Below, piece after piece: positions 1 through 64,000 of a stretch of 64,000 nt of DNA (positions within the stretch are counted from its first letter, which is position 1; every line of letters begins with the position of its first letter). The notes under the pieces were generated by a model. It was not told the DNA's origin. It searched no databases and saw only the letters and a program-made list of their open reading frames with translations. The stretch lies in contig JAEPML010000009.1 of NCBI GenBank assembly GCA_017643925.1, forward strand, positions 1-64,000, given 5' to 3'. The position numbers and the translations under genes are program-made. This DNA comes from Roseibium sp. GTDB lineage: Bacteria > Pseudomonadota > Alphaproteobacteria > Rhizobiales > Stappiaceae.

Positions 1-696
1 GGCCATCTCGACGGTGACGCGCTCGATCTGGACGCAGCGGTCCGCTCCGAGGTGGAGCGCGGTGCAAACGGAATGGCAAACGAGCGGATCTGGCTGCAAA
101 CGCGCCCGGAAGCGCGGGATCTTGCCGTTTCGATCTTGCTCGATGTCTCCCGGTCAACAGAAAGTGCAGTCACCGGCCGTGCCGTGATCGACATAGAACG
201 CGAGGCGTTGACTGCCCTTGCATGGGGGCTGAATGCCTGCGGCGACGACTTTTCGATTTCCGCATTTTCTTCCCTCAAGCGCCATCGGGTTTACCTGCAA
301 TCCTGCAAGGGCTTCAACGAACCGATGTCCGGATTGGTGGAACAGAGGATCGCGGGCTTGAAACCGGGCTTCTACACGAGACTGGGCGCCGCTGTGCGCC
401 ACACGTCGAAGGAACTTGGTGAACAGTCCCGCAAGCGCAAGCTTTTGTTGGTCATAACGGACGGGAAACCCAACGATCTCGATCACTATGAAGGTCGGCA
501 CGGCATCGAGGACACGCGCATGGCGGTCAGGGAAGCCCGGCGGGCCGGTCAATCGGTCTTCGGGGTGACCATCGACCAGGAAGGCAAGTCCTGGTTCTCC
601 CGTCTGTTCGGGCAGGGCGGATTTGCGGTGATCCCGCATCCGGACAAGCTGACCCAGGCGCTGCCCCAGATCTACCGGCAGCTTGTCGGAGGCTGA
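1..696 (+). CDS. norD: NorD, nitric oxide reductase activation protein (C-terminal part)
   Basis: The gene enters from the left edge, so only the last 231 residues are visible; the frame is open back to base 1. The visible part is a von Willebrand factor A domain: a MIDAS metal-binding motif DVSRS near base 142 and a later ITDGKPND strand-loop. The preceding LDLDAAV segment is typical of NorD. In denitrifiers NorD works with the MoxR-type ATPase NorQ to assemble or activate the NorCB nitric oxide reductase. norE and norF follow immediately, which fits a norCBQD-EF type cluster lying mostly outside the window. The family call rests on the VWA domain plus context. Confidence 0.85.
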   Translation, partial: GHLDGDALDLDAAVRSEVERGANGMANERIWLQTRPEARDLAVSILLDVSRSTESAVTGRAVIDIEREALTALAWGLNACGDDFSISAFSSLKRHRVYLQSCKGFNEPMSGLVEQRIAGLKPGFYTRLGAAVRHTSKELGEQSRKRKLLLVITDGKPNDLDHYEGRHGIEDTRMAVREARRAGQSVFGVTIDQEGKSWFSRLFGQGGFAVIPHPDKLTQALPQIYRQLVGG

Positions 697-698
697 AC

Positions 699-1265
699 GT
701 GCAGGAAAACACCGCAGCGCCCCGTCGCGGGGCGCTGGAAGAGCTGCCCGGCGACCTGATGATGTGGGTCCTGATTATCAGCGAGCTTCTGGTGTTCGGC
801 GCTGGGCTCGCTGCCTTTCTCGGGGTTCGGATCACCGATCCGGACGGATTTGCCGAGGCAAGAACCCATCTTCATCCAGCGCTTGCAGGCGTCAACACGA
901 TCGTGTTGATCACCAGCGGCTTTCTGGCTGCTCTTGCGGCCGAGGCGGCGATGATCGGCAAGTCCGCGCGGCTCCGATGGCTGCTGACGGGCGCAAGCTT
1001 GCTCGGTGTCGTTTTTCTTCTGATCAAGGGCTATGAATTTGCAGATGTCGCGGGGCAGGGGATCTCGACCGAGACGCATCCGTTTTTCACGTTCTACTAT
1101 CTGCTCACAGGGTTCCACGCCCTGCATGTGGTGGCCGGAATCATCATTCTGGCGCTGGTCGGGTGGAAATGTTCGGAGCGGAATGTCGAGGTCGGCACAG
1201 CCTTCTGGCACATGGTCGACCTTGTCTGGGTTCTTCTTTTCCCGGTGATTTACCTGTTGGCATGA
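699..1265 (+). CDS. norE: NorE, cytochrome c oxidase subunit III family protein
   Basis: 188 residues with about five hydrophobic segments and the COX3-family motif GFHALHVVAG. NorE is an inner-membrane accessory of nitric oxide reductase; it is needed for full NO reduction in some denitrifiers, but its mechanism is not settled. The start is GTG, two bases after the norD stop, so translation is probably coupled to norD. It is much shorter than true oxidase subunit III (about 260 residues or more), as expected for NorE. The next gene starts within five bases of its stop. Confidence 0.85.
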   Translation: MQENTAAPRRGALEELPGDLMMWVLIISELLVFGAGLAAFLGVRITDPDGFAEARTHLHPALAGVNTIVLITSGFLAALAAEAAMIGKSARLRWLLTGASLLGVVFLLIKGYEFADVAGQGISTETHPFFTFYYLLTGFHALHVVAGIIILALVGWKCSERNVEVGTAFWHMVDLVWVLLFPVIYLLA

Positions 1266-1269
1266 TGTG

Positions 1270-1539
1270 ATGAGAAATCCGATTTTCCGCGCGTGGGTCT
1301 TGCTGGTTCTGTTGAGCGCTGCTTCGGTTCTCGGGGCCCTTGCTGTTGGCGCTGGAGTGAACGAGCACCTAGTTGGGAGCCTTGTCCTGCTGCTTGCCTG
1401 GCTGAAGGCGCGCGTCATACTCTCGCGCTACCTGCAGCTCTGGCGAGCTCCCGTCTGGAAGGCAGGGTTCAACTGGGTTCTCGGGATTTTCTGCCTGGTG
1501 CTGCTCGGACTTTACCTGGCGCCGGCAATCAGTTCTTGA
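1270..1539 (+). CDS. norF: NorF-like small membrane protein
   Basis: 89 residues and very hydrophobic, with about three membrane segments, resembling the cytochrome c oxidase subunit IV/NorF group. ATG at 1270 was chosen; an in-frame GTG at 1267 is equally possible. Position directly after norE supports NorF, an accessory of NO reductase activity. The last 11 bases overlap the 3' end of the convergent DUF4202 gene, leaving no room for a separate terminator. The sequence alone is too short and variable for a firm family call. Confidence 0.7.
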   Translation: MRNPIFRAWVLLVLLSAASVLGALAVGAGVNEHLVGSLVLLLAWLKARVILSRYLQLWRAPVWKAGFNWVLGIFCLVLLGLYLAPAISS

Positions 1540-2089
1540 AGGCGGCGGCCAGCTCGTCCGGCAGGTCGAATTCGTTCAGGACGCGGGCGCGGCCATCATC
1601 CGACATCTTGCGGGCTGTCTTTTGAACGATACCCAGAACCTTCTCGTCGCTGTGCTTGGCGGCGAAGGGGGCAAAATACCATTTGAGAAACACGAAACAG
1701 ATCACATCCTCGAGCGCCTGAATATCCTCGTTGCGCTTGATGCCTTCCTTGCGCAACATCTGTCCGGCCTGGGCAATCTCGTCGTCCGAATAACCGGTGT
1801 CCTGCATGATCGCGCCGACGCGTTCTGCGTGGTGTTTTGCCAGATCCCGGCGCCAGGCGTGATATCCCGCCCTGCCTTCCGGATAGGTGCTGCGTGCCAG
1901 GATCCAGCGTTCGATGTGCTGGCCCCTTGCGGCGATCTTGAGAACATCGCCGGCATTGGGGAACAACCGTTCCAGTTCGGAACTCATCCTTTGGCCATAG
2001 AGTTGCGCCGCAGGGGTGCCGTCTTCCTGGTTCGGATCGGCGGCATTGGCCGCATCGATCGCCTCAAGGGCCTGAGAAATTTGAGTCAT
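1529..2089 (-). CDS. DUF4202 family protein
   Basis: 186 residues, soluble, mostly helical, with an HIERW segment and several conserved-looking His residues (KHHAERV). It resembles the DUF4202 family, whose biochemical role is unknown to me. The ATG at 2089 overlaps the stop of the upstream Crp/Fnr gene as ATGA, so the two are co-translated; an in-frame GTG at 2104 would add five residues. Cotranscription with an nnrR-like regulator next to nor genes suggests a link to nitrogen-oxide metabolism, but that is inference from position only. Confidence 0.7.
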   Translation of the reverse strand: MTQISQALEAIDAANAADPNQEDGTPAAQLYGQRMSSELERLFPNAGDVLKIAARGQHIERWILARSTYPEGRAGYHAWRRDLAKHHAERVGAIMQDTGYSDDEIAQAGQMLRKEGIKRNEDIQALEDVICFVFLKWYFAPFAAKHSDEKVLGIVQKTARKMSDDGRARVLNEFDLPDELAAAFKN

Positions 2090-2793
2090 TGAGCCTTGTG
2101 CCACGTTTCCACCGGGTCAGTTTCGGAGTAATCGCGCAACAATTCAATATCATCGATGGCTGCATGGTTGCGATTGATGTGGACACCGACGGTTTTGAGC
2201 CGTGCAAACGACCGTGACAGGCTTTCGGGTTTCATGCCGAGGCGGCCTGCAATCAGGAACTTGTCATAGGGCAGGGTGATGACGCAGCTGCCGCTCTCCT
2301 GCTCGCAATGCTCCAGGAGAAATTCGGCCACGCGTTGCGGGCCGGTCTGCGCCTTGAGTTGCTCCAGCTGGGACACCAGCGAATGCAGGTGCGCAAAAGT
2401 GGAGGCGAGGACAGAGACCGCGATTTCCGGATCCTTGCGCATGGCCTCCAGCAGTGCGACGCTCGGGATACGCATGACTTCGCAGGAAGTGACGGCTTCC
2501 GCCGATACCGGATAGGCATGCCCACGGAAGGCAACGGCTTCACCGAAGCTTTCACCCTTGGCAAACACGTTCACAACCGCTTCGCCGCCGTTAGGCGCGA
2601 TGCGGTAGAGCTTTACCCAACCATCCGTGACGATGTGAATGGCTTGCGCTGTTTCCCCCTGCAGGAACAGGGTCTCGCCGCGGTCATATTCGCGCCAGCT
2701 CGACATGCTCAGGATCATGTCCTGAATGTCCTGAGGAAAACTCTTCAGCAACAGGGAATTTTGCGCAATTTTCCTGCGTCGTTCATTCGGCAT
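2086..2793 (-). CDS. nnrR: Crp/Fnr family regulator, NnrR/Dnr-like
   Basis: 235 residues: N-terminal cyclic-nucleotide-binding-type sensor fold (about 20-140), long dimerisation helix, and a C-terminal winged helix. The recognition helix reads PESLSRSF, containing the ExxSR signature that reads TTGAT/TTGAC half-sites in FNR-type proteins. The N-terminal cysteine cluster of true Fnr is missing, so it is not an Fe-S oxygen sensor; Dnr/NnrR proteins respond to NO. Its place between nor genes and hemA supports an NO-responsive role. FNR-type boxes lie in front of hemA and of the cytochrome c gene. A different Crp-family specificity cannot be excluded. Confidence 0.75.
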   Translation of the reverse strand: MPNERRRKIAQNSLLLKSFPQDIQDMILSMSSWREYDRGETLFLQGETAQAIHIVTDGWVKLYRIAPNGGEAVVNVFAKGESFGEAVAFRGHAYPVSAEAVTSCEVMRIPSVALLEAMRKDPEIAVSVLASTFAHLHSLVSQLEQLKAQTGPQRVAEFLLEHCEQESGSCVITLPYDKFLIAGRLGMKPESLSRSFARLKTVGVHINRNHAAIDDIELLRDYSETDPVETWHKAQ

Positions 2794-2915
2794 TTTTCAA
2801 GTTCCCGTCCAGATCCGCCCTTTGGATCTTCATTCCATGCGAGCACCATACACAAACGAAAACGGGCGTTGCATGCGGTGAAATGCGGACATAGCGCGCT
2901 TTTTCCGGGCTCCAC

Positions 2916-2929
2916 TTGATTATTGTCAT
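2916..2929. promoter_or_regulatory. FNR/NnrR-type box between nnrR and hemA
   Basis: TTGAT-tatt-GTCAT: one perfect FNR-type half-site and an imperfect partner (consensus TTGAT-N4-ATCAA). It lies in the 192-bp divergent region, 57 bp upstream of the hemA start and 123 bp upstream of the regulator start, so it could act on either. Confidence 0.45.
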
Positions 2930-2985
2930 GTATCGCCGCGCGTCCCGCCGGTAGCTTTCAGGAGACACGAAAAAGCGGGGATGAC

Positions 2986-4209
2986 ATGAACTATCAGGCT
3001 TTTTTCAAGAAACAGCTCGCCGACCTCAAGGATGAGGGAAACTACAGGGTTTTCATCGATCTGCAGCGCAAGCGCGGTCAGTTTCCCGAGGCGGTATGGA
3101 CCAGCGACAAGTCGCATAGCGATGTAGCGATCTGGTGTTCCAACGACTATCTCGGCATGGGGCAGCATCCGAAAGTGCTGGCAGCGATGCATGATGCGAT
3201 CGACCGGTGCGGTGCAGGGGCCGGCGGTACGCGCAACATCTCCGGAACTACCCATGATCATGTGGTCCTGGAGCAGGAACTGGCCGATCTGCATGGCAAG
3301 GAAGCAGCCCTTGTCTTTACCTCCGGCTACGTTTCCAACTGGGCTGCACTGGGCACGCTGGCCTCGCGTATCCCGGACTGCATCGTCTTTTCGGACAGCC
3401 TCAACCACGCCTCGATGATCGAAGGCATTCGCCAGTCGCGGGCCGAAAAGGTCATCTGGAAACACAATGATCTCGAGGACCTGGAAGCCAAACTGAAGGC
3501 GGCTGATCCGGACAAGCCGAAACTGATTGCCTTTGAGAGCGTCTATTCCATGGACGGTGACATCGCGCCTATCAAGGAGATCTGTGACCTTGCCGATGAA
3601 TATGGTGCCATGACCTATCTGGACGAAGTACATGCAGTGGGCATGTATGGTCCGCGGGGAGGGGGCATTGCGGAACGCGAAGGCCTGATGGATCGCCTCA
3701 CCGTGATCGAGGGCACGCTTGGCAAGGCAATTGGCGTTGTGGGCGGATATATCGCCGCGTCGGCAGAACTTTGCGATTTCGTGCGCAGCTTTGCCAGCGG
3801 CTTCATCTTCACGACGGCACTGCCTCCGGCGATCGCGGCAGCAGCCACCGCTTCCATTCGCCACCTGAAACAGAGTTCCGTGGAACGCGAGGCGCACCAG
3901 GCGACGGTCGAGACCGTGCGCAGGCGCCTTGATGTGCACGGAATTCCGCATGTTCAGAACCCCAGCCACATCATTCCGGTGATGGTCGGAAATCCGGCAA
4001 AGTGCAAGTTTCTGTCCGATACCCTGTTGACTGAGTTCGGGATTTACATCCAGCCGATCAACTATCCAACGGTTCCAAAGGGAACCGAGCGGCTGCGGAT
4101 TACCCCTTCACCGGTGCATACGGCCGGCGACATAGACCGGCTGGTCTGCGCTCTGCATGCGCTGTGGAGTGACTGTCAGCTGGCCAGAATGCCGATGGCA
4201 GCCGAGTGA
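2986..4209 (+). CDS. hemA: 5-aminolevulinate synthase
   Basis: 407 residues, the usual size. This PLP enzyme condenses glycine and succinyl-CoA to 5-aminolevulinate, the first step of haem synthesis by the Shemin pathway typical of alphaproteobacteria. Visible motifs are [11 protein letters not shown] and EGTLGKAIG, with the PLP lysine at about residue 247. The ATG at 2986 gives the standard N-terminus MNYQAFF; the frame is open further upstream but would add an unrelated extension. It is divergent from the nnrR-like gene with an FNR-type box between them, so haem supply may be coupled to oxygen or NO status. The downstream gene encodes a cytochrome c. Confidence 0.97.
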
Positions 4210-4221
4210 AGCAGATCCGGA

Positions 4222-4235
4222 TTGACGAATGTCAA
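4222..4235. promoter_or_regulatory. FNR/FixK/NnrR-type box upstream of cytochrome c gene
   Basis: TTGAC-gaat-GTCAA is a perfect inverted repeat with the FNR-family spacing of four. It starts 13 bp after the hemA stop and ends 217 bp before the ATG of the cytochrome c gene. It matches the half-site class read by the ExxSR helix of the regulator at 2086-2793. Confidence 0.6.
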
Positions 4236-4452
4236 GGTGACGGATCTTGAAGAAAGGTTTCTTGTCCCGGCGAGTCTGGGGCACGAGATTTGACCGCGTC
4301 CAGCGTTACTGAGGCCAAGGGGAAGCGGTCGAAGCGGCCGGGCAGGTGTGGTTAGGCAGCCAGACCTGGCCCGGCACATCCACGAATTCTAGAACAGGTG
4401 CGCCGTTCCGATTGCCCCGCAGGAATGGTGGCCTGAACTGAGAGGAATAGAC

Positions 4453-4836
4453 ATGTAGAAGGCGTTCTCCTGCCTTGTGGCCGTTTTGGGACTGGCCCTG
4501 GCGTCGCCTGCATTTGCCGAGGGCGATGCCGCCGCCGGTGAAAAGGTGTTCAAGAAGTGCAAGGCCTGCCATGCGGTGGGCGAAAAGGCCAAGAACAAGG
4601 TCGGACCATCGCTTAACGGCATCGTTGGTGCGCCTGCCGGTCAGGTGGAAGGGTTCAAGTATTCCAAGAGCCTGGTTGAACTGGCCGGTGGCGGTCTGGT
4701 GTGGGATCAGGAAACGCTTGTCGCGTTTTTGAAGAAGCCGAAGGACGTCGTACCGAAAACCAAGATGTCATTTGCCGGCCTGCGCAAGGACGACGACATC
4801 ACCAACGTTATCGCCTACCTGCAGACCTTCGAATAA
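4453..4836 (+). pseudogene. Periplasmic class I cytochrome c with stop at codon 2
   Basis: The mature protein is an intact small cytochrome c: haem-binding CKACH near the N-terminus and a methionine ligand in KTKMSFAGL, about 100 residues, cytochrome c2/c550-like electron carrier. A good ribosome site (AGAGG, 4441-4445) sits seven bases before ATG 4453, but the second codon is TAG (4456-4458). Reading through it gives a textbook signal peptide, KAFSCLVAVLGLALASPAFA, where the first Lys is codon 3. The only other in-frame start is GTG 4477, which has no ribosome site and removes the basic n-region. Codon 2 was probably AAG or CAG. Either the gene is newly silenced or weakly expressed from 4477, or the base is a sequencing error. 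Confidence 0.75.
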
Positions 4837-4860
4837 TTCGATCTTCGGGGTTTGATCTGT

Positions 4861-4895
4861 CGGGCCGGTTGTCGCCTTGCGGCGCAATCGGCCCG
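4861..4895. terminator. Hairpin after cytochrome c gene
   Basis: CGGGCCG/CGGCCCG outer arms with a second inner stem CGCC/GGCG. There is no clear T-run afterwards, so termination is only possible. Confidence 0.35.
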
Positions 4896-5029
4896 CTGTT
4901 TGCCGGGGTTGGAAAACTGCGGACTTTTCAGACCGGGGGTCGTGGCTGTATAGAAGGCGCAAACGGGCTGCGAAGTGGCCCGGTGCGCCTTTTCGGTAGG
5001 GGCGCTTTTCTAAAAAAAGACCAAGCCTG

Positions 5030-5860
5030 ATGAACGACTTTCTTGTAGCCGCCCTTTACCTGTTCACACCGCTCGATGATTTCGAGGACATGCGGGAGCC
5101 GCTCAAGGCGTTCTGCGTCGAACACGACGTGCGCGGCAGCCTGCTGCTTGCCTCCGAAGGCATCAACGGCACCATTTGCGGCCCGGAAGCCGGTGTGCGT
5201 GCGGTGCTGGCGCATCTGCGCAATGATCCGCGCATGAAGGCGCTGACACACAAGGAATCCTGGACGCACCGGCACATCTTCAAGAAGATGAAGGTGCGCC
5301 TGAAGCAGGAAATCGTGCGGCTTGCGGTCGACAATATCGATCCGAACGAGATTGTCGGTGAATACGTGAAACCGGAAGACTGGAACAGCCTCATTTCCGA
5401 GCCCGATGTCGTCGTCATCGATACGCGCAACGACTACGAGTTCGCCTTCGGTACATTCGAAGGCGCCGTCAATCCGGAGACCCAGTCCTTCCGCGAGTTC
5501 CCTGCCTGGGTGGAGGCGCAGGACGATCTGAAGAAGAAGCCAAAGGTGGCCATGTTCTGCACGGGCGGCATCCGGTGCGAGAAGGCGACAGCCTGGATGC
5601 TGAAGAACGGCTTCGAGGAAGTCTTCCATCTGGAAGGCGGTATCCTGAACTACCTGGAGAAGATGCCGGAGGACAATAGCCTCTGGAAGGGCGAGTGTTT
5701 CGTGTTCGATGACCGGGTATCTGTCGATCATCAGCTGCAGCCGCGCTGGGGCGAGTGGGTGCCGGAAGAGGCAAAGCACATCATCAACGAAGACACCGAT
5801 TACGAAAAGGGCGCCGCAACCGACGTGGCCGAGGACAGGGCTGTTGATCCTGTTTCTTAA
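5030..5860 (+). CDS. trhO: tRNA uridine(34) hydroxylase, rhodanese-like (TrhO/UPF0176)
   Basis: 276 residues: an N-terminal ferredoxin-like domain (about 1-100) and a C-terminal rhodanese domain with the signature CTGGIRCEKA, catalytic Cys at 177. TrhO hydroxylates U34 of certain tRNAs to 5-hydroxyuridine, the first step to wobble modifications such as cmo5U or mo5U. The VVVIDTRNDYE strand is the usual rhodanese entry motif. It is a single-gene unit between the cytochrome c and the repeat-protein gene. Identity is secure from the cysteine loop and overall architecture. Confidence 0.92.
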   Translation: MNDFLVAALYLFTPLDDFEDMREPLKAFCVEHDVRGSLLLASEGINGTICGPEAGVRAVLAHLRNDPRMKALTHKESWTHRHIFKKMKVRLKQEIVRLAVDNIDPNEIVGEYVKPEDWNSLISEPDVVVIDTRNDYEFAFGTFEGAVNPETQSFREFPAWVEAQDDLKKKPKVAMFCTGGIRCEKATAWMLKNGFEEVFHLEGGILNYLEKMPEDNSLWKGECFVFDDRVSVDHQLQPRWGEWVPEEAKHIINEDTDYEKGAATDVAEDRAVDPVS

Positions 5861-5950
5861 CGGAAATTAACTTTTTCGCTTTAACGCCTTGAGAAACTTC
5901 CTTAAAGTCAGGTCACGGAGCTTTTTCCGCACCAGACTGGGGGAAGTGTC

Positions 5951-6538
5951 ATGCGTCGCAGGTTCTGGAGCGCGGTTGCCGCGCTGGCGATAAGTCCAAT
6001 TCTAGCAACATCGGCCCTGGCGGGCGGGCAAGCCCTGTCCTGCTATCAGCAGGCAACGGTTCCTGCTGTTTACAAGACGGTGCACCAGCAGGTCCTGGTG
6101 AAGCCGGCCAGCAGTCATGTGGTTCAAAAACCGGCCGTCTACGCCTACCAGAACCGGCGGGTTCTGGTTCAGCCCGAGCGGGTCAGCTACCGCAAGACAC
6201 CAGCTGTCTATCGCACGCAGCATCGACAGGTTCAGGTCAGGCCCGCCAGCGTGGGTTGGGAATACAGGATGATCCGCGGCGTCAAGACGCTCTGCAAGGT
6301 CAAGCATCCAGCGGTTTTCAAGACCGTCAGCCAGCAGGTGCTCGTTCAGCCCGCTTCCAAGGTGGCGGTGCGCCAGCCTGCGATCTACAGCACCGTGAAG
6401 GAAAAGGTTCTGGTGAAGCCGGCCAGCAGCTACACGGTTCAGCAGCCTGCCGTCTACAAGACCGTCAGCAGGCAGGTGCTTGTGCAGCCGGCAAGAACCG
6501 TCTGGCAACCCGTGCGCGTTCGGGGGTGCCGCTACTAG
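5951..6538 (+). CDS. Secreted protein made of 23-residue PAVYxTV repeats
   Basis: 195 residues. A signal peptide ends near ALAGG (residue 26), so the product is periplasmic or exported. The rest is six copies of a unit of the form PAVYKTVxxQVLVKPASxx, beginning at residues 38, 61, 84, 120, 143 and 166: an exact 23-residue spacing except for a 13-residue insert with a Cys in copy 3. Three Cys remain in the mature chain (near 31, 115 and 193). It is strongly basic and has no acidic domains. No enzyme motif is seen; I recall similar PA-x-Y-x-TV/VLVKPAS repeats in envelope proteins but cannot name a function. Real coding is supported by the signal peptide and conserved repeat period. Confidence 0.8.
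   Translation: MRRRFWSAVAALAISPILATSALAGGQALSCYQQATVPAVYKTVHQQVLVKPASSHVVQKPAVYAYQNRRVLVQPERVSYRKTPAVYRTQHRQVQVRPASVGWEYRMIRGVKTLCKVKHPAVFKTVSQQVLVQPASKVAVRQPAIYSTVKEKVLVKPASSYTVQQPAVYKTVSRQVLVQPARTVWQPVRVRGCRY
6062..6520 (+). repeat. Six coding tandem repeats of 69 bp
   Basis: In-frame 69-bp units (23 codons) of the secreted repeat protein; spacing by residue is 23, 23, 36, 23, 23. Nucleotide identity between units is partial, so they look old rather than freshly expanded. Confidence 0.8.
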
Positions 6539-6581
6539 GTTCTTCGGCAAATGCGGAATTGAAGCACCGCTTTGGGTCGTT

Positions 6582-7442
6582 TCAGGACGTCTCGACCGGC
6601 AGGGCCGGATCAGCGCTCCATTCGGCACAGGATCCGTCATAGAGGCGCGACTTGGCAAAGCCGAGGTGCCGGAGCGTGAGAAGACCGCACGAGGCGGCGA
6701 TGCCACGGCCGCAATAGGTGATGATTTCCGCATTTGGGTCAACGCCTTTGCCGGAATAGAATTTTTCCAACTCCTCTCGCGCTCCCAGGCAATAGCTCCC
6801 GCGTTCCTTCATGAGCTCGGCTCGTTCGGCCATCGACGTGAACTCGAAGGACGGGTCGAGATTTGAGACGGCGGGAATGTTGATCGCACCCGGCACGTGC
6901 CCGGCACGGCCTCCCCAGGTATGGTCCTGTCGCCCCCGGAAGAGTTCGTTCGCAAGGCAATCGATGATGGTCGTCTTTGGAGCGTCGATTGCCCGCAGGA
7001 CGTCTGATTTCTTTGCAAGCCATCCGGGCCGCAAATTGGCCTCGAATGTCCCGGGTGACACAACGGGGTCTTCAGAGACAAGCGTTCGCCCCTCCTGTTT
7101 CCACTGAAGAAGGCCCCCGTCGAGGACATGGACGTTGTCGTGGCCGTAGAGAGAAAGCGCCCACCACAGGCGGGCGGCCGCCAGCGGCAGTCCGGAATCA
7201 TCATAGACGACGACGTGTGTGCCGGGAGAGATTCCAAGGCGCTGCATGACGTCGGTGAAGACCTCGGGCCCCACCATCATGTCCGCCACGGGATGGTCCG
7301 GATCGGAGAGTTCGCTGGCCATGCCGACAAAGACGGCACCGGGTATGTGCGCGTCCAGGTATTCCTGCCTGTCGTCATAGGCGATGCCCCGGCCGTTCTC
7401 CTGCCGGAATTTCCACCGGACATCGACAAGGCGCAGGTCCAT
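6582..7442 (-). CDS. sseA: 3-mercaptopyruvate/thiosulfate sulfurtransferase, N-terminus frameshifted
   Basis: Two rhodanese domains; the C-terminal one has the active-site loop YCGRGIAAS with the catalytic Cys, and the linker carries WGGRAGHVPGAI. The enzyme moves sulfur from 3-mercaptopyruvate or thiosulfate to an acceptor. The longest open frame starts inside the first domain at MDLRLVDVRW. The natural N-terminus, SSPLVSTSWLADHLDG, is encoded just upstream in another frame, starting at ATG 7497-7495 behind a strong ribosome site (GGGAGGA). Removing one G near 7441 joins them as HLDDLRLVDVRW. So the gene is probably 6582-7497 with a one-base insertion. Catalytic residues are intact. Confidence 0.85.
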   Translation of the reverse strand: MDLRLVDVRWKFRQENGRGIAYDDRQEYLDAHIPGAVFVGMASELSDPDHPVADMMVGPEVFTDVMQRLGISPGTHVVVYDDSGLPLAAARLWWALSLYGHDNVHVLDGGLLQWKQEGRTLVSEDPVVSPGTFEANLRPGWLAKKSDVLRAIDAPKTTIIDCLANELFRGRQDHTWGGRAGHVPGAINIPAVSNLDPSFEFTSMAERAELMKERGSYCLGAREELEKFYSGKGVDPNAEIITYCGRGIAASCGLLTLRHLGFAKSRLYDGSCAEWSADPALPVETS

Positions 7443-7550
7443 CCAGGTGGTCCGCTAGCCAGGACGTGGACACCAGGGGGCTGGAGTTCGAAGTCATGAG
7501 TTCCTCCCTCACACATGCCGCGTCCGGCATTGTAAGGCGAGTTCCCATTT

Positions 7551-8450
7551 TCACCAATCCGCGCTGACTTTTGCCAGTTCACTCACCAGGTAGTCGACAA
7601 ACACCCTGACCTTCGGCGCCAGGTTCCGCTTGGAGTTGTAGAGCGCATAGACATTGAGGTCGAAGGCGTTGAACTCGGTCAGGACAGGTTCGAGGGAGCC
7701 TTCGCGGATCTCGTCCCCGACGATGTAACCGGGGCAAAGCGCAATGCCCGCATCCGCCAGGACATAGGTCTTCACCGCCCGGGCGCTGTTGACCGAAAGG
7801 GCGCCGTCGACGGACAGGGAAATTCTTTCATTGTCGATCTTGAAGGGCCACGAGGTACCGTTTCGGAAGTTGCTGTCGATGATGCACTGGTGCCGGGCCA
7901 GGTCAGCCGGTTGCTGTGGGCGTCCATTGCTGTCGAGATAGGCCGGGGTGGCGCAGACATGGATCGGGGCAGGGGCAAGCTTTCTTGCGATCAGGCCCGA
8001 ACTCGGCAGATCACCGATGCGCAGCGCCACATCGAAACCTTCGTCGACCAGATCCACATGCCTGTCCGTCAGGCTGAGATCCAGGGTGACATCCCGGTAG
8101 CGCTCCCTGAATTTCGGCATCAGGGGCGCAATATACATCTCTCCGAATGTGGAGGGCGCTGTCACGCTGAGTTGGCCGCGCGGCTCTGCGACCTGGTTCT
8201 GCATCAGCGCTTCCAGTTCGTCGACATCCCCCAGAACCTGGACACAACGGTCGTGGAAGAGGCGTCCGGATTCCGTCAGGCTCAGACTGCGTGTGGTGCG
8301 GTTGAGCAAACGCGTTCCCAGGTGGTTTTCAAGAGCGAGCACCTTTTTGCTGGCCAGGGTCTTGGACGTGTCCAGCTTTTGCCCTGCCTTGGTGAAGGAA
8401 CCGGTCTCCACGACAGCCGCAAAGGCACGCATACATTCGATCAGATTCAT
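7551..8450 (-). CDS. LysR family transcriptional regulator
   Basis: 299 residues, the standard length: N-terminal winged helix (about 1-60, with FTKAGQKLDTSKTLASKKV) and a C-terminal effector-binding domain from about residue 90. It is divergent from doxX and the glutathionyl-hydroquinone reductase gene, so these are the likely targets; quinone or electrophile stress is a plausible signal but not shown. A dyad directly before its start codon (8452-8472) is a candidate operator, suggesting autorepression. Confidence 0.9.
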   Translation of the reverse strand: MNLIECMRAFAAVVETGSFTKAGQKLDTSKTLASKKVLALENHLGTRLLNRTTRSLSLTESGRLFHDRCVQVLGDVDELEALMQNQVAEPRGQLSVTAPSTFGEMYIAPLMPKFRERYRDVTLDLSLTDRHVDLVDEGFDVALRIGDLPSSGLIARKLAPAPIHVCATPAYLDSNGRPQQPADLARHQCIIDSNFRNGTSWPFKIDNERISLSVDGALSVNSARAVKTYVLADAGIALCPGYIVGDEIREGSLEPVLTEFNAFDLNVYALYNSKRNLAPKVRVFVDYLVSELAKVSADW

Positions 8451-8451
8451 A

Positions 8452-8472
8452 TTGTCTCCAAAATGGATACAA
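8452..8472. promoter_or_regulatory. Candidate LysR operator dyad
   Basis: Arms TTGTCTCC and GGATACAA, 7 of 8 pairing, separated by five bases. It lies one base before the lysR start codon and 81 bp before doxX, in the divergent promoter region. Confidence 0.45.
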
Positions 8473-8553
8473 AGCGTCTATATTGGCTATGTTTAAAAAC
8501 AATTATTCCTCAATTAACTCGTAAGGGCAACGGAAATTCGATCGAAGGAGAAC

Positions 8554-8985
8554 ATGATGATCGACGACAAGACCGCCCCTTACGCCGCATTTACCCTGCG
8601 GATTTCATTGGCAATTCTGTTTCTGGCCCATGCGGGACTGAAGTTTTTCGTTTTCACGCCCGCAGGCACAGCCGGTTTCTTTCAGTCGCTTGGCCTTCCG
8701 TCTGCACTCGCCTACGCCACGATCGGTGCTGAAGTGCTCGGGGCGGCACTCCTGATCGCGGGTCTTTATGTCCGCTATGTCAGCATCGCGCTGCTGCCCA
8801 TCCTGCTTGGCGCAATCTTCTTCGTGCACGGCCAGAACGGCTGGTTGTTTTCCAACGAGAATGGCGGCTGGGAGTTTCCCGCATTCTGGGCTGTGGCCCT
8901 GATCGTGCAAGCGCTGCTGGGCAACGGTGCCTTTGCACTAGCGCTGGGTACGGAAAATCAATTGCCCCGGCAACAAACCGCCTGA
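8554..8985 (+). CDS. DoxX family membrane protein
   Basis: 143 residues, four predicted membrane segments, with the family-typical opening RISLAILFLAHAGLKF and a second helix GAEVLGAALLIAGL. DoxX-family proteins sit in the cytoplasmic membrane and are often linked to quinone or thiol redox stress; the precise role is unknown. The start ATG 8554 follows AAGGAG by a few bases. It is followed 39 bp later by the glutathionyl-hydroquinone reductase gene, probably in one transcript, and faces the LysR gene. Confidence 0.85.
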   Translation: MMIDDKTAPYAAFTLRISLAILFLAHAGLKFFVFTPAGTAGFFQSLGLPSALAYATIGAEVLGAALLIAGLYVRYVSIALLPILLGAIFFVHGQNGWLFSNENGGWEFPAFWAVALIVQALLGNGAFALALGTENQLPRQQTA

Positions 8986-9024
8986 TCAGGTGTTGTATTT
9001 CAGTAAGCTTCAGGACGACAGACG

Positions 9025-10026
9025 ATGTTGAAGAACGGAAAGTGGAGTGCCGACTGGCACCCGTATCAAAAGAGCGACGAAACGGGACGTTTCGTGCGGC
9101 AGGTGTCCGGTTTTCGGTCCTGGCTTACCCCGGAAGGGGAAACGGGTCCCGAGGGACAGGCTTCGGTCAAGGCGGAAGCCGGCCGGTATCATCTTTATGT
9201 CAATTACATCTGCCCCTGGGCCAATCGCACGCTGATCGCCCGCAAGCTGAAAAAACTGGAAAGTCTCGTTTCCGTGTCTGTGCTGGAGCCGGTCATGAGC
9301 GACCAGGGGTGGCGCTTCGGAGACTTCCCGGGTTCAAGCGGAGCGGATCCGGAGCTGGGAGCGCGCTATCTCCACCAGATCTATACCCATGCCGATCCGG
9401 ACATGACCGGAAGAGCATCGGTTCCGGTCCTCTGGGACAAGCAGGAGCGCACGATCGTCAACAATGAATCCGCCGATATCCTGCGGATCTTCGACGAGGC
9501 CTTCGCGCACATGACCGGTGAAGCGCCAAGTCTGCGGCCCGCCGGCAAGCTTGCCGAGATCCAGTCGCTGAACCAGACGCTCTATGATGGCTTCAACAAC
9601 GGTGTCTACAAGGCCGGTTTTGCGCGCAGCCAGGAAGCCTACGAGGAAGCCGTCCGCACCGTTTTCAGAACACTGGATGCCATGGAAACCCGCTTGGCGG
9701 ATGGGCGTGCCTACCTGACGGGAGAGCGGATCGTTGAGAGCGATATTCGTTTCTACGTGACGCTTGTGAGGTTTGAGGCTGCCTATGCGGATCTCTTCAA
9801 GTGCAACCTGAAAGCCATCCGCGACTATGATCACGTCAGCCGGTATCTGGCACGGCTTTACAGCCACCCGGCCTTCGGCGAGACGACATATGTCGATCAC
9901 ATCAAGGCCGGTTACTATTCCATCAAGGCGCTGAACCCGAACGGGATCATTCCGGCAGGACCGGACCTGCCGTTCCTGCGCAGCCGGGTATCAAGCAGCT
10001 ACGTGCCTGAAAGTTCAGCCGCCTGA
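9025..10026 (+). CDS. Glutathionyl-hydroquinone reductase (Xi-class glutathione transferase)
   Basis: 333 residues, usual for YqjG/PcpF/Ecm4 proteins. Cys63 in YICPWANR is the family catalytic residue. The enzyme reductively removes glutathione from glutathionyl-hydroquinones, protecting against quinone adducts. An N-terminal thioredoxin fold is followed by the helical GST domain with YDGFNNGVYKAGFA. Co-directional with doxX and divergent from a LysR gene. Its last 12 bases overlap the 3' end of the convergent SMP-30 gene. Confidence 0.92.
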   Translation: MLKNGKWSADWHPYQKSDETGRFVRQVSGFRSWLTPEGETGPEGQASVKAEAGRYHLYVNYICPWANRTLIARKLKKLESLVSVSVLEPVMSDQGWRFGDFPGSSGADPELGARYLHQIYTHADPDMTGRASVPVLWDKQERTIVNNESADILRIFDEAFAHMTGEAPSLRPAGKLAEIQSLNQTLYDGFNNGVYKAGFARSQEAYEEAVRTVFRTLDAMETRLADGRAYLTGERIVESDIRFYVTLVRFEAAYADLFKCNLKAIRDYDHVSRYLARLYSHPAFGETTYVDHIKAGYYSIKALNPNGIIPAGPDLPFLRSRVSSSYVPESSAA

Positions 10027-10905
10027 AATCCTGAAGCGATTGGTCTTCAGGCCGGTCTGGCCATGGCCCTTTACAAGAAACAGCCCGCCAGACATTGTGT
10101 CAGGCTCGATTGCCGTCGCATCTGATGGCTGGCGGATGCTGGTGACCACAAGATGATCGAGATCCGGACCGCAGAAGCACGGCATGGTCGGCTTCTGGAC
10201 GGGCAATGTGATGGCATGGACCAGATTGCCGTCGGGGGCGAAACAGTTGAGAACACCCGCAGACACGCCTGCACTCCAGTAATTGCCACTTGCATCCACA
10301 GTTGCCCCATCCGGACGCCCGGTCTCGTTGGTCTGCTGGGCGAACAACATCTTGGCGCCAAGCGCGCCGCTTTGCGGTTCGAACGCATAGCATTCGATCC
10401 AGCCGGGCGACGTATCGGAGTGGTACATGTAAGCGCCATCCGGCGTCCAGGCGAGGCCGTTGGAACACATGAGCTCGTCCCGGATCTCGGCAACCTCGCC
10501 ACCGGCATCGACCCGGAAGAGACCTGCAATCGGATCACGCGGTGAATTGGTGTCCATGGTGCCGACCCAGAAGGCGCCGTCCGGGCCGACCTTGCCATCG
10601 TTCAAACGGGTGCTAACGACATCGGTCTGAACTTCGGCCAGAACCTCGCTGGAACCTGTCTTTGGGTCGAACAACAGGATCCGGTCCCACACGCTGACGA
10701 CCAGGCGGTCATCATCGGTGAGCCCGAACGAGCCGACCTCGTTGTCGAACTGCCAGGACGTGATCTCCCGGGTTCCCCAGTCCATCGACTGGATCGTGCG
10801 TCCCTGGATGTCGGTCCACAGAAGGCGGTTCTGTCGGTCATCCCAGGTCGGGCATTCGGCTAGCTGGTAGGTTGTGTCGAGAAAACGGGTAATCGTGTGG
10901 GACAC
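10015..10905 (-). CDS. SMP-30/gluconolactonase/LRE family protein
   Basis: 296 residues forming a six-bladed beta-propeller of the SMP-30 family. Metal-binding motifs are visible: an early Glu (AECPTW), the Asn in LNDGKVGPDGAFWVGTMD, SNGLAW, and HSDTSPG. Family members hydrolyse sugar lactones. GTG at 10905 was chosen with AAGGAACC ahead of it. Because no 6-phosphogluconolactonase (pgl) lies in the Entner-Doudoroff cluster here, this lactonase is worth noting, though its neighbours give no pathway. Confidence 0.88.
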   Translation of the reverse strand: MSHTITRFLDTTYQLAECPTWDDRQNRLLWTDIQGRTIQSMDWGTREITSWQFDNEVGSFGLTDDDRLVVSVWDRILLFDPKTGSSEVLAEVQTDVVSTRLNDGKVGPDGAFWVGTMDTNSPRDPIAGLFRVDAGGEVAEIRDELMCSNGLAWTPDGAYMYHSDTSPGWIECYAFEPQSGALGAKMLFAQQTNETGRPDGATVDASGNYWSAGVSAGVLNCFAPDGNLVHAITLPVQKPTMPCFCGPDLDHLVVTSIRQPSDATAIEPDTMSGGLFLVKGHGQTGLKTNRFRISGG

Positions 10906-11051
10906 CAGAGCGGGTTCCTTGAAAGGTCAAGTCGTCGAATTGGTGCGGACTATAGCGGGGGATGCGGCGAACGTCGACTGTCTTGGAACGCTCGAAAGCA
11001 GTTCGCGGGCCGGAATGTCGCGGCAGTGGTCGCAGGGACGCAGTTGACACC

Positions 11052-11516
11052 TTATTCGCCGAGGGGAATGGCCGTACGTTTCACGATCGGCCGGATTGCG
11101 AAGGACGACTTCATGCGCAGGACACCGGGCAATTGGGCAAGGTGATCCCGGTGGATGCGCTCGAAATCAACGGGATCTTCCGCCGTCAGCCTGAGAATGT
11201 AGTCGGCGTCCCCGGCCATCAGGAAACACTCCATGATTTCATCCGAGCGCGCCACGGCGCGTTCGAAATTCTCCAGGGTTTCCTTGGACTGTCCGGTCAG
11301 GGAAATCTCGACGAAGACATCCATGCGCCGTCCCAGCTTTCGTTGATCGAGCAACGCCACGTAATCCTCGATGATGCCGGCCTCCTCCAGCGCACGGACC
11401 CGTCTGAGACAGGCAGAGGCAGACAGCCCGACCGTGTCTGCCAGATCGGCGTTGGCAATACGGCCGTCGGCTTGCAGCACATTCAGGATCTTTCGGTCAA
11501 GACGGTCGAGTTTCAT
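11052..11516 (-). CDS. Lrp/AsnC family regulator, probable AldR
   Basis: 154 residues from ATG 11516: N-terminal helix-turn-helix (KLDRLDRKILNVLQADGRI, then SASACLRRVRALE) and a C-terminal RAM ligand-binding domain that senses amino acids. An in-frame GTG at 11531 would add five residues. It is divergent from alanine dehydrogenase, the classic partner of AldR-type regulators that activate ald when alanine is present. The AT-rich 184-bp gap holds TATTCGAATA at 11565-11574, a perfect 10-bp palindrome that could be part of the binding region. Confidence 0.9.
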   Translation of the reverse strand: MKLDRLDRKILNVLQADGRIANADLADTVGLSASACLRRVRALEEAGIIEDYVALLDQRKLGRRMDVFVEISLTGQSKETLENFERAVARSDEIMECFLMAGDADYILRLTAEDPVDFERIHRDHLAQLPGVLRMKSSFAIRPIVKRTAIPLGE

Positions 11517-11699
11517 TATGTTGCACCGCACATATTGCAGATTTGTAATATATGTTTCGCATAATATTCGAATAAATTTAGATTTGGCGCAAGAATATTG
11601 TTTTTATGGCTGTTTCCAGATAGCGGAACGCAAGCACATTCGACGCATTGAGGCGTAGACTTGGAAACAATCAATACCGCTTCCAGAGGAGATGTGGAC
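11517..11699. promoter_or_regulatory. Divergent lrp/ald promoter region
   Basis: 183 bp, markedly AT-rich against the surroundings, with a perfect palindrome TATTCGAATA (11565-11574) and a looser dyad CATATTGCAG/TAATATATG just left of it. This is where Lrp-type binding to both promoters would be expected. Confidence 0.5.
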
Positions 11700-12839
11700 A
11701 TGCGCATTGGTGTACCCAAGGAAATCAAGAACCACGAATACCGTGTCGGCCTGACCCCGGACAGTGTCCACGAGATGATTGCCCACGACCATGAGGTTGT
11801 CGTGGAAACCAATGCCGGTGCCGGCATTGGCGCCAGCGATGCTGACTACGAGGCTGCCGGTGCCAAGATCCTGCCGACGGCCAAGGACGTTTTCGATGCG
11901 GCCCAGATGATCGTCAAGGTCAAGGAGCCCCAGGCTGTCGAGCGCGCCATGCTGCGTCCGGACCATATCCTCTTCACCTACCTGCATCTGGCACCCGATG
12001 CCCCCCAGACCGAAGATCTGGTCAAGTCCGGTGCAACCTGCATTGCCTATGAAACGGTTGTCGACGACAAAGGCGGACTTCCGCTCCTGGTTCCGATGTC
12101 CCAGGTTGCCGGTCGTCTGTCCGTGATCGCAGGTGCCAAGGCCCTCGAAAAGGCCCATGGTGGCTCCGGCACATTGGTTGGTGGCGTGCCGGGCGTTGAG
12201 CCTGCAAAGGTTGTTGTCATCGGCGGCGGGGTCGTCGGTTCCCATGCGATCACCATGGCCATTGGCCTTGGCGCGGATGTGACCGTTCTGGACCGCAACA
12301 CCGCAGTGCTCGGCAATCTTGCCCAGACCTTTGGTCCGGCGCTCAAGACGGTCTATTCCACCAAGTCCGCTCTCGAAAAGCACGTCCTGGAAGCCGACAT
12401 GGTCGTCGGCGCGGTTCTGGTTGCCGGTGCGGCCGCGCCGAAGCTGGTTTCTGCGGATCTCGTCAGCCGGATGAAGCCGGGCTCCGTGCTCGTTGATGTG
12501 GCGATCGACCAGGGCGGTTGCTTCGAGACTTCGAAGGCAACGACCCATTCCGAGCCGACCTACATCATCGACGATGTCGTGCACTACTGCGTTGCCAACA
12601 TGCCGGGCGCTGTTCCGCGGACATCCACTTATGCGCTCAACAACGCGACCCTGCCATTTGCCCTCGCTCTGGCTGACAAGGGTGCGAAGCAGGCGCTTCT
12701 GGACGATCCGAACTTCCTGCCGGGACTGAACGTCATTGGCGGTCAGGTGACCTGCGAAGCCGTCGCGACCGCGCTGGGCTATGACTATGTCGACCCGAAA
12801 GTGGCTCTCGAACAGCAGGACGCCAGCCAGGCAGCCTGA
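11700..12839 (+). CDS. ald: Alanine dehydrogenase
   Basis: 379 residues. The NAD-dependent enzyme interconverts L-alanine with pyruvate and ammonia. Visible motifs are [18 protein letters not shown] at the N-terminus, the substrate/catalytic segment FTYLHLAPD, and the Rossmann loop [14 protein letters not shown] 11700 follows AGAGGAGA at good spacing; the frame is open for 13 more codons upstream but that extension is not needed. Divergent Lrp-type regulator upstream, strong terminator downstream, so it is monocistronic. Confidence 0.96.
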
Positions 12840-12862
12840 GGTCGAGTTCTGAAATCAAGCGT

Positions 12863-12895
12863 AAAGGCCGGTCGGATCGACCGGCCTTTTTCGTT
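12863..12895 (+). terminator. Rho-independent terminator of ald
   Basis: 12-bp stem AAAGGCCGGTCG/CGACCGGCCTTT with a 3-base loop, the 3' arm running into TTTTTC. Confidence 0.85.
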
Positions 12896-12930
12896 TCTTG
12901 CAAGCGCCGATGACGCGGAAGTTTCGGCCT

Positions 12931-13962
12931 TCAGGTATTCGGCATGGCCTGCATGCTGTTTTGAGCGCTCACCAACCCTTGCACGGTCCCGGGGTCAGCG
13001 GGTTTGAGTTTGCGCTCCGGCCGCCCTTCCAGAATTGCAGCGACATCATGAAGGACAAATTCCCCGATCAGCTGTCGACTTCCCGGTACGGCTGCGGCAC
13101 GGTGCGGTGACAGGATCACGTTGCGGGATTGCCTCAATGGATCCGTTTGCAGCAGGGGTTCTTCGGGGAAGACATCCGTTGCAACGACAATGCGGCCCGC
13201 TTCGGCTGCCGAAACCAGTGCCGGGAAGTCGGCACACCAGGCGCGGCTGATGAGGACGACCAGTGCGCCGGGTTGCAGTCGACTGATCAGTTCCGCGCTC
13301 AATAGCCCGCGCGTGTCCTCGGACGGCACAGCGGCGACGACAATGATGCGGGAGTGTGCAATCAGTTCTTCCAGATCGCAGAAACGCACGTCCTCGGTGC
13401 TTTCGCTGATATAGGGGTCATAGGCCCGCACCTTTGGTGAGAACGGGGCCATGAGCCGATGCGTTTCCCGCGATATCTGGCCGTATCCGATGAAGCCGAC
13501 GCTCTGGTTGAACAAGGTGAAGTCGCGGTCTTCGCGATCGTCCAGCCAGCGTTCAGCTCCGCGCCGGAAAGCTTCATGTTCAAACACCAGTCCGCGACCT
13601 GCACCCAGGATCATGGCCATCGTCATTTCGGCGACCGAATTGCGAAAGCCCGGAGAGCAGGAAAGCACTTCGATGCCCCTCGCAAAACAGGCACTGTAAT
13701 CCAGACCCTCGCGAAACGCGCCGGAGACCTCGATCGTCGCGCGCAAGTTGGGGGCATTGCCGAGTTCAGCTGCCGTGAGCTCCGGCTTTGCTGCAACATA
13801 GAAGCCGGCTTCGGGCAACAGGTCTTTCACACGCTCGCGCGGCATCGGCCAGTTCTGTCCTCCGCGAACATCACACATGTCGCAAAGCGCATCGAAAGTC
13901 TCGGGGCGAAAAAGTTCCTCGAGCTTTCGGAAGTGCTGATCGAGAATAAGCATCGGTTTCAT
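12931..13962 (-). CDS. D-isomer-specific 2-hydroxyacid dehydrogenase family protein
   Basis: 343 residues. The NAD-binding core has VGFIGYGQISRETH; the catalytic triad appears as Arg in SRAWC, Glu in FPEEP and His in SPHRAA. Such enzymes reduce 2-oxoacids or oxidise 2-hydroxyacids, but some act on modified sugars. It is the last gene of the leftward sugar operon, three bases after the ATPase stop, so it probably acts on a product of the imported sugar. The substrate cannot be read from the sequence. Confidence 0.88.
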   Translation of the reverse strand: MKPMLILDQHFRKLEELFRPETFDALCDMCDVRGGQNWPMPRERVKDLLPEAGFYVAAKPELTAAELGNAPNLRATIEVSGAFREGLDYSACFARGIEVLSCSPGFRNSVAEMTMAMILGAGRGLVFEHEAFRRGAERWLDDREDRDFTLFNQSVGFIGYGQISRETHRLMAPFSPKVRAYDPYISESTEDVRFCDLEELIAHSRIIVVAAVPSEDTRGLLSAELISRLQPGALVVLISRAWCADFPALVSAAEAGRIVVATDVFPEEPLLQTDPLRQSRNVILSPHRAAAVPGSRQLIGEFVLHDVAAILEGRPERKLKPADPGTVQGLVSAQNSMQAMPNT

Positions 13963-13965
13963 GGG

Positions 13966-15054
13966 TCAGGCCGCAGTCCGCGCAGTTTCGGCCGGAGACG
14001 CAAACAGGTGGGCGCGTTCCGGATCAAAACCGAGCTCTATCGCCTGACCGGGCTCAAAGACCCTGTCTTCGGCAAGGGAGACCAGCATGCGTGTGCCGTC
14101 CTTCAGGGCGACATCGACCACCGTCTCAATACCGAGGCGTTCGGCCAGCGTGACATTGCCCGAGAGCACACCGCCTGTCTCGACAGGGTGGAGATCCTGC
14201 GGACGGATCCCCATCGTCACGCGCCCCGAGCCAGGCAAGCCGTCGCGCCAGGCTGGTGCGGCAAATTCTGAGACGAGCTCAGATGATACCCGGGCATGGC
14301 TGCTGCTTCTGTCGGTGATTTCCACGTCCAGGAAGTTCATGGACGGTGCCCCGATAAAGCCGGCGACAAAAAGGTTCTTCGGCTTGTGATAAAGATCCAT
14401 TGGAGCACCGATCTGCTGGACGTAACCGTCCTTGAGTACCACGATCTTGTCGGCGAGTGTCATGGCCTCGACCTGGTCGTGCGTCACGTAGACCATGGTC
14501 GCGCCGAGCGATTTGTGGAGCTTGCCGATCTCGATGCGCATATCCAGGCGCAAGGCGGCGTCGAGATTTGACAAGGGTTCATCGAACAGGAACACCTCCG
14601 GGTTTCGGACAATGGCACGGCCGATGGCAACGCGCTGCCGCTGCCCACCCGAGAGCTGACTGGGCCGGCGGTCCAGCAGGTGCTCCATCTGAAGGATGCG
14701 CGCCGCCTCATTGACCTTGGCTTCCTTCTCCGCTTTCGAAGCGCCGGCGATCGTCAGGCCAAAAGCCACGTTTTCGCGAACGGTCATGTGCGGGAAGATG
14801 GCGTAGGACTGGAACACCATGGCAATTCCGCGCTCCGAAGGCTGGATATGGTTCACGACCTGGCCGCCGATTTCCAGCGTGCCGCCGGTGATATCCTCCA
14901 ATCCCGCGATCATCCGAAGCAGCGTGGATTTCCCGCAGCCGGACGGACCGACAAAGACCACGAATTCTCCATCCTTGATCTCGATGTCGACGCCCTTGAT
15001 GACGTCCACCGAGCCGTAGCTCTTTTCGATGCCTTTGAGCAGAACATCTGCCAT
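13966..15054 (-). CDS. Sugar ABC transporter ATPase (MalK/UgpC type)
   Basis: 362 residues: nucleotide-binding domain with Walker A GPSGCGKST, signature LSGGQRQRVAIGRAI, Walker B VFLFDEPLSNLD and switch THDQ, followed by a C-terminal TOBE/MalK-type regulatory domain from about residue 240. It powers import by the two permeases encoded upstream. Start ATG 15054 follows GGGAGGAACA. Located between the glycosidase and dehydrogenase genes of the same operon. Confidence 0.95.
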   Translation of the reverse strand: MADVLLKGIEKSYGSVDVIKGVDIEIKDGEFVVFVGPSGCGKSTLLRMIAGLEDITGGTLEIGGQVVNHIQPSERGIAMVFQSYAIFPHMTVRENVAFGLTIAGASKAEKEAKVNEAARILQMEHLLDRRPSQLSGGQRQRVAIGRAIVRNPEVFLFDEPLSNLDAALRLDMRIEIGKLHKSLGATMVYVTHDQVEAMTLADKIVVLKDGYVQQIGAPMDLYHKPKNLFVAGFIGAPSMNFLDVEITDRSSSHARVSSELVSEFAAPAWRDGLPGSGRVTMGIRPQDLHPVETGGVLSGNVTLAERLGIETVVDVALKDGTRMLVSLAEDRVFEPGQAIELGFDPERAHLFASPAETARTAA

Positions 15055-15068
15055 TGGATTGTTCCTCC

Positions 15069-16037
15069 CTATCCGGTTTCTGCGAGTGTCAGGCGTCCGT
15101 CCTGAGTCGCAATGACATCTGCCGGATTGTCGATTACACCTTGGAAAAGCCCTGTTTCGGGATCGTCCATGAGAAATCCCATGAGTTTCATTTTACCACC
15201 GGCTTCAACGATCCTGGCGGCGTAGCGATTGGCCGGTTCTGCTCCATCGAGCATTGGACCGGGGGCAACCCGCCAGGGCCCGCGCGGCCCGTCACCTGTC
15301 AGGTAATGTGTGCCCGTCATTGGGGTGCCAATCCGGTCACGCGCCTCTTCCGACCAGAACCTTGCCGCGGTACAGAACAGGCAATACCAGCGCCCGTCAT
15401 GTTCAAACACCTGAGGCACTTCCAGTTCGCCAAAGCCACCGGTGTAGATCGGGTCCTGCAATTCCCAGTGATAAAGATCGTCCGACGTTGCAAACCCTAT
15501 CGCACCGGCGTCCAGCCTGCCCGATACCCGGGCGTCCCGCGCGGTGAAATACATCAACCAGCCATCGCTATCCGGATCACGGATGACCCATGGATCTCGG
15601 AATGTCCGGTCGTGCCATCGTCCGCTCTGGTATTCCTCGTATCGGTCGTCCCGGTCCAGAACGAGGCCGGAACCGACCCTTTTCCAGCTGTGCAGGTCGC
15701 TGGAGACGGCATGCCCCAGTTTCTGGTGCTTGCCCTCATCGGCCCGGCTCGTTCCGGTGTAAAAGAGGTGCCAAGAGCCGTCGTTGCCTTTGACGACTGA
15801 GCCGGTCCAGGTTGTGTAGTCGTCCCAGGCCGGTGACTCGGCAGGCGCAAAGCAGGTTCCAAGATGGTCCCAGTTCACCAGGTCGCGGCTGGTGGCGTGC
15901 CCGTAAGAGACATTCCAGTGGCGGAGTTCCGGATCACCAATGCTCTTGGGGGCCTGCAGGTAGAAACAATGCCAGAAATCGCCGTCCTGCACGTACCAGC
16001 TGTCCCAGATCCACTTGTCTTTCAGCGCCAGCACCAT
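15069..16037 (-). CDS. GH68/GH32-like (clan J) glycoside hydrolase, cytoplasmic
   Basis: 322 residues with no signal peptide. The motif set is that of clan GH-J five-bladed propellers: WDSW (candidate nucleophile Asp12), TWTGS (77-80), FRDP (Asp148, transition-state stabiliser) and GELEVPQV (candidate acid/base Glu206). WDSW is characteristic of GH68 levansucrases, while the size is small even for GH32 and the C-terminal domain is absent. Expected action is on a beta-fructoside such as sucrose, inside the cell after uptake by the operon's ABC transporter. The start overlaps the permease stop as TGATG. Substrate is inferred; a GH43- or GH130-like activity is the main alternative. Confidence 0.7.
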   Translation of the reverse strand: MVLALKDKWIWDSWYVQDGDFWHCFYLQAPKSIGDPELRHWNVSYGHATSRDLVNWDHLGTCFAPAESPAWDDYTTWTGSVVKGNDGSWHLFYTGTSRADEGKHQKLGHAVSSDLHSWKRVGSGLVLDRDDRYEEYQSGRWHDRTFRDPWVIRDPDSDGWLMYFTARDARVSGRLDAGAIGFATSDDLYHWELQDPIYTGGFGELEVPQVFEHDGRWYCLFCTAARFWSEEARDRIGTPMTGTHYLTGDGPRGPWRVAPGPMLDGAEPANRYAARIVEAGGKMKLMGFLMDDPETGLFQGVIDNPADVIATQDGRLTLAETG

Positions 16038-16918
16038 CAGCCCTTGACCCCCGTTGAGGCCACCGAGGCGATGAAGGCGCGCTGCAGGGACAGGTAGAAG
16101 GCGAGGACCGGGACGGTGATGATGGTCAGATAGGCCATCACTTCACCCCATGGCACGTTGAGTTGGTCGGTGAAATACCCGAGCCCGACCATGACAGGCC
16201 GGATTTCCTCGGCCTGAACCACCATCAAGGGCCACAGATACTGGTTGTACATGAACAGGAACTTCAGGATTGCAGCGGTAGCGATGACCGGTCCGGAGAG
16301 CGGCAGCACAACCTTTCGATAGACGAACCACCAGCTGGCACCTTCCACGCGGCTTGCCTCGATAAGCTCGCGCGGCAGATCCTTGAAATACTGCACGAAC
16401 AGGAAGATCGACAGGCCGTCGGCAACGAAGGGTATGATCTGGACACGGTAGGTGTTCAACCAGCCGATCTCGAACCCGCCGGTGCCGATCCACGGCAGTT
16501 GCGATGCCATGAGCAGCAAGGGAATGAAGATGCTTTCATAGGGAATGATCAGCGTGGCCAGAAGCACCGAGAAGATGAAACCGCGCCCGCTCCAGTCGAG
16601 AAAGACAAACGCGAAGGCAGCCAGCGAGCAGACGAACAGGGCCAGGATCACGGTAATGCCGGTAACCAGGACCGAATTGAAGACAAAGACCCCGATGGGT
16701 GCGCGCTCAAAGGCGGCGAAGTAGTTGTTCAGGGAGATGTCACCGACCGGCAGAAAAGCCCTGAGGCTGTCGGTGTCGCTGAGGAGTTGCTGGTCCGGTT
16801 TCAGCGACGACATCGCCATGAACAGCAGCGGAAACACGAAGATGACCGCAACAAGCACCAGCACGGCATAACGTGCCCCAAGCCTCAGTCCTCGATTGTC
16901 AGCAGATACCACGGCCAT
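16037..16918 (-). CDS. Sugar ABC transporter permease (MalG type)
   Basis: 293 residues, six membrane segments, with the permease loop EASRVEGASWWFVYRKVVLPLSGP (EAA motif) that docks on the ATPase. It forms the membrane channel with the MalF-type partner. Both ends overlap neighbours as TGATG, indicating tight translational coupling in the lacI-SBP-permease-permease-glycosidase-ATPase-dehydrogenase operon. Confidence 0.95.
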   Translation of the reverse strand: MAVVSADNRGLRLGARYAVLVLVAVIFVFPLLFMAMSSLKPDQQLLSDTDSLRAFLPVGDISLNNYFAAFERAPIGVFVFNSVLVTGITVILALFVCSLAAFAFVFLDWSGRGFIFSVLLATLIIPYESIFIPLLLMASQLPWIGTGGFEIGWLNTYRVQIIPFVADGLSIFLFVQYFKDLPRELIEASRVEGASWWFVYRKVVLPLSGPVIATAAILKFLFMYNQYLWPLMVVQAEEIRPVMVGLGYFTDQLNVPWGEVMAYLTIITVPVLAFYLSLQRAFIASVASTGVKG

Positions 16919-17991
16919 CAGGTTCTCTCCCGTGTCAGCCAGCGTTGCAGCAAAGAGATGCCCAGAACGATCAGGAACAGGAGGACAGAGATGGTCGAGC
17001 CGCCCGAGATGTCCTGCTTTCCATAACCACGTTCAACGGCCTGAAAGACAAGGACCTGCGTGCTGTCCAACGGACCGCCCTGGGTCATCACGTCGATCTG
17101 CGCGAACAGCGCGAAGGCTTGCATGGTGATGACAATCAGGATGAGAACCGCCGTGTTGCGCAGTCCGGGCCAGGTGACATAGCGGAAGGCCTGTCGCTTC
17201 GAGGCCCCCTCGATTTCAGCCGCTTCGTAAAGTGTCGGCGAAATGGTCTGGAGACCGGACAGCCAGATCACCATGTGAAATCCGACGCCCTGCCAGATCG
17301 ACATGGCCATGATGGATCCAAGGGCGGTCGAGGGATTGCCCAGCCAGTCTCTGGGTTCGAACAGACCGAAGGTAATCCCTGAAAGGATGTTGTTCAAAAG
17401 ACCGTCGCCGGGCGAGTAGATGAACTGCCAGAGCAGGGAAACGACAACGATCGAAACCACGACCGGCATGAAATAGATTGCCCTGAAGAGGCTGATGCCC
17501 TTGAGCTTCTGGTTGATCAGCAGTGCGAGTGCGAGTGCAAGGCCGGCCTGCACCGGTGCGACGACAAACACGAAGGTAAAGGTGTTCACCAGTGCCTTCA
17601 TGAAGACGACATCGGAGGCCAGGACCACCTGCCTGTTGTCGCCGGATTGCCAGCTGAACCATTCGCGCTTGCCCTGAAGCGCCGGAAAGTCTGGATTGTT
17701 GCGCGTGAACTTTCTCAGACGCGGGTATTTGATGTCCCCGTCCTTGTCACGCACGACAACGCCTGCGTCGTCTCGCTCAGGTTCCAGCGTAAAGAATGCC
17801 AGACCCAGCAGCTCCCGGTAGTTTTCCAGGCCCACATATTCCGTCGGGTTTGGAGATGCGAGTCGCTGGTTGGTCAGCGAGAAGGCGAAGGCGAGGAAAA
17901 AGGGCAGTATGATAAAGGCTGCGATCAGTGTGGTGCCCGGCAATGCCATCAACCAGCCGGCACGGTTCGACCGCGTCAGTTTCGACGCCAT
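16918..17991 (-). CDS. Sugar ABC transporter permease (MalF type)
   Basis: 357 residues. The EAA loop is EAAEIEGASKRQAFRYVTWPGL. Between the first and second membrane segments lies an unusually long, charged periplasmic loop of about 90 residues (around residues 50-130), rich in Asp, Arg and Lys, as in MalF-type permeases with an enlarged P2 region that contacts the binding protein. It follows the binding-protein gene by 63 bases containing a stable UUCG hairpin. Confidence 0.94.
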   Translation of the reverse strand: MASKLTRSNRAGWLMALPGTTLIAAFIILPFFLAFAFSLTNQRLASPNPTEYVGLENYRELLGLAFFTLEPERDDAGVVVRDKDGDIKYPRLRKFTRNNPDFPALQGKREWFSWQSGDNRQVVLASDVVFMKALVNTFTFVFVVAPVQAGLALALALLINQKLKGISLFRAIYFMPVVVSIVVVSLLWQFIYSPGDGLLNNILSGITFGLFEPRDWLGNPSTALGSIMAMSIWQGVGFHMVIWLSGLQTISPTLYEAAEIEGASKRQAFRYVTWPGLRNTAVLILIVITMQAFALFAQIDVMTQGGPLDSTQVLVFQAVERGYGKQDISGGSTISVLLFLIVLGISLLQRWLTRERT

Positions 17992-18016
17992 GGGGCGATC
18001 TCCTTGCGCAGGGCGG

Positions 18017-18038
18017 CCGCCCGGCCGAAGCCGGACGG
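18017..18038 (-). terminator. UUCG-tetraloop hairpin between binding protein and permease genes
   Basis: On the minus strand CCGTCCGGC-TTCG-GCCGGGCGG, a 9-bp stem with one G-U pair. No T-run follows, so it is more likely an intercistronic stabiliser or partial attenuator keeping binding-protein mRNA in excess than a full terminator. Confidence 0.5.
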
Positions 18039-18054
18039 TCCAGGGAGGATCCTG

Positions 18055-19314
18055 TTAGTGGCCGTAACCACTGTTGCGTTCGATATCTTCGTTGATTTCG
18101 TCGACCGCCGCATCCAGCGTATCGGCGACGTCGGCACCGTTTGCGATGTCAGCAAGCGCCTTTTCGAAGACCTTTGCCTGCACGATGTAACCGGGCGTGA
18201 CAGGGCGAACGAGCGCCTGCGCCTTTGAAAGGTCGTAGAAGACTTCCAGCGGGCCGCCTGGATTGTAGTTCTTGGTTCCCGCAGCAGCGCTCGCTGTCAC
18301 CGGAATGAGGCCCGTGCCGTCGGAAAAGGCCGAGAACCAGCGGTCCTGAAGAGCGAATTCGATGAAGGCACGCGCGCCTTCCGGATGTTCCGAATTTGCC
18401 GAAATTCCGAATTGCCAGGAGGCAGCGCCGATCTTTGAGCCATTGCCGAAGTCAGGAGCGGGCAGGAAGAGCGCATCGTCTCCAAAGGCCTCCACGACGG
18501 GCAGTGCTGCCCAGTTGCCGTTCCAGGAAAGGGCATATTTGCCTTCCAGCAGGCCATTGTCTCGGTCAGCCGCGTCCTGGCTGGTGCCTGGAGCAAATTT
18601 GTTCTCGAAAAGAGATTGCCACCACTCGCCAAAGGCAAGCGCCTCGTCACCGTTCAACGCGCCCTCGGCGGTCTTGTAGGTTGACCGGTCGATGATGTCA
18701 CCGCCGAAGCTCTGCAGCAAAGGAGAAAACGCGTAAGGATACCATTCGCCCTTCCAGGCCATGCCGAGGTCGAGCGGGTACTCAAAGTCGCCAGACGCCG
18801 CGATCTTTTCCAACGCGCCGTTGAACTCGTCCAGGCTCCAGGGTTCGTCGAGCGTCGGAACCCGGATGCCATATTTGTCCAAGGTCGACTTCCTGGTGGT
18901 CAATGCAACCGCTGCGTCCCAGAGCCCGACGGAATAGACGTCACCGTTCCAGCGGCCAATGGTGCCCGGCAGGTAACCTTCAAGCTTGGCTTCATCAATC
19001 CCAAGAGGCTGCATGTAGTTGGCCCAGGCCCAGTTGGGCATGATTGGCCCATCAACATCCAGAATATCCGGCAGGTTTCCGGCCAGTGCGGCAGCGCCAA
19101 CAGCGTCGTTGTAGGCGAGCTGCGGGAAGGTCTCTATCACCACTTTCCAGTCGGACTGGCTGGCGTTGAACTCCTCAACCAGCTGATTGACAAGGGCTTC
19201 TTCGGCATTGGCACTGCCAGCACCGTGATACCACAGGCTGAGTTCGGTCTGCGCCATCGCAGAGCCGGTAAAGCTCCCCGCAATCACTGCGGCCAATATC
19301 AGATTCCGCTTCAT
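18055..19314 (-). CDS. Extracellular solute-binding protein, family 1
   Basis: 419 residues with a clear Sec signal peptide cleaved after SAMA. The mature protein has the family-1 layout, with aromatic-rich segments (WYHGAGSANAEE, WSLDEF, WNGNWAALP) that commonly stack on sugars. It captures the sugar in the periplasm and hands it to the MalFG-type permeases. The start overlaps the LacI-regulator stop as ATGA. Ligand is unknown; the operon's clan-J glycosidase points to a fructose-containing oligosaccharide. Confidence 0.94.
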   Translation of the reverse strand: MKRNLILAAVIAGSFTGSAMAQTELSLWYHGAGSANAEEALVNQLVEEFNASQSDWKVVIETFPQLAYNDAVGAAALAGNLPDILDVDGPIMPNWAWANYMQPLGIDEAKLEGYLPGTIGRWNGDVYSVGLWDAAVALTTRKSTLDKYGIRVPTLDEPWSLDEFNGALEKIAASGDFEYPLDLGMAWKGEWYPYAFSPLLQSFGGDIIDRSTYKTAEGALNGDEALAFGEWWQSLFENKFAPGTSQDAADRDNGLLEGKYALSWNGNWAALPVVEAFGDDALFLPAPDFGNGSKIGAASWQFGISANSEHPEGARAFIEFALQDRWFSAFSDGTGLIPVTASAAAGTKNYNPGGPLEVFYDLSKAQALVRPVTPGYIVQAKVFEKALADIANGADVADTLDAAVDEINEDIERNSGYGH

Positions 19315-20402
19315 ATCTCGGTCCTCCCTTTGAGACTGATCACATTGTTCTGATCCAGGTTCGGTGCCACGAGCGAGCTGCGTTGGCGCACCTGCCCGCT
19401 GACAAGGATGGGGGCGTCGGGTTCCCGGGCGAGCGGGTCGGCCAGGAGATCCAGCAGAAGGCGCGCGGCGCGCGCCCCCATGGCGCTGTAGGGCAGTTCG
19501 GCAGTGGTGAGTGCCGGATAGAGCGTTTCGGAAATCAGCCGATGGTCGTCATACCCCACGACGGAAACCTGTTCGGGAACGGCAATGCCGCGCTTGCGCA
19601 GGATCCCGTAGACCGCCATGGCCAGTCTGTCATTGCCGCAGCAGATCGCGGTCGGGGGCTCATCCAGCGTGAAAAACTTGTCCAGCGTATCCCAGATCAG
19701 CTGATGCTCACCCGGAGACCCATAAAGGTCGGTGGCCATGACCAGTGCCGGGTCGTGTGAGATCCCGGCTTCGGCAAGCGCCTTGCAAAAACCCTTCATG
19801 CGAAGCCGCGTTGCTTCCATGCCCGGAGCGAGCGTCAGGTAGGCGATCCTCTTGTGCCCTGCCGCAACGACGGATTTTGTCAGTGCATATTGACCGCCTT
19901 CGTCATCGGGGATGACCGCCGGGGTTCCCGCGTCGTCGAAACAGTTCACCAGAACCTTGCGGATCCCCTGGCAATCCAGGGATACATCCAGCGGCTTGTG
20001 GAAGTCGGAAACATAAAGGATGCCTTCGACCCGGTGTTCCTGAAAGGTCCGAACCAGGGCAGGGACCCGGTCGAGCCGCCCGCCTGTGTCGGAAATCAGA
20101 AGCGTCTTGCGGGACGATTCAATCACATGCTGGACACCCTGGACAATGAAGAGTTCGGGCAGGCCCGCAGGAGCGGCGACTTCGTCAGCATTGCTGATCG
20201 CACCAGTGATCAAGCCGATCAGGCCCGACCTGTGGGACTTCATTGAGCGTGCCGCATGCGAGGGCACATAGCCGAGGGCCGTCATCGCGGCAGAGACAGC
20301 TTCGCGCGTTTTCTGCGAGACCGGAGCGTCACCATTGAGAACGCGGCTGACCGTCTTGGGTGAAACACCCGCCCGCTTTGCCACGTCGTAGATCGTTGCC
20401 AC
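19311..20402 (-). CDS. LacI family transcriptional regulator
   Basis: 363 residues from GTG 20402, chosen because GGGAGGGG precedes it and it gives the standard start MATIYDVAKRAGVSPKTVSRVLNG-type helix-turn-helix; ATG 20429 is an in-frame alternative without a ribosome site. The hinge helix HAARSMKSHRSGLIG and the periplasmic-binding-like effector domain follow. As first gene of the sugar operon it should repress its own operon by binding the two palindromes just upstream, released by the sugar or a product. Confidence 0.93.
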   Translation of the reverse strand: MATIYDVAKRAGVSPKTVSRVLNGDAPVSQKTREAVSAAMTALGYVPSHAARSMKSHRSGLIGLITGAISNADEVAAPAGLPELFIVQGVQHVIESSRKTLLISDTGGRLDRVPALVRTFQEHRVEGILYVSDFHKPLDVSLDCQGIRKVLVNCFDDAGTPAVIPDDEGGQYALTKSVVAAGHKRIAYLTLAPGMEATRLRMKGFCKALAEAGISHDPALVMATDLYGSPGEHQLIWDTLDKFFTLDEPPTAICCGNDRLAMAVYGILRKRGIAVPEQVSVVGYDDHRLISETLYPALTTAELPYSAMGARAARLLLDLLADPLAREPDAPILVSGQVRQRSSLVAPNLDQNNVISLKGRTEI

Positions 20403-20434
20403 TGTTGCCCCTCCCAGGCAATTTTGCATTTCTT

Positions 20435-20464
20435 ATGACACCGATGTCATGACACCGGTGTCAT
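20435..20464. promoter_or_regulatory. Two abutting LacI-type operators
   Basis: ATGACACCGATGTCAT (20435-20450) and ATGACACCGGTGTCAT (20449-20464) share two bases. The second is a perfect 16-bp palindrome with the central CpG typical of LacI-family sites. They lie 33 bp before the regulator's GTG start. Confidence 0.8.
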
Positions 20465-20660
20465 TGTCAAGAATTTTGTCCCGGATACGTGGTCATTCGA
20501 ATGCGGCAGCGGGTGTGTTTCTGATTGAGGTAAGCCGGAAAGAAAAACAAAAACAGGTTGTTGAGGCTGGGGGGCGCGGGATGAAAGTTTTTGAGGTCTC
20601 GCCACCTGTGCAGGCGGTTTCGATCACACGGCCAGCAGGATTGCCCTATAGTCTTGCAGA

Positions 20661-22019
20661 GTGGTCAAAGGCGGGGGGTGGCAAGTGCAACAGGATAGTG
20701 TCGTGGACAGTGAACTGGAGCTGGGCAATCCTCTCAGGCCAGAGGAGCTTGCTGCCCAGAAAACAGCTATGATCGGGCGCAGCGTCGCGTTGGCGTTCAT
20801 CGCCGTTCTGGTGACTTTTCTGTCTCCCTGGCCAGCGCCGCTCTTTACCTATCTCCTGTTGTTCATGTTCGTGCTTTTGGGGTGGTGTGCCTGGTTCGTT
20901 GCAAAGTCGGACTGGGGAAGGCCGTGGCATCAATACGGCTTTGTCCTTGCGGATTTCGCACTGCTTTCCTTCACGCTGATTTACCCAAATCCCCTGGTGC
21001 CATTCGACTATCCACCCCAGTTCGCCCTGCGCTATGGCTCCTTCATCTACTTCTTCGTGTTGCTGGCAGGACTGGCCTATGTCTACCAGCCAAGGCTGGT
21101 TCTGTGGGGCGGGGTCTCCGGTGCCTTGTGCTGGATGATCGGCATCGGCTGGCTGCTCAATCTTCCCGACACCGTTTTTGAACATCCAGGCGAAATCAAT
21201 TTCGAAAATGCCATGGTGCTTGTGTCCCGACCAACCTTCATCGATCTGGGTGAAAGGGCTCAGGAACTGGCGGTCCTGTTGATTGCTGCCGGGCTGCTTG
21301 CATTGGCAGTGCGCCGCTCCAGGAAGATCGCCCTCCGGCAGGCGGTCCTGGCGCGAGAGAAGGAGAATTTGCAGCGGTATTTCCCCCGCAAGACCGCACA
21401 GATGCTCGCAAAGCGCTCGGATCCTTTCTCGACCCCGCGCGAGCACAATTCAGCCGTCTTGTTCGCTGACCTGGTGGCTTTCACCACCTGGTCGGAAAAA
21501 CACACGCCTTCGGAAACAATCGAGCTGTTGCGGGAAGTGCATGGCCTGCTTGCCGAGATTGTCTTCCGCCACAATGGCACACTGGACAAGTTCATAGGCG
21601 ACGGTCTGATGGCGACTTTCGGGACGCCGGAGCCGACCGGTCAGGATGCTTCCAATGCGCTGGCTGCGATGGTCGAGATGTCGGAGGCCTTCACGCGCTG
21701 GAAGCAGGACGGGAGGCTCTCGCACGGTATGGACCTCAGGCTCGCGGTCGGAGCACATTACGGCCCGGTCGTCGTCGGCAATATTGGCACACGAAAACGG
21801 CTTGAATTTGCCGTTCTGGGCGACACCGTCAATGTGGCCAGCCGGCTGGAAGGTGTCACTCGGGAAGTCGGCTGCAGCTGCCTTGCCAGCGCAGCGCTTC
21901 TGGAAGCCGCCGAAGCCGAACAACGAGACGATGTTGCAGGTATCCGGACCAAGCTCATCTCCATTGGACCCATAAAACTGCGTGGGCGCGACGGAGAACT
22001 GGATGTCTATCGGCTCTAG
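20661..22019 (+). CDS. Membrane-bound class III adenylate/guanylate cyclase
   Basis: 452 residues. Several membrane segments (about 38-225) are followed by a class III cyclase domain. Metal-binding Asp residues are D270 (LFADLVAF) and D314 (FIGDGLMATFG); the substrate/transition-state region is LGDTVNVASRLEGV, whose Asn and Arg positions are conserved. It makes cAMP or cGMP from ATP or GTP at the membrane. The start is uncertain: GTG 20661 is the longest, and GTG 20685 near a G-rich stretch is also possible. It is convergent with the hydrolase gene. Confidence 0.9.
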   Translation: MVKGGGWQVQQDSVVDSELELGNPLRPEELAAQKTAMIGRSVALAFIAVLVTFLSPWPAPLFTYLLLFMFVLLGWCAWFVAKSDWGRPWHQYGFVLADFALLSFTLIYPNPLVPFDYPPQFALRYGSFIYFFVLLAGLAYVYQPRLVLWGGVSGALCWMIGIGWLLNLPDTVFEHPGEINFENAMVLVSRPTFIDLGERAQELAVLLIAAGLLALAVRRSRKIALRQAVLAREKENLQRYFPRKTAQMLAKRSDPFSTPREHNSAVLFADLVAFTTWSEKHTPSETIELLREVHGLLAEIVFRHNGTLDKFIGDGLMATFGTPEPTGQDASNALAAMVEMSEAFTRWKQDGRLSHGMDLRLAVGAHYGPVVVGNIGTRKRLEFAVLGDTVNVASRLEGVTREVGCSCLASAALLEAAEAEQRDDVAGIRTKLISIGPIKLRGRDGELDVYRL

Positions 22020-22068
22020 GGGGAGAGCGAGCGAAGGTCCGATTGCTCCGGCGCCTTGAGCTCACCTC

Positions 22069-23733
22069 TCACTTGTTCGAGCAGCCGTTCTGGAAACCGA
22101 GATCGCAATGGGCCTTCAGGCGTTCCGTGTCTGCTTGCGTCCAGCCCTCAGGTGCCGTGACTTGAACCCAGGGCGCAATATAGTCCTGCGCGAAATAGGC
22201 ATGGCCATGACCTGGCGGGGCACCGAAGGACAGGGCCATGTCGAGTGCGAGTTGAAACTGGGTGACGACCGGCATGAAAGTCAGGTGTTCGGAGACGTCT
22301 TCGGCGGGTGGGTCGTTCATCCAGGGCGGGGCCCGCCAGACCGAGAGCGGATCATAAAAGACAATCGGGTCGCTTGAATACTGCAGGAACACGATCCGCA
22401 TACGTCCCCAATCGGCTTCGGCCTTTGACGCATCGGCATAGTGGGACGCATACCGCACCAATGATCCCTTTTCGATGGTTGGAAGAACCCAGGGGCTGCC
22501 GGGCTGGCGGGCATTCTGGACGTAGTTCCAGAGATCCGACGGGAACGGAGGGCCGGCCCAGAAAGCGCCGTTGATCGGATCATCCACCAGTCGAAACAGG
22601 TTGGTTGCGTACATGGACGACCAGGCCCCGAGGCTCAGGCCATGCGCATAAAGTTTCGGCCGACTGTCCTCGGGGAGCGTTTTCCAGTATCGGTGCACGA
22701 CTTCGAGCAGTGCAGTCGCCTGATCGAGCCCGGTGCGGGTCTCCAGGATCAGGGCAAGAGGTGATTGAAGGTAGGAATACTGCGCGCTGACCGTCGCGAT
22801 ATCACCGTTGTGCATATATTCGACGGGATCATGAGATCCCGGGTCCATCCAGCCCGTTCCTGTCGGGCTGGTCACGATAAGGATCTTGCGTTCAAACGCC
22901 TTCAGCCGTTTCAGTTCCGCCAGCGCGAGTTCTGCGCGTTCCTGCGGTGTTTCACCGTCTGCACGACCGACATAGACCCGGATCGGATCCAGGGCGGGTT
23001 TTCCGGTGAAACGGGAGATGTCGGCGGCATCCGGTCCCGACATAACGAAATCCCGGCCGGGTTGTCCCATGGCTGCCCAGTCGATCAGGGAAGCTTCGGA
23101 CCCCGCCTGGGTTGCCTTGTCCGGCCGGGGCGGGGCGTCATCGAAAAGTTTCTGGGCTGTCTCGTAACTCTCGTCCAGTCCCGTCACCACGAAATCGAGT
23201 ATGCCGTCGCGCGTGACGACAAAAAGGATAAAGACGACGGCGACGACACCCAGCACATTGGCGCGCCGCGGTGGCATGAACCTGTAAAAGCGGGACCGGA
23301 TCCACTTGAACAGCATGGCGACAAGGGCGCCCAGCAAATAGAGCACGGCAAAGACCGCCACCGCTGCGACCAGAATTACCAGGAGGTGCTGGGTCTCGAC
23401 CGGCTGAAGATCCATCTTGACGCGCAGGGCATTCTGCCATTCAAGGCTGAAAGCGATGGTCCATACCGTCAGGCCAAGTGCGGCAGCTGCCAGCAGCAAG
23501 TTAAAAACCAGCGCTGCTCTTCCTTTTAGTGCGGGAAAGTCCGCAGCCCTCCAGATCAACCAGATGATCTGTCCCAACAAGTATCCAAGAGCAATGACAA
23601 TGCCGCCGAGAACGCCCTGTACCAGGGGACCTCGCGGGATCAGGGACGGGGTCAGCGAGGCTGCAAAGAAAAACAGGCCGAGCATCAGGCAGGGGTAGGA
23701 CAGGTTGGTGACCAGAGACAGCAACCAACGCAT
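22069..23733 (-). CDS. Membrane-anchored alpha/beta hydrolase (Abhydrolase_9 type)
   Basis: 554 residues. About five N-terminal membrane segments (residues 1-220) are followed by a soluble alpha/beta-hydrolase domain with nucleophile elbow GLSLGAWSS. ATG 23733 was chosen behind GGGAGG; the open frame continues 43 codons upstream but that part is Arg/Gln-rich and unlike the family. The N-terminal membrane region plus this elbow matches the paired Pfam domains Abhydrolase_9_N and Abhydrolase_9. The substrate is unknown; an envelope lipid or ester is a guess. Monocistronic. Confidence 0.85.
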   Translation of the reverse strand: MRWLLSLVTNLSYPCLMLGLFFFAASLTPSLIPRGPLVQGVLGGIVIALGYLLGQIIWLIWRAADFPALKGRAALVFNLLLAAAALGLTVWTIAFSLEWQNALRVKMDLQPVETQHLLVILVAAVAVFAVLYLLGALVAMLFKWIRSRFYRFMPPRRANVLGVVAVVFILFVVTRDGILDFVVTGLDESYETAQKLFDDAPPRPDKATQAGSEASLIDWAAMGQPGRDFVMSGPDAADISRFTGKPALDPIRVYVGRADGETPQERAELALAELKRLKAFERKILIVTSPTGTGWMDPGSHDPVEYMHNGDIATVSAQYSYLQSPLALILETRTGLDQATALLEVVHRYWKTLPEDSRPKLYAHGLSLGAWSSMYATNLFRLVDDPINGAFWAGPPFPSDLWNYVQNARQPGSPWVLPTIEKGSLVRYASHYADASKAEADWGRMRIVFLQYSSDPIVFYDPLSVWRAPPWMNDPPAEDVSEHLTFMPVVTQFQLALDMALSFGAPPGHGHAYFAQDYIAPWVQVTAPEGWTQADTERLKAHCDLGFQNGCSNK

Positions 23734-24022
23734 CAGTAGCCTCCCGGACGGTGGGGCTCTGCGAGAACAGGCGCCTTGAAGCCGCTCGCCGCGTTGATCT
23801 GAAACTTGCCGGTCCTGTCCACTGTGGCACACCCTCTCTTCGGTCCTGCACCCATCACTCAAGTCGTCAGCTTAGTCAAAGCTTCGCGGAAGGGAAGGGG
23901 TGGAATCGACCGATGACCAAAAGCCTTCCAAGTGGGGACAATCAAGAGCCGGACTTAAAAGTCGATTGTTTTGTCATTCAGTTTCAGGGCGTTAGAATGA
24001 GATGTTGATCCAGACCCACTGA
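23734..24022. other. Divergent intergenic region, hydrolase/araC
   Basis: 289 bp. The only structure seen is a nested dyad at 23938-23969: outer arms ACAATC/GATTGT and inner arms GACTT/AAGTC around a two-base loop, a possible operator or leader hairpin of the AraC-type gene. Confidence 0.4.
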
Positions 24023-24784
24023 ATGACGGGATACCGGGCGGAAATGTACGAGCCAAAGGGGAACGGTAAGGATAGATCGGTCAATTCGGTGGCATTCGTC
24101 GAGTTGGAGCCCCCGTCACATTTGCGCGATGTCGTTCATCGGTTCCTGGAGCTCAAGACCGCGGCTGAGCTTCAGGAAGACTACAGGTTTCATGCCTTGC
24201 CGGATGCCTGCACCTATGTCGTCCTGGATCAATTGCAAAAGGATGTTGCCGGAATTACCCGTTTGCGGGCCTCATCGGAAGAACTGAACCTTGGCCGGGC
24301 CTTTCACTTCGTCAATATCCGTTTTCTTCCAGGTGTCTGGCAGTTGGGCCGAGAGGAAATTTCCTACGGGCTGATCGAGGAGCCCTACAAGGGCAAGCTT
24401 CCTCTGGTTGCGCTCAACGAGGGCCTGTCGGGCCCGGATCTGTTGTCTAGCCAACCGGCCCTTGTCCGGTTCGTCGAGCAGCTGCTCGAGGACGGAAGCA
24501 TCATCGCCAATCCGGTCACGCAGAAGATCTTCCAGCGCATGGCAGACATTCACACCGTTGCCGACATGGCGGAAGCCGCTGGATTGTCCCCACGCCAGCT
24601 TCAGCGGGTGCTCAAGAAGACCACCGGTTTTGCGCCGCATGACTTTCTGAAAGTGCTGCGTCTGCAGCAGTCCCTCGAGGGAGAGCCTTCACTTTCCTAT
24701 GCGGACCAGTCCCATTTCATTCATTCGTTTCGAAAGGCCACGGGATACACGCCAGCGAAATATGCCCGAAAGTTCGATGTCTGA
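24023..24784 (+). CDS. AraC family transcriptional regulator
   Basis: 253 residues. N-terminal half (about 20-150) is a sensor region of the kind seen in short AraC proteins with DUF6597-like N-domains; C-terminal half has the two helix-turn-helix motifs, TVADMAEAAGLSPRQLQRVLKKTTGFAP and SYADQSHFIHSFRKATGYTPAKY. The ATG is at 24023; ATG 24044 is also in frame. The next gene, a VOC protein, follows 69 bp later on the same strand and may be its target, a common pairing for this group. Confidence 0.88.
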   Translation: MTGYRAEMYEPKGNGKDRSVNSVAFVELEPPSHLRDVVHRFLELKTAAELQEDYRFHALPDACTYVVLDQLQKDVAGITRLRASSEELNLGRAFHFVNIRFLPGVWQLGREEISYGLIEEPYKGKLPLVALNEGLSGPDLLSSQPALVRFVEQLLEDGSIIANPVTQKIFQRMADIHTVADMAEAAGLSPRQLQRVLKKTTGFAPHDFLKVLRLQQSLEGEPSLSYADQSHFIHSFRKATGYTPAKYARKFDV

Positions 24785-24853
24785 AATCTACAATACAGGG
24801 TAGCGGTGAGCCGGTAGGGAGGGGGCATTCTCAACAAGTTACAGGAGTTGACA

Positions 24854-25234
24854 ATGTCCGGTATGAATGCGGTCGGTTGGTTCGACATTTATGTAGAGGA
24901 TCTGACACGGGCGGTTGCCTTCTACGAGACGGTGTTCGCACGCAAGCTTGAGCCGATCGGCGACCCGACGGGCGAAAGCCAGATGATGAGTTTCCCGGCA
25001 GACATGAGTGCCTATGGTGCCGGAGGTGCCTTGACGAAATCTGCACACGCCTCACCTGGAGCCGGTGGCACGGTCGTCTATTTTTCTGCGGAGGATTGCG
25101 CCGTGGAAGAGGCGCGCGTCACTGCTGCTGGCGGAACGGTGCTTCGGCCAAAATTCTCGATTGGAGACTATGGTTGGGTGACGCTTTGCCAGGACACGGA
25201 AGGCAACATTTTCGGTATCAGTTCAATGAAATAG
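24854..25234 (+). CDS. VOC (glyoxalase/bleomycin-resistance) family protein
   Basis: 126 residues, a single VOC domain with GWFDIYVEDLTRAVAFYETVF at the start and CQDTEGNIFGI at the end. The N-terminal metal-ligand His of glyoxalase I is replaced (Phe-Asp), so this is one of the many non-glyoxalase VOC proteins of unknown activity. CAGGAG precedes ATG 24854. Co-directional with the AraC-type gene. Confidence 0.85.
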   Translation: MSGMNAVGWFDIYVEDLTRAVAFYETVFARKLEPIGDPTGESQMMSFPADMSAYGAGGALTKSAHASPGAGGTVVYFSAEDCAVEEARVTAAGGTVLRPKFSIGDYGWVTLCQDTEGNIFGISSMK

Positions 25235-25385
25235 CGAAGTGTGAGACAGAAATACCATTTCAAGACCGAGGTTTGCCTTGATACGGCTTTCGAATGGTCG
25301 CGACAGCCGGCACTAGGTCATGTCGCAATTGCGACGAGACAGGTCTGCTCTTCTGCCGCATCCGAACGCAAAGATGTGAATGCTG

Positions 25386-25422
25386 GAAAGGTGCCGGTGA
25401 TTGAAAGTCACCGGTGCCTTTC
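25386..25422. terminator. Strong hairpin between VOC and GFA genes
   Basis: 15-bp stem (two G-U pairs) with arms starting GAAAGGTGCCGG and TCACCGGTGCC and a 7-base loop. It ends 24 bp before the GFA start codon. T-run is only TTTC, so it may be a terminator for the VOC gene or a leader structure of the GFA gene. Confidence 0.5.
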
Positions 25423-25446
25423 AAGCGGGAGCGATCGGGGAGCCTC

Positions 25447-25911
25447 ATGACCACGCGTGGCCATTGCCTTTGCGAAAGAACACGTTGGGAATTTGATGGC
25501 GAGGTCACCTGGGCCTGCTATTGCCACTGTGACGACTGCCGCCGGAACTGTGCCGCACCCGTCGTGGCGTGGCTGGGCGTTCCCCTCAAGAATTTCAGGT
25601 GGACGGGCGATGCCCCGAAAACGATCGAGAGTTCAAAAGGTGTTTTCAGACATTTCTGTTCTAAATGCGGCTCACCGATCGGGTTCGAAGCCGACCACTA
25701 CGCGGGAGGGATGCACCTTTACGCGGCGTCGCTGGAGACACCGCAGGATTTCAAACCAACCTTCCATGTGAATTATCAAAGCAAACTGCCTTGGCTGCTG
25801 ATGAATGACGACCTCCCAAAATATGAAGGCACACTGCTTCACGCACCCGAGGACCTGAGTGCATATCACTTGAACGGTGCTGAGGAGCCCGCGACCGGCA
25901 AAAAGTCATGA
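25447..25911 (+). CDS. GFA family zinc protein
   Basis: 154 residues with the zinc-binding pattern of the GFA/CENP-V fold: CLC near the N-terminus, CYCHCDDCRR, and CSKCGSPIG. The family is named for glutathione-dependent formaldehyde activation, but most members have no proven reaction. ATG 25447 has GGGGAGCC before it; the frame opens 11 codons earlier without a better site. Stands alone. Confidence 0.88.
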   Translation: MTTRGHCLCERTRWEFDGEVTWACYCHCDDCRRNCAAPVVAWLGVPLKNFRWTGDAPKTIESSKGVFRHFCSKCGSPIGFEADHYAGGMHLYAASLETPQDFKPTFHVNYQSKLPWLLMNDDLPKYEGTLLHAPEDLSAYHLNGAEEPATGKKS

Positions 25912-25936
25912 GAGGCTCCCCGTCCATTTGCGTTCA

Positions 25937-25946
25937 GGGGGGGGGG
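25937..25946. repeat. Homopolymeric tract of ten G
   Basis: Ten consecutive G in the 62-bp gap between the convergent GFA and lipoprotein genes. It lies outside both coding regions; no promoter is evident nearby. Confidence 0.8.
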
Positions 25947-25973
25947 CGACAACCGGAATTGATTTGTTCGTGC

Positions 25974-26246
25974 TTAGGGGCAGGGGACCGAATAGGGGAT
26001 GCCCTGAGGGTCATGGGCAATGCAGTTCCGCGGTGCGGTGATGGCGCCGATGAGACCGCCGCCCACGGCACCAATGGCGGCGCCTGCCAGGGAGGACCCG
26101 ACGCTGGAGCCTGCGACCGCTCCAACCGTTGCTCCGGTCGCAGCACCGAGCCCGGCGCCGATGAGCATTCTGTCTTGCTGGCTTTGTGTGCTGTTGCAGC
26201 CCGCCAGAAACAACGCGGCAACTGCTGCGAAGAGGACAGGTTTCAT
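25974..26246 (-). CDS. Glycine-zipper lipoprotein, copy 1
   Basis: 90 residues: lipoprotein signal with lipobox LAGC, a Gly/Ala-rich zipper of about 50 residues (GAGLGAATGATVGAVAG and on) that could span or pack on a membrane, and a C-terminal NC-x-A-x-D ... PY-x-V-x-CP tail with two Cys. ATG 26246 with AAGGAT upstream gives a normal signal peptide. It is the most diverged of three tandem paralogues. Outer-membrane location is inferred; the function is unknown. Confidence 0.85.
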   Translation of the reverse strand: MKPVLFAAVAALFLAGCNSTQSQQDRMLIGAGLGAATGATVGAVAGSSVGSSLAGAAIGAVGGGLIGAITAPRNCIAHDPQGIPYSVPCP

Positions 26247-26336
26247 GCGTTGATCCTTGGCGAAAGAAAGCATTCGCCAAGGGTGGAGGTCTATGGTTAA
26301 CAGTTCCTTACCGGAACCCGGTTATCCAAAGAGGCT

Positions 26337-26606
26337 TTACGGGCAGGCAACACGATAAGGGTTGCCGTAGCGGTCGTAAGCGACACAGTTTTTCGGAGTG
26401 GTCGCTGCGCCGACGATTGCACCGCCGGCTGCACCGATCGCCGCACCGGCAAGAGCCGGTCCGGCGCCATTGCCCGCCGCAGCACCGATAATCGCACCGG
26501 TGGCCGCGCCAAGGCCGCCACCTACCAGTGCGCGGTCCGTCTGGCTGTCCGACTGGCAGCCGGCAAGAAATGCAGCAGCTGCCGCGATCATGAGAAGTTT
26601 TTTCAT
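26337..26606 (-). CDS. Glycine-zipper lipoprotein, copy 2
   Basis: 89 residues: lipobox LAGC, then QSDSQTDRALVGGGLGAATGA, a Gly-zipper, and the tail TPKNCVAYDRYGNPYRVACP. That tail is identical to copy 3, so these two diverged recently. The zipper resembles the Rick_17kDa/glycine-zipper 2TM class. AGGAAGGGA precedes the ATG. About 90 bp separate it from copy 1, enough for its own promoter. Confidence 0.88.
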   Translation of the reverse strand: MKKLLMIAAAAAFLAGCQSDSQTDRALVGGGLGAATGAIIGAAAGNGAGPALAGAAIGAAGGAIVGAATTPKNCVAYDRYGNPYRVACP

Positions 26607-26654
26607 TTTTCCCTTCCTACCGGCTGATCGGCCGAATTTTGTCCGTAACCCGTC

Positions 26655-26924
26655 TTACGGGCAGGCTACCCGATACGGATTACCGTAGCGATCATAGGCA
26701 ACACAGTTTTTCGGAGTTGTTGCCGATCCGACAATCGCGCCGCCGGCACCACCGATGGCCGCACCAACAAGCGCGCCGCCGACATCACCGGTTGCGGCTG
26801 CACCGATCGCAGCACCGGTTGCGGCACCCAGTCCGCCACCCACGAGCGCCCGATCACGTTGGCTGTCGGACTGGCAGCCAGCCAGAGCAATGCCGACTGC
26901 AGCAAGCAAAACAAGCTTTTTCAT
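26655..26924 (-). CDS. Glycine-zipper lipoprotein, copy 3
   Basis: 89 residues: lipobox LAGC, QSDSQRDRALVGGGLGAATGA, a Gly-zipper and the same Cys-containing tail as copy 2. AAGGAGATAAA precedes the ATG. As first gene of the leftward trio it probably carries the main promoter in the 292-bp gap to its right. Confidence 0.88.
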   Translation of the reverse strand: MKKLVLLAAVGIALAGCQSDSQRDRALVGGGLGAATGAAIGAAATGDVGGALVGAAIGGAGGAIVGSATTPKNCVAYDRYGNPYRVACP

Positions 26925-27216
26925 GAAATTTATCTCCTTCTCGTACCGTCCGGGACGGTGCGTACTTAATTATATTGACCAAAAGCCGACACGTGATGGA
27001 AGGCTGAATCTGGAATATTCTCACCGAAGGTAAGCTGGTTTGCGCCTTTGAGCAATCCTTGATTGCCCGTAGAGCACCGCAGAAACCCGAGAATCCAATT
27101 CTAAGTTCTTCAACGTTGTGAAACAGATAGCACCGCATTGGGCGAAAGTATGACGGAGGCTGAAGCGGAGCTTCAACTTCCGTCAGTCCGTTCCGATCAG
27201 ATGCAGAAATGCCACA
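26925..27216. other. Intergenic region upstream of lipoprotein trio, downstream of pgi
   Basis: 292 bp. It holds a small hairpin near 26944-26959 (ACCGTCC/GGACGGT) in the probable lipoprotein promoter region and the pgi 3' hairpin at 27151-27185. Nothing else was recognised. Confidence 0.5.
27151..27185 (-). terminator. Hairpin downstream of pgi
   Basis: Arms TGACGGAGGCTGAAG and CTTCAACTTCCGTCA pair over 15 positions with two wobbles and a 5-base loop. It ends 32 bp after the pgi stop. The minus-strand T-run is weak (TACTTTC). Confidence 0.55.
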
Positions 27217-28839
27217 TCAGCCCCTGAGTGCCGTCAGCAGGCCTTGCGTCGAAGCGTCCTTGGTATCGGCAGAAATGTCACCCTTCACCATGGGCAACAG
27301 GGCCGTCGCCAATTCCTTGCCAAGTTCAACACCCCACTGGTCGAAGGAATTGATGCCCCAGATGACGCCTTCGACGAAAACGCGGTGCTCGTAAAGCGCA
27401 ATCAGCCGTCCAAGCGAGAAAGGCGTGAGCTGGTCATAAGCCAGCGTTACGGATGGCCGGTCTCCGGGGAACACCTTGTGCGGTGCGAGCCGCTCGACAT
27501 CATCCGCGGTCATGCCGGCTTCCGTCAAAAGCGCCTTGGCTTCTTCCAGGGTACGACCCAGCATCAACGCCTCGGACTGGGCCAGGCAATTGGCGACCAG
27601 CAGATCATGATGGTGCTTCAGGTCTTCTTCGTGCCCGTTTGCGGCGATCAGGAATTCGCAAGGGATGACCGTCGTGCCCTGGTGCAGCAGTTGATAGAAG
27701 GCATGTTGACCGTTGGTTCCAGGCTCGCCCCAGACCAGAGGGCCGGTTTCCTGGCTGACATCCGTGCCGTCCTGCTGCACGCGTTTGCCGTTGGATTCCA
27801 TGTCCAGTTGCTGCAGGTAGGCCGGGAGCCGGGACAGGCGCTGGTCATAGGGCAGGACTGCGCGAGCCGAATGCCCCAAAACATCCCTGTTCCAGACACC
27901 GATCAATGCCATCAGGACCGGGAGATTCTCCTCGATCGGCGCTTCCCTGAAATGGGTGTCGAGCGCATGGGCACCGGCAAGGAAGTCGGAAAAGGCATCC
28001 GGACCGATCGCAATCATCAAGGGCAGGCCGATGGCGGACCAGACGGAATAGCGGCCACCGACCCAGTCCCAGAATCCGAAGACACGGGTTTCATCGATGC
28101 CGAACGCGGACACCTTGTCGAGCGCCGTCGAAACCGCAGCGAAGTGATCTCCAACGGCTTCTTCACCCAGAGCTTCCGCGATCCACTTGCGGGCCGTCTG
28201 GGCATTGGTCATGGTTTCGATTGTCGTGAATGTCTTCGATGCCACGATAATCAGTGTCGTTGCCGGATCCAGCTTTTCCAGCGTATCGGCGATGTGCGCT
28301 CCATCCACGTTTGACACGTAGTGCAGGTCCGGCCCGTCATGATAGGGCGCGAGTGCGAGCGTCGTCATGACCGGTCCGAGGTCTGAGCCACCAATGCCAA
28401 TGTTGACCACATCGGTAAATGGTGCACCCGTTGAGGAGGTCAGTTCCCCGGAACGGATCGCTTCGGAAAAATCGGCCATTGCGGCAAGGACGGCTCGAAT
28501 GCCGGGCATGACGTCCTCACCGTCGACAAGAACCGGGTGTTCGGACTGGTTGCGCAAGGCGGTGTGCAAAACGGCTCGCTTTTCGGTTCCGTTGATTTTT
28601 TCACCGCCAAACATGGCATCTCGTTTTGCTTCGACGTCTGCTGCACTGGCGAAAGCGAAAAGCCCGTTCATTGCATCGGTGTCAATTTTGGATTTTGAAT
28701 AGTCCAGAAGCAGGTCGTCGAACCGGGCGCTGAATTTCTCGAACCGGGCCGGGTCGGCTGCAAACAGGTCCCGGAGCGTTGAATTCTTCAGGTTTTCAGC
28801 TGTTTGGCCAAGAGAAACATATGCTGCATCGAGCGCCAT
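27217..28839 (-). CDS. pgi: Glucose-6-phosphate isomerase
   Basis: 540 residues, usual length. Signature segments [11 protein letters not shown] (sugar-phosphate binding) and [16 protein letters not shown] are present, as is [11 protein letters not shown] near the catalytic end. It interconverts fructose-6-phosphate and glucose-6-phosphate, here feeding fructose-derived carbon into the Entner-Doudoroff pathway. The palindrome TTAAATCGATTGAA lies 12 bp before the start codon; close variants precede zwf and edd. It is separated from eda by the PilZ gene on the other strand. Confidence 0.97.
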
Positions 28840-28850
28840 GAGACAGTCCT

Positions 28851-28864
28851 TTAAATCGATTGAA
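28851..28864. promoter_or_regulatory. Entner-Doudoroff operator copy (pgi)
   Basis: TTAAATCGATTGAA, 13 of 14 identical to the perfect palindrome before zwf. It lies 11-25 bp upstream of the pgi start, next to the ribosome site, so binding would block transcription. Confidence 0.6.
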
Positions 28865-29123
28865 ATGCCTGAATTCTTGCGATTTCAAGCGCCGCGCATC
28901 AGATAGCACAGCAATTCGGGCAGGGGGAGAGGGAAAGCGAGGAAAATATCCACACTGGGCCGAAAACTTATGTGACTGGAAAGAATTGAAGCCGATTTTT
29001 GATTTTTTTGCTTCTTGAGAAATCATTAGGAAGCTTAACGCCAAAATTGACCCTGGGGGAGTGCAACCTTCAGCACTCCATTTTATAAGTGGAATCAGAC
29101 GTTTCTTACAGCTAGTTTTAGGC

Positions 29124-29690
29124 ATGGACTCCGAGGAAAAATCGCACCCTTTTGAGCATCTGATGGATCAGCCAGGCGCTGAGGAACCGGTCCTGGTGGT
29201 TGACCTGGACAACCTGGCGGTCATCGATGCCGTTGTCTGCAATGTCAATGAATGGGGATGCGGGATCAAGTCAGCCGATGCGAAGGATCTCTACAAGAAC
29301 ATCGGTATCCGAACGGAAGGCGCCAGAAAACTGATCAAGGCCCAGATCACTTCGGTGAAGGGAGAGAACGCGGCGGTTGTCTTCCTGAAAGCCGAAGCGT
29401 CCGTCGCGGACAAGCGGCGTGAGAAGCGGAATGATGTCAGTCTGCCGGTGAAGATTTCCGACCTGGAAGGCCTGACCGAAATCACGGGCAAGATTGTCGA
29501 CGCCGGCAAGAACGGTTGCCGCATCAAGGCCGAAGGGCTGACCTCGCTCCCTGAGGAAGTGGTTCTGACAATGAACAAGTTTCAGAGGCCGGTCATAGCC
29601 GAATTTGCCTGGCGGAATGAGACCTCTGCAGGGTTGAGGCTGCTCTGGCACCGGACCTTGGAAGAAACGGCAAACACCGACGTCGCCTAG
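29124..29690 (+). CDS. Tandem PilZ-domain protein
   Basis: 188 residues. The C-terminal half starts RREKRNDVSLPVKISDLEG, the RxxxR entry of PilZ, followed by VDAGKNGCRI at the D/NxSxxG position, with Lys where Ser is usual. The N-terminal half has a similar but weaker strand pattern (CNVNEWGCGIKS), suggesting a second degenerate PilZ fold. PilZ domains bind cyclic di-GMP and tune motility or surface traits. ATG 29124 was chosen; the 21-codon open extension upstream is unlike the family. It sits alone between pgi and eda. Confidence 0.78.
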   Translation: MDSEEKSHPFEHLMDQPGAEEPVLVVDLDNLAVIDAVVCNVNEWGCGIKSADAKDLYKNIGIRTEGARKLIKAQITSVKGENAAVVFLKAEASVADKRREKRNDVSLPVKISDLEGLTEITGKIVDAGKNGCRIKAEGLTSLPEEVVLTMNKFQRPVIAEFAWRNETSAGLRLLWHRTLEETANTDVA

Positions 29691-29761
29691 GGTGACGAGA
29701 TGGACGCTCCGGCGGAAAACGCGGCAGAAGGCGCCTGACAACAGGCACCATGCTATCTCTT

Positions 29762-30400
29762 TCAGTCGTTGAGGCCAGCAGCAGCGCGCGCGCGTTCCTC
29801 AATTCCGCTCCAGTCCTCTGCCGCGATCGCCTTGGCGTCCGCGATCCAGCTGCCTCCAACACACAACACGTTCGGGAGCTTGAGGTAGTCGGGTGCCTTG
29901 TCCAGGCTGACACCTCCTGTGGGGCAGAACTTGGCAGCTGCCAACGGAGACGAAAGCGACTTCAGATAGGCCGCACCACCAGCCTGCTCGGCCGGGAAGA
30001 ACTTCAGGCGTTCATATCCACGTTCAAGCAACCGCATCACGTCCGAAGCTGTCGCGGCGCCCGGCAACAGCGGAACGGAATGCTCGTCCGCAGCATCCAG
30101 GAGAGCCTCGGTTGCTCCGGGCGAAACGATGAATTGCGATCCGGCCGAGACGGCAGCGTCGAATTGTTTGCCGTTCAATACTGTTCCCGCTCCGACGATC
30201 GCGCCCTTCACATGCGTGTTCACCGCGTTGATGGCTTCAAGGGCATGAGGGGTCCGCAAAGTGATCTCGATTGCCGGGAGACCGCCCCGCACCAGGGCCT
30301 CTGCCATGGGAACGGCTTTTTTTGGATCGTCGACCACCAGGACCGGGATCACGGGGGCGGCACACATCACCGCTTCGATTTTTGCAATATCCTGAGACAA
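29762..30400 (-). CDS. eda: KDPG aldolase
   Basis: 212 residues, class I aldolase. Visible are the substrate loops EITLRTPHALEAI, GAGTVLN and the Schiff-base lysine strand LKFFPAEQAGG, then FCPTGGVS. It splits 2-keto-3-deoxy-6-phosphogluconate to pyruvate and glyceraldehyde-3-phosphate, the last Entner-Doudoroff step. It begins 27 bp after edd and is its operon partner. Confidence 0.96.
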   Translation of the reverse strand: MSQDIAKIEAVMCAAPVIPVLVVDDPKKAVPMAEALVRGGLPAIEITLRTPHALEAINAVNTHVKGAIVGAGTVLNGKQFDAAVSAGSQFIVSPGATEALLDAADEHSVPLLPGAATASDVMRLLERGYERLKFFPAEQAGGAAYLKSLSSPLAAAKFCPTGGVSLDKAPDYLKLPNVLCVGGSWIADAKAIAAEDWSGIEERARAAAGLND

Positions 30401-30427
30401 GAGGAACTCCTGCTTTCAATACGAGTT

Positions 30428-32248
30428 TTAGGAACCGAACACGTGTGCACCGGTATCGGCGGCACCCACATTGGCCCGGAAGGCTGCGAACAGGTCACGA
30501 CCCACGCCGGCCTGGTGCGCGCTCAGATCTGCTTCCGCAATAGGTCTTGCATTGAACTCGTCCTCATCGACGAGCACATTCAGCTCTCCGGTCACCGCGT
30601 CGATGCGGATCATGTCGCCGTCCTGAATTTTGGCGATCGGGCCGCCATTGGCGGCTTCAGGTGTCACATGAATCGCCGCCGGAACCTTGCCGGAAGCGCC
30701 GGACATACGGCCGTCGGTGATCAGGGCGACCTTGTAGCCCCGGTCCTGCAGAATGCCGAGACATGGGGTGAGCTTGTGCAGCTCCGGCATGCCCATGGCC
30801 TTGGGGCCCTGGAAGCGGACAACCGCGGCGACGTCTCCCTTCAGTTCCTTGTTGTTGAAGGCGGTCAGGAAATCGTCCTGCGAATGGAAAACGCGTGCGG
30901 GAGCTTCGATGATGTGCCGTTCCTTGGCAACTGCGGAGATCTTGATGACGGCCTTGCCGAAATTGCCGGTCAGCATTTTCAGTCCGCCGGTCGGCTGGAA
31001 GGCCTTGGAAAGAGGTGCCAAAACGGTCTCATCGCCTGACACGTCCGGCACTTCCTGACGCAACACGTTGCCTTCTTCATCGAGTTTTGCTTCGGAAGTG
31101 TAGCCGGCGAGATCCGTGCCGTAGACGGTCTTGACGTCCTGGTGCAGGTAACCGCCACCAAGCAATTCGCGGATCAGGAACTGCAACCCGCCTGCCGCCT
31201 GGAAATGGTTCACATCGGCCTTGCCGTTGGGATAAACGCGGGCCAGCAATGGCACGACATCGGAGAGTTCCGAAATGTCATCCCATGTGAGCTTGATGCC
31301 GGCTGCTGCGGCGATCGCCACGAGGTGCATCGTGTGGTTGGTCGAACCGCCAGTCGCGTGCAGGCCGACAACGCCGTTGACGATGGCCTTCTCGTTGATG
31401 ATTTCACCTGCCGGCGTGAATTCGTTGCCGAGCGCGGAGATTGCCAGGGCACGTTTGGCGGCTTCCTTGGTCAACGCATCCCGCAACGGAGTGCCCGGAT
31501 TGACGAAGGAGGCACCCGGCATGTGCAGACCCATGATTTCCATCAGCATCTGGTTGGAGTTCGCCGTTCCGTAGAACGTGCAGGTGCCCGGTGAATGATA
31601 CGCCTTGGATTCGCTCTCCAGAAGCGCGTCGCGACCGACCTTGCCCTCTGCATAGAGCTGGCGAACTTTGGCCTTGTCATCGTTCGAGATGCCGGTGGTC
31701 ATCGGGCCGGCGGGCACGAAAACGGCAGGCAAATGGCCGAAGGAAAGGGCTGCGATGGCCAGTCCCGGAACGATCTTGTCACAGATGCCGAGGAAGACGG
31801 CTGCATCGAACATCTGGTGGGACAGGCCGACAGCTGCCGACATGGCAATCACGTCGCGTGAAAAGAGCGAAAGCTCCATACCGTCCTGGCCCTGGGTGAC
31901 GCCATCACACATGGCCGGCACGCCGCCTGCCACCTGTGCGACGGCTCCAACCTCGTGGGCAGCGTCGCGGATCAGGGCCGGATAGGTTTCGTAAGGCTGA
32001 TGCGCGGACAGCATGTCATTATAGGACGTGATGATGCCCAGGTTGGGCACGACGTCGCCCGACAGGGCCTTCTTGTCCGACAGGCCACAGGCCGCAAATC
32101 CGTGGGCCAGGTTGCCGCAGGACAGTCGCGAGCGCTGCGGCCCCTTGTCTGCGGCGCTGCCGATACGTTCAAGATAGATCGAGCGACTGTCTTGGCTGCG
32201 CTTGACGATCCGTTCCGTCACTTCTCCAATGCGATCCTGGAGTGTCAT
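30428..32248 (-). CDS. edd: 6-phosphogluconate dehydratase
   Basis: 606 residues, the expected size. This Fe-S dehydratase of the IlvD/Edd family shows [37 protein letters not shown] and the C-terminal [21 protein letters not shown]. It converts 6-phosphogluconate to KDPG. ATG 32248 follows AAAGGAC and gives [11 protein letters not shown]; the 15-codon open extension is not needed. An operator-like palindrome lies about 80 bp upstream. Confidence 0.97.
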
Positions 32249-32328
32249 GACCGTTGTCCTTTCCTCGCCGGTTTCCGGCTGGGTTATCTCCATTCAGCCA
32301 AATAGGGCATTGCGCCCAGACTGCGATA

Positions 32329-32342
32329 TTTAATCGATTTAA
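32329..32342. promoter_or_regulatory. Entner-Doudoroff operator copy (edd-eda)
   Basis: TTTAATCGATTTAA, one base different from the zwf palindrome, in the 132-bp gap between edd and zwf. Confidence 0.65.
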
Positions 32343-32353
32343 GTGACGGGTTG

Positions 32354-32375
32354 CCCGCAGGGCAGTCCCTGCGGG
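32354..32375 (-). terminator. Hairpin just after zwf
   Basis: Perfect 9-bp stem CCCGCAGGG/CCCTGCGGG with a 4-base loop, ending 5 bp from the zwf stop. No T-run on the minus strand, so termination may be partial. Confidence 0.45.
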
Positions 32376-32380
32376 TTACG

Positions 32381-33856
32381 TCAGTTGCTGTTTTCTTCCG
32401 ACCAGGTCCGGCCGTCACGTTCCACCAGCGCGATGGAGGCCGACGGTCCCCAGGTCCCGGCCGTGTAACCCTTGGGTGTCTCTTTCGAGTTGCCCCAGGC
32501 CGTCAGGATCGGATCAATCCAGGCCCAGGCCGCGTCCACTTCGTCGCGGCGCATGAACAGGGTCTGGTTGCCGCGAATGACATCCATGATGAGGCGCTCA
32601 TAGGCGTCCGGATTGCGGACCTTGAATTCCTCGGCAAAGCTCATGTCGAGCGGTACCTGCCGCAGGCGCATGCCGCCGGGGCCAGGGTCCTTGATCATGA
32701 CCTGCATCTGAACACCTTCGTCGGGCTGCAGGCGAATGATCAGCGTGTTCGCGGTGATCGAGCCGGCCTCCGCGCCGAAGATCGAATGCGGGATCGGCCG
32801 GAAATGGACGACGATCTCCGAGACACGCTGCGCCAGGCGCTTTCCCGTTCTGAGGTAGAAGGGAACGCCTGCCCAACGCCAGTTGGCGATTTCGGCCTTG
32901 AGTGCGACGAACGTTTCAGTCCGGCTCTCGTCGTTGCCCAGTTCTTCCAGGTATCCGGGAACCGCGCCACCGGCCGAAGCGCCGGCACGGTATTGCCCGC
33001 GCACCGTTAGCTTGTCGAAATTCTGGGCGCCTATCGGAGCAAGGGCCTTCAGAACCTTGAGTTTCTCGTCGCGGACACTGTCGGCGTTCATGGATTCCGG
33101 CGGTTCCATCGCAACGAGGCAGAGCAGCTGAAGCATATGGTTCTGAACCATGTCGCGCAGCGCGCCGGCCGTATCGTAATATCCGGCACGTCCTCCAACG
33201 CCCAGGGACTCCGCCACGGTGATCTGTACATGATCGATATGGGCTGCGTTCCACAAAGGCTCGAACAGGGCGTTGGCAAAGCGCAACGCCATCAGGTTCT
33301 GAACGGTTTCCTTGCCGAGATAGTGGTCGATACGGAAGATCTGGTCTTCCTTGAATACAGCGCCAACCGTATCGTTGAGGGCTTGCGCGGACGCTCCGTC
33401 CTTGCCGATCGGCTTTTCCATGACCACGCGCGCCTTGTCGCTGACAACGCCGATGCGGCCGAGATTTTCACAGATCGTGCCAAAAAGGTCGGGCCCGACT
33501 GCGAGGTAAAAGGCGCGAATGACATCTTCACGTTCATCGAGAACGGTTTTCAGGTCTTCGAACCCCGCGCCGGAGGCAACATCGATCTTGACGTAGCGCA
33601 AGCGCTTCAAGAAGCGCGAAAGGTCCGCATCGTCCAGGTCCTTTACATGCTCCTTGAGCGCCTTCAGGGCGTAGTCACGGTAATCGTCATCCGAATAGTC
33701 GCGCCGCGCGCTGCAGATAATGCGGGCATTTTCGGGCAGTTGTCCGTCCTGGTCCCTGTGGTAAAGGGCAGGCAGAAGCTTGCGGTTTGCCAGGTCTCCA
33801 GATGCTCCGAATACGACAAGGTCGAATTCTTCAACTTCAATGACGCGTACCGCCAT
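32381..33856 (-). CDS. zwf: Glucose-6-phosphate 1-dehydrogenase
   Basis: 491 residues. The NADP-binding loop is FGASGDLANRKLLPALY and the substrate site RIDHYLGKETVQNL. It oxidises glucose-6-phosphate to 6-phosphogluconolactone. ATG 33856 follows AAGGGA; TTG 33862 is in frame but less likely. The usual zwf-pgl-edd order is broken: no 6-phosphogluconolactonase gene lies between zwf and edd. A perfect operator palindrome lies 70 bp upstream. Confidence 0.97.
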   Translation of the reverse strand: MAVRVIEVEEFDLVVFGASGDLANRKLLPALYHRDQDGQLPENARIICSARRDYSDDDYRDYALKALKEHVKDLDDADLSRFLKRLRYVKIDVASGAGFEDLKTVLDEREDVIRAFYLAVGPDLFGTICENLGRIGVVSDKARVVMEKPIGKDGASAQALNDTVGAVFKEDQIFRIDHYLGKETVQNLMALRFANALFEPLWNAAHIDHVQITVAESLGVGGRAGYYDTAGALRDMVQNHMLQLLCLVAMEPPESMNADSVRDEKLKVLKALAPIGAQNFDKLTVRGQYRAGASAGGAVPGYLEELGNDESRTETFVALKAEIANWRWAGVPFYLRTGKRLAQRVSEIVVHFRPIPHSIFGAEAGSITANTLIIRLQPDEGVQMQVMIKDPGPGGMRLRQVPLDMSFAEEFKVRNPDAYERLIMDVIRGNQTLFMRRDEVDAAWAWIDPILTAWGNSKETPKGYTAGTWGPSASIALVERDGRTWSEENSN

Positions 33857-33926
33857 AAACAAATCCCTTCCAAACAGCTGTTCTGATCATCGGCGTGCGA
33901 CGCTCGGATCGATTTTTAACGGCCTT

Positions 33927-33940
33927 TTAAATCGATTTAA
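33927..33940. promoter_or_regulatory. Entner-Doudoroff operator copy (zwf)
   Basis: TTAAATCGATTTAA, a perfect 14-bp palindrome, in the zwf/fructokinase gap, with a degraded second copy ATCGATTTTTAA about 20 bp nearer zwf (33908-33919). Confidence 0.7.
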
Positions 33941-33956
33941 TTCCTTTGTCAGCCCC

Positions 33957-34904
33957 TCATTTCAAGGCTTTCCATTCTTTTTCCAGCTCAGGCAAGCGTG
34001 GCAGGTCGGCTCCACGGCGCGAGCAGGTGATTGCGGCAGCCTTGATGGCAAACTCAACAAGACGGATTAACCGGTCGTCGTCAAGCTCCGCCAAGTGTGT
34101 TCTGTTCCTTACGCCAAGTTTCACAAGACCTGCAAGTAGAGCGGCCTGAAACGTGTCGCCGGCGCCAACGGTGTCTTCAACCTTTACCTTCACACCATGA
34201 CAGTTGATTTTCCGATTGCCGCAATAGGCGTTGGCGCCGTCCGCACCCCGGGTGACGACGATCAGACCGGGGCCCTTGCCCAGCCATCCTTGCGCGATAT
34301 CGTCGATGGACTTGTCAGGAAGGATCAGGCCGAGGTCTTCGTCGCTGACCTTGATCACATCCGTCAGAGGCACGAGAGCTTCGGTGTTTTCCCGCCAGAG
34401 CTCCATGTCCGGCACAACAGTGGGCCTGATATTCGGATCAAACGAGACAAGTGTGTCGTTTTGCTCGCGTTCGATCAGGGCCTTGAGTGCACCGGCTACC
34501 GGTTCGACCAGAGCGGTGTAGGAGCCGACATGAAGAACCGTCGGAGCTTCGCTGAATTCGGGCAGGTCGTCCGGCGTGATCATGCGGTCGGCTGCGTTGG
34601 CCCCATAGAAGGTATAGGCGGGATGGCCATGATCGTCCTTCTGGACAACGCTGAGCGTGGTCAGGTGATCGGAGCGCACGATCAGGTCTTGCGAAATTCC
34701 CTCGCGATGCAACTTTTGCATCAACATTTCGCCAAAGGCATCGCGAGAGATGCCACCGAAGAAGCCAGCTTCTTGCCCGAGACGGGTCAAACCCATGGCG
34801 ACATTGAGCGGTGATCCGCCGATGCGACCATCAAAGGAGATACTTTCAGGGGAGGAGGGCTCGCCGAACAGGTCGAACAGCGCTTCGCCGCAGATTACGA
34901 ACAT
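33957..34904 (-). CDS. Fructokinase (PfkB family), FrcK-like
   Basis: 315 residues, PfkB/ribokinase fold: N-terminal FDGRIGGSPLNVAMGLTRLG and C-terminal DTVGAGDTFQAA, with the catalytic Asp. It phosphorylates fructose with ATP. It is the last gene of the frcBCA set, matching the rhizobial frcBCAK order, which supports fructose as substrate. A stem-loop in the 63-bp gap from frcA may lower its expression relative to the transporter. Confidence 0.92.
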   Translation of the reverse strand: MFVICGEALFDLFGEPSSPESISFDGRIGGSPLNVAMGLTRLGQEAGFFGGISRDAFGEMLMQKLHREGISQDLIVRSDHLTTLSVVQKDDHGHPAYTFYGANAADRMITPDDLPEFSEAPTVLHVGSYTALVEPVAGALKALIEREQNDTLVSFDPNIRPTVVPDMELWRENTEALVPLTDVIKVSDEDLGLILPDKSIDDIAQGWLGKGPGLIVVTRGADGANAYCGNRKINCHGVKVKVEDTVGAGDTFQAALLAGLVKLGVRNRTHLAELDDDRLIRLVEFAIKAAAITCSRRGADLPRLPELEKEWKALK

Positions 34905-34935
34905 TCAAATTCCAGACACGTCATTTCGAGGGGAT

Positions 34936-34957
34936 CTGGTCCGGCTTGCCGGACCAG
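34936..34957. terminator. Stem-loop between frcA and fructokinase genes
   Basis: Perfect 10-bp stem CTGGTCCGGC/GCCGGACCAG with a two-base loop. The T-run (TTTTTT, 34963-34968) is on the plus strand, so for the minus-strand operon it is an intercistronic stabiliser or weak attenuator. Confidence 0.5.
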
Positions 34958-34967
34958 ACAGGTTTTT

Positions 34968-35741
34968 TCAGGCCGCCATGTTCTCAGGCGGATCCATTGC
35001 GCCGGTCATGATGGCAACCGCATCTGACATCGAGAAGTCTGATGGCTTGATGACACAGGCACGCCGGCCGAGCCGGTGAATGTGGATACGGTCGGCAACC
35101 TCGAACACATGCGGCATGTTATGGCTGATCAGGACGATGGGCAGTCCGCGCGAACGCACATCCTTGATCAGATCAAGAACACGTCGACTTTCCTTGACGC
35201 CAAGGGCTGCTGTCGGTTCATCCATGATGACCACCTTGGAGCCGAATGCCGCGGCCCTGGCGACGGCCACCCCCTGACGCTGTCCGCCAGACAGGGTTTC
35301 AACGGCCTGGTTGATGTTCTGAATGGTCAGGAGCCCGAGTTCGCTCAGCTTGTCCCGGGCAATCTCTTCCATGCGCTTGCGGTCAAGCTGGCGCAGCAAC
35401 TGGCCACGAAAACCCGGCTTGCGCAGTTCTCTTCCCATGAACATGTTGTCGGCGATCGACAGGGCAGGGGACATGGCAAGGGTCTGGTACACGGTTTCGA
35501 TCCCAGCCTCACGTGCATCGATCGGGGACGAGAAGTGCACCGGCTTGCCATCGAGCAGGACTTCGCCTTCATCCGGTTGAACAGCACCGCTGAGCGCCTT
35601 GATCAGCGTTGATTTTCCAGCGCCATTGTCGCCGATCACGCCCAGGATCTCGCCCGGGTAGAGTTCGAAGTCCGCATGGTCCATCGCGACGACGCGGCCG
35701 TAGCGCTTGACCAGATTGCGTGCTTGCAGGACAGGTTCCAT
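34968..35741 (-). CDS. frcA: Fructose ABC transporter ATPase
   Basis: 257 residues, a single nucleotide-binding domain as in FrcA (most sugar ATPases of this class have two). Walker A GDNGAGKST, signature LSGGQRQGVAVARAA, Walker B VVIMDEPTAAL and a His switch in LISHNM are visible. It energises FrcC. The start overlaps the permease stop as TGATG. Gene order with permease, binding protein, kinase and ROK regulator matches the fructose system of Sinorhizobium. Confidence 0.92.
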   Translation of the reverse strand: MEPVLQARNLVKRYGRVVAMDHADFELYPGEILGVIGDNGAGKSTLIKALSGAVQPDEGEVLLDGKPVHFSSPIDAREAGIETVYQTLAMSPALSIADNMFMGRELRKPGFRGQLLRQLDRKRMEEIARDKLSELGLLTIQNINQAVETLSGGQRQGVAVARAAAFGSKVVIMDEPTAALGVKESRRVLDLIKDVRSRGLPIVLISHNMPHVFEVADRIHIHRLGRRACVIKPSDFSMSDAVAIMTGAMDPPENMAA

Positions 35742-36829
35742 CACACTGATACCTTTCTGATCCACTGGTCCACCGTGGTCGCCGCAATGATGAGGCAGCC
35801 TATGAGGAGGAAGGTCCATTGGGGGTCGGCACCGGCCATGCGCAGGCCAAGCTCAAAGACACCGACGATCAGTGCGCCGAAAAACGCTCCGAGGATCGAG
35901 CCTCTCCCACCGAAGAGCGAGATGCCCCCGATCACGACGGCGGTGATGGCCTGGATGTTGCCGATGACACCGGTTGTCGCCGATGGGGAGACCGAGCCGA
36001 ACCGGCCAATCATGACCCAGCCGGCAAAGGCGCAGATCAGACCGACAAGCGCGTAGACCTGGATGATCGTGCCATTTGTGTTGACACCGGCAAGCTTTGC
36101 AGCCTCCGGGTCGTCGCCAACGGCATAGACATGCCGGCCCCATGCGGTTTGACGCAGAATGTAGGCCAGAAGCAGAACCAGAAGGCACATGAAAATCACG
36201 CCAAAAGTCAGCGTGGCACCGCCAAATTTCAGTTTTGTACCGAAGAATTGCAGCATCGGTGCCTGTTCAGCGATGTCTTGTGACCGGATGGTCTCGTTGG
36301 CCGAATAGATGTAGTTGGCCGCCAGCACGATCTGCCACATGCCGAGCGTGACAATAAATGGCGGCAGCTTGACGCGGGCAACCAACCAGCCCGAGCCCGC
36401 CCCAATCAGCGTGCCCGCACACAGTCCGCAGAAGATCGAGACAGGGGCGGGAAGCCCGTATCTGAAGGTGAACTGGCCCATGATGACCGACGTCAGAACG
36501 GCGATGGCGCCAACCGACAAGTCGATGCCCGCTGTCAGGATGACAAGGCTTTGTGCCGCGGCCAGTACGCCGACGATCTGGACCTGTTGCAGGATAAGGG
36601 TCAATGCAAAGGGCGAAAAGAATTTTGACCCAAGCAATATCCCGAAAATGAGAATGGAAAGGAGCAGCACGATCATGGGAACCAGTGCGGGTGTCTGGTG
36701 CAATGCATGCTGAATTTTGTGCCCTAGGCCCCGACTGTGATCGTCGAAGGAGGCGACGGCCTGGGGACTCGAAGCCGCTGCGGTTTCAAACTCCGCTGGC
36801 CCACCCGCCGTTTTGGAATCTGAGGTCAT
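35741..36829 (-). CDS. frcC: Fructose ABC transporter permease
   Basis: 362 residues, BPD_transp_2 (RbsC/AraH) family with 8-10 membrane segments and a soluble N-tail of about 45 residues. The family motif TAGIDLSVGAIAVL and the loop AVGDDPEAAKLAGVN are clear. It carries fructose across the inner membrane with FrcA and FrcB. A stem-loop separates it from frcB, as is common in binding-protein operons. Confidence 0.92.
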   Translation of the reverse strand: MTSDSKTAGGPAEFETAAASSPQAVASFDDHSRGLGHKIQHALHQTPALVPMIVLLLSILIFGILLGSKFFSPFALTLILQQVQIVGVLAAAQSLVILTAGIDLSVGAIAVLTSVIMGQFTFRYGLPAPVSIFCGLCAGTLIGAGSGWLVARVKLPPFIVTLGMWQIVLAANYIYSANETIRSQDIAEQAPMLQFFGTKLKFGGATLTFGVIFMCLLVLLLAYILRQTAWGRHVYAVGDDPEAAKLAGVNTNGTIIQVYALVGLICAFAGWVMIGRFGSVSPSATTGVIGNIQAITAVVIGGISLFGGRGSILGAFFGALIVGVFELGLRMAGADPQWTFLLIGCLIIAATTVDQWIRKVSV

Positions 36830-36854
36830 TCCGATTGCCCTCTGTCAGTTAAAA

Positions 36855-36886
36855 GAGGAGAGGCAAGGGTGTCCCTGCCTCTCCTG
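36855..36886 (-). terminator. Attenuator hairpin between frcB and frcC
   Basis: On the minus strand arms GGAGAGGCAGGG and CCTTGCCTCTCC pair at 11 of 12 positions around a 4-base loop and are followed by TCTTTT. It would allow partial termination so that frcB is made in excess of frcCA. Confidence 0.7.
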
Positions 36887-36906
36887 CATTGTCAATCGGT
36901 CAGACC

Positions 36907-37923
36907 TCAACCCCAGCAGAGGTTGGTGCCCTCAGTCGTGTCGATGGAGTCGACGCCGTCAACCGGCTTGTCCGTCACAAGCGCAACGCCGGTGTCGAAG
37001 AAGTCCTTGCCGGGTGTCGGTTCCGGTTTCGCGCCCGTGTCGGCCCAGGCCTTGATGGCCTCGATGCCAAGGGATGCCATCAACAGCGGATATTGCTGCG
37101 AAGTTGCACCGATCACGCCGTCCTTGACGTTCTGCACGCCTGGGCAGCCGCCATCGACCGATACGATGAGGACATCGTTCTCGCGGCCGATTGCCTTCAG
37201 CGCTTCATAGGCGCCTGCAGCTGCCGGCTCGTTGATGGTGTAGACAACATTGATCAAGGGATCGGTTGCCAGGAGGTTCTCCATGGCGCGGCGGCCACCT
37301 TCCTCGTTGCCCTGGGTTACATCGTGTCCGACGATGCGCGGGTCGGTTTCATCGCCCCACTTGTTCGGGTCGCCGAGATCAATGCCGAAGCCCTGCAGGA
37401 AGCCCTGGTCACGCAGAACACCGACCGTTGGCTGGCTGATCGCCAGGTCGAGCATGGCAATCTTGGCGTCTGCGGCTGCATCACCCAGGCTTGCCGCGGC
37501 CCATTTGCCGATCAGCTCACCGGCCAGGAAATTGTCGGTCGCAAACGTGGCATCAGCCGCATCAATCGGGCTGAGCGGGGTGTCGAGAGCGATCACCAGC
37601 AAACCGGCGTCGCGTGCTTGCTTGACGGCCGGGACGATGGAAGATGTGTCGGAAGCGGTCAGCAGTATGCCCTTTGCGCCATCAGCGATGCAGGTCTCGA
37701 TGGCTGCGACCTGTGTTTCGTGGTCGCCGTCGACCTTGCCGGCATAGGATTTGAGCTCGATGCCGAGTTCGCCGGCCTTGGCCGTGGCGCCTTCCTTCAT
37801 TTTCACGAAGAACGGGTTGGTGTCCGTCTTCGTGATCAGGCATGCGGAAATGTCAGCGGCTGCGGCTGGTGCTGCGGCCATCGCTGCGAGAACGGAACCC
37901 GTTGCAAGAAGTTTGCGAAGCAT
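36907..37923 (-). CDS. frcB: Fructose-binding periplasmic protein
   Basis: 338 residues; Sec signal peptide ending in APAAAA, then [21 protein letters not shown], typical of the RbsB-like Peripla_BP_4 family and close to FrcB. It delivers fructose to FrcCA. ATG 37923 was chosen with GGGAGGAA upstream; an open extension of 18 codons lacks a signal. The long upstream gap carries AT-rich operator-like sequence shared with the frcR promoter. Confidence 0.92.
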
Positions 37924-38601
37924 TTGCGTTTTTCCTCCCTGGCCGATTTCAGTTGGCGGATGGAGGAGGCCAGACACCCCAAACCGCGCTCTGTTCGCCG
38001 TTGCAAGTCGTGCTTTGCCCCACGCCTTGTTCTGGCATTCAAGACTTCCTCGCCGTGTTTCTCATGGCCTTGGAAGTCAAAATTCCAAATCTATTTGAAT
38101 TGTTTTTCGAAAATGGATTTTTGCAGACGATCACTATTCGGTTGCTGTTCGTCTTTCTTGTTTGTCTCCGGTTCTATTTGTCGTTCAGGAGTCGACGAGA
38201 ATTCTGTTTCGTGTATCAGATTAATTAAATCTGATGAAATTAATTATGGGGCGTGTGTCTATTGGAGTCAATTTGATTTCTGTGCTGCGTCGCAGCAATG
38301 ACTGGGCAATTTGTATTAAATAATTGAAAATATTGAATAAAAAATCGGCCATCCCTTTGGTGGGAATGCCTTAAATGAGTTTGCGCAGGCCGAGTAGTCG
38401 ATGCGGAACGGACGGATTTCTGGTTCAGTTCGCACGAAATACAACAACCAAACGAAGAGCGAAACAGCGTGCTTCCTGTCGCCGGGTATCCCGGTTTCAA
38501 TCTAACTCTAGGGAAAGTCAGGTCAGCACGTTTCCAGCGCTGGTGTCAACCTTGAAGCGCAATGTCTCCGGGCTTCTAGCCGCCAGAACGATGGCGTTGC
38601 T
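37924..38601. other. Long frcB leader/promoter region
   Basis: 678 bp with no supported gene. The central part (38060-38350) is AT-rich against the GC-rich surroundings. It contains the dyad ATTAATT/AATTAAT and the candidate FrcR site at 38219-38244. A weak GGCCATCCC/GGGAATGCC hairpin lies at 38348-38371. Confidence 0.5.
38219..38244. promoter_or_regulatory. Candidate FrcR operator upstream of frcB
   Basis: GATTAATTAAATC (38219-38231; reverse complement starts GATTTAATTA) followed by AATTAAT, giving 7-bp arms ATTAATT/AATTAAT. The core GATTTAATTA recurs in the frcR-ade gap, as expected for an autoregulated ROK repressor. Confidence 0.5.
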
Positions 38602-39921
38602 TCACGAGCTGCCTGGCGTTGTCAGAAGTGACCCGAGACGCGCTGCCCGGGCCGGAAAACTGTTGTTGTCCTCGACGGCCCCTCTGCCTGCCGCACCCTT
38701 TTCCTTGCCACCGGTCAAAATGGTTGCGCGCGGTGAAAAATTGAAAAACTGTGGCAGGCTGCCTGCGCCAATCGCGCCTGCATCCTGGCCGAAGCTTCCA
38801 ATCGCTATCTGGGGGGAATGCCGTTTCTCCGGAGCGGCTTCTTCGACTGCAATCCTGACCGCTTCGCAAAAGGCAGAGCGGAAGGGGCCTTCAAGGTCCC
38901 CGTCCAGGATCACCAGGGGGACATCCAGCAACGCATAGGCAGAGCGAAGTGCAATCGCGATAGCCTCGGTGCAATCCTCCATCCACTCGCGAAACTTCAC
39001 ATCATCGCGTTCAACGGCGTTTTGCAGATCGGTGCGGTTGATCTGCGCAAAGTTGTCGGGCTCAAGATGCCGGGCAAAGGAGACCAGCGAGGCGCGTGAG
39101 AGAAGCAAGTCCCACTGTTTGCGTGGTTGGGGAGCCGTTGCGAGGTTGCTCGGCGGGACCGGCATCATGGCAACATCGGCTGCGTTTCCGCTGATGCCTC
39201 TTACAACATCGCCCTTGACGGCAAGCCCGCCACCGATCGCCGGGCCGAGAAAGAGGTACAGGAAGTCGTCATTCTGGCGCCCCAGGCCATAGAAAAGCTC
39301 CGCGACGGCCGCTGCAGTGCCATCGTTCTCTCCAAACACGGGAAAGCCTGTTGCCTCTTCAAGCGCGCCGGCAAAGTCGATGTCGTCCCATTCCTTGAAA
39401 TGGGCCTCGGGCAAGCCAAGTTCGTGCAACCACGCTCCGAGGTTGAAAGGTTGTGCGAGGCCGATACCGGTGATCCGCTCGCGATCTTTTTCCGGTAACC
39501 GGGATTTGAGCTCATTGAGATCCCTGGTCAGGATCTGCAAGGCTTCTGAGGGGGCGGGCAGGATGAGGTCATGCAGGCGACGGTCTATGATCTGACCGGA
39601 AAAATCCATCAGCACCGTTTCCATGTTGGTACGATCAAGACGCACGCCGAAGGAGTAAGCTCCACCGGGCGCCAGCCGCAGGATCGTGGCCGGTTGTCCC
39701 CTGCTGCCGTCATGGCGCTTGCCGGCCTCGAAAATCAGACCTTCATCGATGAGGTTCTGAATGATCGCGCCAATGGCGGCGTTGGTGAGCTGAACGGCAC
39801 GGGCCAGCTCAGCCTTTGAAGCTTCGCCGGCCCGGCGAAGGATCTGCAGCACGATACGTTCGTTATACCTGCGCAGCTGCGCTGAGTTAGAACCCCGACC
39901 ACCTTTGCTGGAATCCGCCAC
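38602..39921 (-). CDS. frcR: ROK family regulator, FrcR-like
   Basis: 439 residues from GTG 39921, which has GGGGAG at proper spacing; GTG 39945 is an alternative adding eight residues. N-terminal winged helix (NERIVLQILRRAGEASKAELARAVQLTNAAI) and a C-terminal ROK sugar-kinase-like domain with GENDGTAAA and FLGPAIGGGLAVKG. The typical ROK zinc-binding Cys cluster is not evident. Its position upstream of frcBCA and a fructokinase matches FrcR, the fructose-responsive regulator. Confidence 0.87.
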   Translation of the reverse strand: MADSSKGGRGSNSAQLRRYNERIVLQILRRAGEASKAELARAVQLTNAAIGAIIQNLIDEGLIFEAGKRHDGSRGQPATILRLAPGGAYSFGVRLDRTNMETVLMDFSGQIIDRRLHDLILPAPSEALQILTRDLNELKSRLPEKDRERITGIGLAQPFNLGAWLHELGLPEAHFKEWDDIDFAGALEEATGFPVFGENDGTAAAVAELFYGLGRQNDDFLYLFLGPAIGGGLAVKGDVVRGISGNAADVAMMPVPPSNLATAPQPRKQWDLLLSRASLVSFARHLEPDNFAQINRTDLQNAVERDDVKFREWMEDCTEAIAIALRSAYALLDVPLVILDGDLEGPFRSAFCEAVRIAVEEAAPEKRHSPQIAIGSFGQDAGAIGAGSLPQFFNFSPRATILTGGKEKGAAGRGAVEDNNSFPARAARLGSLLTTPGSS

Positions 39922-39964
39922 CGGTTTGGCTCCCCGAAGAATCACTCACGACGAGTGTAGCGTT

Positions 39965-39991
39965 TCACAATAATTAATTGTGATTTAATTA
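39965..39991. promoter_or_regulatory. Candidate FrcR operator in frcR/ade divergent region
   Basis: Dyad TCACAAT-N5-ATTGTGA (39965-39983) overlapping GATTTAATTA (39982-39991), the element also found before frcB. Confidence 0.5.
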
Positions 39992-40121
39992 TTTAGTATT
40001 TGCGCGAGCAGTCAACTACAATCGAAAGGGCAGACTTTCCGACAGGGCGAAAGCAGCCTGTCGCCAACCAATTGCAAGTTGATTATTGTCCTCTGAATAA
40101 GAAGATTCGGAGAAAAGATAC

Positions 40122-41843
40122 ATGTCGGTTATTCACGACGAGGCGTTTCTGGGACGGGCAATTGCGGCCGGTGCGGGAGAGGAAACTGCCGATCTGGTTA
40201 TCAAGAACGTTCAGCTTTTCAATGTCGTGGACGGGACGACACGCGACACTGACATCGCCATCGTGGGCGATCGCATCGTTGGCATCCACGGTTCCTATGA
40301 AGGAGTGGAAACGATCGACGGAACGGGACTGACTGCGGTGCCGGGGTTCATCGATACCCATCTGCACGTGGAATCCTCGCTCGTGACCCCATTTGAATTC
40401 GATCGTTGTGTTCTGCCGCATGGCGTGACCACGGCAATCTGCGACCCGCATGAAATCGCAAACGTGCTGGGCTCCGAGGGCATTCGCTATTTCCTGGACA
40501 GCTCGCTTGAAACGGTTATGGACCTCAGGGTGAACCTGTCCTCATGTGTGCCGGCTACGGCTTTCGAAACGGCCGGCGCTTGTCTTGAAATCGAGGATCT
40601 GCTGCCGTTTCGGGATCATCCAAAGGTGATCGGGCTTGCGGAATTCATGAATTTCCCGGGCGTATTGGCACGTGATCCAAAGGTGCTGGCCAAGCTCGCC
40701 GCCTTTCAGGATGGACATATTGACGGTCATGCGCCGCTCTTGTCGGGGATGGGGCTGAACGGATATCTGGCCGCCGGTATCAGGACGGATCACGAGGCAA
40801 CCACTGCCGAAGAAGCCTTGGAAAAACTCTCCAAGGGCATGACCATCCTGATGCGTGAAGGCTCGGTCTCGAAGGATCTGGAAGCCCTTGCGCCCATTTT
40901 GACCCCTGACGTTTCTGCCTTCATTGCGCTTTGTACCGATGACCGCAATCCTCTCGACATCGCCGAGGAGGGACATCTCGACAGCATGATCCGACGCCTG
41001 ATCGCAAAGGGGATCAGGCCGCTGGACGCCTATCGCGCGGCCAGTTGGTCGGCTGCCAACGCGTTTGGTCTGAAGGATCGCGGCACAATCGGCCCCGGAA
41101 AGAGGGCTGACATCGTTCTGCTGAATGATTTCCAGGATTGCCGCGTGGAGCAGGTCATTGCCGGAGGTGTCGTGGCCGATGACGCGGCTTTTTCCGGCAG
41201 GAGCATAATTGCCCCGGTTGGTCTAGACAGCGTCAAGGTGGATCCGGTTTCAGCCTCTCACTTCCACATACCCGCGCGCAACAGTGAAGCCGACGTGATC
41301 GGCGTCGTTCCCGGCAAGATCATCACAGAGCATTTGAAACGAACGCTTCCGGTGTCTGGAGGCAAGACACTCGCCGACTTGAAGCAGGATGTGCTCAAGG
41401 TCGCCGTCGTCGAGCGGCACAAGGGCACGGGGAATATCGGCCTCGGTTTTGTGAACGGTTTTGGCATGCAGCGCGGCGCAATTGCCTCTTCTGTCGGTCA
41501 CGACAGCCACAACATCTGTGTTGTTGGAGCCGATGACGATGCCATGGCGCACGCGGTCAATCGGGTGATCGGGATGAAAGGTGGTTTTGTGGTGGCCAAC
41601 AGCGACGGGCCGGTTGCGGAACTGGCGTTGCCGCTTGCCGGTCTCATGAGCCTGGAACCGTTCGAGGAGGTGCGTGAGTCGCTTGAAGACCTGCGTTCGG
41701 CGGCGAAGGATCTTGGATGCACGCTGGCCGAACCGTTCCTGCAGGTCGCCTTCCTGCCGCTGCCGGTCATTCCGCATCTGAAAATTACTGACTTCGGTGT
41801 TTTCGACGTCAACAAGTTCGAGCTGGTCGATCAGGGATCCTGA
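40122..41843 (+). CDS. ade: Adenine deaminase
   Basis: 573 residues, the amidohydrolase-type adenine deaminase that converts adenine to hypoxanthine and ammonia. The metal-binding DTHLHVESS follows AVPGFI; LCTDDRN carries a further metal-site Asp; the C-terminal domain has GSVGHDSHN and [11 protein letters not shown]. It is divergent from frcR but unrelated to sugar use, so the shared promoter region is probably incidental. Confidence 0.95.
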
Positions 41844-41862
41844 GGCGTGTCACATCGCGGTT

Positions 41863-42408
41863 CTAGTACCAGCGCATGCCCTTGCGAAAGGTCTTCCATT
41901 TCTGGACAGCGATCCAGCCAAGCCAGCAGATGACCATGCCGGCCACGAGGGTCCAGAGCATGATCTTGCTGTCGAGAGCAAAGTTTTCCAGATGATCACT
42001 CGGGTAGGCGATACGTGGATTGAGAGGCAAATACGTCACATCAAGTGCCGATGATGTCTGCCCGCCAGCAAAGCCTCTTGGCATAATGAACGTCACGATC
42101 TGGATGGGGTGATCTTCGGGAATGAACTCGACGAAAACTGTGGTGCCGGACACAAGGGCGTTGAGATTCTTGAGGGAATTCCTGCGGTTCTGTCGAACGG
42201 TGTCTTCCAGCCTCGTGAGATCTCCATTGCTCCGTTCCACGCTGAGGATCGTGCCGGGCGCGTTTTTGCCAAAGTTGTTGAGCAACCAGTATTTGAGCGC
42301 GGTATCGTGATGGAGATAAATGGAAACGAGCACGACAAGGGCCGCAAAAAAGAGGATTGCGAGATTTAATGCAAGACTGTCTTCCGCTGCTTCCCTCGGG
42401 TTCAGCAT
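41863..42408 (-). CDS. DUF3592-type membrane protein
   Basis: 181 residues with two membrane segments (about 13-32 and 150-170) flanking an extracytoplasmic domain with VTYLPLNPRIAYPSD, the pattern of DUF3592 proteins, whose role is unknown. It is divergent from the AAA ATPase gene with 81 bp between them and convergent with ade. Nothing in it suggests an enzyme. Confidence 0.7.
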   Translation of the reverse strand: MLNPREAAEDSLALNLAILFFAALVVLVSIYLHHDTALKYWLLNNFGKNAPGTILSVERSNGDLTRLEDTVRQNRRNSLKNLNALVSGTTVFVEFIPEDHPIQIVTFIMPRGFAGGQTSSALDVTYLPLNPRIAYPSDHLENFALDSKIMLWTLVAGMVICWLGWIAVQKWKTFRKGMRWY

Positions 42409-42489
42409 GAGCCTTACTTTCTGTTTCGAACTGCAATTTCATTATGCGCAAATGGCTGAAACGCGTCAATTTTCAGAGGAAGTGACTTC

Positions 42490-43647
42490 ATGATCCTGAC
42501 CCTTGCCGTATCCGGCTATCGTTCCTTGCGCGATATTGTTCTGCCGCTCGACAGGATCACTCTGGTCACCGGAGCAAACGGGAGCGGCAAATCGAGCCTC
42601 TACCGCTCCATTCGACTGCTTGCGGAAGTTTCACAGGGGCGGGCAATCGCATCGCTCGCGGCCGAAGGCGGCCTGAATTCCACGCTTTGGGCCGGACCCG
42701 AAGCCTTTTCAAGGTCAATGAAACGCGGTGAGGTCCCTGTTCAGGGGACCGTGCGCAAGAACGTCATCAGTCTGAAACTCGGGTTCGCGGACGAAGACTA
42801 CGGCTACGCCATTGACCTCGGTCTGCCTGCGGACGCGGGACGATCCTTTTTCTCCATGGATCCGGAGATCAAGGTGGAAGCCCTTTGGGCCGGGGAGGCC
42901 CTGTCCCGCTCAAATGAAATCGCCGGCAGGAGCGGCCCGACCGTCAAAGTGCTCAACGAGCGGGGGCAACGGTTGCCCGTTGTTCAGAACCTAGCCCGTT
43001 TTGACAGCATGATGACCCATGCGGCCGATCCGAAGGATGGACTGGAACTGCTTGTTCTCCGGGAACGCATGCGGGCCTGGAGGTTCTACGATCATCTGCG
43101 CACGGATCGTGATGCCCCCGCACGGTTTCCGAAGATTGGGACCCGCACACCCGTCTTGAGTGCGGACGGAGGAGATCTTGCCGCGGCCCTTCAGACCATC
43201 CTGGAGATTGGTGACGAAGTGGCGCTCGCGGAGGCGATTGATGACGCGTTTCCCGGGGCGGCGATCGAGGTTACCGTCAATGACGGCTATTTTGAATTGC
43301 TGATGCAGCAAAAGGGGCTGTTGCGGCCGCTCAAGACCGGCGAATTGTCGGACGGTACGTTGCGCTATCTTCTGCTGACGGCGGCGCTGTTGTCGCCGCG
43401 ACCGGCGCCGCTGGTAGTGTTGAACGAACCTGAAACGAGCCTGCATCCGGCGTTGCTGGAACCTCTGGCGAGGCTGATCAGCAAAGCTGCTGAAAACACC
43501 CAGGTCATTGTCGTGTCCCACGCCGATGACCTGGTTTCCTTTCTGGCAGAACAGCCCGGTTGTGTTCGCTATGACTTGCGCAAGGAACTGGGTGAAACGG
43601 TTGTCGACAATGTCGAAGTGCCGCGCTGGGCCTGGCCGAAGCGATAA
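42490..43647 (+). CDS. AAA family ATPase (RecF/OLD-like, COG4637 type)
   Basis: 385 residues. Walker A TGANGSGKSSLYRSI at residues 26-40, signature-like GELSDGTLRYLLLTAALL, Walker B PLVVLNEPETSLHPALLEPL and a His-switch VVSHADDLV make a complete ABC/SMC-class ATPase without a coiled coil or a TOPRIM domain. Such stand-alone proteins belong to the predicted-ATPase group of unknown role; some relatives act in phage defence with a partner, but none is encoded here. Confidence 0.85.
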   Translation: MILTLAVSGYRSLRDIVLPLDRITLVTGANGSGKSSLYRSIRLLAEVSQGRAIASLAAEGGLNSTLWAGPEAFSRSMKRGEVPVQGTVRKNVISLKLGFADEDYGYAIDLGLPADAGRSFFSMDPEIKVEALWAGEALSRSNEIAGRSGPTVKVLNERGQRLPVVQNLARFDSMMTHAADPKDGLELLVLRERMRAWRFYDHLRTDRDAPARFPKIGTRTPVLSADGGDLAAALQTILEIGDEVALAEAIDDAFPGAAIEVTVNDGYFELLMQQKGLLRPLKTGELSDGTLRYLLLTAALLSPRPAPLVVLNEPETSLHPALLEPLARLISKAAENTQVIVVSHADDLVSFLAEQPGCVRYDLRKELGETVVDNVEVPRWAWPKR

Positions 43648-43803
43648 AAATCCACAAGTTGGAAGAAGAAGGGTAAGCTTTTGATTTGCCGCTGCTATTG
43701 CCAATTCTACCAGCGGTCTTATCTTAGATTCATGTTTCGCTCCTGCAAAAAAAATGACGAGGTGTCGTTACGTCGCGAGTTGACGTTAACGGAAGGATGC
43801 GTC

Positions 43804-43878
43804 ATGTCAGGTGAGACCCAGAGAGGTGGCACTTCACGCATTGCATTGATCGCCGTGGGGGGAAACGTTGGAAACTGA
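43804..43878 (+). pseudogene. Possible folK N-terminal remnant (24 codons)
   Basis: ATG 43804, preceded by GGAAGG, opens a 24-residue frame ending ALIAVGGNVGN and then a stop. This resembles the N-terminal strand of HPPK (FolK), usually ALIALGSNLGD. None of the three frames downstream continues the FolK sequence before the acyl-CoA ligase gene begins at 43947. It may be a deletion remnant or a leader peptide of the ligase gene; the match is short, so the call is weak. Confidence 0.35.
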
Positions 43879-43946
43879 AGGGTTTTCCGGGTTTCAAGAG
43901 CGATCAGGGCGAGGGGTGAAGCGATAAACATACGTTGGAGAACGGT

Positions 43947-45617
43947 ATGACGACTGCGGAGGAGTGGAACGAGGACTTCAAACCTCGTCCGGTACATGAG
44001 TATCTTCAAACCACTGTCGATCAATTCGGTGCGCGACCGGCGGCCGATTTCATGGGCAAGGTCTGGACCTATGACGAGATCGGTGAACTGGTCGACCGGA
44101 CCGCAGCCGGACTTCAGGCAATGGGGGTCGGACCGGGTGTCCATGTCGGCCTGTGCCTGCCGAACACGCCCTATTACACGATCTTCTATTTCGCGATCCT
44201 GAAGATCGGCGGTACCGTTGCCAATTTCAATCCGCTCTACGTGGAACGGGAAATCTCCTTCCAGGCGCGCGACGCCGATGTGCGCATCATGGTCACCATG
44301 GATCTGAAGGTGATCTACGACAAGGTCGAGGCCGTGCGGAAGGAAAAGCTGCTCGACAAGATTATCGTCTGTCCGATGACCTTCTGTCTCCCGACTGTCA
44401 AGAAGGTGCTGTTCAGCCTGTTCAAGCGGAAAGAGATCGCCAGCATTCCGCAGGATGACGCACATGTCTGGTTCGACGACCTGCAGACTAAAGGCGCTCA
44501 GCCGAAGCCGGTGGAGATCGATCCGAACGAGGCGATTGCGGTGCTTCAATATACCGGCGGCACAACCGGCGTTCCGAAGGGAGCGATGCTCACGCACCGA
44601 AACCTTTCGGCCAATATCGAGCAGATGCGTTGCGTGTTCGAAGCGGCGCGTGCCGGTGAAGAAAAGATGCTCTGCGTCTTGCCGTTTTTCCACGTCTTCG
44701 CAATGACGGTGGCCCAGAACCTGTCAATCATCCTGGGCGCGGAAATGGTGCTGCAACCGCGGTTCGAACTGAAGGCGCTGCTTGAAGCCATCAAGCGCAA
44801 GAAAGTGACCCTGTTCCCCGGCGTTCCGACCATCTACACGGCGATCAACAACTCGCCGATGACGGCCAATTATGACCTGTCGAGCATCAATCTCTGCCTG
44901 TCCGGTGGCGCGCCGCTGCCGGTCGAGGTGAAGGAGAGTTTCGAAAAGCTCACGGGATGCATCCTGGTGGAAGGCTATGGCCTGACGGAGTCCTCACCGG
45001 TGGCGGCGGTCAATCCGCTTGACGAGAACCGCCGTGCCGGATCGATCGGTCGCCTGGTACCAGGCACCACGGCAAAATTTGTCAGCATCGAGGATCGGGC
45101 CACGGAAGTCGCGCTGGGCGAGAAGGGCGAGCTCTTGCTGCATGGCCCCCAGGTGATGAAGGGCTACTGGAAACGGGACGACGCAACGGCCGAGTGCATC
45201 ACGCCGGAAGGCTACCTGCACACGGGTGACGTCGGATATCAGGACGAGGATGGTTTTATCTACCTCGTCGACCGGATCAAGGATCTGATCCTGTGTTCGG
45301 GCTACAACGTCTATCCGCGTGTCATCGAGGAGGCGATCTATCAGCACGAGGCAGTTGACGAGACCATCGTCATTGCTGTCCCGGACGACTATCGCGGTCA
45401 GTCACCAAAGGCGTTCATCAAGCTGAAGGAAGGTCATTCCATGACGCATGACGACATGCAGACCTTCCTGAAGGATCATCTCTCGCCGATCGAGTTGCCT
45501 CGCGACATCGAATTCAGGGATGAACTGCCAAAGACCATGGTTGGCAAACTGTCCAAGAAGGAACTTGTCGAGGAAGAGGCCCAGAAACGGGCCGCGGCCG
45601 AGGCGCAAAGCGCCTGA
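43947..45617 (+). CDS. fadD: Long-chain fatty acid-CoA ligase
   Basis: 556 residues, an ANL-superfamily ligase that activates fatty acids with ATP and CoA. AMP-binding P-loop YTGGTTGVPKGAMLTHRN, VEGYGLTESSPV, and the hinge YLHTGDVGYQDEDGF followed by DLILCSGYNVYP are intact, and the C-terminal lysine lies in LPKTMVGKLSKKEL. ATG 43947 follows TTGGAGAACGGT. A strong terminator follows. A FadL-type porin lies about 12 kb away. Confidence 0.94.
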   Translation: MTTAEEWNEDFKPRPVHEYLQTTVDQFGARPAADFMGKVWTYDEIGELVDRTAAGLQAMGVGPGVHVGLCLPNTPYYTIFYFAILKIGGTVANFNPLYVEREISFQARDADVRIMVTMDLKVIYDKVEAVRKEKLLDKIIVCPMTFCLPTVKKVLFSLFKRKEIASIPQDDAHVWFDDLQTKGAQPKPVEIDPNEAIAVLQYTGGTTGVPKGAMLTHRNLSANIEQMRCVFEAARAGEEKMLCVLPFFHVFAMTVAQNLSIILGAEMVLQPRFELKALLEAIKRKKVTLFPGVPTIYTAINNSPMTANYDLSSINLCLSGGAPLPVEVKESFEKLTGCILVEGYGLTESSPVAAVNPLDENRRAGSIGRLVPGTTAKFVSIEDRATEVALGEKGELLLHGPQVMKGYWKRDDATAECITPEGYLHTGDVGYQDEDGFIYLVDRIKDLILCSGYNVYPRVIEEAIYQHEAVDETIVIAVPDDYRGQSPKAFIKLKEGHSMTHDDMQTFLKDHLSPIELPRDIEFRDELPKTMVGKLSKKELVEEEAQKRAAAEAQSA

Positions 45618-45643
45618 TCGACAACCGTTATGACATTTCTGTG

Positions 45644-45677
45644 CGGGCGCTTCCGATCGGAGCGCCCGTCCTTCTTT
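45644..45677 (+). terminator. Rho-independent terminator of fadD
   Basis: Stem CGGGCGCT/AGCGCCCG with further inner pairing, followed by TCCTTCTTT. Confidence 0.75.
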
Positions 45678-45704
45678 GTGGCCGACACAGGCCTGCTTTC
45701 CGGT

Positions 45705-46709
45705 CTAGTTCGAATAGCCGCGTCCGTCCGCGGCCCTGGCCAATTCCCGCCCTCGTTTGGCCTCACGCCGGACCGTGTAGATCGAGGCCGCAATGATCAC
45801 GCCGGCACCGATCAGGGTCTCGAGGCGCGGCCACTGGCTGAAAACCAGGGCCCCCAGGATGGTGGCATAGAGCAGGCGCGTGTAGTCGAGTGAGGCGATG
45901 GCCGTGGCTTCGCCTGCCTTGAACGCCTGGATATTCGACATTTGGGCTGCCCAGGAGACGATGCCAACGGCCAGGAGCAGTCCCCATTGCTCGAGCGTCG
46001 GCGCCTGCCAGGTCATGAGAGCGGGCACCAGCATGATCAGGCCGACACCAAGCGCCTGGTAGGTGAGGATCGTGACCGGCGCATCGGTACGGGTCAGCAG
46101 GCGAACCACGATCATGACAAGGCCCGCGCAGGCTGCACTGGCGATGGCGAAGAGCGCATAGAGGTCCACTAAGCCTTCTCCGTCAGGCCTCAGCATCAGC
46201 AAAACGCCGATGAAGCCGACAATCGTAGCGCCCCAGCGATGGATACCGACCGTTTCACCCAGAAACCAGATTGCAAAGAGGGTAACGAAGAAGGTCTTGG
46301 AGAAGCTGATCGCGGTGGCGTCGGCAAGGGGCATCTCGATGACAGCGGTAAAGCCCAGGAGCATCGCCGTGGTGGCGACAATGATGCGGGTGATCTGAAG
46401 CCCCGGTCGCTTGGTTGCCAGCGAAGTCGGCAGACCACTCAGGATTTTCGGAGCCACGATCGCCAGCATGATGAACTGCCTGACAACCAGGATCTGGAAC
46501 ACGCTGAGGTCTTGCCCGAGAAACTTGATCAGGGTCACCATGATGGAAAAGAGAAAGGCTGCCTGAAGGATCCAGAGCGCCCCGATCGTGTTGGAGGGCA
46601 GTTGCGACACAAGCGTACGCAGTCTCTGGACAGGGGTTCCCGATTGGTCAGGGGGCTCGGTCTTGTTTCCGGTACCGTCCGGCACCGGGTCCTTGGGAGA
46701 TATATCCAT
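45705..46709 (-). CDS. DMT-superfamily (EamA) transporter
   Basis: 334 residues with ten predicted membrane segments in two EamA repeats (FLFSIMVTLIKFLGQDLS and GIVSWAAQMSNIQAFKAGEA regions) after a polar N-tail of about 40 residues. DMT exporters move metabolites such as amino acids or nucleosides; the substrate cannot be told. Similar in type to, but not adjacent to, the transporter at 51401-52402. Monocistronic, convergent with fadD. Confidence 0.9.
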   Translation of the reverse strand: MDISPKDPVPDGTGNKTEPPDQSGTPVQRLRTLVSQLPSNTIGALWILQAAFLFSIMVTLIKFLGQDLSVFQILVVRQFIMLAIVAPKILSGLPTSLATKRPGLQITRIIVATTAMLLGFTAVIEMPLADATAISFSKTFFVTLFAIWFLGETVGIHRWGATIVGFIGVLLMLRPDGEGLVDLYALFAIASAACAGLVMIVVRLLTRTDAPVTILTYQALGVGLIMLVPALMTWQAPTLEQWGLLLAVGIVSWAAQMSNIQAFKAGEATAIASLDYTRLLYATILGALVFSQWPRLETLIGAGVIIAASIYTVRREAKRGRELARAADGRGYSN

Positions 46710-46901
46710 TTGGTGTCCTGAGCCGGGCGTTCAGGCAAGGTGGATCGTTCGACCTTGAAAAGGAGTGCCTGATTTTGCCGGCAAGTTCGATGGCGATGCA
46801 AGCTTAACGGTTTTGTCAAATATGGAAAGAGGAGAGCTACAAGTTTGCCAATGGGCGAGAGCAGCCTAGTATTCAGATGGAAGATCAAAGGGAGAGACAG
46901 G

Positions 46902-47489
46902 ATGCGCAAGATACAGACCCAGGGGATCCACCATATCACCCTAGTAGGGGCGGATCGGCAGACGTCAATCGACTTCTGGGAAGGCGTGCTCGGGATGCCC
47001 TTTGTCTTCGAGCAACCCAATCTCGACGACCCCAATCAGAGCCATCTCTATTTCGATCCCGGTGACGGTCGGCTGATCACGATCTTCACAAACGAGGACA
47101 GGAAGCCCGACGCGGAACCGGCGCCGCAGGACATAGGCTGCGTGCATCACATGGCTCTCAATGTTTCGCAGGCAACGTTCCGGCAGATAGCGGAACGTCT
47201 TGAGGAACGCGGTGTCCAGCACAGCGGGCCGAAGGATCGGGGATTTATGGATTCCATCTATTTCCGCGACCCGCTTGGTCTCCTGATCGAGTTGGCAAGC
47301 TACCGTTTTGAACCTCCGGCGGGTGTCGCCATGGGCCAGGTCATGCTGGAGGCGCACAGGCTGCGGGTCGCGCGCGGCGATTACAATATTCAGGAAATTC
47401 ATCTCGCAGACGCAATTGAGAACCTGACGCAGAAAACGCAGCAAAGTCTTTCCGAGGACAGGTCAGCTCGAAATCCCTATCAGTCGTGA
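46902..47489 (+). CDS. VOC family ring-cleaving dioxygenase-like protein
   Basis: 195 residues, two VOC modules: GIHHITLVG (first metal-ligand His), CVHHMALNV (second His) and LIELASY (Glu), the 2-His-1-Glu arrangement of metal-dependent VOC enzymes. It resembles one-domain dioxygenase/glyoxalase-type proteins, but the substrate is unknown. ATG 46902 follows AGGGAGAGACAGG. The CoxL-type gene follows 173 bp later and could be linked in aromatic or aldehyde metabolism. Confidence 0.82.
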   Translation: MRKIQTQGIHHITLVGADRQTSIDFWEGVLGMPFVFEQPNLDDPNQSHLYFDPGDGRLITIFTNEDRKPDAEPAPQDIGCVHHMALNVSQATFRQIAERLEERGVQHSGPKDRGFMDSIYFRDPLGLLIELASYRFEPPAGVAMGQVMLEAHRLRVARGDYNIQEIHLADAIENLTQKTQQSLSEDRSARNPYQS

Positions 47490-47662
47490 GGGAGATTGTA
47501 GTCTCTAAAACACATCTAAAACCGCAATTTGCGTTCAGATTTGGGTGAAAGACTGGTCTGAACGGAAAATGGGTATTATGTTCTGATAAAGGGATCAGTC
47601 CCTGACCCGTTGAAACGGTGTTTTATCCGGGAAGTCCTTCCCAAGATTGCAGGTCCAAATTC

Positions 47663-49960
47663 ATGAATCAGATTGCCACTCCGAAGTTCGGTGTTGGAGC
47701 GCCGTTGCGCCGTAAGGAAGATGAGCCGCTGATTACCGGGGAAGGTATCTACACGGCTGACTACATGCCCGAGGGCTGCCTTCACGGCTTTGTTGTCCGC
47801 TCAGCCATGGCCCATGCAAAGATCAGCGTAGAGAACGCAGACGAGATCCGCGAGATGGACGGGGTCCATCTGGTCCTGACCGGCAAGGAAGTCGACGGTA
47901 AGAAGATGCCGACCCAGGCGCGGTTGAAACAGGCGGACGGAACAGACTACTGGCTGCCGCCACAGCCGGTTCTGTGTTCAGACGTGGTTCGTTATGTCGG
48001 TGACGCAATTGCGTTCATCGTTGCCGACGACCTGAACACGGCCAAGAACGCGGCAGAGATGCTTGAGGTCGACTACGATCCGCTCGACCTTGTTGTTGGC
48101 ATTGAAAACGCCCTAGCGCCGGGTGCCGTGAAGGTCTGGCCGGAGCACGGCTCCAACCTGGCCTTCACCTTCGGTCAGGGGGACGAAGCCAAGACGGAGG
48201 CGGCCTTCGCACAGGCTGACCGCGTTGTCTCGGTAGAGCTGGTCAACAACCGGATCGTTGCGAACTACATGGAGCTGCGCGGCTGCGTGGCCGAGCACGA
48301 TCCGGAAGACGGGCGTTTCAAGCTGACCCTGGGAACGCAGGGTGGCCACGGTATGCGGGACACCATTTGCAGTATCCTGAAGCTCGACAAGGAGAACCTG
48401 CGTGTCATCACCCCGGAAGTTGGCGGTGGTTTCGGTACCAAGCTGTTCTGCTATCGCGAGTATCCCCTGAGCCTGATCGCTGCGGAACAGCTCGGGAAAC
48501 CGGTGCGCTGGGCAGGTGACCGCATGGATCATTTCGTGACCGATGCACATGGTCGCGACAATCTTTCGACCGCGGAATTGGCGCTTGACGGCGACAGCCG
48601 GATCCTGGGACTGCGGGTCCATGTGAAGGCGGCGATGGGCGCTTATCTCCACCAGTTCGGGCCGTTCATTCCCCATGTCGGCGTGTCGATGTCCTCCGGT
48701 CTCTATGACATTCCGGCGGTATTCGCGAAGGTGGAAGGCGTTTACATGCATACGGTTCCGACCGACGCCTTCCGTGGTGCCGGAAGACCGGAAGCTGCCT
48801 ATCTGATCGAACGTCTGATTGAAAAGGCGGGCGAAGAAACCGGCCTGGGTCCGGTCGAAATCCGCAAGCGGAACTTCATCAAGCCGGAGCAGTTGCCCTA
48901 CACCACTCAGACCGGGCGCATGTATGACACCGGCGATTTCGCCGGTCATCTCAACAAGGCCATGGAAGTGGCCGACTGGGCCGGATTCAAGTCCCGCCAG
49001 AGCAAGTGCGCTGAGGTTGGCAAGTTTCGCGGCATCGGGCTCAGCACCTATATCGAGGCCTGCGCCTTTGCCGGGAGCGAGGAAGCAACCGTCGAAGTCG
49101 GGGATGAAGGCAACGTCACGCTGTTGATCGGCACCCAAACCAACGGGCAGGGACATGCAACTGCTTACAGCCAGGTCGTGGCCGAGCAGTTTGGTGTCAA
49201 TATCGAGGATATCGAAGTCATTCAGGGTGACACGGACCGCGTTCGGAAAGGCGGCGGCACCGGTGGCTCCCGTTCGATCCCGATCGGCCTGCCGTCGGTG
49301 CGTGACGCCAGCATATCGCTGGTCAAGAAGGTCAAGGAACTGGCCGCCGACAGGCTGGAAGCCGGTGTCGAGGATCTTGAACTGGAGAGCGGGGTCGTGC
49401 GCGTGGTCGGAACCGACCAGCAGATCACCCTGGCCGAGATCGCTGCGGCGTCTGACGAACCGCTTTTCGCGCGCGAAGAGGTGTCACAAAGTGAGTGCAC
49501 CTATCCGAACGGAACCCATATTTGTGAAGTCGAGATCGATCCGGACACAGGCGATATCGCAATCGAGAACTACGTCATCGTCGATGATTTCGGTGTTACG
49601 GTGAACCCTCTGCTTCTCGCCGGTCAGGTCCACGGAGGAGCCGCATCCGCGCTCAGCCAGGCCATGTGCGAGCAAACGGTCTATGACGAGGACGGGCAGC
49701 TTCTGACGGCTTCGCTGCTGGACTACCGCATGATCCGTGCAGCCGATCTGCCACCGATCCATTTTGAAACCCGCAACATTCCGTCCACGACGAATGCCAT
49801 GGGCATCAAGGGAGCCGGCGAGGCCGGAACCATCGGTGGCTGCGCGGCGATCATGAACGCGGTTCAACAGGCGCTCAAAGACGGAGCCGGGGTCACGGAT
49901 ATGATCGACATGCCTGCAACACCGCTGCGTGTATGGGATGCGATACAGGCGGTGAGGTAA
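47663..49960 (+). CDS. Xanthine dehydrogenase family molybdopterin-binding subunit (form II CoxL-like)
   Basis: 765 residues, a full-length molybdenum hydroxylase large subunit. Cofactor-binding segments include VGGGFGTKLF, FRGAGRPEAAY and the C-terminal KGAGEAGTIGG with the catalytic Glu. The active-site loop DAFRGAGR is of form II; the CO dehydrogenase loop with AYRCSFR is absent, so CO oxidation is unlikely and an aldehyde or N-heterocycle is more probable. The FAD and 2Fe-2S subunits normally encoded next to it are missing on both sides. ATG 47663 has only a weak AGG upstream. Confidence 0.9.
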   Translation: MNQIATPKFGVGAPLRRKEDEPLITGEGIYTADYMPEGCLHGFVVRSAMAHAKISVENADEIREMDGVHLVLTGKEVDGKKMPTQARLKQADGTDYWLPPQPVLCSDVVRYVGDAIAFIVADDLNTAKNAAEMLEVDYDPLDLVVGIENALAPGAVKVWPEHGSNLAFTFGQGDEAKTEAAFAQADRVVSVELVNNRIVANYMELRGCVAEHDPEDGRFKLTLGTQGGHGMRDTICSILKLDKENLRVITPEVGGGFGTKLFCYREYPLSLIAAEQLGKPVRWAGDRMDHFVTDAHGRDNLSTAELALDGDSRILGLRVHVKAAMGAYLHQFGPFIPHVGVSMSSGLYDIPAVFAKVEGVYMHTVPTDAFRGAGRPEAAYLIERLIEKAGEETGLGPVEIRKRNFIKPEQLPYTTQTGRMYDTGDFAGHLNKAMEVADWAGFKSRQSKCAEVGKFRGIGLSTYIEACAFAGSEEATVEVGDEGNVTLLIGTQTNGQGHATAYSQVVAEQFGVNIEDIEVIQGDTDRVRKGGGTGGSRSIPIGLPSVRDASISLVKKVKELAADRLEAGVEDLELESGVVRVVGTDQQITLAEIAAASDEPLFAREEVSQSECTYPNGTHICEVEIDPDTGDIAIENYVIVDDFGVTVNPLLLAGQVHGGAASALSQAMCEQTVYDEDGQLLTASLLDYRMIRAADLPPIHFETRNIPSTTNAMGIKGAGEAGTIGGCAAIMNAVQQALKDGAGVTDMIDMPATPLRVWDAIQAVR

Positions 49961-49988
49961 CTCGTTGCTTCAAGTGTCTTAGATACAG

Positions 49989-50016
49989 AAAGGCCGGAGG
50001 TTCTCCTCCGGCCTTT
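49989..50016. terminator. Bidirectional terminator
   Basis: Perfect 12-bp stem AAAGGCCGGAGG/CCTCCGGCCTTT with loop TTCT, between the convergent CoxL-like and BacA-like genes. Confidence 0.85.
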
Positions 50017-50022
50017 GTCGTT

Positions 50023-51036
50023 TCATTCGGCAGGCTGCGACAAAGGTGCGCCACCGTTGCGCTCATATTCCCAGATACTCTCCTCAAAAGCGCGAAGTCG
50101 TTTGTAAACGGAGATTAGCTCGACAATCGTTGTCCAGGCATTCACCAGATACTGGAAAGAACTTTCAACGCGGTTGAAGGCCCTCACGATCTGCTGCATG
50201 ACGCCGAGCGTTATTGCTCCTGAGACAATTGTCGGAGCAAGGGCGACATAGGGAACCAGAACAGTCGCCTGCAGGTAAGACCATTTGGCCACATCAAAAT
50301 AGAGATAGTGGAAGAACAGCCGGAAGTAGTTCTTTCGAACATTGCCGAAGAGTTCGTTCACCGATGCGGGATCGGCGCGATCATCGTGATCTTCGCCGTA
50401 GACGAGTTCCTTTCGATAGGCCGCCTCGACCTTCTGGTTGTTGAATTCCAGGCCTGGCAGTTTGATGCCGACGGCTGCGAGCAGAACCGTTCCGGAGGCC
50501 GCCGACAAGATTGCGACGTAAACAAGCGAATGTTCGACCGGTCCGATCCAGGGCAATTCAGTCACGTTTTTCGACAGGTCCCATAAGAGCGGAAGAAACG
50601 CGATGAGCGTCATCACGGAACGCATGAATGAAACACCAAGACCTTCCATGATCCTGGCAAAGCGCATCGTATCCTCTTGCACGCGCTGCGCAGCACCTTC
50701 GACGCTACGTACCAAATGCCAATGCGCCATGTAGTAGTCATTCATGGCCGTGCGCCAGCGAAAGATGAAATGCTTGATGAAAAAGTCCAGGACCACCGCG
50801 ATGGCGACGTAAAGGGCCGCAATCCAGAAGAAGGTCGACATTTCCTTCATGTAGGCGTTGAAGGTGACGCTTCCCGGTTCTGCCAGGGCCCTTTGGATCA
50901 AATCGTAAAACGATCCGAACCATTCGTTGATCTTGACGTCCAACTGAACCTTGTACCAGGTCACCCAAAGGATGATGACGGATCCTATCCATGCCCAGAG
51001 AAACCATTGGCGGCTTTTGAAAAACGAACGGAACAT
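50023..51036 (-). CDS. BacA/SbmA family peptide transporter
   Basis: 337 residues, usual for SbmA/BacA proteins: seven or so membrane segments and family landmarks WRTAMNDYYMAHW, EGAAQRVQEDTMRFARI and RKNYFRLFFHYLYFDVAKWSY. The family imports peptides (e.g. bleomycin, microcins, host peptides) using the proton gradient and, in rhizobia, affects very-long-chain fatty acid content of lipid A. It stands alone behind a shared terminator. Confidence 0.9.
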   Translation of the reverse strand: MFRSFFKSRQWFLWAWIGSVIILWVTWYKVQLDVKINEWFGSFYDLIQRALAEPGSVTFNAYMKEMSTFFWIAALYVAIAVVLDFFIKHFIFRWRTAMNDYYMAHWHLVRSVEGAAQRVQEDTMRFARIMEGLGVSFMRSVMTLIAFLPLLWDLSKNVTELPWIGPVEHSLVYVAILSAASGTVLLAAVGIKLPGLEFNNQKVEAAYRKELVYGEDHDDRADPASVNELFGNVRKNYFRLFFHYLYFDVAKWSYLQATVLVPYVALAPTIVSGAITLGVMQQIVRAFNRVESSFQYLVNAWTTIVELISVYKRLRAFEESIWEYERNGGAPLSQPAE

Positions 51037-51400
51037 TGGCGATTGCCTCTCGAGTCGGGACTTTGCGAAATTATAGATACCTGTTTACGCAAAGGGACTG
51101 GCGGGAGGTCAGTTGAGGCAGTTGTGAAGAGTTATTGACAGTATTTCGTACACTTTGCTGGGAGGCAGATGTCAATGTTGGCAATCTCCACGAGGCAATA
51201 TTGCAATGTGGCCGGGCTCGCGTGATACTGGGCCTCCCAACCGATTTGAATTTCCAACCTTTGCCGGCCACGTTCTGACCGGAATTTGCCGCTAGCGGCA
51301 TGTTGAAGAGCGGCCTTGGCTGCGCTGTTTAATTTCTGCGATCCTTTGGTTCGGCGCGTCGCGGAATTCGTCACACTTGCGCCGTTCCCGGACGACTATC
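51037..51400. other. Intergenic region without recognised gene
   Basis: 364 bp between the divergent BacA-like and DMT genes. The arms CTTTGCG/CGCAAAG lie near its left end. A leftward frame of 80 codons (51132-51374) opens MTNSATRRTKGSQKLNSAAK but has no ribosome site or family resemblance, so no gene is called. Confidence 0.5.
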
Positions 51401-52402
51401 ATGGCGCCCTCAAGCGCAAGCACCCAATCACGCACCCAGTCGGTCTCGACCGGCATGACACGTCATGCCCCCTTGCTGGGTATTTCGCTCAAGCTTGCTT
51501 CGACCATCGCGTTCTTTGTCATGGCGACTGCGCTCAAGATCGCGGCTGACGAGGTACCAATCGGGCAGCTTGTGTTCGCCCGCAATTTTTTTGGCCTCTT
51601 TCCCGTGTTGCTGATGGTGGGCATGCGCGGGGAACTGGGTCTTGCGTTCAAGACCAGCAATCCACGAGGCCATTTGACCCGGGCCACCGTTGGCCTGTCG
51701 GCAATGGTGTGTTCCTTCACGGCGCTTTACCTGTTGCCTCTCCCGGATGCGACGGCGATCGGTTTTGCCACGCCGCTGATCGTTGTTGTGCTCGCGTTCT
51801 TCCTTCTGGGCGAAAAGGTCCGTATCTATCGCTGGAGTGCCGTCGCGGTTGGTTTCCTGGGAATTCTGGTGGTCTTGTCACCGCATCTGGGCGAGGGGCA
51901 GTTGGACAATGCCTCCGCGCTGGGAGCCCTGCTGGGGGTCATGGCTGCGTGTTTCGCCGCGCTTGCCATGATCACTGTGCGCAAATTGTGTGAAACGGAA
52001 AGAACGTCGACTATCGTCACCTGGTTTGCAGGGGCATCCACCGTTCTCGCTCTACTGACCCTGCCATTGGGGCTGGCCTTCCCGGGACAAGCCTGGATCC
52101 TGCCGGATGCGTCCACTTTCGGTCTGCTGTTGTTGATTGGTCTGGCTGGTGGTGTCGGACAGATCCTGCTCACCCAGAGCTACCGCTTCGCCGAGGCCTC
52201 GACCATCGCTCCGTTCGACTATGTGAACATGCTGTGGGCGATCATCATCGGATGGGTGGTGTTTTCAGAAATCCCGGTTCCGGAAGTCGTTGTTGGCGCT
52301 GTCATCGTGATCGCCGCCGGTGTCTTCGTCATCTATCGCGAGCATCGGCTCGGGCTCGATCGCACCAAGTCCCGCCGCGCTTCGACCCCTTCGAGGTCGT
52401 GA
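51401..52402 (+). CDS. DMT-superfamily (EamA/RhaT) transporter
   Basis: 333 residues from ATG 51401, with a polar N-tail then ten membrane segments in two EamA halves (FVMATALKIAADEVPIGQLVFARNFF; QILLTQSYRFAEASTIAPFDY). This arrangement resembles riboflavin- or S-adenosylmethionine-type DMT carriers, but the substrate is unknown. A few upstream in-frame codons (from 51377) are possible. The next gene is convergent. Confidence 0.88.
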   Translation: MAPSSASTQSRTQSVSTGMTRHAPLLGISLKLASTIAFFVMATALKIAADEVPIGQLVFARNFFGLFPVLLMVGMRGELGLAFKTSNPRGHLTRATVGLSAMVCSFTALYLLPLPDATAIGFATPLIVVVLAFFLLGEKVRIYRWSAVAVGFLGILVVLSPHLGEGQLDNASALGALLGVMAACFAALAMITVRKLCETERTSTIVTWFAGASTVLALLTLPLGLAFPGQAWILPDASTFGLLLLIGLAGGVGQILLTQSYRFAEASTIAPFDYVNMLWAIIIGWVVFSEIPVPEVVVGAVIVIAAGVFVIYREHRLGLDRTKSRRASTPSRS

Positions 52403-52464
52403 AGCGGGACAGGCATTGTTCTGCCGCGGGATGAACCGGAGGCAGAGTGTGACGTCCGTCGTCT

Positions 52465-52875
52465 CTAGGGCTGGTAATTGAATGTCTCGACAGCGCTTTT
52501 GGTTCCGTCCGGGAAGATCAATTGGACGCTGATCGATTGGGTGGATCCGGCCGGAAGCTCGATATAGGGCTTGTCTTTCAGGACCGCGTTCGGATTGGAC
52601 GGATCACATTCGTCCAGTTCCCACATCTGGTCGAGCGGTCCGCCGTTCAGGCCGTAGAAAACATAGTCGATCCCGCATTTCCAGCTTTCCAGATGCGTGA
52701 AATAGATCAGCTGCTGTCCCTGCCAGTCCCGAAAGGAGACCCAGCTTGTCTTGGTCAGGTCCAGGATCTGTTTGATCTGCTCGGGCGGCATGCCTTGCGC
52801 ATTTGCCCCTGTTGTCAGGGGGATCGGGGACAGAGAGATGCAAAGTCCAACCAGGGCTGCTTTGACGAAATGCAT
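52465..52875 (-). CDS. Secreted protein of unknown function
   Basis: 136 residues with a Sec signal peptide ending at ANAQG. The mature part is about 110 residues, with an aromatic-rich N-half (SWVSFRDWQGQQLIYFTHLESWKCG) and two Cys (WKCGIDYV and LDECDP) that could form a disulfide. I do not recognise a family. The signal peptide and normal codon use support a real gene. It is in line with, but separately spaced from, the Lrp-type domain gene to its right. Confidence 0.75.
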   Translation of the reverse strand: MHFVKAALVGLCISLSPIPLTTGANAQGMPPEQIKQILDLTKTSWVSFRDWQGQQLIYFTHLESWKCGIDYVFYGLNGGPLDQMWELDECDPSNPNAVLKDKPYIELPAGSTQSISVQLIFPDGTKSAVETFNYQP

Positions 52876-52907
52876 TGGAACCTCCCGGGAAAAATCTTGT
52901 CCGGCCG

Positions 52908-53144
52908 CTAAAAGGCCTTGAAGGTAATGATGGTCTTGGTGTCCTGGATGCCGCCGATCGGGTGAACCTTTTCATTGACGAAATGGCCGATATCAGCGCC
53001 GTCCTCGATGTAGAACTTCACCAGAAGATCATAGTCGCCGCTTGTGGAATAGACTTCCGACGCAATCTCTGCATCCGCAATCGCATTTGCGACCTGATAG
53101 GTCTTGCCCAACTGACATTTGATCATCACGAAAAACGGGGTCAT
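52908..53144 (-). CDS. Stand-alone Lrp/AsnC ligand-binding (RAM) domain protein
   Basis: 78 residues from ATG 53144, with GGAG six bases upstream. It is only the alpha/beta RAM domain of Lrp/AsnC proteins (FFVMIKCQLGKTYQVANAI ... SGDYDLLVKFYIED), with no helix-turn-helix. Such small proteins bind amino acids as oligomers and may modulate full-length Lrp regulators. It is divergent from the TPP riboswitch-thiM unit. Confidence 0.85.
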   Translation of the reverse strand: MTPFFVMIKCQLGKTYQVANAIADAEIASEVYSTSGDYDLLVKFYIEDGADIGHFVNEKVHPIGGIQDTKTIITFKAF

Positions 53145-53276
53145 GAAGCGCTCCGGGCGTTGAAACTGTTGGTCTGTCACCAAGGACATCGCCTATCTGG
53201 CTCCGCCAGTCAATTGCTTAAAGAGAGCTGGCCACGCGCTCTTGCAATCGGGCGGCTGCCTTGCTAGCAGTGCAGG

Positions 53277-53376
53277 TGTCTCATGGGGGTGCCCGGCAAT
53301 CGTGGATCGGGCTGAGAGGCGTTCTGCCAACTCCTTGAACCTGATCCGGCTGACACCGGCGGAGGGATTTGAGATG
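53277..53376 (+). promoter_or_regulatory. TPP riboswitch (THI element)
   Basis: The conserved core is present in order: GGGGTGCC (53285 region), GGCTGAGAG (53319 region), CTTGAACCTGATC (53333-53345) and the closing ACCGGCGGAGGGA (53355-53367). P1 can form between TCTCA (53279-53283) and TGAGA (53370-53374). Thiamine pyrophosphate binding would switch off the downstream thiM-thiD-TRAP operon. A second hairpin at the thiM ribosome site may be its output. Confidence 0.93.
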
Positions 53377-53427
53377 GTTACTGACACCAGCTTCAATCAC
53401 ATTCAATCTGGACAGCTGAAAGCGCTT

Positions 53428-53449
53428 CCGCAACCCTTTTGCGGAGGTG
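53428..53449 (+). promoter_or_regulatory. Hairpin at thiM ribosome-binding site
   Basis: CCGCAA-CCCTT-TTGCGG (53428-53444) ends inside the GGAGG ribosome site (53443-53447), nine or so bases before the thiM ATG. It is the likely expression platform, hiding the site when TPP is bound. Confidence 0.55.
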
Positions 53450-53453
53450 GGAA

Positions 53454-54227
53454 ATGAGCCTGTCCGTTGCTGCCTCGACGCAGAGCCTGTCCGCGCAGAC
53501 CGTTTATGAACAGCTGCAGGATGTGCGGCTGAAGGCACCGCGCGTCCACGCAATCACCAATTCCGTCGCGCAGACATTCACGGCAAATGTTCTGCTGGCG
53601 CTCGGAGCGGTGCCGTCCATGACCATTGCACCGGAAGAGGTTGCCGCGTTTGCGTCCAGCTCGGATGCTCTCCTGGTCAACCTGGGAACGCTCGACGATA
53701 CCCGGAAAGCGGCGATACCGGTGGCCATCGAAGCAGCGCGCAGTGCCGGGCGGCCCATTTCCATAGATCCTGTGTTCGTCAACCGGTCGAAGGTCCGTTG
53801 CAGTTTTGCGCGTGCTCTGATGGAAACCGGACCGGATCTGGTGCGCCTGAACGCCGACGAGATGGCAGCCTTGTTCAATGACCGCGCCGAAGTCGACAAT
53901 CTGATTTCGGCAGGGACCGTATTTGCGGTGACCGGTGAAGAAGACAAGATTGAAGGCAACGGCGAGGACTTTCGGCTGCTCAACGGGCATCCGTTGATGG
54001 GGCGTGTCACCGCAACGGGTTGCGCTGGAGGTGCCGTGCTTGCGGCGTTTCTGGCCGTGGGAACCGACAAGGCACTGTCTGCGGCATGTGGTCTCTCGGT
54101 CTTCAATATTGCCGGTGAAATTGCCGCGTCCAACGCTGCGGGGCCTGGAAGCCTGGTGCCCGAGCTGCTGGATGCTCTCTATGCCCTGTCGCTCCGCGAT
54201 ATCGAGAGCCGGTTGAAGACGGCCTGA
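53454..54227 (+). CDS. thiM: Hydroxyethylthiazole kinase
   Basis: 257 residues. ThiM phosphorylates 4-methyl-5-(2-hydroxyethyl)thiazole, salvaging the thiazole half of thiamine. Motifs are HAITNSVAQTFTANVLLALGAVPSM near the N-terminus, LVRLNADEMAAL and the catalytic VTATGCAGGA loop with its Cys. ATG 53454 follows GGAGG. First gene after the TPP riboswitch; thiD follows 31 bp later. Confidence 0.95.
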   Translation: MSLSVAASTQSLSAQTVYEQLQDVRLKAPRVHAITNSVAQTFTANVLLALGAVPSMTIAPEEVAAFASSSDALLVNLGTLDDTRKAAIPVAIEAARSAGRPISIDPVFVNRSKVRCSFARALMETGPDLVRLNADEMAALFNDRAEVDNLISAGTVFAVTGEEDKIEGNGEDFRLLNGHPLMGRVTATGCAGGAVLAAFLAVGTDKALSAACGLSVFNIAGEIAASNAAGPGSLVPELLDALYALSLRDIESRLKTA

Positions 54228-54258
54228 CGCGCGAATTCCCATCCAAATGGAGGTGCTC

Positions 54259-55065
54259 ATGACCGCTATCGCGGTAACTATTGCAGGATCAGACTCCGGA
54301 GGCGGTGCCGGTATTCAGGCCGACCTCAAGTCCTTTTCCGCAAATTGTGTCTATGGTGCTAGTGTTCTGACCGCACTGACCGCACAGAACACGCTGGGCG
54401 TCAATGCGATCCACGACGTGCCGCCTGATTTCGTCCGTGCCCAGATGGATGCGGTCTATTCGGATCTTGCAGTGAAGGCCACCAAAATCGGGATGCTGTC
54501 AGGTGTTCCCATCATCGAAGCGGTCTCTGAAGGTCTCAGGGCTCATCAAACGGGCCCTGTTGTTCTGGATCCGGTGATGGTGGCCGCTTCCGGTGATCCG
54601 CTGCTGGCGGAAAGTGCCGTTGATTGCCTGCAGACCGTGCTTGTGCCGCTTGCCGATGTGATCACGCCAAATCTGCACGAGGCAGCCAGGATGCTTCGGT
54701 GCGACATGGCCTCGACGGAGGATGAAATGCGACGTCAGGCCGAAGACCTCCTGAAGCTCGGGGCAAAGTCGGTTCTTCTGAAAGGCGGTCATGGCACCGG
54801 GGCGGAAAGCTCGGATCTCCTGTTCGATGGTACCGGGAACGAGATCTGGCTCCGCTCGGAACGGATTGCAACGGAAAATACCCACGGAACCGGCTGCACA
54901 CTGTCTTCAGCCATCGCGGCCGGCCTTGCAAAAGGATTGGACCTTGAAACCGCGATCCGCGCGGCCAAGGCCTATATCCAAATGGCGATTGCCGCCGCCG
55001 ATCAACTTGAAATCGGGAGCGGTCATGGGCCGGTCCATCATTTCCATCAGTTCTGGGACAAGTGA
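54259..55065 (+). CDS. thiD: Hydroxymethylpyrimidine/phosphomethylpyrimidine kinase
   Basis: 268 residues, ribokinase fold: AGSDSGGGAGIQADLKSFSA at the N-terminus, VLDPVMVAASGDPLL and THGTGCTLSSAIAA with the catalytic Cys. It makes HMP-phosphate and HMP-pyrophosphate for thiamine synthesis. ATG 54259 follows GGAGGTGCTC. The next gene starts one base after its stop, so the TRAP binding protein is translationally tied to it. Confidence 0.96.
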   Translation: MTAIAVTIAGSDSGGGAGIQADLKSFSANCVYGASVLTALTAQNTLGVNAIHDVPPDFVRAQMDAVYSDLAVKATKIGMLSGVPIIEAVSEGLRAHQTGPVVLDPVMVAASGDPLLAESAVDCLQTVLVPLADVITPNLHEAARMLRCDMASTEDEMRRQAEDLLKLGAKSVLLKGGHGTGAESSDLLFDGTGNEIWLRSERIATENTHGTGCTLSSAIAAGLAKGLDLETAIRAAKAYIQMAIAAADQLEIGSGHGPVHHFHQFWDK

Positions 55066-55066
55066 A

Positions 55067-56179
55067 ATGACTGACAGAGAGGCAGACACAAAGGCACGCT
55101 GGACACGCCGCGGGCTTCTCACCGCGACCGCCGCGGCCGGGGCAGGGGCTCTGGCTGCCCCGGCAATTGCGCAGGGCAGTGAAACGCTCGAGTGGAAAAT
55201 GGTGACATCCTGGCCGAAGAACCTGCCGGGGCCGGGTGTCACGGCGCAGCGGATCGCCGATCAGGTCGGCCTGATGTCGGGCGGCCGCTTCACCATCCGG
55301 CTCTATGCTGCTGGCGAACTGGTGCCGGCACTGGGCGTTTTCGATGCGGTCTCGGCCGGAACTGCCCAGATGGCTCATACCGCGTCGTTCTTCTGGCAAG
55401 GCAAGGTTCCGGCGTCGGTCTTTTTCACGGCTATCCCGTTCGGCCTGCTACCGCATGAGCACATCGCATGGATCGAACGTGGTGGCGGTCAGGAGCTCTG
55501 GGAGGAGCTTTATGCCCCCTTCGGCCTGAAGCCTGTAATGGCCGGCAACACGGGTGTGCAGATGGGCGGTTGGTACAAGTCAGAGCTTCGGGACCTGTCC
55601 AGCCTGAAGGGGCTGAAGATACGGATGCCCGGCCTTGGTGGTGAAGTGATGCGCCGGCTCGGGGCAACGCCGGTGGGGCTGCCCCCGGGTGAGCTCTTCC
55701 AGGCGCTGCAGTCCGGTGTTCTGGATGCAACAGAGTTCCTGGGACCCTGGTCTGACCGGGCCATGGGGTTCCACAAGGTGGCCAAGAACTATTACACACC
55801 GGGTTTCCATGAGCCGAACGGCACGGGTGAAGCCCTGTTCAATGTCGAAGCCCTCAACACCCTGCCGGAGGAATTCCGGGCGATCGTGCTGGAGGCCTGC
55901 CGTGCGGAAAACGGCAGGGCACTTGCGGAAAGCGATTGGGAAAATGCGGGCAGCCTGCAGTTGCTGCAGGAAGAGGACGGCGTCACGGTCAGGCCCTATC
56001 CGGCGGACATTCTGTCCGCCTTGAGGGAGGCAACGGCTGTCGTGCTTGCGGAATTTGCGGAAAAGGACGCGCTTGGCGGGCGCATTTATGAAAGTCACAA
56101 GGCGGCGAAGGATCGACTGGCGCCCTGGAGTGATGTTGCAATGCGCCGCTTCATGGCGGCGCGGGACGCCGCAGGCTGA
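55067..56179 (+). CDS. TRAP transporter solute-binding protein (DctP/TakP-like) in thiamine operon
   Basis: 370 residues. The N-terminus carries a twin-arginine-like signal, WTRRGLLTATAAAG ... APAIAQ. The mature part follows the TRAP DctP family: EWKMVTSWPKNLPGPG, AAGELVPALGVFDAV, FFWQGKVPAS, GVQMGGWYKSELR and GLKIRMPGLGGEV, with the conserved Arg that binds carboxylates in this last segment. The closest resemblance is to TakP-type 2-oxoacid binders. It starts one base after thiD and is followed by a terminator, so it is under TPP-riboswitch control. No DctQ or DctM membrane genes are nearby; a thiamine precursor ligand is inferred. Confidence 0.88.
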   Translation: MTDREADTKARWTRRGLLTATAAAGAGALAAPAIAQGSETLEWKMVTSWPKNLPGPGVTAQRIADQVGLMSGGRFTIRLYAAGELVPALGVFDAVSAGTAQMAHTASFFWQGKVPASVFFTAIPFGLLPHEHIAWIERGGGQELWEELYAPFGLKPVMAGNTGVQMGGWYKSELRDLSSLKGLKIRMPGLGGEVMRRLGATPVGLPPGELFQALQSGVLDATEFLGPWSDRAMGFHKVAKNYYTPGFHEPNGTGEALFNVEALNTLPEEFRAIVLEACRAENGRALAESDWENAGSLQLLQEEDGVTVRPYPADILSALREATAVVLAEFAEKDALGGRIYESHKAAKDRLAPWSDVAMRRFMAARDAAG

Positions 56180-56187
56180 TCAGAGGT

Positions 56188-56218
56188 GCCGCGGCCGTCC
56201 TTTGCCGCGGCTTCTTGT
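56188..56218 (+). terminator. Terminator of thiMD-TRAP operon
   Basis: Arms GCCGCGGC/GCCGCGGC with an 8-base loop, followed by TTCTTGTT, just after the TRAP gene stop. Confidence 0.6.
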
Positions 56219-57060
56219 TATTCCGCGACAGTCTTCTGGGTTTGGGTTCCCAATCCCGAGATTCCCAATGTCATGACGTCTCCCGGCTTCAGGAAAACCG
56301 GTGGTTTCATGCCCATGCCGACGCCTGGGGGTGTCCCGGTCGTGATCACGTCGCCAGGTTCCAGTTCCATGATCGTCGACAGATAGGCGACGATTTCCCG
56401 GACTGAAAAGATCATCGTTGATGTGTTGCCGGTCTGTCGCCGCTCACCATTCACATCCAGAAACAGGTCCAGGTTCTGGGGATCAGCGATTTCGTCTGCT
56501 GTTGCAACGAAGGGGCCAAGCGGGCCGAAGGTCGGGGCGCTCTTACCCTTGGTCCATTGGCCCGTGCCTTCCAGTTGCCAGGCACGTTCTGAAACGTCGT
56601 TGCAGACCAGGTAGCCGCCCACATACTCGAGCGCGTCGGCCTCGGAGACTTGCCAGGCAGGCCTGGAGATCACGAAGGCCAGTTCGACTTCCCAATCAAG
56701 TTTCGTAGATCCTGCAGGAACACGCACGTCGTCGTCCGGGCCGCAGATGCTCGAGGGTGCTTTTGTGAACACCACCGGTTCTGCCGGAATGGGCATGCCG
56801 GCTTCTTCAGCGTGATCCCGGTAGTTCAGACCGATCGCAATGAAATGGCCGGGTCGGGCAATCGGGGAACCAAGACGTGGCGAGCCCTCGACGACCGGCA
56901 AGTCGGAAGCGTCAAGCTTGGCGAGACTGGACAAGGTTTCTTCGGAATATGCCGATGCGTTCAGATCATCGATATGCTCGGAAAGGTCGCGAAGTGTACC
57001 GTCCGGGCCCAAGAGGCCGGGTTTTTCGGCGCCGACGGCACCGTAACGAATGAGCTTCAT
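56218..57060 (-). CDS. Fumarylacetoacetate hydrolase family protein
   Basis: 280 residues. The C-terminal FAH domain holds the metal ligands in LDWEVELAFVI (two Glu) and YLVCNDVSERAWQ (Asp), plus GTPPGVGMGMKPPVFLKPGD. Family members cleave or decarboxylate beta-keto acids, for example 2,4-diketo-3-deoxy-L-fuconate or ureidoglycolate. AGAGG precedes the start. The substrate is not clear; the neighbour on the other strand is a FadL-type porin sharing the long promoter region. Confidence 0.9.
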   Translation of the reverse strand: MKLIRYGAVGAEKPGLLGPDGTLRDLSEHIDDLNASAYSEETLSSLAKLDASDLPVVEGSPRLGSPIARPGHFIAIGLNYRDHAEEAGMPIPAEPVVFTKAPSSICGPDDDVRVPAGSTKLDWEVELAFVISRPAWQVSEADALEYVGGYLVCNDVSERAWQLEGTGQWTKGKSAPTFGPLGPFVATADEIADPQNLDLFLDVNGERRQTGNTSTMIFSVREIVAYLSTIMELEPGDVITTGTPPGVGMGMKPPVFLKPGDVMTLGISGLGTQTQKTVAE

Positions 57061-57517
57061 GTATACCTCTTTCTTTTATATATTATGTAGAGGATCCAGT
57101 TTTTGATGCCTTTTGACAAGGCCGGAATGCCGTTTAGGCGTTCGGTTGCTCGAACCAGCGGAGCTGTTTTTCTCCAATGATACCCACAGGTTACCTTAGG
57201 GTACCTGTGGCAAAGCAGCAACGGCAAGGTGGAAAGTTACGTTTCCGTAAGCTGAAGGTCTATTTGCTCATTTTTTGTGCAAAAGAGTGAGCGTGTGTCA
57301 GTCACGTGACAAACACCCCCTGAACTGAAGCGAAAATCGACACGTTGCGCTCGAGCGCCGTTTCTCGCAGCCGTTTTACTCGACTTTTTGCGCTGCAGCA
57401 TGCGTGTTTTGCCAAAAGGTCAAAATTATATTTCAGTTGAAACCGCATTCGTTCTCCGAAAAGCCTGTGTCAAGAAGTCATGGCTCCTCAGATGGCAAGG
57501 AGATGGGAGAAAACGCA
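57061..57517. other. Divergent promoter region FAH/fadL
   Basis: 457 bp, no gene seen. It contains a 27-bp inverted repeat at 57184-57210 and a perfect 10-bp palindrome GTCACGTGAC at 57301-57310; the fadL leader (57400-57517) is AT-rich at first, and the minus-strand -10-like TATATA lies near the FAH start. Confidence 0.5.
57184..57210. promoter_or_regulatory. 27-bp inverted repeat, candidate operator
   Basis: Arms CCACAGGT and ACCTGTGG are perfect 8-bp matches, with two further C-G pairs inside, centred between the FAH and fadL genes. Confidence 0.5.
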
Positions 57518-58777
57518 ATGCTGTGGGCAAATAAAAAGTCAGTATTATTTACAAGTACTGCAATAGCTGTATCAATGATCGCACAGGTGGCGAATTCGGG
57601 TGGATTCGCGCTAAGAGAGCAGAGCTCCTATTTTCAGGGCATGTCTTTTGCCGGATACGGGACGTCTGGAGACTCGATCTCCTCCATGTTCTGGAACCCC
57701 GCTTCGTTGATCGGGGCGCAACAGGGACTGACGGTTGAAGCGCATAACTCGCTGATTATTCCGTATTCCGAGATCAACGGAACGCTTTCGGGCGGTTTTC
57801 TCGGCTCGTCCTCGATCGGAAGTGGCGACATCGCGTCAGATGCCTTCATTCCGGCCTCCTACGCGGCCTATCGATTGAATGACCAGTGGATCTTCGGTGT
57901 CGGCATCAATGCTCCCTTCGGTTTGACAACGAAACCGGAGCAAAACTGGGCCGCGCAGTTCTATTCCAGGACGTCGAAGGTGTTTTCGCTGAATGTCAAT
58001 CCGACGGTCACCTACCAGATCAATGACATGATTGCCGTGGCTGCCGGTGTGCAGGTTCAGTATCTCGATGTCAGCCTGAAATCGGCCGACGCCACGTCTG
58101 CAGGCTTTGCGCGTTCAAACGAGATCTCCGGTGACGACATCGGCTATGGCGTGACCGCGGGTATCACAGTCAAACCCTTTGATGGCACCGAGTTCGGCCT
58201 TGGATATCGCTCCGGCGTGTCTCACAAGCTGAATGGAGATCTCTATGCCAGCGGTGCAACGAGTGCCATCAGCCTGGGTGTGATCACACCGGACATGGTC
58301 AACTTTTCCGCCAAGCAGAAGATCAATGACAAGCTTCGTGTTCTGGGTACGGTCGAGTGGACCAACTGGAGCCGCCTCAAGGCGCCGCGCGCGATCTCGG
58401 ACACGACGGGGGCCGCGCTGACGACCCTCCACTTCAATTATGATGATGGCTGGTTCTTCTCGCTGGGCGGCGAGTACGATTACAATGACAAGCTGACATT
58501 CCGTGCAGGTCTGGGCTACGAAATCTCCCCGATCGATGAAGAAATCCGTTCCACCCGCCTGCCGGACAACAATCGCTGGTGGCTATCGGCTGGTGCGAGC
58601 TACGATTTCAACAAGCACCTCTCGTTTGATCTCGGCTACACCCACATCATTCCGGAATCCACGAAGATCAACATCGATTCCAGTCACCAGGATTACAACG
58701 CAGCGTTTGGGACCTATACCGCCGATGTCGACAGCCATGTCAACATCATCAGCGCGTCCCTGCGCTACAGGTTCTGA
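57518..58777 (+). CDS. FadL/OmpP1/TodX family outer-membrane transporter
   Basis: 419 residues: signal peptide to about residue 27, then GGFALREQSSYFQGMSFAG, the hatch-domain entry motif, and MFWNPASL, hallmark of FadL proteins. The remainder alternates as beta-barrel strands and ends in a Phe (SLRYRF), the barrel-assembly signature. It lets hydrophobic molecules such as fatty acids diffuse through the outer membrane. ATG 57518 follows GGGAGAAAA. A strong terminator follows. Confidence 0.93.
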   Translation: MLWANKKSVLFTSTAIAVSMIAQVANSGGFALREQSSYFQGMSFAGYGTSGDSISSMFWNPASLIGAQQGLTVEAHNSLIIPYSEINGTLSGGFLGSSSIGSGDIASDAFIPASYAAYRLNDQWIFGVGINAPFGLTTKPEQNWAAQFYSRTSKVFSLNVNPTVTYQINDMIAVAAGVQVQYLDVSLKSADATSAGFARSNEISGDDIGYGVTAGITVKPFDGTEFGLGYRSGVSHKLNGDLYASGATSAISLGVITPDMVNFSAKQKINDKLRVLGTVEWTNWSRLKAPRAISDTTGAALTTLHFNYDDGWFFSLGGEYDYNDKLTFRAGLGYEISPIDEEIRSTRLPDNNRWWLSAGASYDFNKHLSFDLGYTHIIPESTKINIDSSHQDYNAAFGTYTADVDSHVNIISASLRYRF

Positions 58778-58800
58778 TCCGTCGAACGGCAACAGATTGA

Positions 58801-58832
58801 AAAAGGGCCGGTGCAGTTGCACCGGCCCTTTT
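58801..58832. terminator. Strong bidirectional terminator
   Basis: Near-perfect stem from AAAAGGGCCGGTGC to GCACCGGCCCTTTT between the convergent fadL-type and SDR genes. Confidence 0.88.
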
Positions 58833-58849
58833 GTCACTGGCGTTCGGCA

Positions 58850-59629
58850 TCAGAAGGCGGCGGGATAAAGGCCACCATCCATCAGGATATTCTGTCCGGT
58901 GATGTATCCGGCGTGTTGAGAACACAGGAATGCGCAGGCCTGGCCGAACTCGGCTGCATTGCCAAAGCGCCTTGCCGGAATTTCGCCTGCCTGCTCTGCC
59001 CGGATCTGATCGATGCTCTTGCCGCTTTGTTCCGCGGAGCGTTCAAAACCACCCTTGAGCCGGTCGGTATCCATCTTGCCTGGCAACAGGTTGTTGACGG
59101 TGATGCCATGCGGCGCAAGCTGTCGGCACACACCGGCAAGAAATGCGGTCAGTCCGGCTCTCGCACCGCTTGAAAGATCCAGTCCCTCGATCGGCATCTT
59201 CACCGACAGGGAGGTGATGTTGACGACCCTACCGAAGCCGCGCTCCTTCATACCCGGCACGACGGCCTGGATCAGTTCGACAGGGGTCACGAAATTCTGG
59301 ACTGTGCCATCGAGCAAGGCCTGCCGGTCGAGTTCCGAATAGTCTCGCCGGGGCGGGCCGCCATTGTTGTTTACAAGTATGTCCGGATCCGGGCATGCCG
59401 TCAGCAAGGCCTTTTGACCTTCGGGGGTTGAAACATCGGCTGCCACGCTGAGCACGGCAACCCCATATTTTTGTTCCAACGCCGATCGCGTTTCGGCCAG
59501 AACCGCCTCGTTTCGACCGTTCAGGACGATGCTGCATCCGGCCTCCGCCAATGCTTCGGCGCAGCCCTTTCCAAGGCCGCGACTGGATGCGCATATAATT
59601 GCCTTCTTGCCCTTTAGGCCCAGATCCAT
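58850..59629 (-). CDS. SDR family oxidoreductase lacking the usual Tyr-Lys pair
   Basis: 259 residues with a Rossmann SDR fold: CASSRGLGKGCAEAL cofactor loop, NNNGGPP in place of NNAG, and Ser140 in NITSLSVK. At the YxxxK position the sequence reads SSGAR, so the catalytic Tyr is Ser153 and the Lys is Arg157. A known divergent SDR subgroup has such changes, with unclear activity. ATG 59629 follows AAAGGGAG. C-terminal QNILMDGGLYPAAF matches the family. Monocistronic. Confidence 0.88.
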   Translation of the reverse strand: MDLGLKGKKAIICASSRGLGKGCAEALAEAGCSIVLNGRNEAVLAETRSALEQKYGVAVLSVAADVSTPEGQKALLTACPDPDILVNNNGGPPRRDYSELDRQALLDGTVQNFVTPVELIQAVVPGMKERGFGRVVNITSLSVKMPIEGLDLSSGARAGLTAFLAGVCRQLAPHGITVNNLLPGKMDTDRLKGGFERSAEQSGKSIDQIRAEQAGEIPARRFGNAAEFGQACAFLCSQHAGYITGQNILMDGGLYPAAF

Positions 59630-59821
59630 TGCTCGAACTCCCTTTGCGCCGGATTTCACAAGCCGTTATTGGGCTGTTCAGGGATTCTGTCAATTGAGTG
59701 CGAGCTCTGCCGGTCCGCGTGCGTGGCCAGAAGCCGCGTGCCCTGAAAGAGAACGCGACGAAACAATTCCGTTATTCTTTTCTGAGGTGGGTAACAACTT
59801 TTGCGCCGGCAAAGGCGCAAG

Positions 59822-59839
59822 TTGTCATAATAGTGATAC
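59822..59839 (+). promoter_or_regulatory. Possible Pho-box half-site upstream of plcP
   Basis: TTGTCATAATAGTGATAC: the first 8 bases match the PhoB half-site CTGTCATA at 7 positions; the second half is poor. A TTGCGCC/GGCGCAA hairpin lies just upstream (59801-59820). Confidence 0.3.
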
Positions 59840-59882
59840 TTGAATCGCGTATAGCGCTCCAGTGAGATTTTGGAGAAGTGCT

Positions 59883-60686
59883 ATGTCTACCGCAACGTCG
59901 ACGCGGAACTACCGGGCATTGTTTATTTCAGACGTCCATCTTGGAACCCGTGGCTGCCAGGCAGAGCTGTTGCTCGACTTTCTGAAAGAGCACGAAGCGG
60001 AGACCATCTATCTCGTGGGCGATATCGCCGATGGCTGGCGTCTGAAGCGCTCTTGGCATTGGCCGCAGCTTCACAACGATGTGGTCCAGAAGATCCTGAG
60101 AAAAGGCCGTAAGGGTGCAAGGATCATCTATATTCCGGGCAACCATGACGAGTTTCTCAGAAACTTCCTGGGAACGCATTTTGGCGGTGTGGAGGTTGTC
60201 GACAGCATCATTCACGAGGCGGCGAACGGCCGGCGCTACCTGGTCATCCATGGCGACCAGTTCGATGTCGTGATGCGTCATGCCAAATGGTTGGCCCTCT
60301 TTGGTGACAAGGCCTATGTCACCGCCCTGGCCATCAATACATGGTTGAACGTTGGCCGTCGCAAGCTCGGACTGACCTATTGGTCCTTGTCAGCATGGGC
60401 GAAACTGAAGGTCAAGAATGCCGTCAGTTTTATTGGCCGTTTCGAAGACACACTGTCAGAAGAAGCGCGCCGGCAGGGCGTTGACGGGGTTATCTGCGGT
60501 CATATTCATCATGCCGCGGACCGTGATATGAGGGGCATCCACTACATCAACACAGGTGATTGGGTGGAAAGCTGTACAGCAGTCGCCGAGCACCATGACG
60601 GAACTTTCGAGGTGATCCGATGGGTGGAGGAAACCCAGAAGAAGACGGTATCTCACAGGCCGGAGGAAGCGCCGGTCGCCGCATGA
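59883..60686 (+). CDS. plcP: Metallophosphoesterase, PlcP/LpxH-like
   Basis: 267 residues. The calcineurin-like metal sites are intact: DVHLGTRG, GDIADGW, GNHDEFL, HGDQFD and GHIHHA. It resembles UDP-2,3-diacylglucosamine hydrolases, but the overlapping glycosyltransferase gene makes it match the plcP-agt pair of marine alphaproteobacteria, where PlcP removes the head group of phospholipids when phosphate is scarce, leaving diacylglycerol. ATG 59883 follows TGGAGAAG. LpxH-like activity is the alternative. Confidence 0.82.
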   Translation: MSTATSTRNYRALFISDVHLGTRGCQAELLLDFLKEHEAETIYLVGDIADGWRLKRSWHWPQLHNDVVQKILRKGRKGARIIYIPGNHDEFLRNFLGTHFGGVEVVDSIIHEAANGRRYLVIHGDQFDVVMRHAKWLALFGDKAYVTALAINTWLNVGRRKLGLTYWSLSAWAKLKVKNAVSFIGRFEDTLSEEARRQGVDGVICGHIHHAADRDMRGIHYINTGDWVESCTAVAEHHDGTFEVIRWVEETQKKTVSHRPEEAPVAA

Positions 60687-61729
60687 GTTCCCTGCTGATA
60701 GTCACGGATGCCTGGCACCCGCAGATCAATGGTGTCGTGCGTTCGCTGGAACGCACGTCGGAAGAGCTTGAGGCCGGTGGCATCAGGGTGGAATACCTGA
60801 CACCTCAGGCCTTCAAGACGCTGCCGTGTCCGACTTATCCGGAAATCAGGTTGTCCCTGACCCATCGCGGTGCGGTGCGCAGAAAGATCGAGGAATTCGA
60901 TTGCGAACACCTGCACATTGCGACCGAAGGGCCGCTTGGACTGCTGGCCGCCAGTGTTGCCAGGAAGACCGGCCGGGTGTTCACCACCAGCTATCACACG
61001 CGCTTTCCCGAGTATCTTTCCGCCCGCATGCCTGTGCCGCTTTCCTGGTCCTACAGCTGGCTGCGCAGGTTTCACAACTCGGGCAGCGGTTGCATGGTGG
61101 CAACGCGAACCCTGGAACGCGATCTGCGAGACAGGGGATTTGACAATCTCATGCGCTGGTCCCGGGGTGTCGACGAGAAGCTGTTCAAACCCTACGAAGG
61201 GTCGGTCCTTCCGGCGGATTTGCCACGGCCGGTTTTCATGTATGTCGGCCGGGTGGCTGTTGAGAAGAACATCAAGGCCTTCCTGGATCTTGAGCTGCAA
61301 GGTTCCAAGGTGGTCGTTGGTGGCGGACCGCAGCTGGATGCCTTGCGTCGTGACTATCCGAGCGTGCTGTTCACCGGTTCAAAACTGGGTGAGGACCTCG
61401 CGCGACATTATTCGGATGCCGATGTTTTCGTCTTTCCTTCCCTGACCGACACGTTCGGCAACGTGATGCTGGAAGCCCTTGCGTGTGGGGTTCCCGTCGC
61501 CGCCTATCCGGTAATGGGGCCTTTGGATGTCATCGGCGACACGGGGGCGGGCGTCCTGTCTGAAGATCTGAAAGAAGCCGCAGAGGCTGCCCTGGACATT
61601 CCGCGTGAGCATTGCCGGGCCGTTGCGCTGAACTACACCTGGGCAGCCTGCGCCAAACAGTTCCTTGAAAACTGCATCGCCGCAAGGGACCGTTACTTTC
61701 AGCAGTCCATGAAGGCAGCGGCTGAATAA
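60683..61729 (+). CDS. Glycolipid glycosyltransferase (GT4), Agt-like
   Basis: 348 residues, GT-B fold: N-terminal VTDAWHPQINGVVRSLERT, HTRFPEY, and C-terminal FMYVGRVAVEKNI, SDADVFVFPSLTDTFGNVMLEALACGVPV, the EX7E nucleotide-sugar site. It would transfer sugar to diacylglycerol to make phosphate-free glycolipids. Its ATG overlaps the plcP stop as ATGA, showing co-translation. Pairing with plcP is the main evidence for the lipid role; the sugar (glucose or glucuronic acid) is not predictable. Confidence 0.88.
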   Translation: MSSLLIVTDAWHPQINGVVRSLERTSEELEAGGIRVEYLTPQAFKTLPCPTYPEIRLSLTHRGAVRRKIEEFDCEHLHIATEGPLGLLAASVARKTGRVFTTSYHTRFPEYLSARMPVPLSWSYSWLRRFHNSGSGCMVATRTLERDLRDRGFDNLMRWSRGVDEKLFKPYEGSVLPADLPRPVFMYVGRVAVEKNIKAFLDLELQGSKVVVGGGPQLDALRRDYPSVLFTGSKLGEDLARHYSDADVFVFPSLTDTFGNVMLEALACGVPVAAYPVMGPLDVIGDTGAGVLSEDLKEAAEAALDIPREHCRAVALNYTWAACAKQFLENCIAARDRYFQQSMKAAAE

Positions 61730-61869
61730 TCAACGCATTTGGTCTGTCGCCAGCGCAGCGAACTTGCCTGCCTCGCTTTTAGTCGATTTCCCATGCGCAT
61801 GTGTTGAAGTTCGACCTGAACCGGAATAGTCATCGATCAACCCCATCAGAACGTTCAAGGTGATCTTCG

Positions 61870-62892
61870 ATGACTGACGCTGTTTCCAACGCGATCGAAT
61901 CCGGCTCCGACCCAGAGCCCGCAGCGGTAACGTTTTCCGATATCGAAGCGGCAGCTGCACGCATTCGGACGGAAGCCGTCCTGACGCCGCTTCTCAGCCA
62001 TCCGGCACTGAACAAGCGGACGGGCGCGACGGTGCTCATCAAGCCTGAAAATCTGCAGCGCAGCGGTTCGTTCAAGTTCAGGGGTGCCTTCAATCGGCTG
62101 AACCTTGTTCCGCACGCGAACCGCGCAAACGGCGTCGTGGCGTGTTCCTCGGGCAATCATGCGCAGGGCGTGGCTGCCGGGGCGCAAATCCTGTCCATGC
62201 CGGCAACCATCGTCATGCCGGCTGATGCTCCTGCCATCAAGCTGGAGCGCACGCGTGAGTTCGGTGCAACGGTCGTGACCTATGACCGGGACACCGAGGA
62301 CCGGGATGCCATCGCCAGGGCGCTTTGCGAGGAAACCGGTGCTACCTTTGTGCACCCCTTCAACGATCCTGGTGTGATTGCGGGGCAGGGAACCGTCGGA
62401 CTTGAAATGGCCCACCAGGCAGAGGCGCTGGGATACCAACTTGATGATGTTCTGGCCTGCACCGGCGGGGGAGGGCTTTCAAGCGGTATTGCACTTGCCC
62501 TCGCCGAGAAAGTGCCGACTGCCCGGTTCCATACCGTCGAACCGGAAAATTTCGATGAGTACAGGCGCTCTCTGGAAGCTGGAGAACGCCTGTCGAATAC
62601 CCAAAAATCCGGTTCCATCTGTGACGCGCTGCTTTCCGAAACTCCTGGAGACATTGGCTTTTCGATCCTTCGTCAACTGGCTGGAGAAGGCGTGACCGTG
62701 ACAGATGACGAAGCGCTTGAAGCTGTTGCGTTTGCCTTCCGGGAATTGAAACTTGTTGTCGAACCGGGTGGTGCTGTCGCGCTCGCCGCTCTGCTTTCCG
62801 GGAAGTTGCCGGTGAAAGGCAAAACTGTCGGAGTGGTCCTGACCGGAGGCAATATTGATCCGCGGATGCTTATGAGAGCTCTGGAGGCCTGA
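61870..62892 (+). CDS. PLP-dependent threonine/serine dehydratase
   Basis: 340 residues, fold-type II PLP enzyme. The PLP lysine lies in SGSFKFRGAFNRL, the phosphate-binding loop is CTGGGGLSSG, and SSGNHAQGVA binds the amino acid carboxylate. No C-terminal ACT regulatory domain, so it resembles catabolic TdcB-type or hydroxyaspartate dehydratases rather than the regulated biosynthetic IlvA. ATG 61870 follows AAGGTGATC. Strong terminator downstream. Confidence 0.92.
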   Translation: MTDAVSNAIESGSDPEPAAVTFSDIEAAAARIRTEAVLTPLLSHPALNKRTGATVLIKPENLQRSGSFKFRGAFNRLNLVPHANRANGVVACSSGNHAQGVAAGAQILSMPATIVMPADAPAIKLERTREFGATVVTYDRDTEDRDAIARALCEETGATFVHPFNDPGVIAGQGTVGLEMAHQAEALGYQLDDVLACTGGGGLSSGIALALAEKVPTARFHTVEPENFDEYRRSLEAGERLSNTQKSGSICDALLSETPGDIGFSILRQLAGEGVTVTDDEALEAVAFAFRELKLVVEPGGAVALAALLSGKLPVKGKTVGVVLTGGNIDPRMLMRALEA

Positions 62893-62927
62893 CGACTGCG
62901 CGGATCAGGCAGGGAATGGGACGAAAC

Positions 62928-62964
62928 AAAAAAGGGGCGCTGCCTGAAGCAGCGCCCCTTTTTT
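62928..62964. terminator. Bidirectional terminator
   Basis: 16-bp stem from AAAAAAGGGGCGCTGC to GCAGCGCCCCTTTTTT with a 5-base loop, between the convergent dehydratase and CheZ-like genes. Confidence 0.9.
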
Positions 62965-62982
62965 GAATGAATTGCTTCTGGA

Positions 62983-64000
62983 TCAGTTGAACAGGGCTTG
63001 CCGCTCTGCTTCTGACAACTGCTCGAGCGGATCGGCACCATCGGTGGCTTCAGCCTCTTCCGTCATTTCCCAAGCGGCGTCTGCTTCCACTTCAACGGTG
63101 TCGGCTTCCGCCTCAACGGCGTCTTCACTGCCAACTTCGCTGTCGAAGAGCTTTTCGATTGCTGCTTCGTCAAGCGTTGCATCGGGATCGGAAGCTTCGA
63201 AATCCGTATCGATGTCAAGGGTCTCGGGCTCTTCGAGCTCGACAATCTCGGTCTCGACTTCGTCTTCAACCACTTCCACGGCATCAAAGTCGACCGTTTC
63301 CGTTTCCTCGACTTCAGCCGGTGCTGCGGCGAACATGTCATCAATGGCTGCAGCGTCCATTGGCACGTCGCCACCTGCCATGATGGCATCAACATCCGCT
63401 TCGCTTGCCTGGGTGTCGACCGGAGCCTCGATTGCGGCGTCCGCGCCGGTTTCTTCAATGGCAGCGTTGAAAACATCGTCGCTGGCGGACATGAGTTCGT
63501 CGACCGAGTTCTGGCAAACGCCGCGGCCTTCAATCTGTGGTCCGTTGAGGAGATGAGCGTCCGGGCGTTCGTCGGTCGGTCCCGCGGTTGCATCCGCGTC
63601 CATGTCCTCGATGCCCCAGATGTTGATCATCAGGTTGATCCGGCTTTCCAGGTATCTCAGGACCTGGACAACCTTGTTGGTGCGCTGGCCGGTCAGATCC
63701 TGGAAGGAGCAAGCCATGAAGATTTCGGTCGCCTTGGCGTCGATATCGTCACAGGTCGCATCGTCCGCGCCGTTTTCGCGCAGGACCCAGGCCTTTTCCT
63801 GAATCTGTTCGGCTGCTTCCAGAATGGACTGGGTTGCCCCCTCTGTCTGCGTGACAATCGCGTCGAGCTCGTGAGAGGCATCGATGAAGCGGTTGCTGTC
63901 ATCGCCTTCGTCAGCCTTGATGTTGGCGATCTCGGACTTCGTCCGCTCGATTGCCTCGTGCATGTCAGCGATGTCGAGGCGAATCTTGTCAAGATCGGGC
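62983..64000 (-). CDS. cheZ: CheZ-like protein phosphatase with acidic repeat tail (5' partial)
   Basis: 339 residues visible; the frame stays open to the right edge (PDLDKIRLDIADM before the first ATG at 63963), so the N-terminus is missing. The CheZ four-helix core is clear: FMACSFQDLTGQRTNKVVQVL, with the catalytic Asp and Gln of FQDLTGQ. It is followed by about 220 residues that are very acidic and probably disordered, with at least four short motifs of the (V/I)(D/E)-x-(L/I/M) form: VDELM, VDAIM, IDDMF and IEKLF, and a C-terminal ERQALFN. Similar motifs bind CheY in CheZ and FliM. It should dephosphorylate CheY-P, ending motor signalling. Confidence 0.87.
   Translation of the reverse strand, partial: PDLDKIRLDIADMHEAIERTKSEIANIKADEGDDSNRFIDASHELDAIVTQTEGATQSILEAAEQIQEKAWVLRENGADDATCDDIDAKATEIFMACSFQDLTGQRTNKVVQVLRYLESRINLMINIWGIEDMDADATAGPTDERPDAHLLNGPQIEGRGVCQNSVDELMSASDDVFNAAIEETGADAAIEAPVDTQASEADVDAIMAGGDVPMDAAAIDDMFAAAPAEVEETETVDFDAVEVVEDEVETEIVELEEPETLDIDTDFEASDPDATLDEAAIEKLFDSEVGSEDAVEAEADTVEVEADAAWEMTEEAEATDGADPLEQLSEAERQALFN

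Follow-up and report, generated by a model that had tools for sequence, protein, structure and literature searches.

A TRAP solute-binding protein encoded in a TPP riboswitch-led thiM-thiD operon and its possible role in carboxythiazole uptake

The analysed window, a 64,000-nucleotide stretch of Roseibium sp. (contig JAEPML010000009.1), carries a TPP riboswitch followed by three genes, all on the forward strand. The aptamer, a THI element at 53275–53385, matches RF00059 over the full length of the model with 61.6 bits, as compared to the gathering score of 54.3, and is the sole Rfam match in the window at the gathering threshold. It is followed by thiM (53454–54227), encoding the hydroxyethylthiazole kinase, and thiD (54247–55065), encoding the HMP/HMP-P kinase. 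ThiM matches PF02110 and passes the cut-off of the NF006830 equivalog, while its score lies under that of the older TIGR00694. ThiD matches the TIGR00097 equivalog with 331.7 bits, and its gene has an alternative possible start at 54259. The third gene (55067–56179) encodes a DctP-family TRAP solute-binding protein (SBP; PF03480, 155.2 bits against a cut-off of 23.4) with a twin-arginine type signal. The thiD stop codon occupies 55063–55065 and the ATG of the SBP gene begins at 55067, leaving a one-base gap. No dctQ or dctM gene was recognised adjoining the SBP gene, and its 3′ neighbours encode an FAA hydrolase and a FadL-type porin. The sequence-only reading had already described the riboswitch, the gene order and the lack of membrane subunits at the locus, and these hold up here. 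Its description of the SBP gene as fused to thiMD does not, as the genes are adjacent with separate reading frames. A terminator-like hairpin with a G+C-rich stem and a T-rich tail lies 3′ of the SBP gene on the same strand (56188–56211). This agrees with the shared terminator proposed in that reading, but it is a consensus match only and weak alone, as the scanned stretch contains four sites of this kind where 2.8 would be expected.

No promoter-like site was detected within 53180–56300. The aptamer is kept across 12 aligned leaders of the genus; the stretch between the aptamer and thiM is weakly conserved in the same alignment, and the predicted fold of the leader shows no gain over shuffled sequences (z −0.46). 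The SBP gene is presumably under TPP control. The window's genome has three THI elements, which lead the thiMD-SBP unit, an NMT1/THI5-type ABC system and thiO-thiG-thiE.

How widely is the SBP gene linked to the thi genes? The SBP gene lies directly 3′ of this type of thiM in all 70 family genomes that have it, 64 of them established by locus reading and six (G014, G017, G021, G022, G025 and G026) by coordinates. At the order level it is linked in 37 of the 40 fetched loci, and the TPP riboswitch is present in all 13 order loci scanned. All nine other class-level matches are also thi-linked, with the SBP ahead of thiM in three. In the genus g7 (14 genomes), the SBP is kept in the same place with thiMD lost, and a scan of 11 g7 loci detected no riboswitch. 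Conversely, thiM frequently stands without this SBP: none was seen in 16 of the 38 additional regions read, some of them cut short at contig ends.

The thi-linked SBPs form a single clade (81 tree rows, SH-aLRT 99), set apart from the SBPs encoded beside DctQM. The deep fork of the tree is unresolved, and a sister relationship to the TakQM-linked SBPs was dropped for this reason. Foldseek with the SBP of the window gave 7ug8, 4yic, 5cm6 and 4pet as the best matches, followed by 4yzz and 2hzk. The fold is thus common to TakP, the 2-oxoacid TRAP receptor of Rhodobacter sphaeroides (2hzk, 2hzl), and to 7ug8, 4pet, 5cm6 and 4yic/4yzz, with about 34–41% identity in the structure match, and the SBP model shares the long C-terminal helix.

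The predicted ligand pocket combines TakP residues with clade-specific ones. Arg177, the carboxylate arginine of TakP, is kept in 81/81 thi-linked SBPs, including that of the window, as is Glu214. In contrast, Tyr99 of TakP is found in none of the 81 and Tyr100 in 18; Phe mostly occupies positions 100 and 215, Glu246 is a further difference from TakP, and the SBP of the window has Phe at both 99 and 100. Asn242 and Gly243 occur together in 81/81 thi-linked SBPs, as compared to 0/12 SBPs beside DctQM and 0/5 PDB sequences, and the pair recurs in all 11 diverged SBPs found through thiM. Since the search patterns for the 80 named thi-linked loci, whose carriers include Roseibium aggregatum IAM 12614, included Asn242-Gly243 or the stretch of residues 99–100, these loci count for the linkage and not for the signature. 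The cation-site residues Gln156, Glu214 and Glu240 are all present in the window's SBP, while over the clade Gln156 is kept in 58/81 and Glu240 in 59/81. Lys occupies position 240 in 22/81 and Gln156 is lost in 23/81; among the 11 diverged SBPs, 10 have Lys240 and 10 have lost Gln156. We do not claim that Lys240 stands in for the cation, as the Glu240-to-Lys change with Gln156 loss amounts to only two independent pairs on supported branches.

Which membrane proteins could serve this receptor? The DctQ and DctM queries matched none of the 80 named thi-linked loci, and the unlinked dctQM behind a THI element that the sequence-only reading anticipated was not found at the three THI elements of the window's genome. 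This genome encodes DctM genes elsewhere and has three TakPQM sets besides the thi-linked SBP. In L215, a divergent dctQ-dctM pair adjoins the SBP gene (DctQ confirmed), and in L216 the SBP gene adjoins that of a 72% identical DctM; these proteins may be the SBP partners in that lineage. L318, L320 and L321 contain takQM pairs for which no SBP was recognised; these pairs could be partners of the thi-linked SBP, but the same genomes have further TakP-family SBPs. The membrane partner would be a TakQM-type pair.

Next, we considered the ligand. In a tally taken over the 69 SBP-carrying genomes only, ThiC occurs without ThiG in 18, ThiG without ThiC in four, and neither in 40. The excess of ThiC-only over ThiG-only genomes makes a pyrimidine fit badly as the SBP ligand, and we disfavour it. 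The gene order thiM-thiE-thiD-SBP-thiC occurs in the operon of Thermopetrobacter sp. TC1 and of one other genome. No ThiG was found in genomes of this type, and they therefore need a thiazole. The window's genome has ThiG and no ThiC was found in it; hence a thiazole is not strictly required there, while a pyrimidine is. Among the ligands put forward in the sequence-only reading, the carboxylated thiazole fits best on the available sequences. This compound, 5-(2-hydroxyethyl)-4-methyl-1,3-thiazole-2-carboxylate (cHET), supports growth of an Escherichia coli thiG mutant at sub-picomolar concentration, acting as a precursor of B1, and its use in a picoeukaryotic alga depends on ThiM; the cHET used there was obtained by purchase (PMC5899164).

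We therefore propose that the SBP is a periplasmic TRAP receptor related to the TakP-type 2-oxoacid receptors, which captures cHET under riboswitch control and hands it to a shared TakQM-type pair. We lean towards this explanation, if only by a little. When TPP is low, the riboswitch would permit expression of the thiM-thiD-SBP unit, and the SBP would capture cHET in the periplasm. The ligand would then pass to a TakQM-type pair encoded elsewhere, which also serves a TakP-type receptor. The imported thiazole would be phosphorylated by ThiM, HMP-PP would be made by ThiD, and ThiE, which in the window's genome comes from another riboswitch operon, would join the thiazole and pyrimidine parts. 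We counted against the cHET reading the g7 loci, the roughly one third of the clade in which cation-site residues are lost, the thiM genes without this SBP, and the 40 genomes lacking both ThiC and ThiG, together with the ThiG of the window's genome.

The same thi linkage and riboswitch evidence would apply to another thiamine-related solute, such as thiamine, HET in its uncharged form, or HMP or another pyrimidine. Such a ligand would suit the pyrimidine requirement of the window's genome and the joint absence of ThiC and ThiG from 40 of the 69 genomes. We regard it as unlikely, however: HET, HMP and thiamine have no carboxylate to pair with the invariant Arg177, the ThiC-only genomes outnumber the ThiG-only ones, and an NMT1/THI5-type ABC system, a type (thiY) associated with pyrimidines in a marine survey (PMC10881298), is already linked to a riboswitch in the window's genome.

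Alternatively, the SBP could be a TakP-like receptor for a 2-oxoacid or similar organic acid, placed in the thi operon by the 2-oxoacid need of TPP enzymes or the delivery of 2-oxoacids to DXP synthesis. The close solved relatives are all of the TakP type, Arg177 and Glu214 are kept with Gln156 and Glu240 mostly so, and g7 retains the SBP without thiMD. The clade-specific pocket, defined by the loss of Tyr99 and the invariant Asn242-Gly243, nevertheless makes this assignment quite unlikely. Moreover, the same genomes already contain TakPQM sets, a thiazole is required where the operon includes thiC and ThiG was not found, and the slot behind thiD is also taken by other transporter types.

Finally, it is very improbable that the SBP is a passenger, unrelated to thiamine, of the block encoding molybdenum hydroxylase, EamA, Lrp, FAA hydrolase, FadL and SDR: this block is conserved over several families, and 14/14 g7 loci keep hydroxylase, EamA, Lrp and SBP together without thiMD, but in rearranged operons the SBP gene still follows thiD where most of the block is unseen nearby (as in L155, L161, L165, L167, L171 and L172), precedes thiM (L214–L216) or lies between thiD and thiC (L295, L309, L161 and L165).

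The uptake of a thiamine precursor through a shared TRAP complex, as the sequence-only reading suggested, is thus partly supported: the linkage in many families, the rearranged operons, the separate clade and the conserved arginine favour it, while its pyrimidine option fits badly. TRAP transporters are not known to act on vitamin B1, and we found no description in the open-licence literature of a thiamine precursor taken up by a TRAP system. The B1 transport genes tabulated in the marine survey are those for B1 itself and for pyrimidine vitamers, and none is named there for thiazoles (PMC10881298). More tentatively, with the chances falling just short of even, the cHET receptor may represent the first vitamin-precursor TRAP receptor and the missing high-affinity cHET importer. 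An orphan clade in many alphaproteobacterial families would have moved from a 2-oxoacid-type receptor into the thiMED operon, with the carboxylate and ring nitrogen of the thiazole 2-carboxylate occupying the site for the carboxylate and keto oxygen, and would use a shared TakQM pair. Were a thiazole receptor identified, thiazole salvage could be scored across genomes, vitamin precursors would join the known TRAP substrates, and the use of a borrowed membrane pair by an orphan TRAP receptor would be clearly exemplified.

A TPP/HMP-PP riboswitch tandem has been described for thiW. ThiW is a predicted thiazole transporter of Gram-positive bacteria, and resembles the SBP unit in its TPP-riboswitch control and proposed thiazole uptake; it is an integral membrane protein with no periplasmic receptor. 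TakP differs from the thi-linked SBP in its genetic setting as well, as the latter has no adjoining takQM and lies in a riboswitch-led thi operon. Other transporters occupy the position behind thiD in four loci. L220 and L221 have thiM-thiE-thiD followed by NMT1/THI5 ABC genes; this ThiXYZ-type transporter thus shares the slot and, in the window's genome, the riboswitch linkage, while its binding protein is unrelated to the TRAP SBP. In L203 and L211, a riboswitch-led thiM-thiE-thiD is followed by a DctQM fusion and DctP. This TRAP set occupies the same operon position behind the same riboswitch, but, unlike the orphan SBP of the window, its SBP is of another subfamily and comes with its own membrane part.

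In the window, a TPP riboswitch (53275-53385) leads thiM (53454-54227) and thiD (ending at 55065), and the gene of the DctP-family TRAP solute-binding protein (SBP) starts at 55067. A terminator-like hairpin (56188-56211) lies 3′ of the SBP gene, and no promoter-like site was found inside the thiM-thiD-SBP unit. The sequence-only reading had called the SBP fused to thiMD; this was not borne out, as thiD and the SBP gene are separate, with one base between them. The arrangement that it described, a riboswitch-led thiM-thiD-SBP unit without adjacent membrane subunits, holds, and is far more general than one window. The unit is preceded by genes for a molybdenum hydroxylase, an EamA protein and an Lrp-type regulator and followed by those for an FAA hydrolase and a FadL-type porin, and no TRAP membrane subunit adjoins it. 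A FadL/TodX-type outer-membrane channel (57404-58777) is encoded close to the unit, in the window as well as in many other families, and might be a matching pore in the outer membrane, unless it simply belongs to a conserved gene block. THI elements were found at three places in the genome: upstream of thiM-thiD-SBP, of an ABC permease with an NMT1/THI5-type binding protein, and of thiO-thiG-thiE. With a joined ThiG-ThiC query (E 1e-20), the genome is positive for ThiG and negative for ThiC.

Within the family, thiM is present in 72 of 87 genomes. Two of these (G016, G083) have a distant thiM type only, and in all 70 others thiM-thiD is followed immediately by the SBP gene, on the same strand (64 from loci read, 6 from coordinates), including one SBP broken into two frames (G003, locus L075) and one with an early stop (G066, L027). 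In two genomes of the window's genus (G048, G058), neither thiM nor a close SBP was found. A thiC-thiM-thiE unit without the thi-clade SBP contains a second, distant type of thiM (L078, 3394-6565; L080, 3179-6398).

The linkage extends through the order and class. SBP matches at E 1e-112 or better occur in 78 of 397 sampled order genomes, of which 20 belong to the window's family. Of the 58 outside it, 40 had their loci fetched: the SBP follows thiD in 37, mostly as thiM-thiE-thiD-SBP (two end at a contig edge before thiM), and the remaining three are takPQM sets without thi genes. Among the nine matches besides the window's in the class sample (385 genomes), the SBP lies behind thiD in five, behind thiM in one and before thiM-thiE(-thiD) in three; thiD was not seen in one SBP-first locus (L214). 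Named genomes gave 265 relatives; among the best 80, many of them from genomes already in the family, order and class sets, 79 have thiM and thiD upstream, and the remaining one, interrupted by a contig end, has thiD only. Named carriers include Roseibium aggregatum IAM 12614, Pannonibacter phragmitetus, Pseudovibrio ascidiaceicola, Rhodobium orientis, Ahrensia sp. R2A130 and Thermopetrobacter sp. TC1. A TPP riboswitch was found in 13/13 order loci scanned and in 11/12 further thi loci (the exception is L214), four of which (L203, L211, L218, L220) have no thi-clade SBP. Two thi operons contain a tandem pair of thiM-like genes (L170, 1999-3542; L179, 1963-3527).

A tree of 106 SBPs, built by quick search without bootstrap, places the thi-linked ones in a single clade of 81 rows (SH-aLRT 99). 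It is separate from the SBPs with DctQM genes alongside and from five solved sequences, with support failing at the deepest forks. Four clade rows labelled as unlinked proved to be thi-linked once wider context was read. Orphan TRAP receptors of thiamine operons are well supported as a clade; no paper describing such a system was found in the literature searches made.

What does the receptor bind? In the available text on the 2-oxoacid receptor TakP (PMC1839085), Arg177 forms a salt bridge to the carboxylate and Tyr100 a hydrogen bond, Gln156, Glu214, the Trp215 main chain and Glu240 are the cation ligands, and Tyr99 is bonded to Glu240; alignment with the TakP sequence confirms our residue numbering. 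Among 81 distinct thi-linked SBPs, each 300 residues or longer, all keep Arg177 and all keep Glu214. At the cation site, Gln156 is found in 58/81, and position 240 is Glu in 59 and Lys in 22. Tyr99 is absent from all 81 (Phe, Leu, Ile, Met or Val instead), position 100 is Phe in 63 and Tyr in 18, Phe215 occurs in 75, and Asn242, Gly243 and Glu246 are each invariant. The 12 SBPs beside DctQM have Tyr99 in 10, Tyr100 in 12, Asn242 and Gly243 in none and Glu246 in three. In a check set of 11 SBPs found via thiM, Asn242, Gly243 and Glu246 occur in 11/11, residue 99 is Phe or Leu, Arg177 is present in 10 (L208 has a gap there), and 10 have Lys240 and 10 have lost Gln156. Judged from these residues, the thi-clade site would still expect a carboxylate, its walls are unlike those of 2-oxoacid receptors, and some members of the clade may lack the cation or hold a substitute for it. 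This uneven cation site is a main caution for the ligand reading. An AlphaFold model of the SBP (mean pLDDT 81) best matches 7ug8, 4yic, 5cm6, 4pet, 4yzz and 2hzk.

We applied the same joined query (E 1e-20) to 80 chosen genomes, 69 of which carry the thi-clade SBP, with a thi neighbour seen for 68 (G182 stops at a contig edge). ThiC without ThiG occurs in 18 of the 69 (11 families, listed completeness 94% or more; ThiC of G124 is in two contig-edge pieces), ThiG without ThiC in 4 (2 families), both in 7 and neither in 40. The ThiC-only excess, counted within the chosen SBP genomes, appears unusual, because a coastal survey (PMC10881298), in its available text, calls thiazole auxotrophs rare. 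In G108, G245 and G462, ThiC lies right behind the SBP, and ThiG was not found (listed completeness 100%). One riboswitch-led unit, thiM-thiE-thiD-SBP-thiC (thiC by Pfam), was read in L165 (G108; 2961-8722), L161 (G462; 3103-8642) and L295 (Thermopetrobacter sp. TC1, probably identical with G108; 1566-7107); its thiM and thiD are strongly diverged (34-37% identity), and no ThiG was found in these genomes. By gene content, such cells would make and join the pyrimidine and need the thiazole from outside.

The carboxylated thiazole cHET is the vitamer with both a thiazole and a carboxylate among those named in the survey excerpt (PMC10881298). In the available text of PMC5899164, ThiM is required for cHET use in an alga, ThiE accepts cHET-P as a substrate, and sub-picomolar cHET suffices for an E. 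coli thiG mutant, versus over 100 nM of the uncharged HET. The ring nitrogen of a thiazole-2-carboxylate lies beside the carboxylate, resembling the keto oxygen of a 2-oxoacid, and might fit the site in a similar way. We infer that cHET is the best reading of the ligand.

The genus g7 bears on this reading. All 14 of its loci (L084-L097) retain the SBP in its usual setting of molybdenum hydroxylase, EamA and Lrp genes, but thiM and thiD are missing between the Lrp gene and the SBP. No thiM was found in 13/14 genomes, and the remaining one has the distant type only; no TPP riboswitch was found in the 11 loci scanned. The g7 SBPs fall inside the thi-linked clade and keep Arg177, Gln156, Glu214, Asn242, Gly243 and Glu246 in 14/14, with Ala at residue 99 in 13. 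ThiG is present in all seven g7 genomes tested, as in G048 and G058, which have no thiM-SBP pair. The genus shows a naturally occurring separation of the receptor from thiazole salvage and is, with the cation site, among the main cautions on the thiamine-precursor reading.

With thiM in 177/397 order genomes, thiM often occurs without the thi-clade SBP. We read 38 more regions, most picked for thiM without a strong SBP match. In twelve, thiD is followed by a more diverged SBP (42-53% identity; L193-L201, L208, L224, L230; in two pieces in L197), and no SBP was seen in sixteen, some ending at contig edges (L202, L204-L207, L210, L212, L218-L223, L226, L227, L229). Another transporter fills the slot behind thiD in four loci. 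Behind the riboswitch-led thiM-thiE-thiD of L203 (6829-9692) and L211 (568-3356) stands a complete TRAP transporter, made of a DctQM fusion and a DctP from another subfamily (63% identical between the loci); it represents a second TRAP type associated with thi operons, separate from the first. In L220 and L221, the slot holds an NMT1/THI5-type ABC binding protein, with the ATPase and permease confirmed in L221. Because different transporters fill one slot, there is a strong hint that it serves precursor uptake.

Which membrane subunits serve the SBP? The window's genome has 40 DctM matches, spread over fewer genes. It also has three TakPQM sets, and their SBPs share 42-45% identity with the thi-linked SBP. 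A TakM-type DctM is present in 10/10 small SBP genomes read, and coordinates point to one in G020 and G027 as well. Only two TakP-family SBPs, one of them thi-linked, were found in each of G108, G245 and G462, and the other one of G108 sits with its own QM. In L181 (3673-8501) and L183 (3494-8428), two TakP-type SBP genes in a row precede one dctQ-dctM pair, so QM sharing looks possible in the TakP family. A shared TakQM is a plausible membrane partner of the thi-linked SBP. Divergently transcribed TRAP membrane genes lie beside the SBP-first thi operon of L215 (3080-5021) and L216 (6722-8554); their DctM proteins are 72% identical, and these genes are a possible dedicated partner of the SBP in that lineage.
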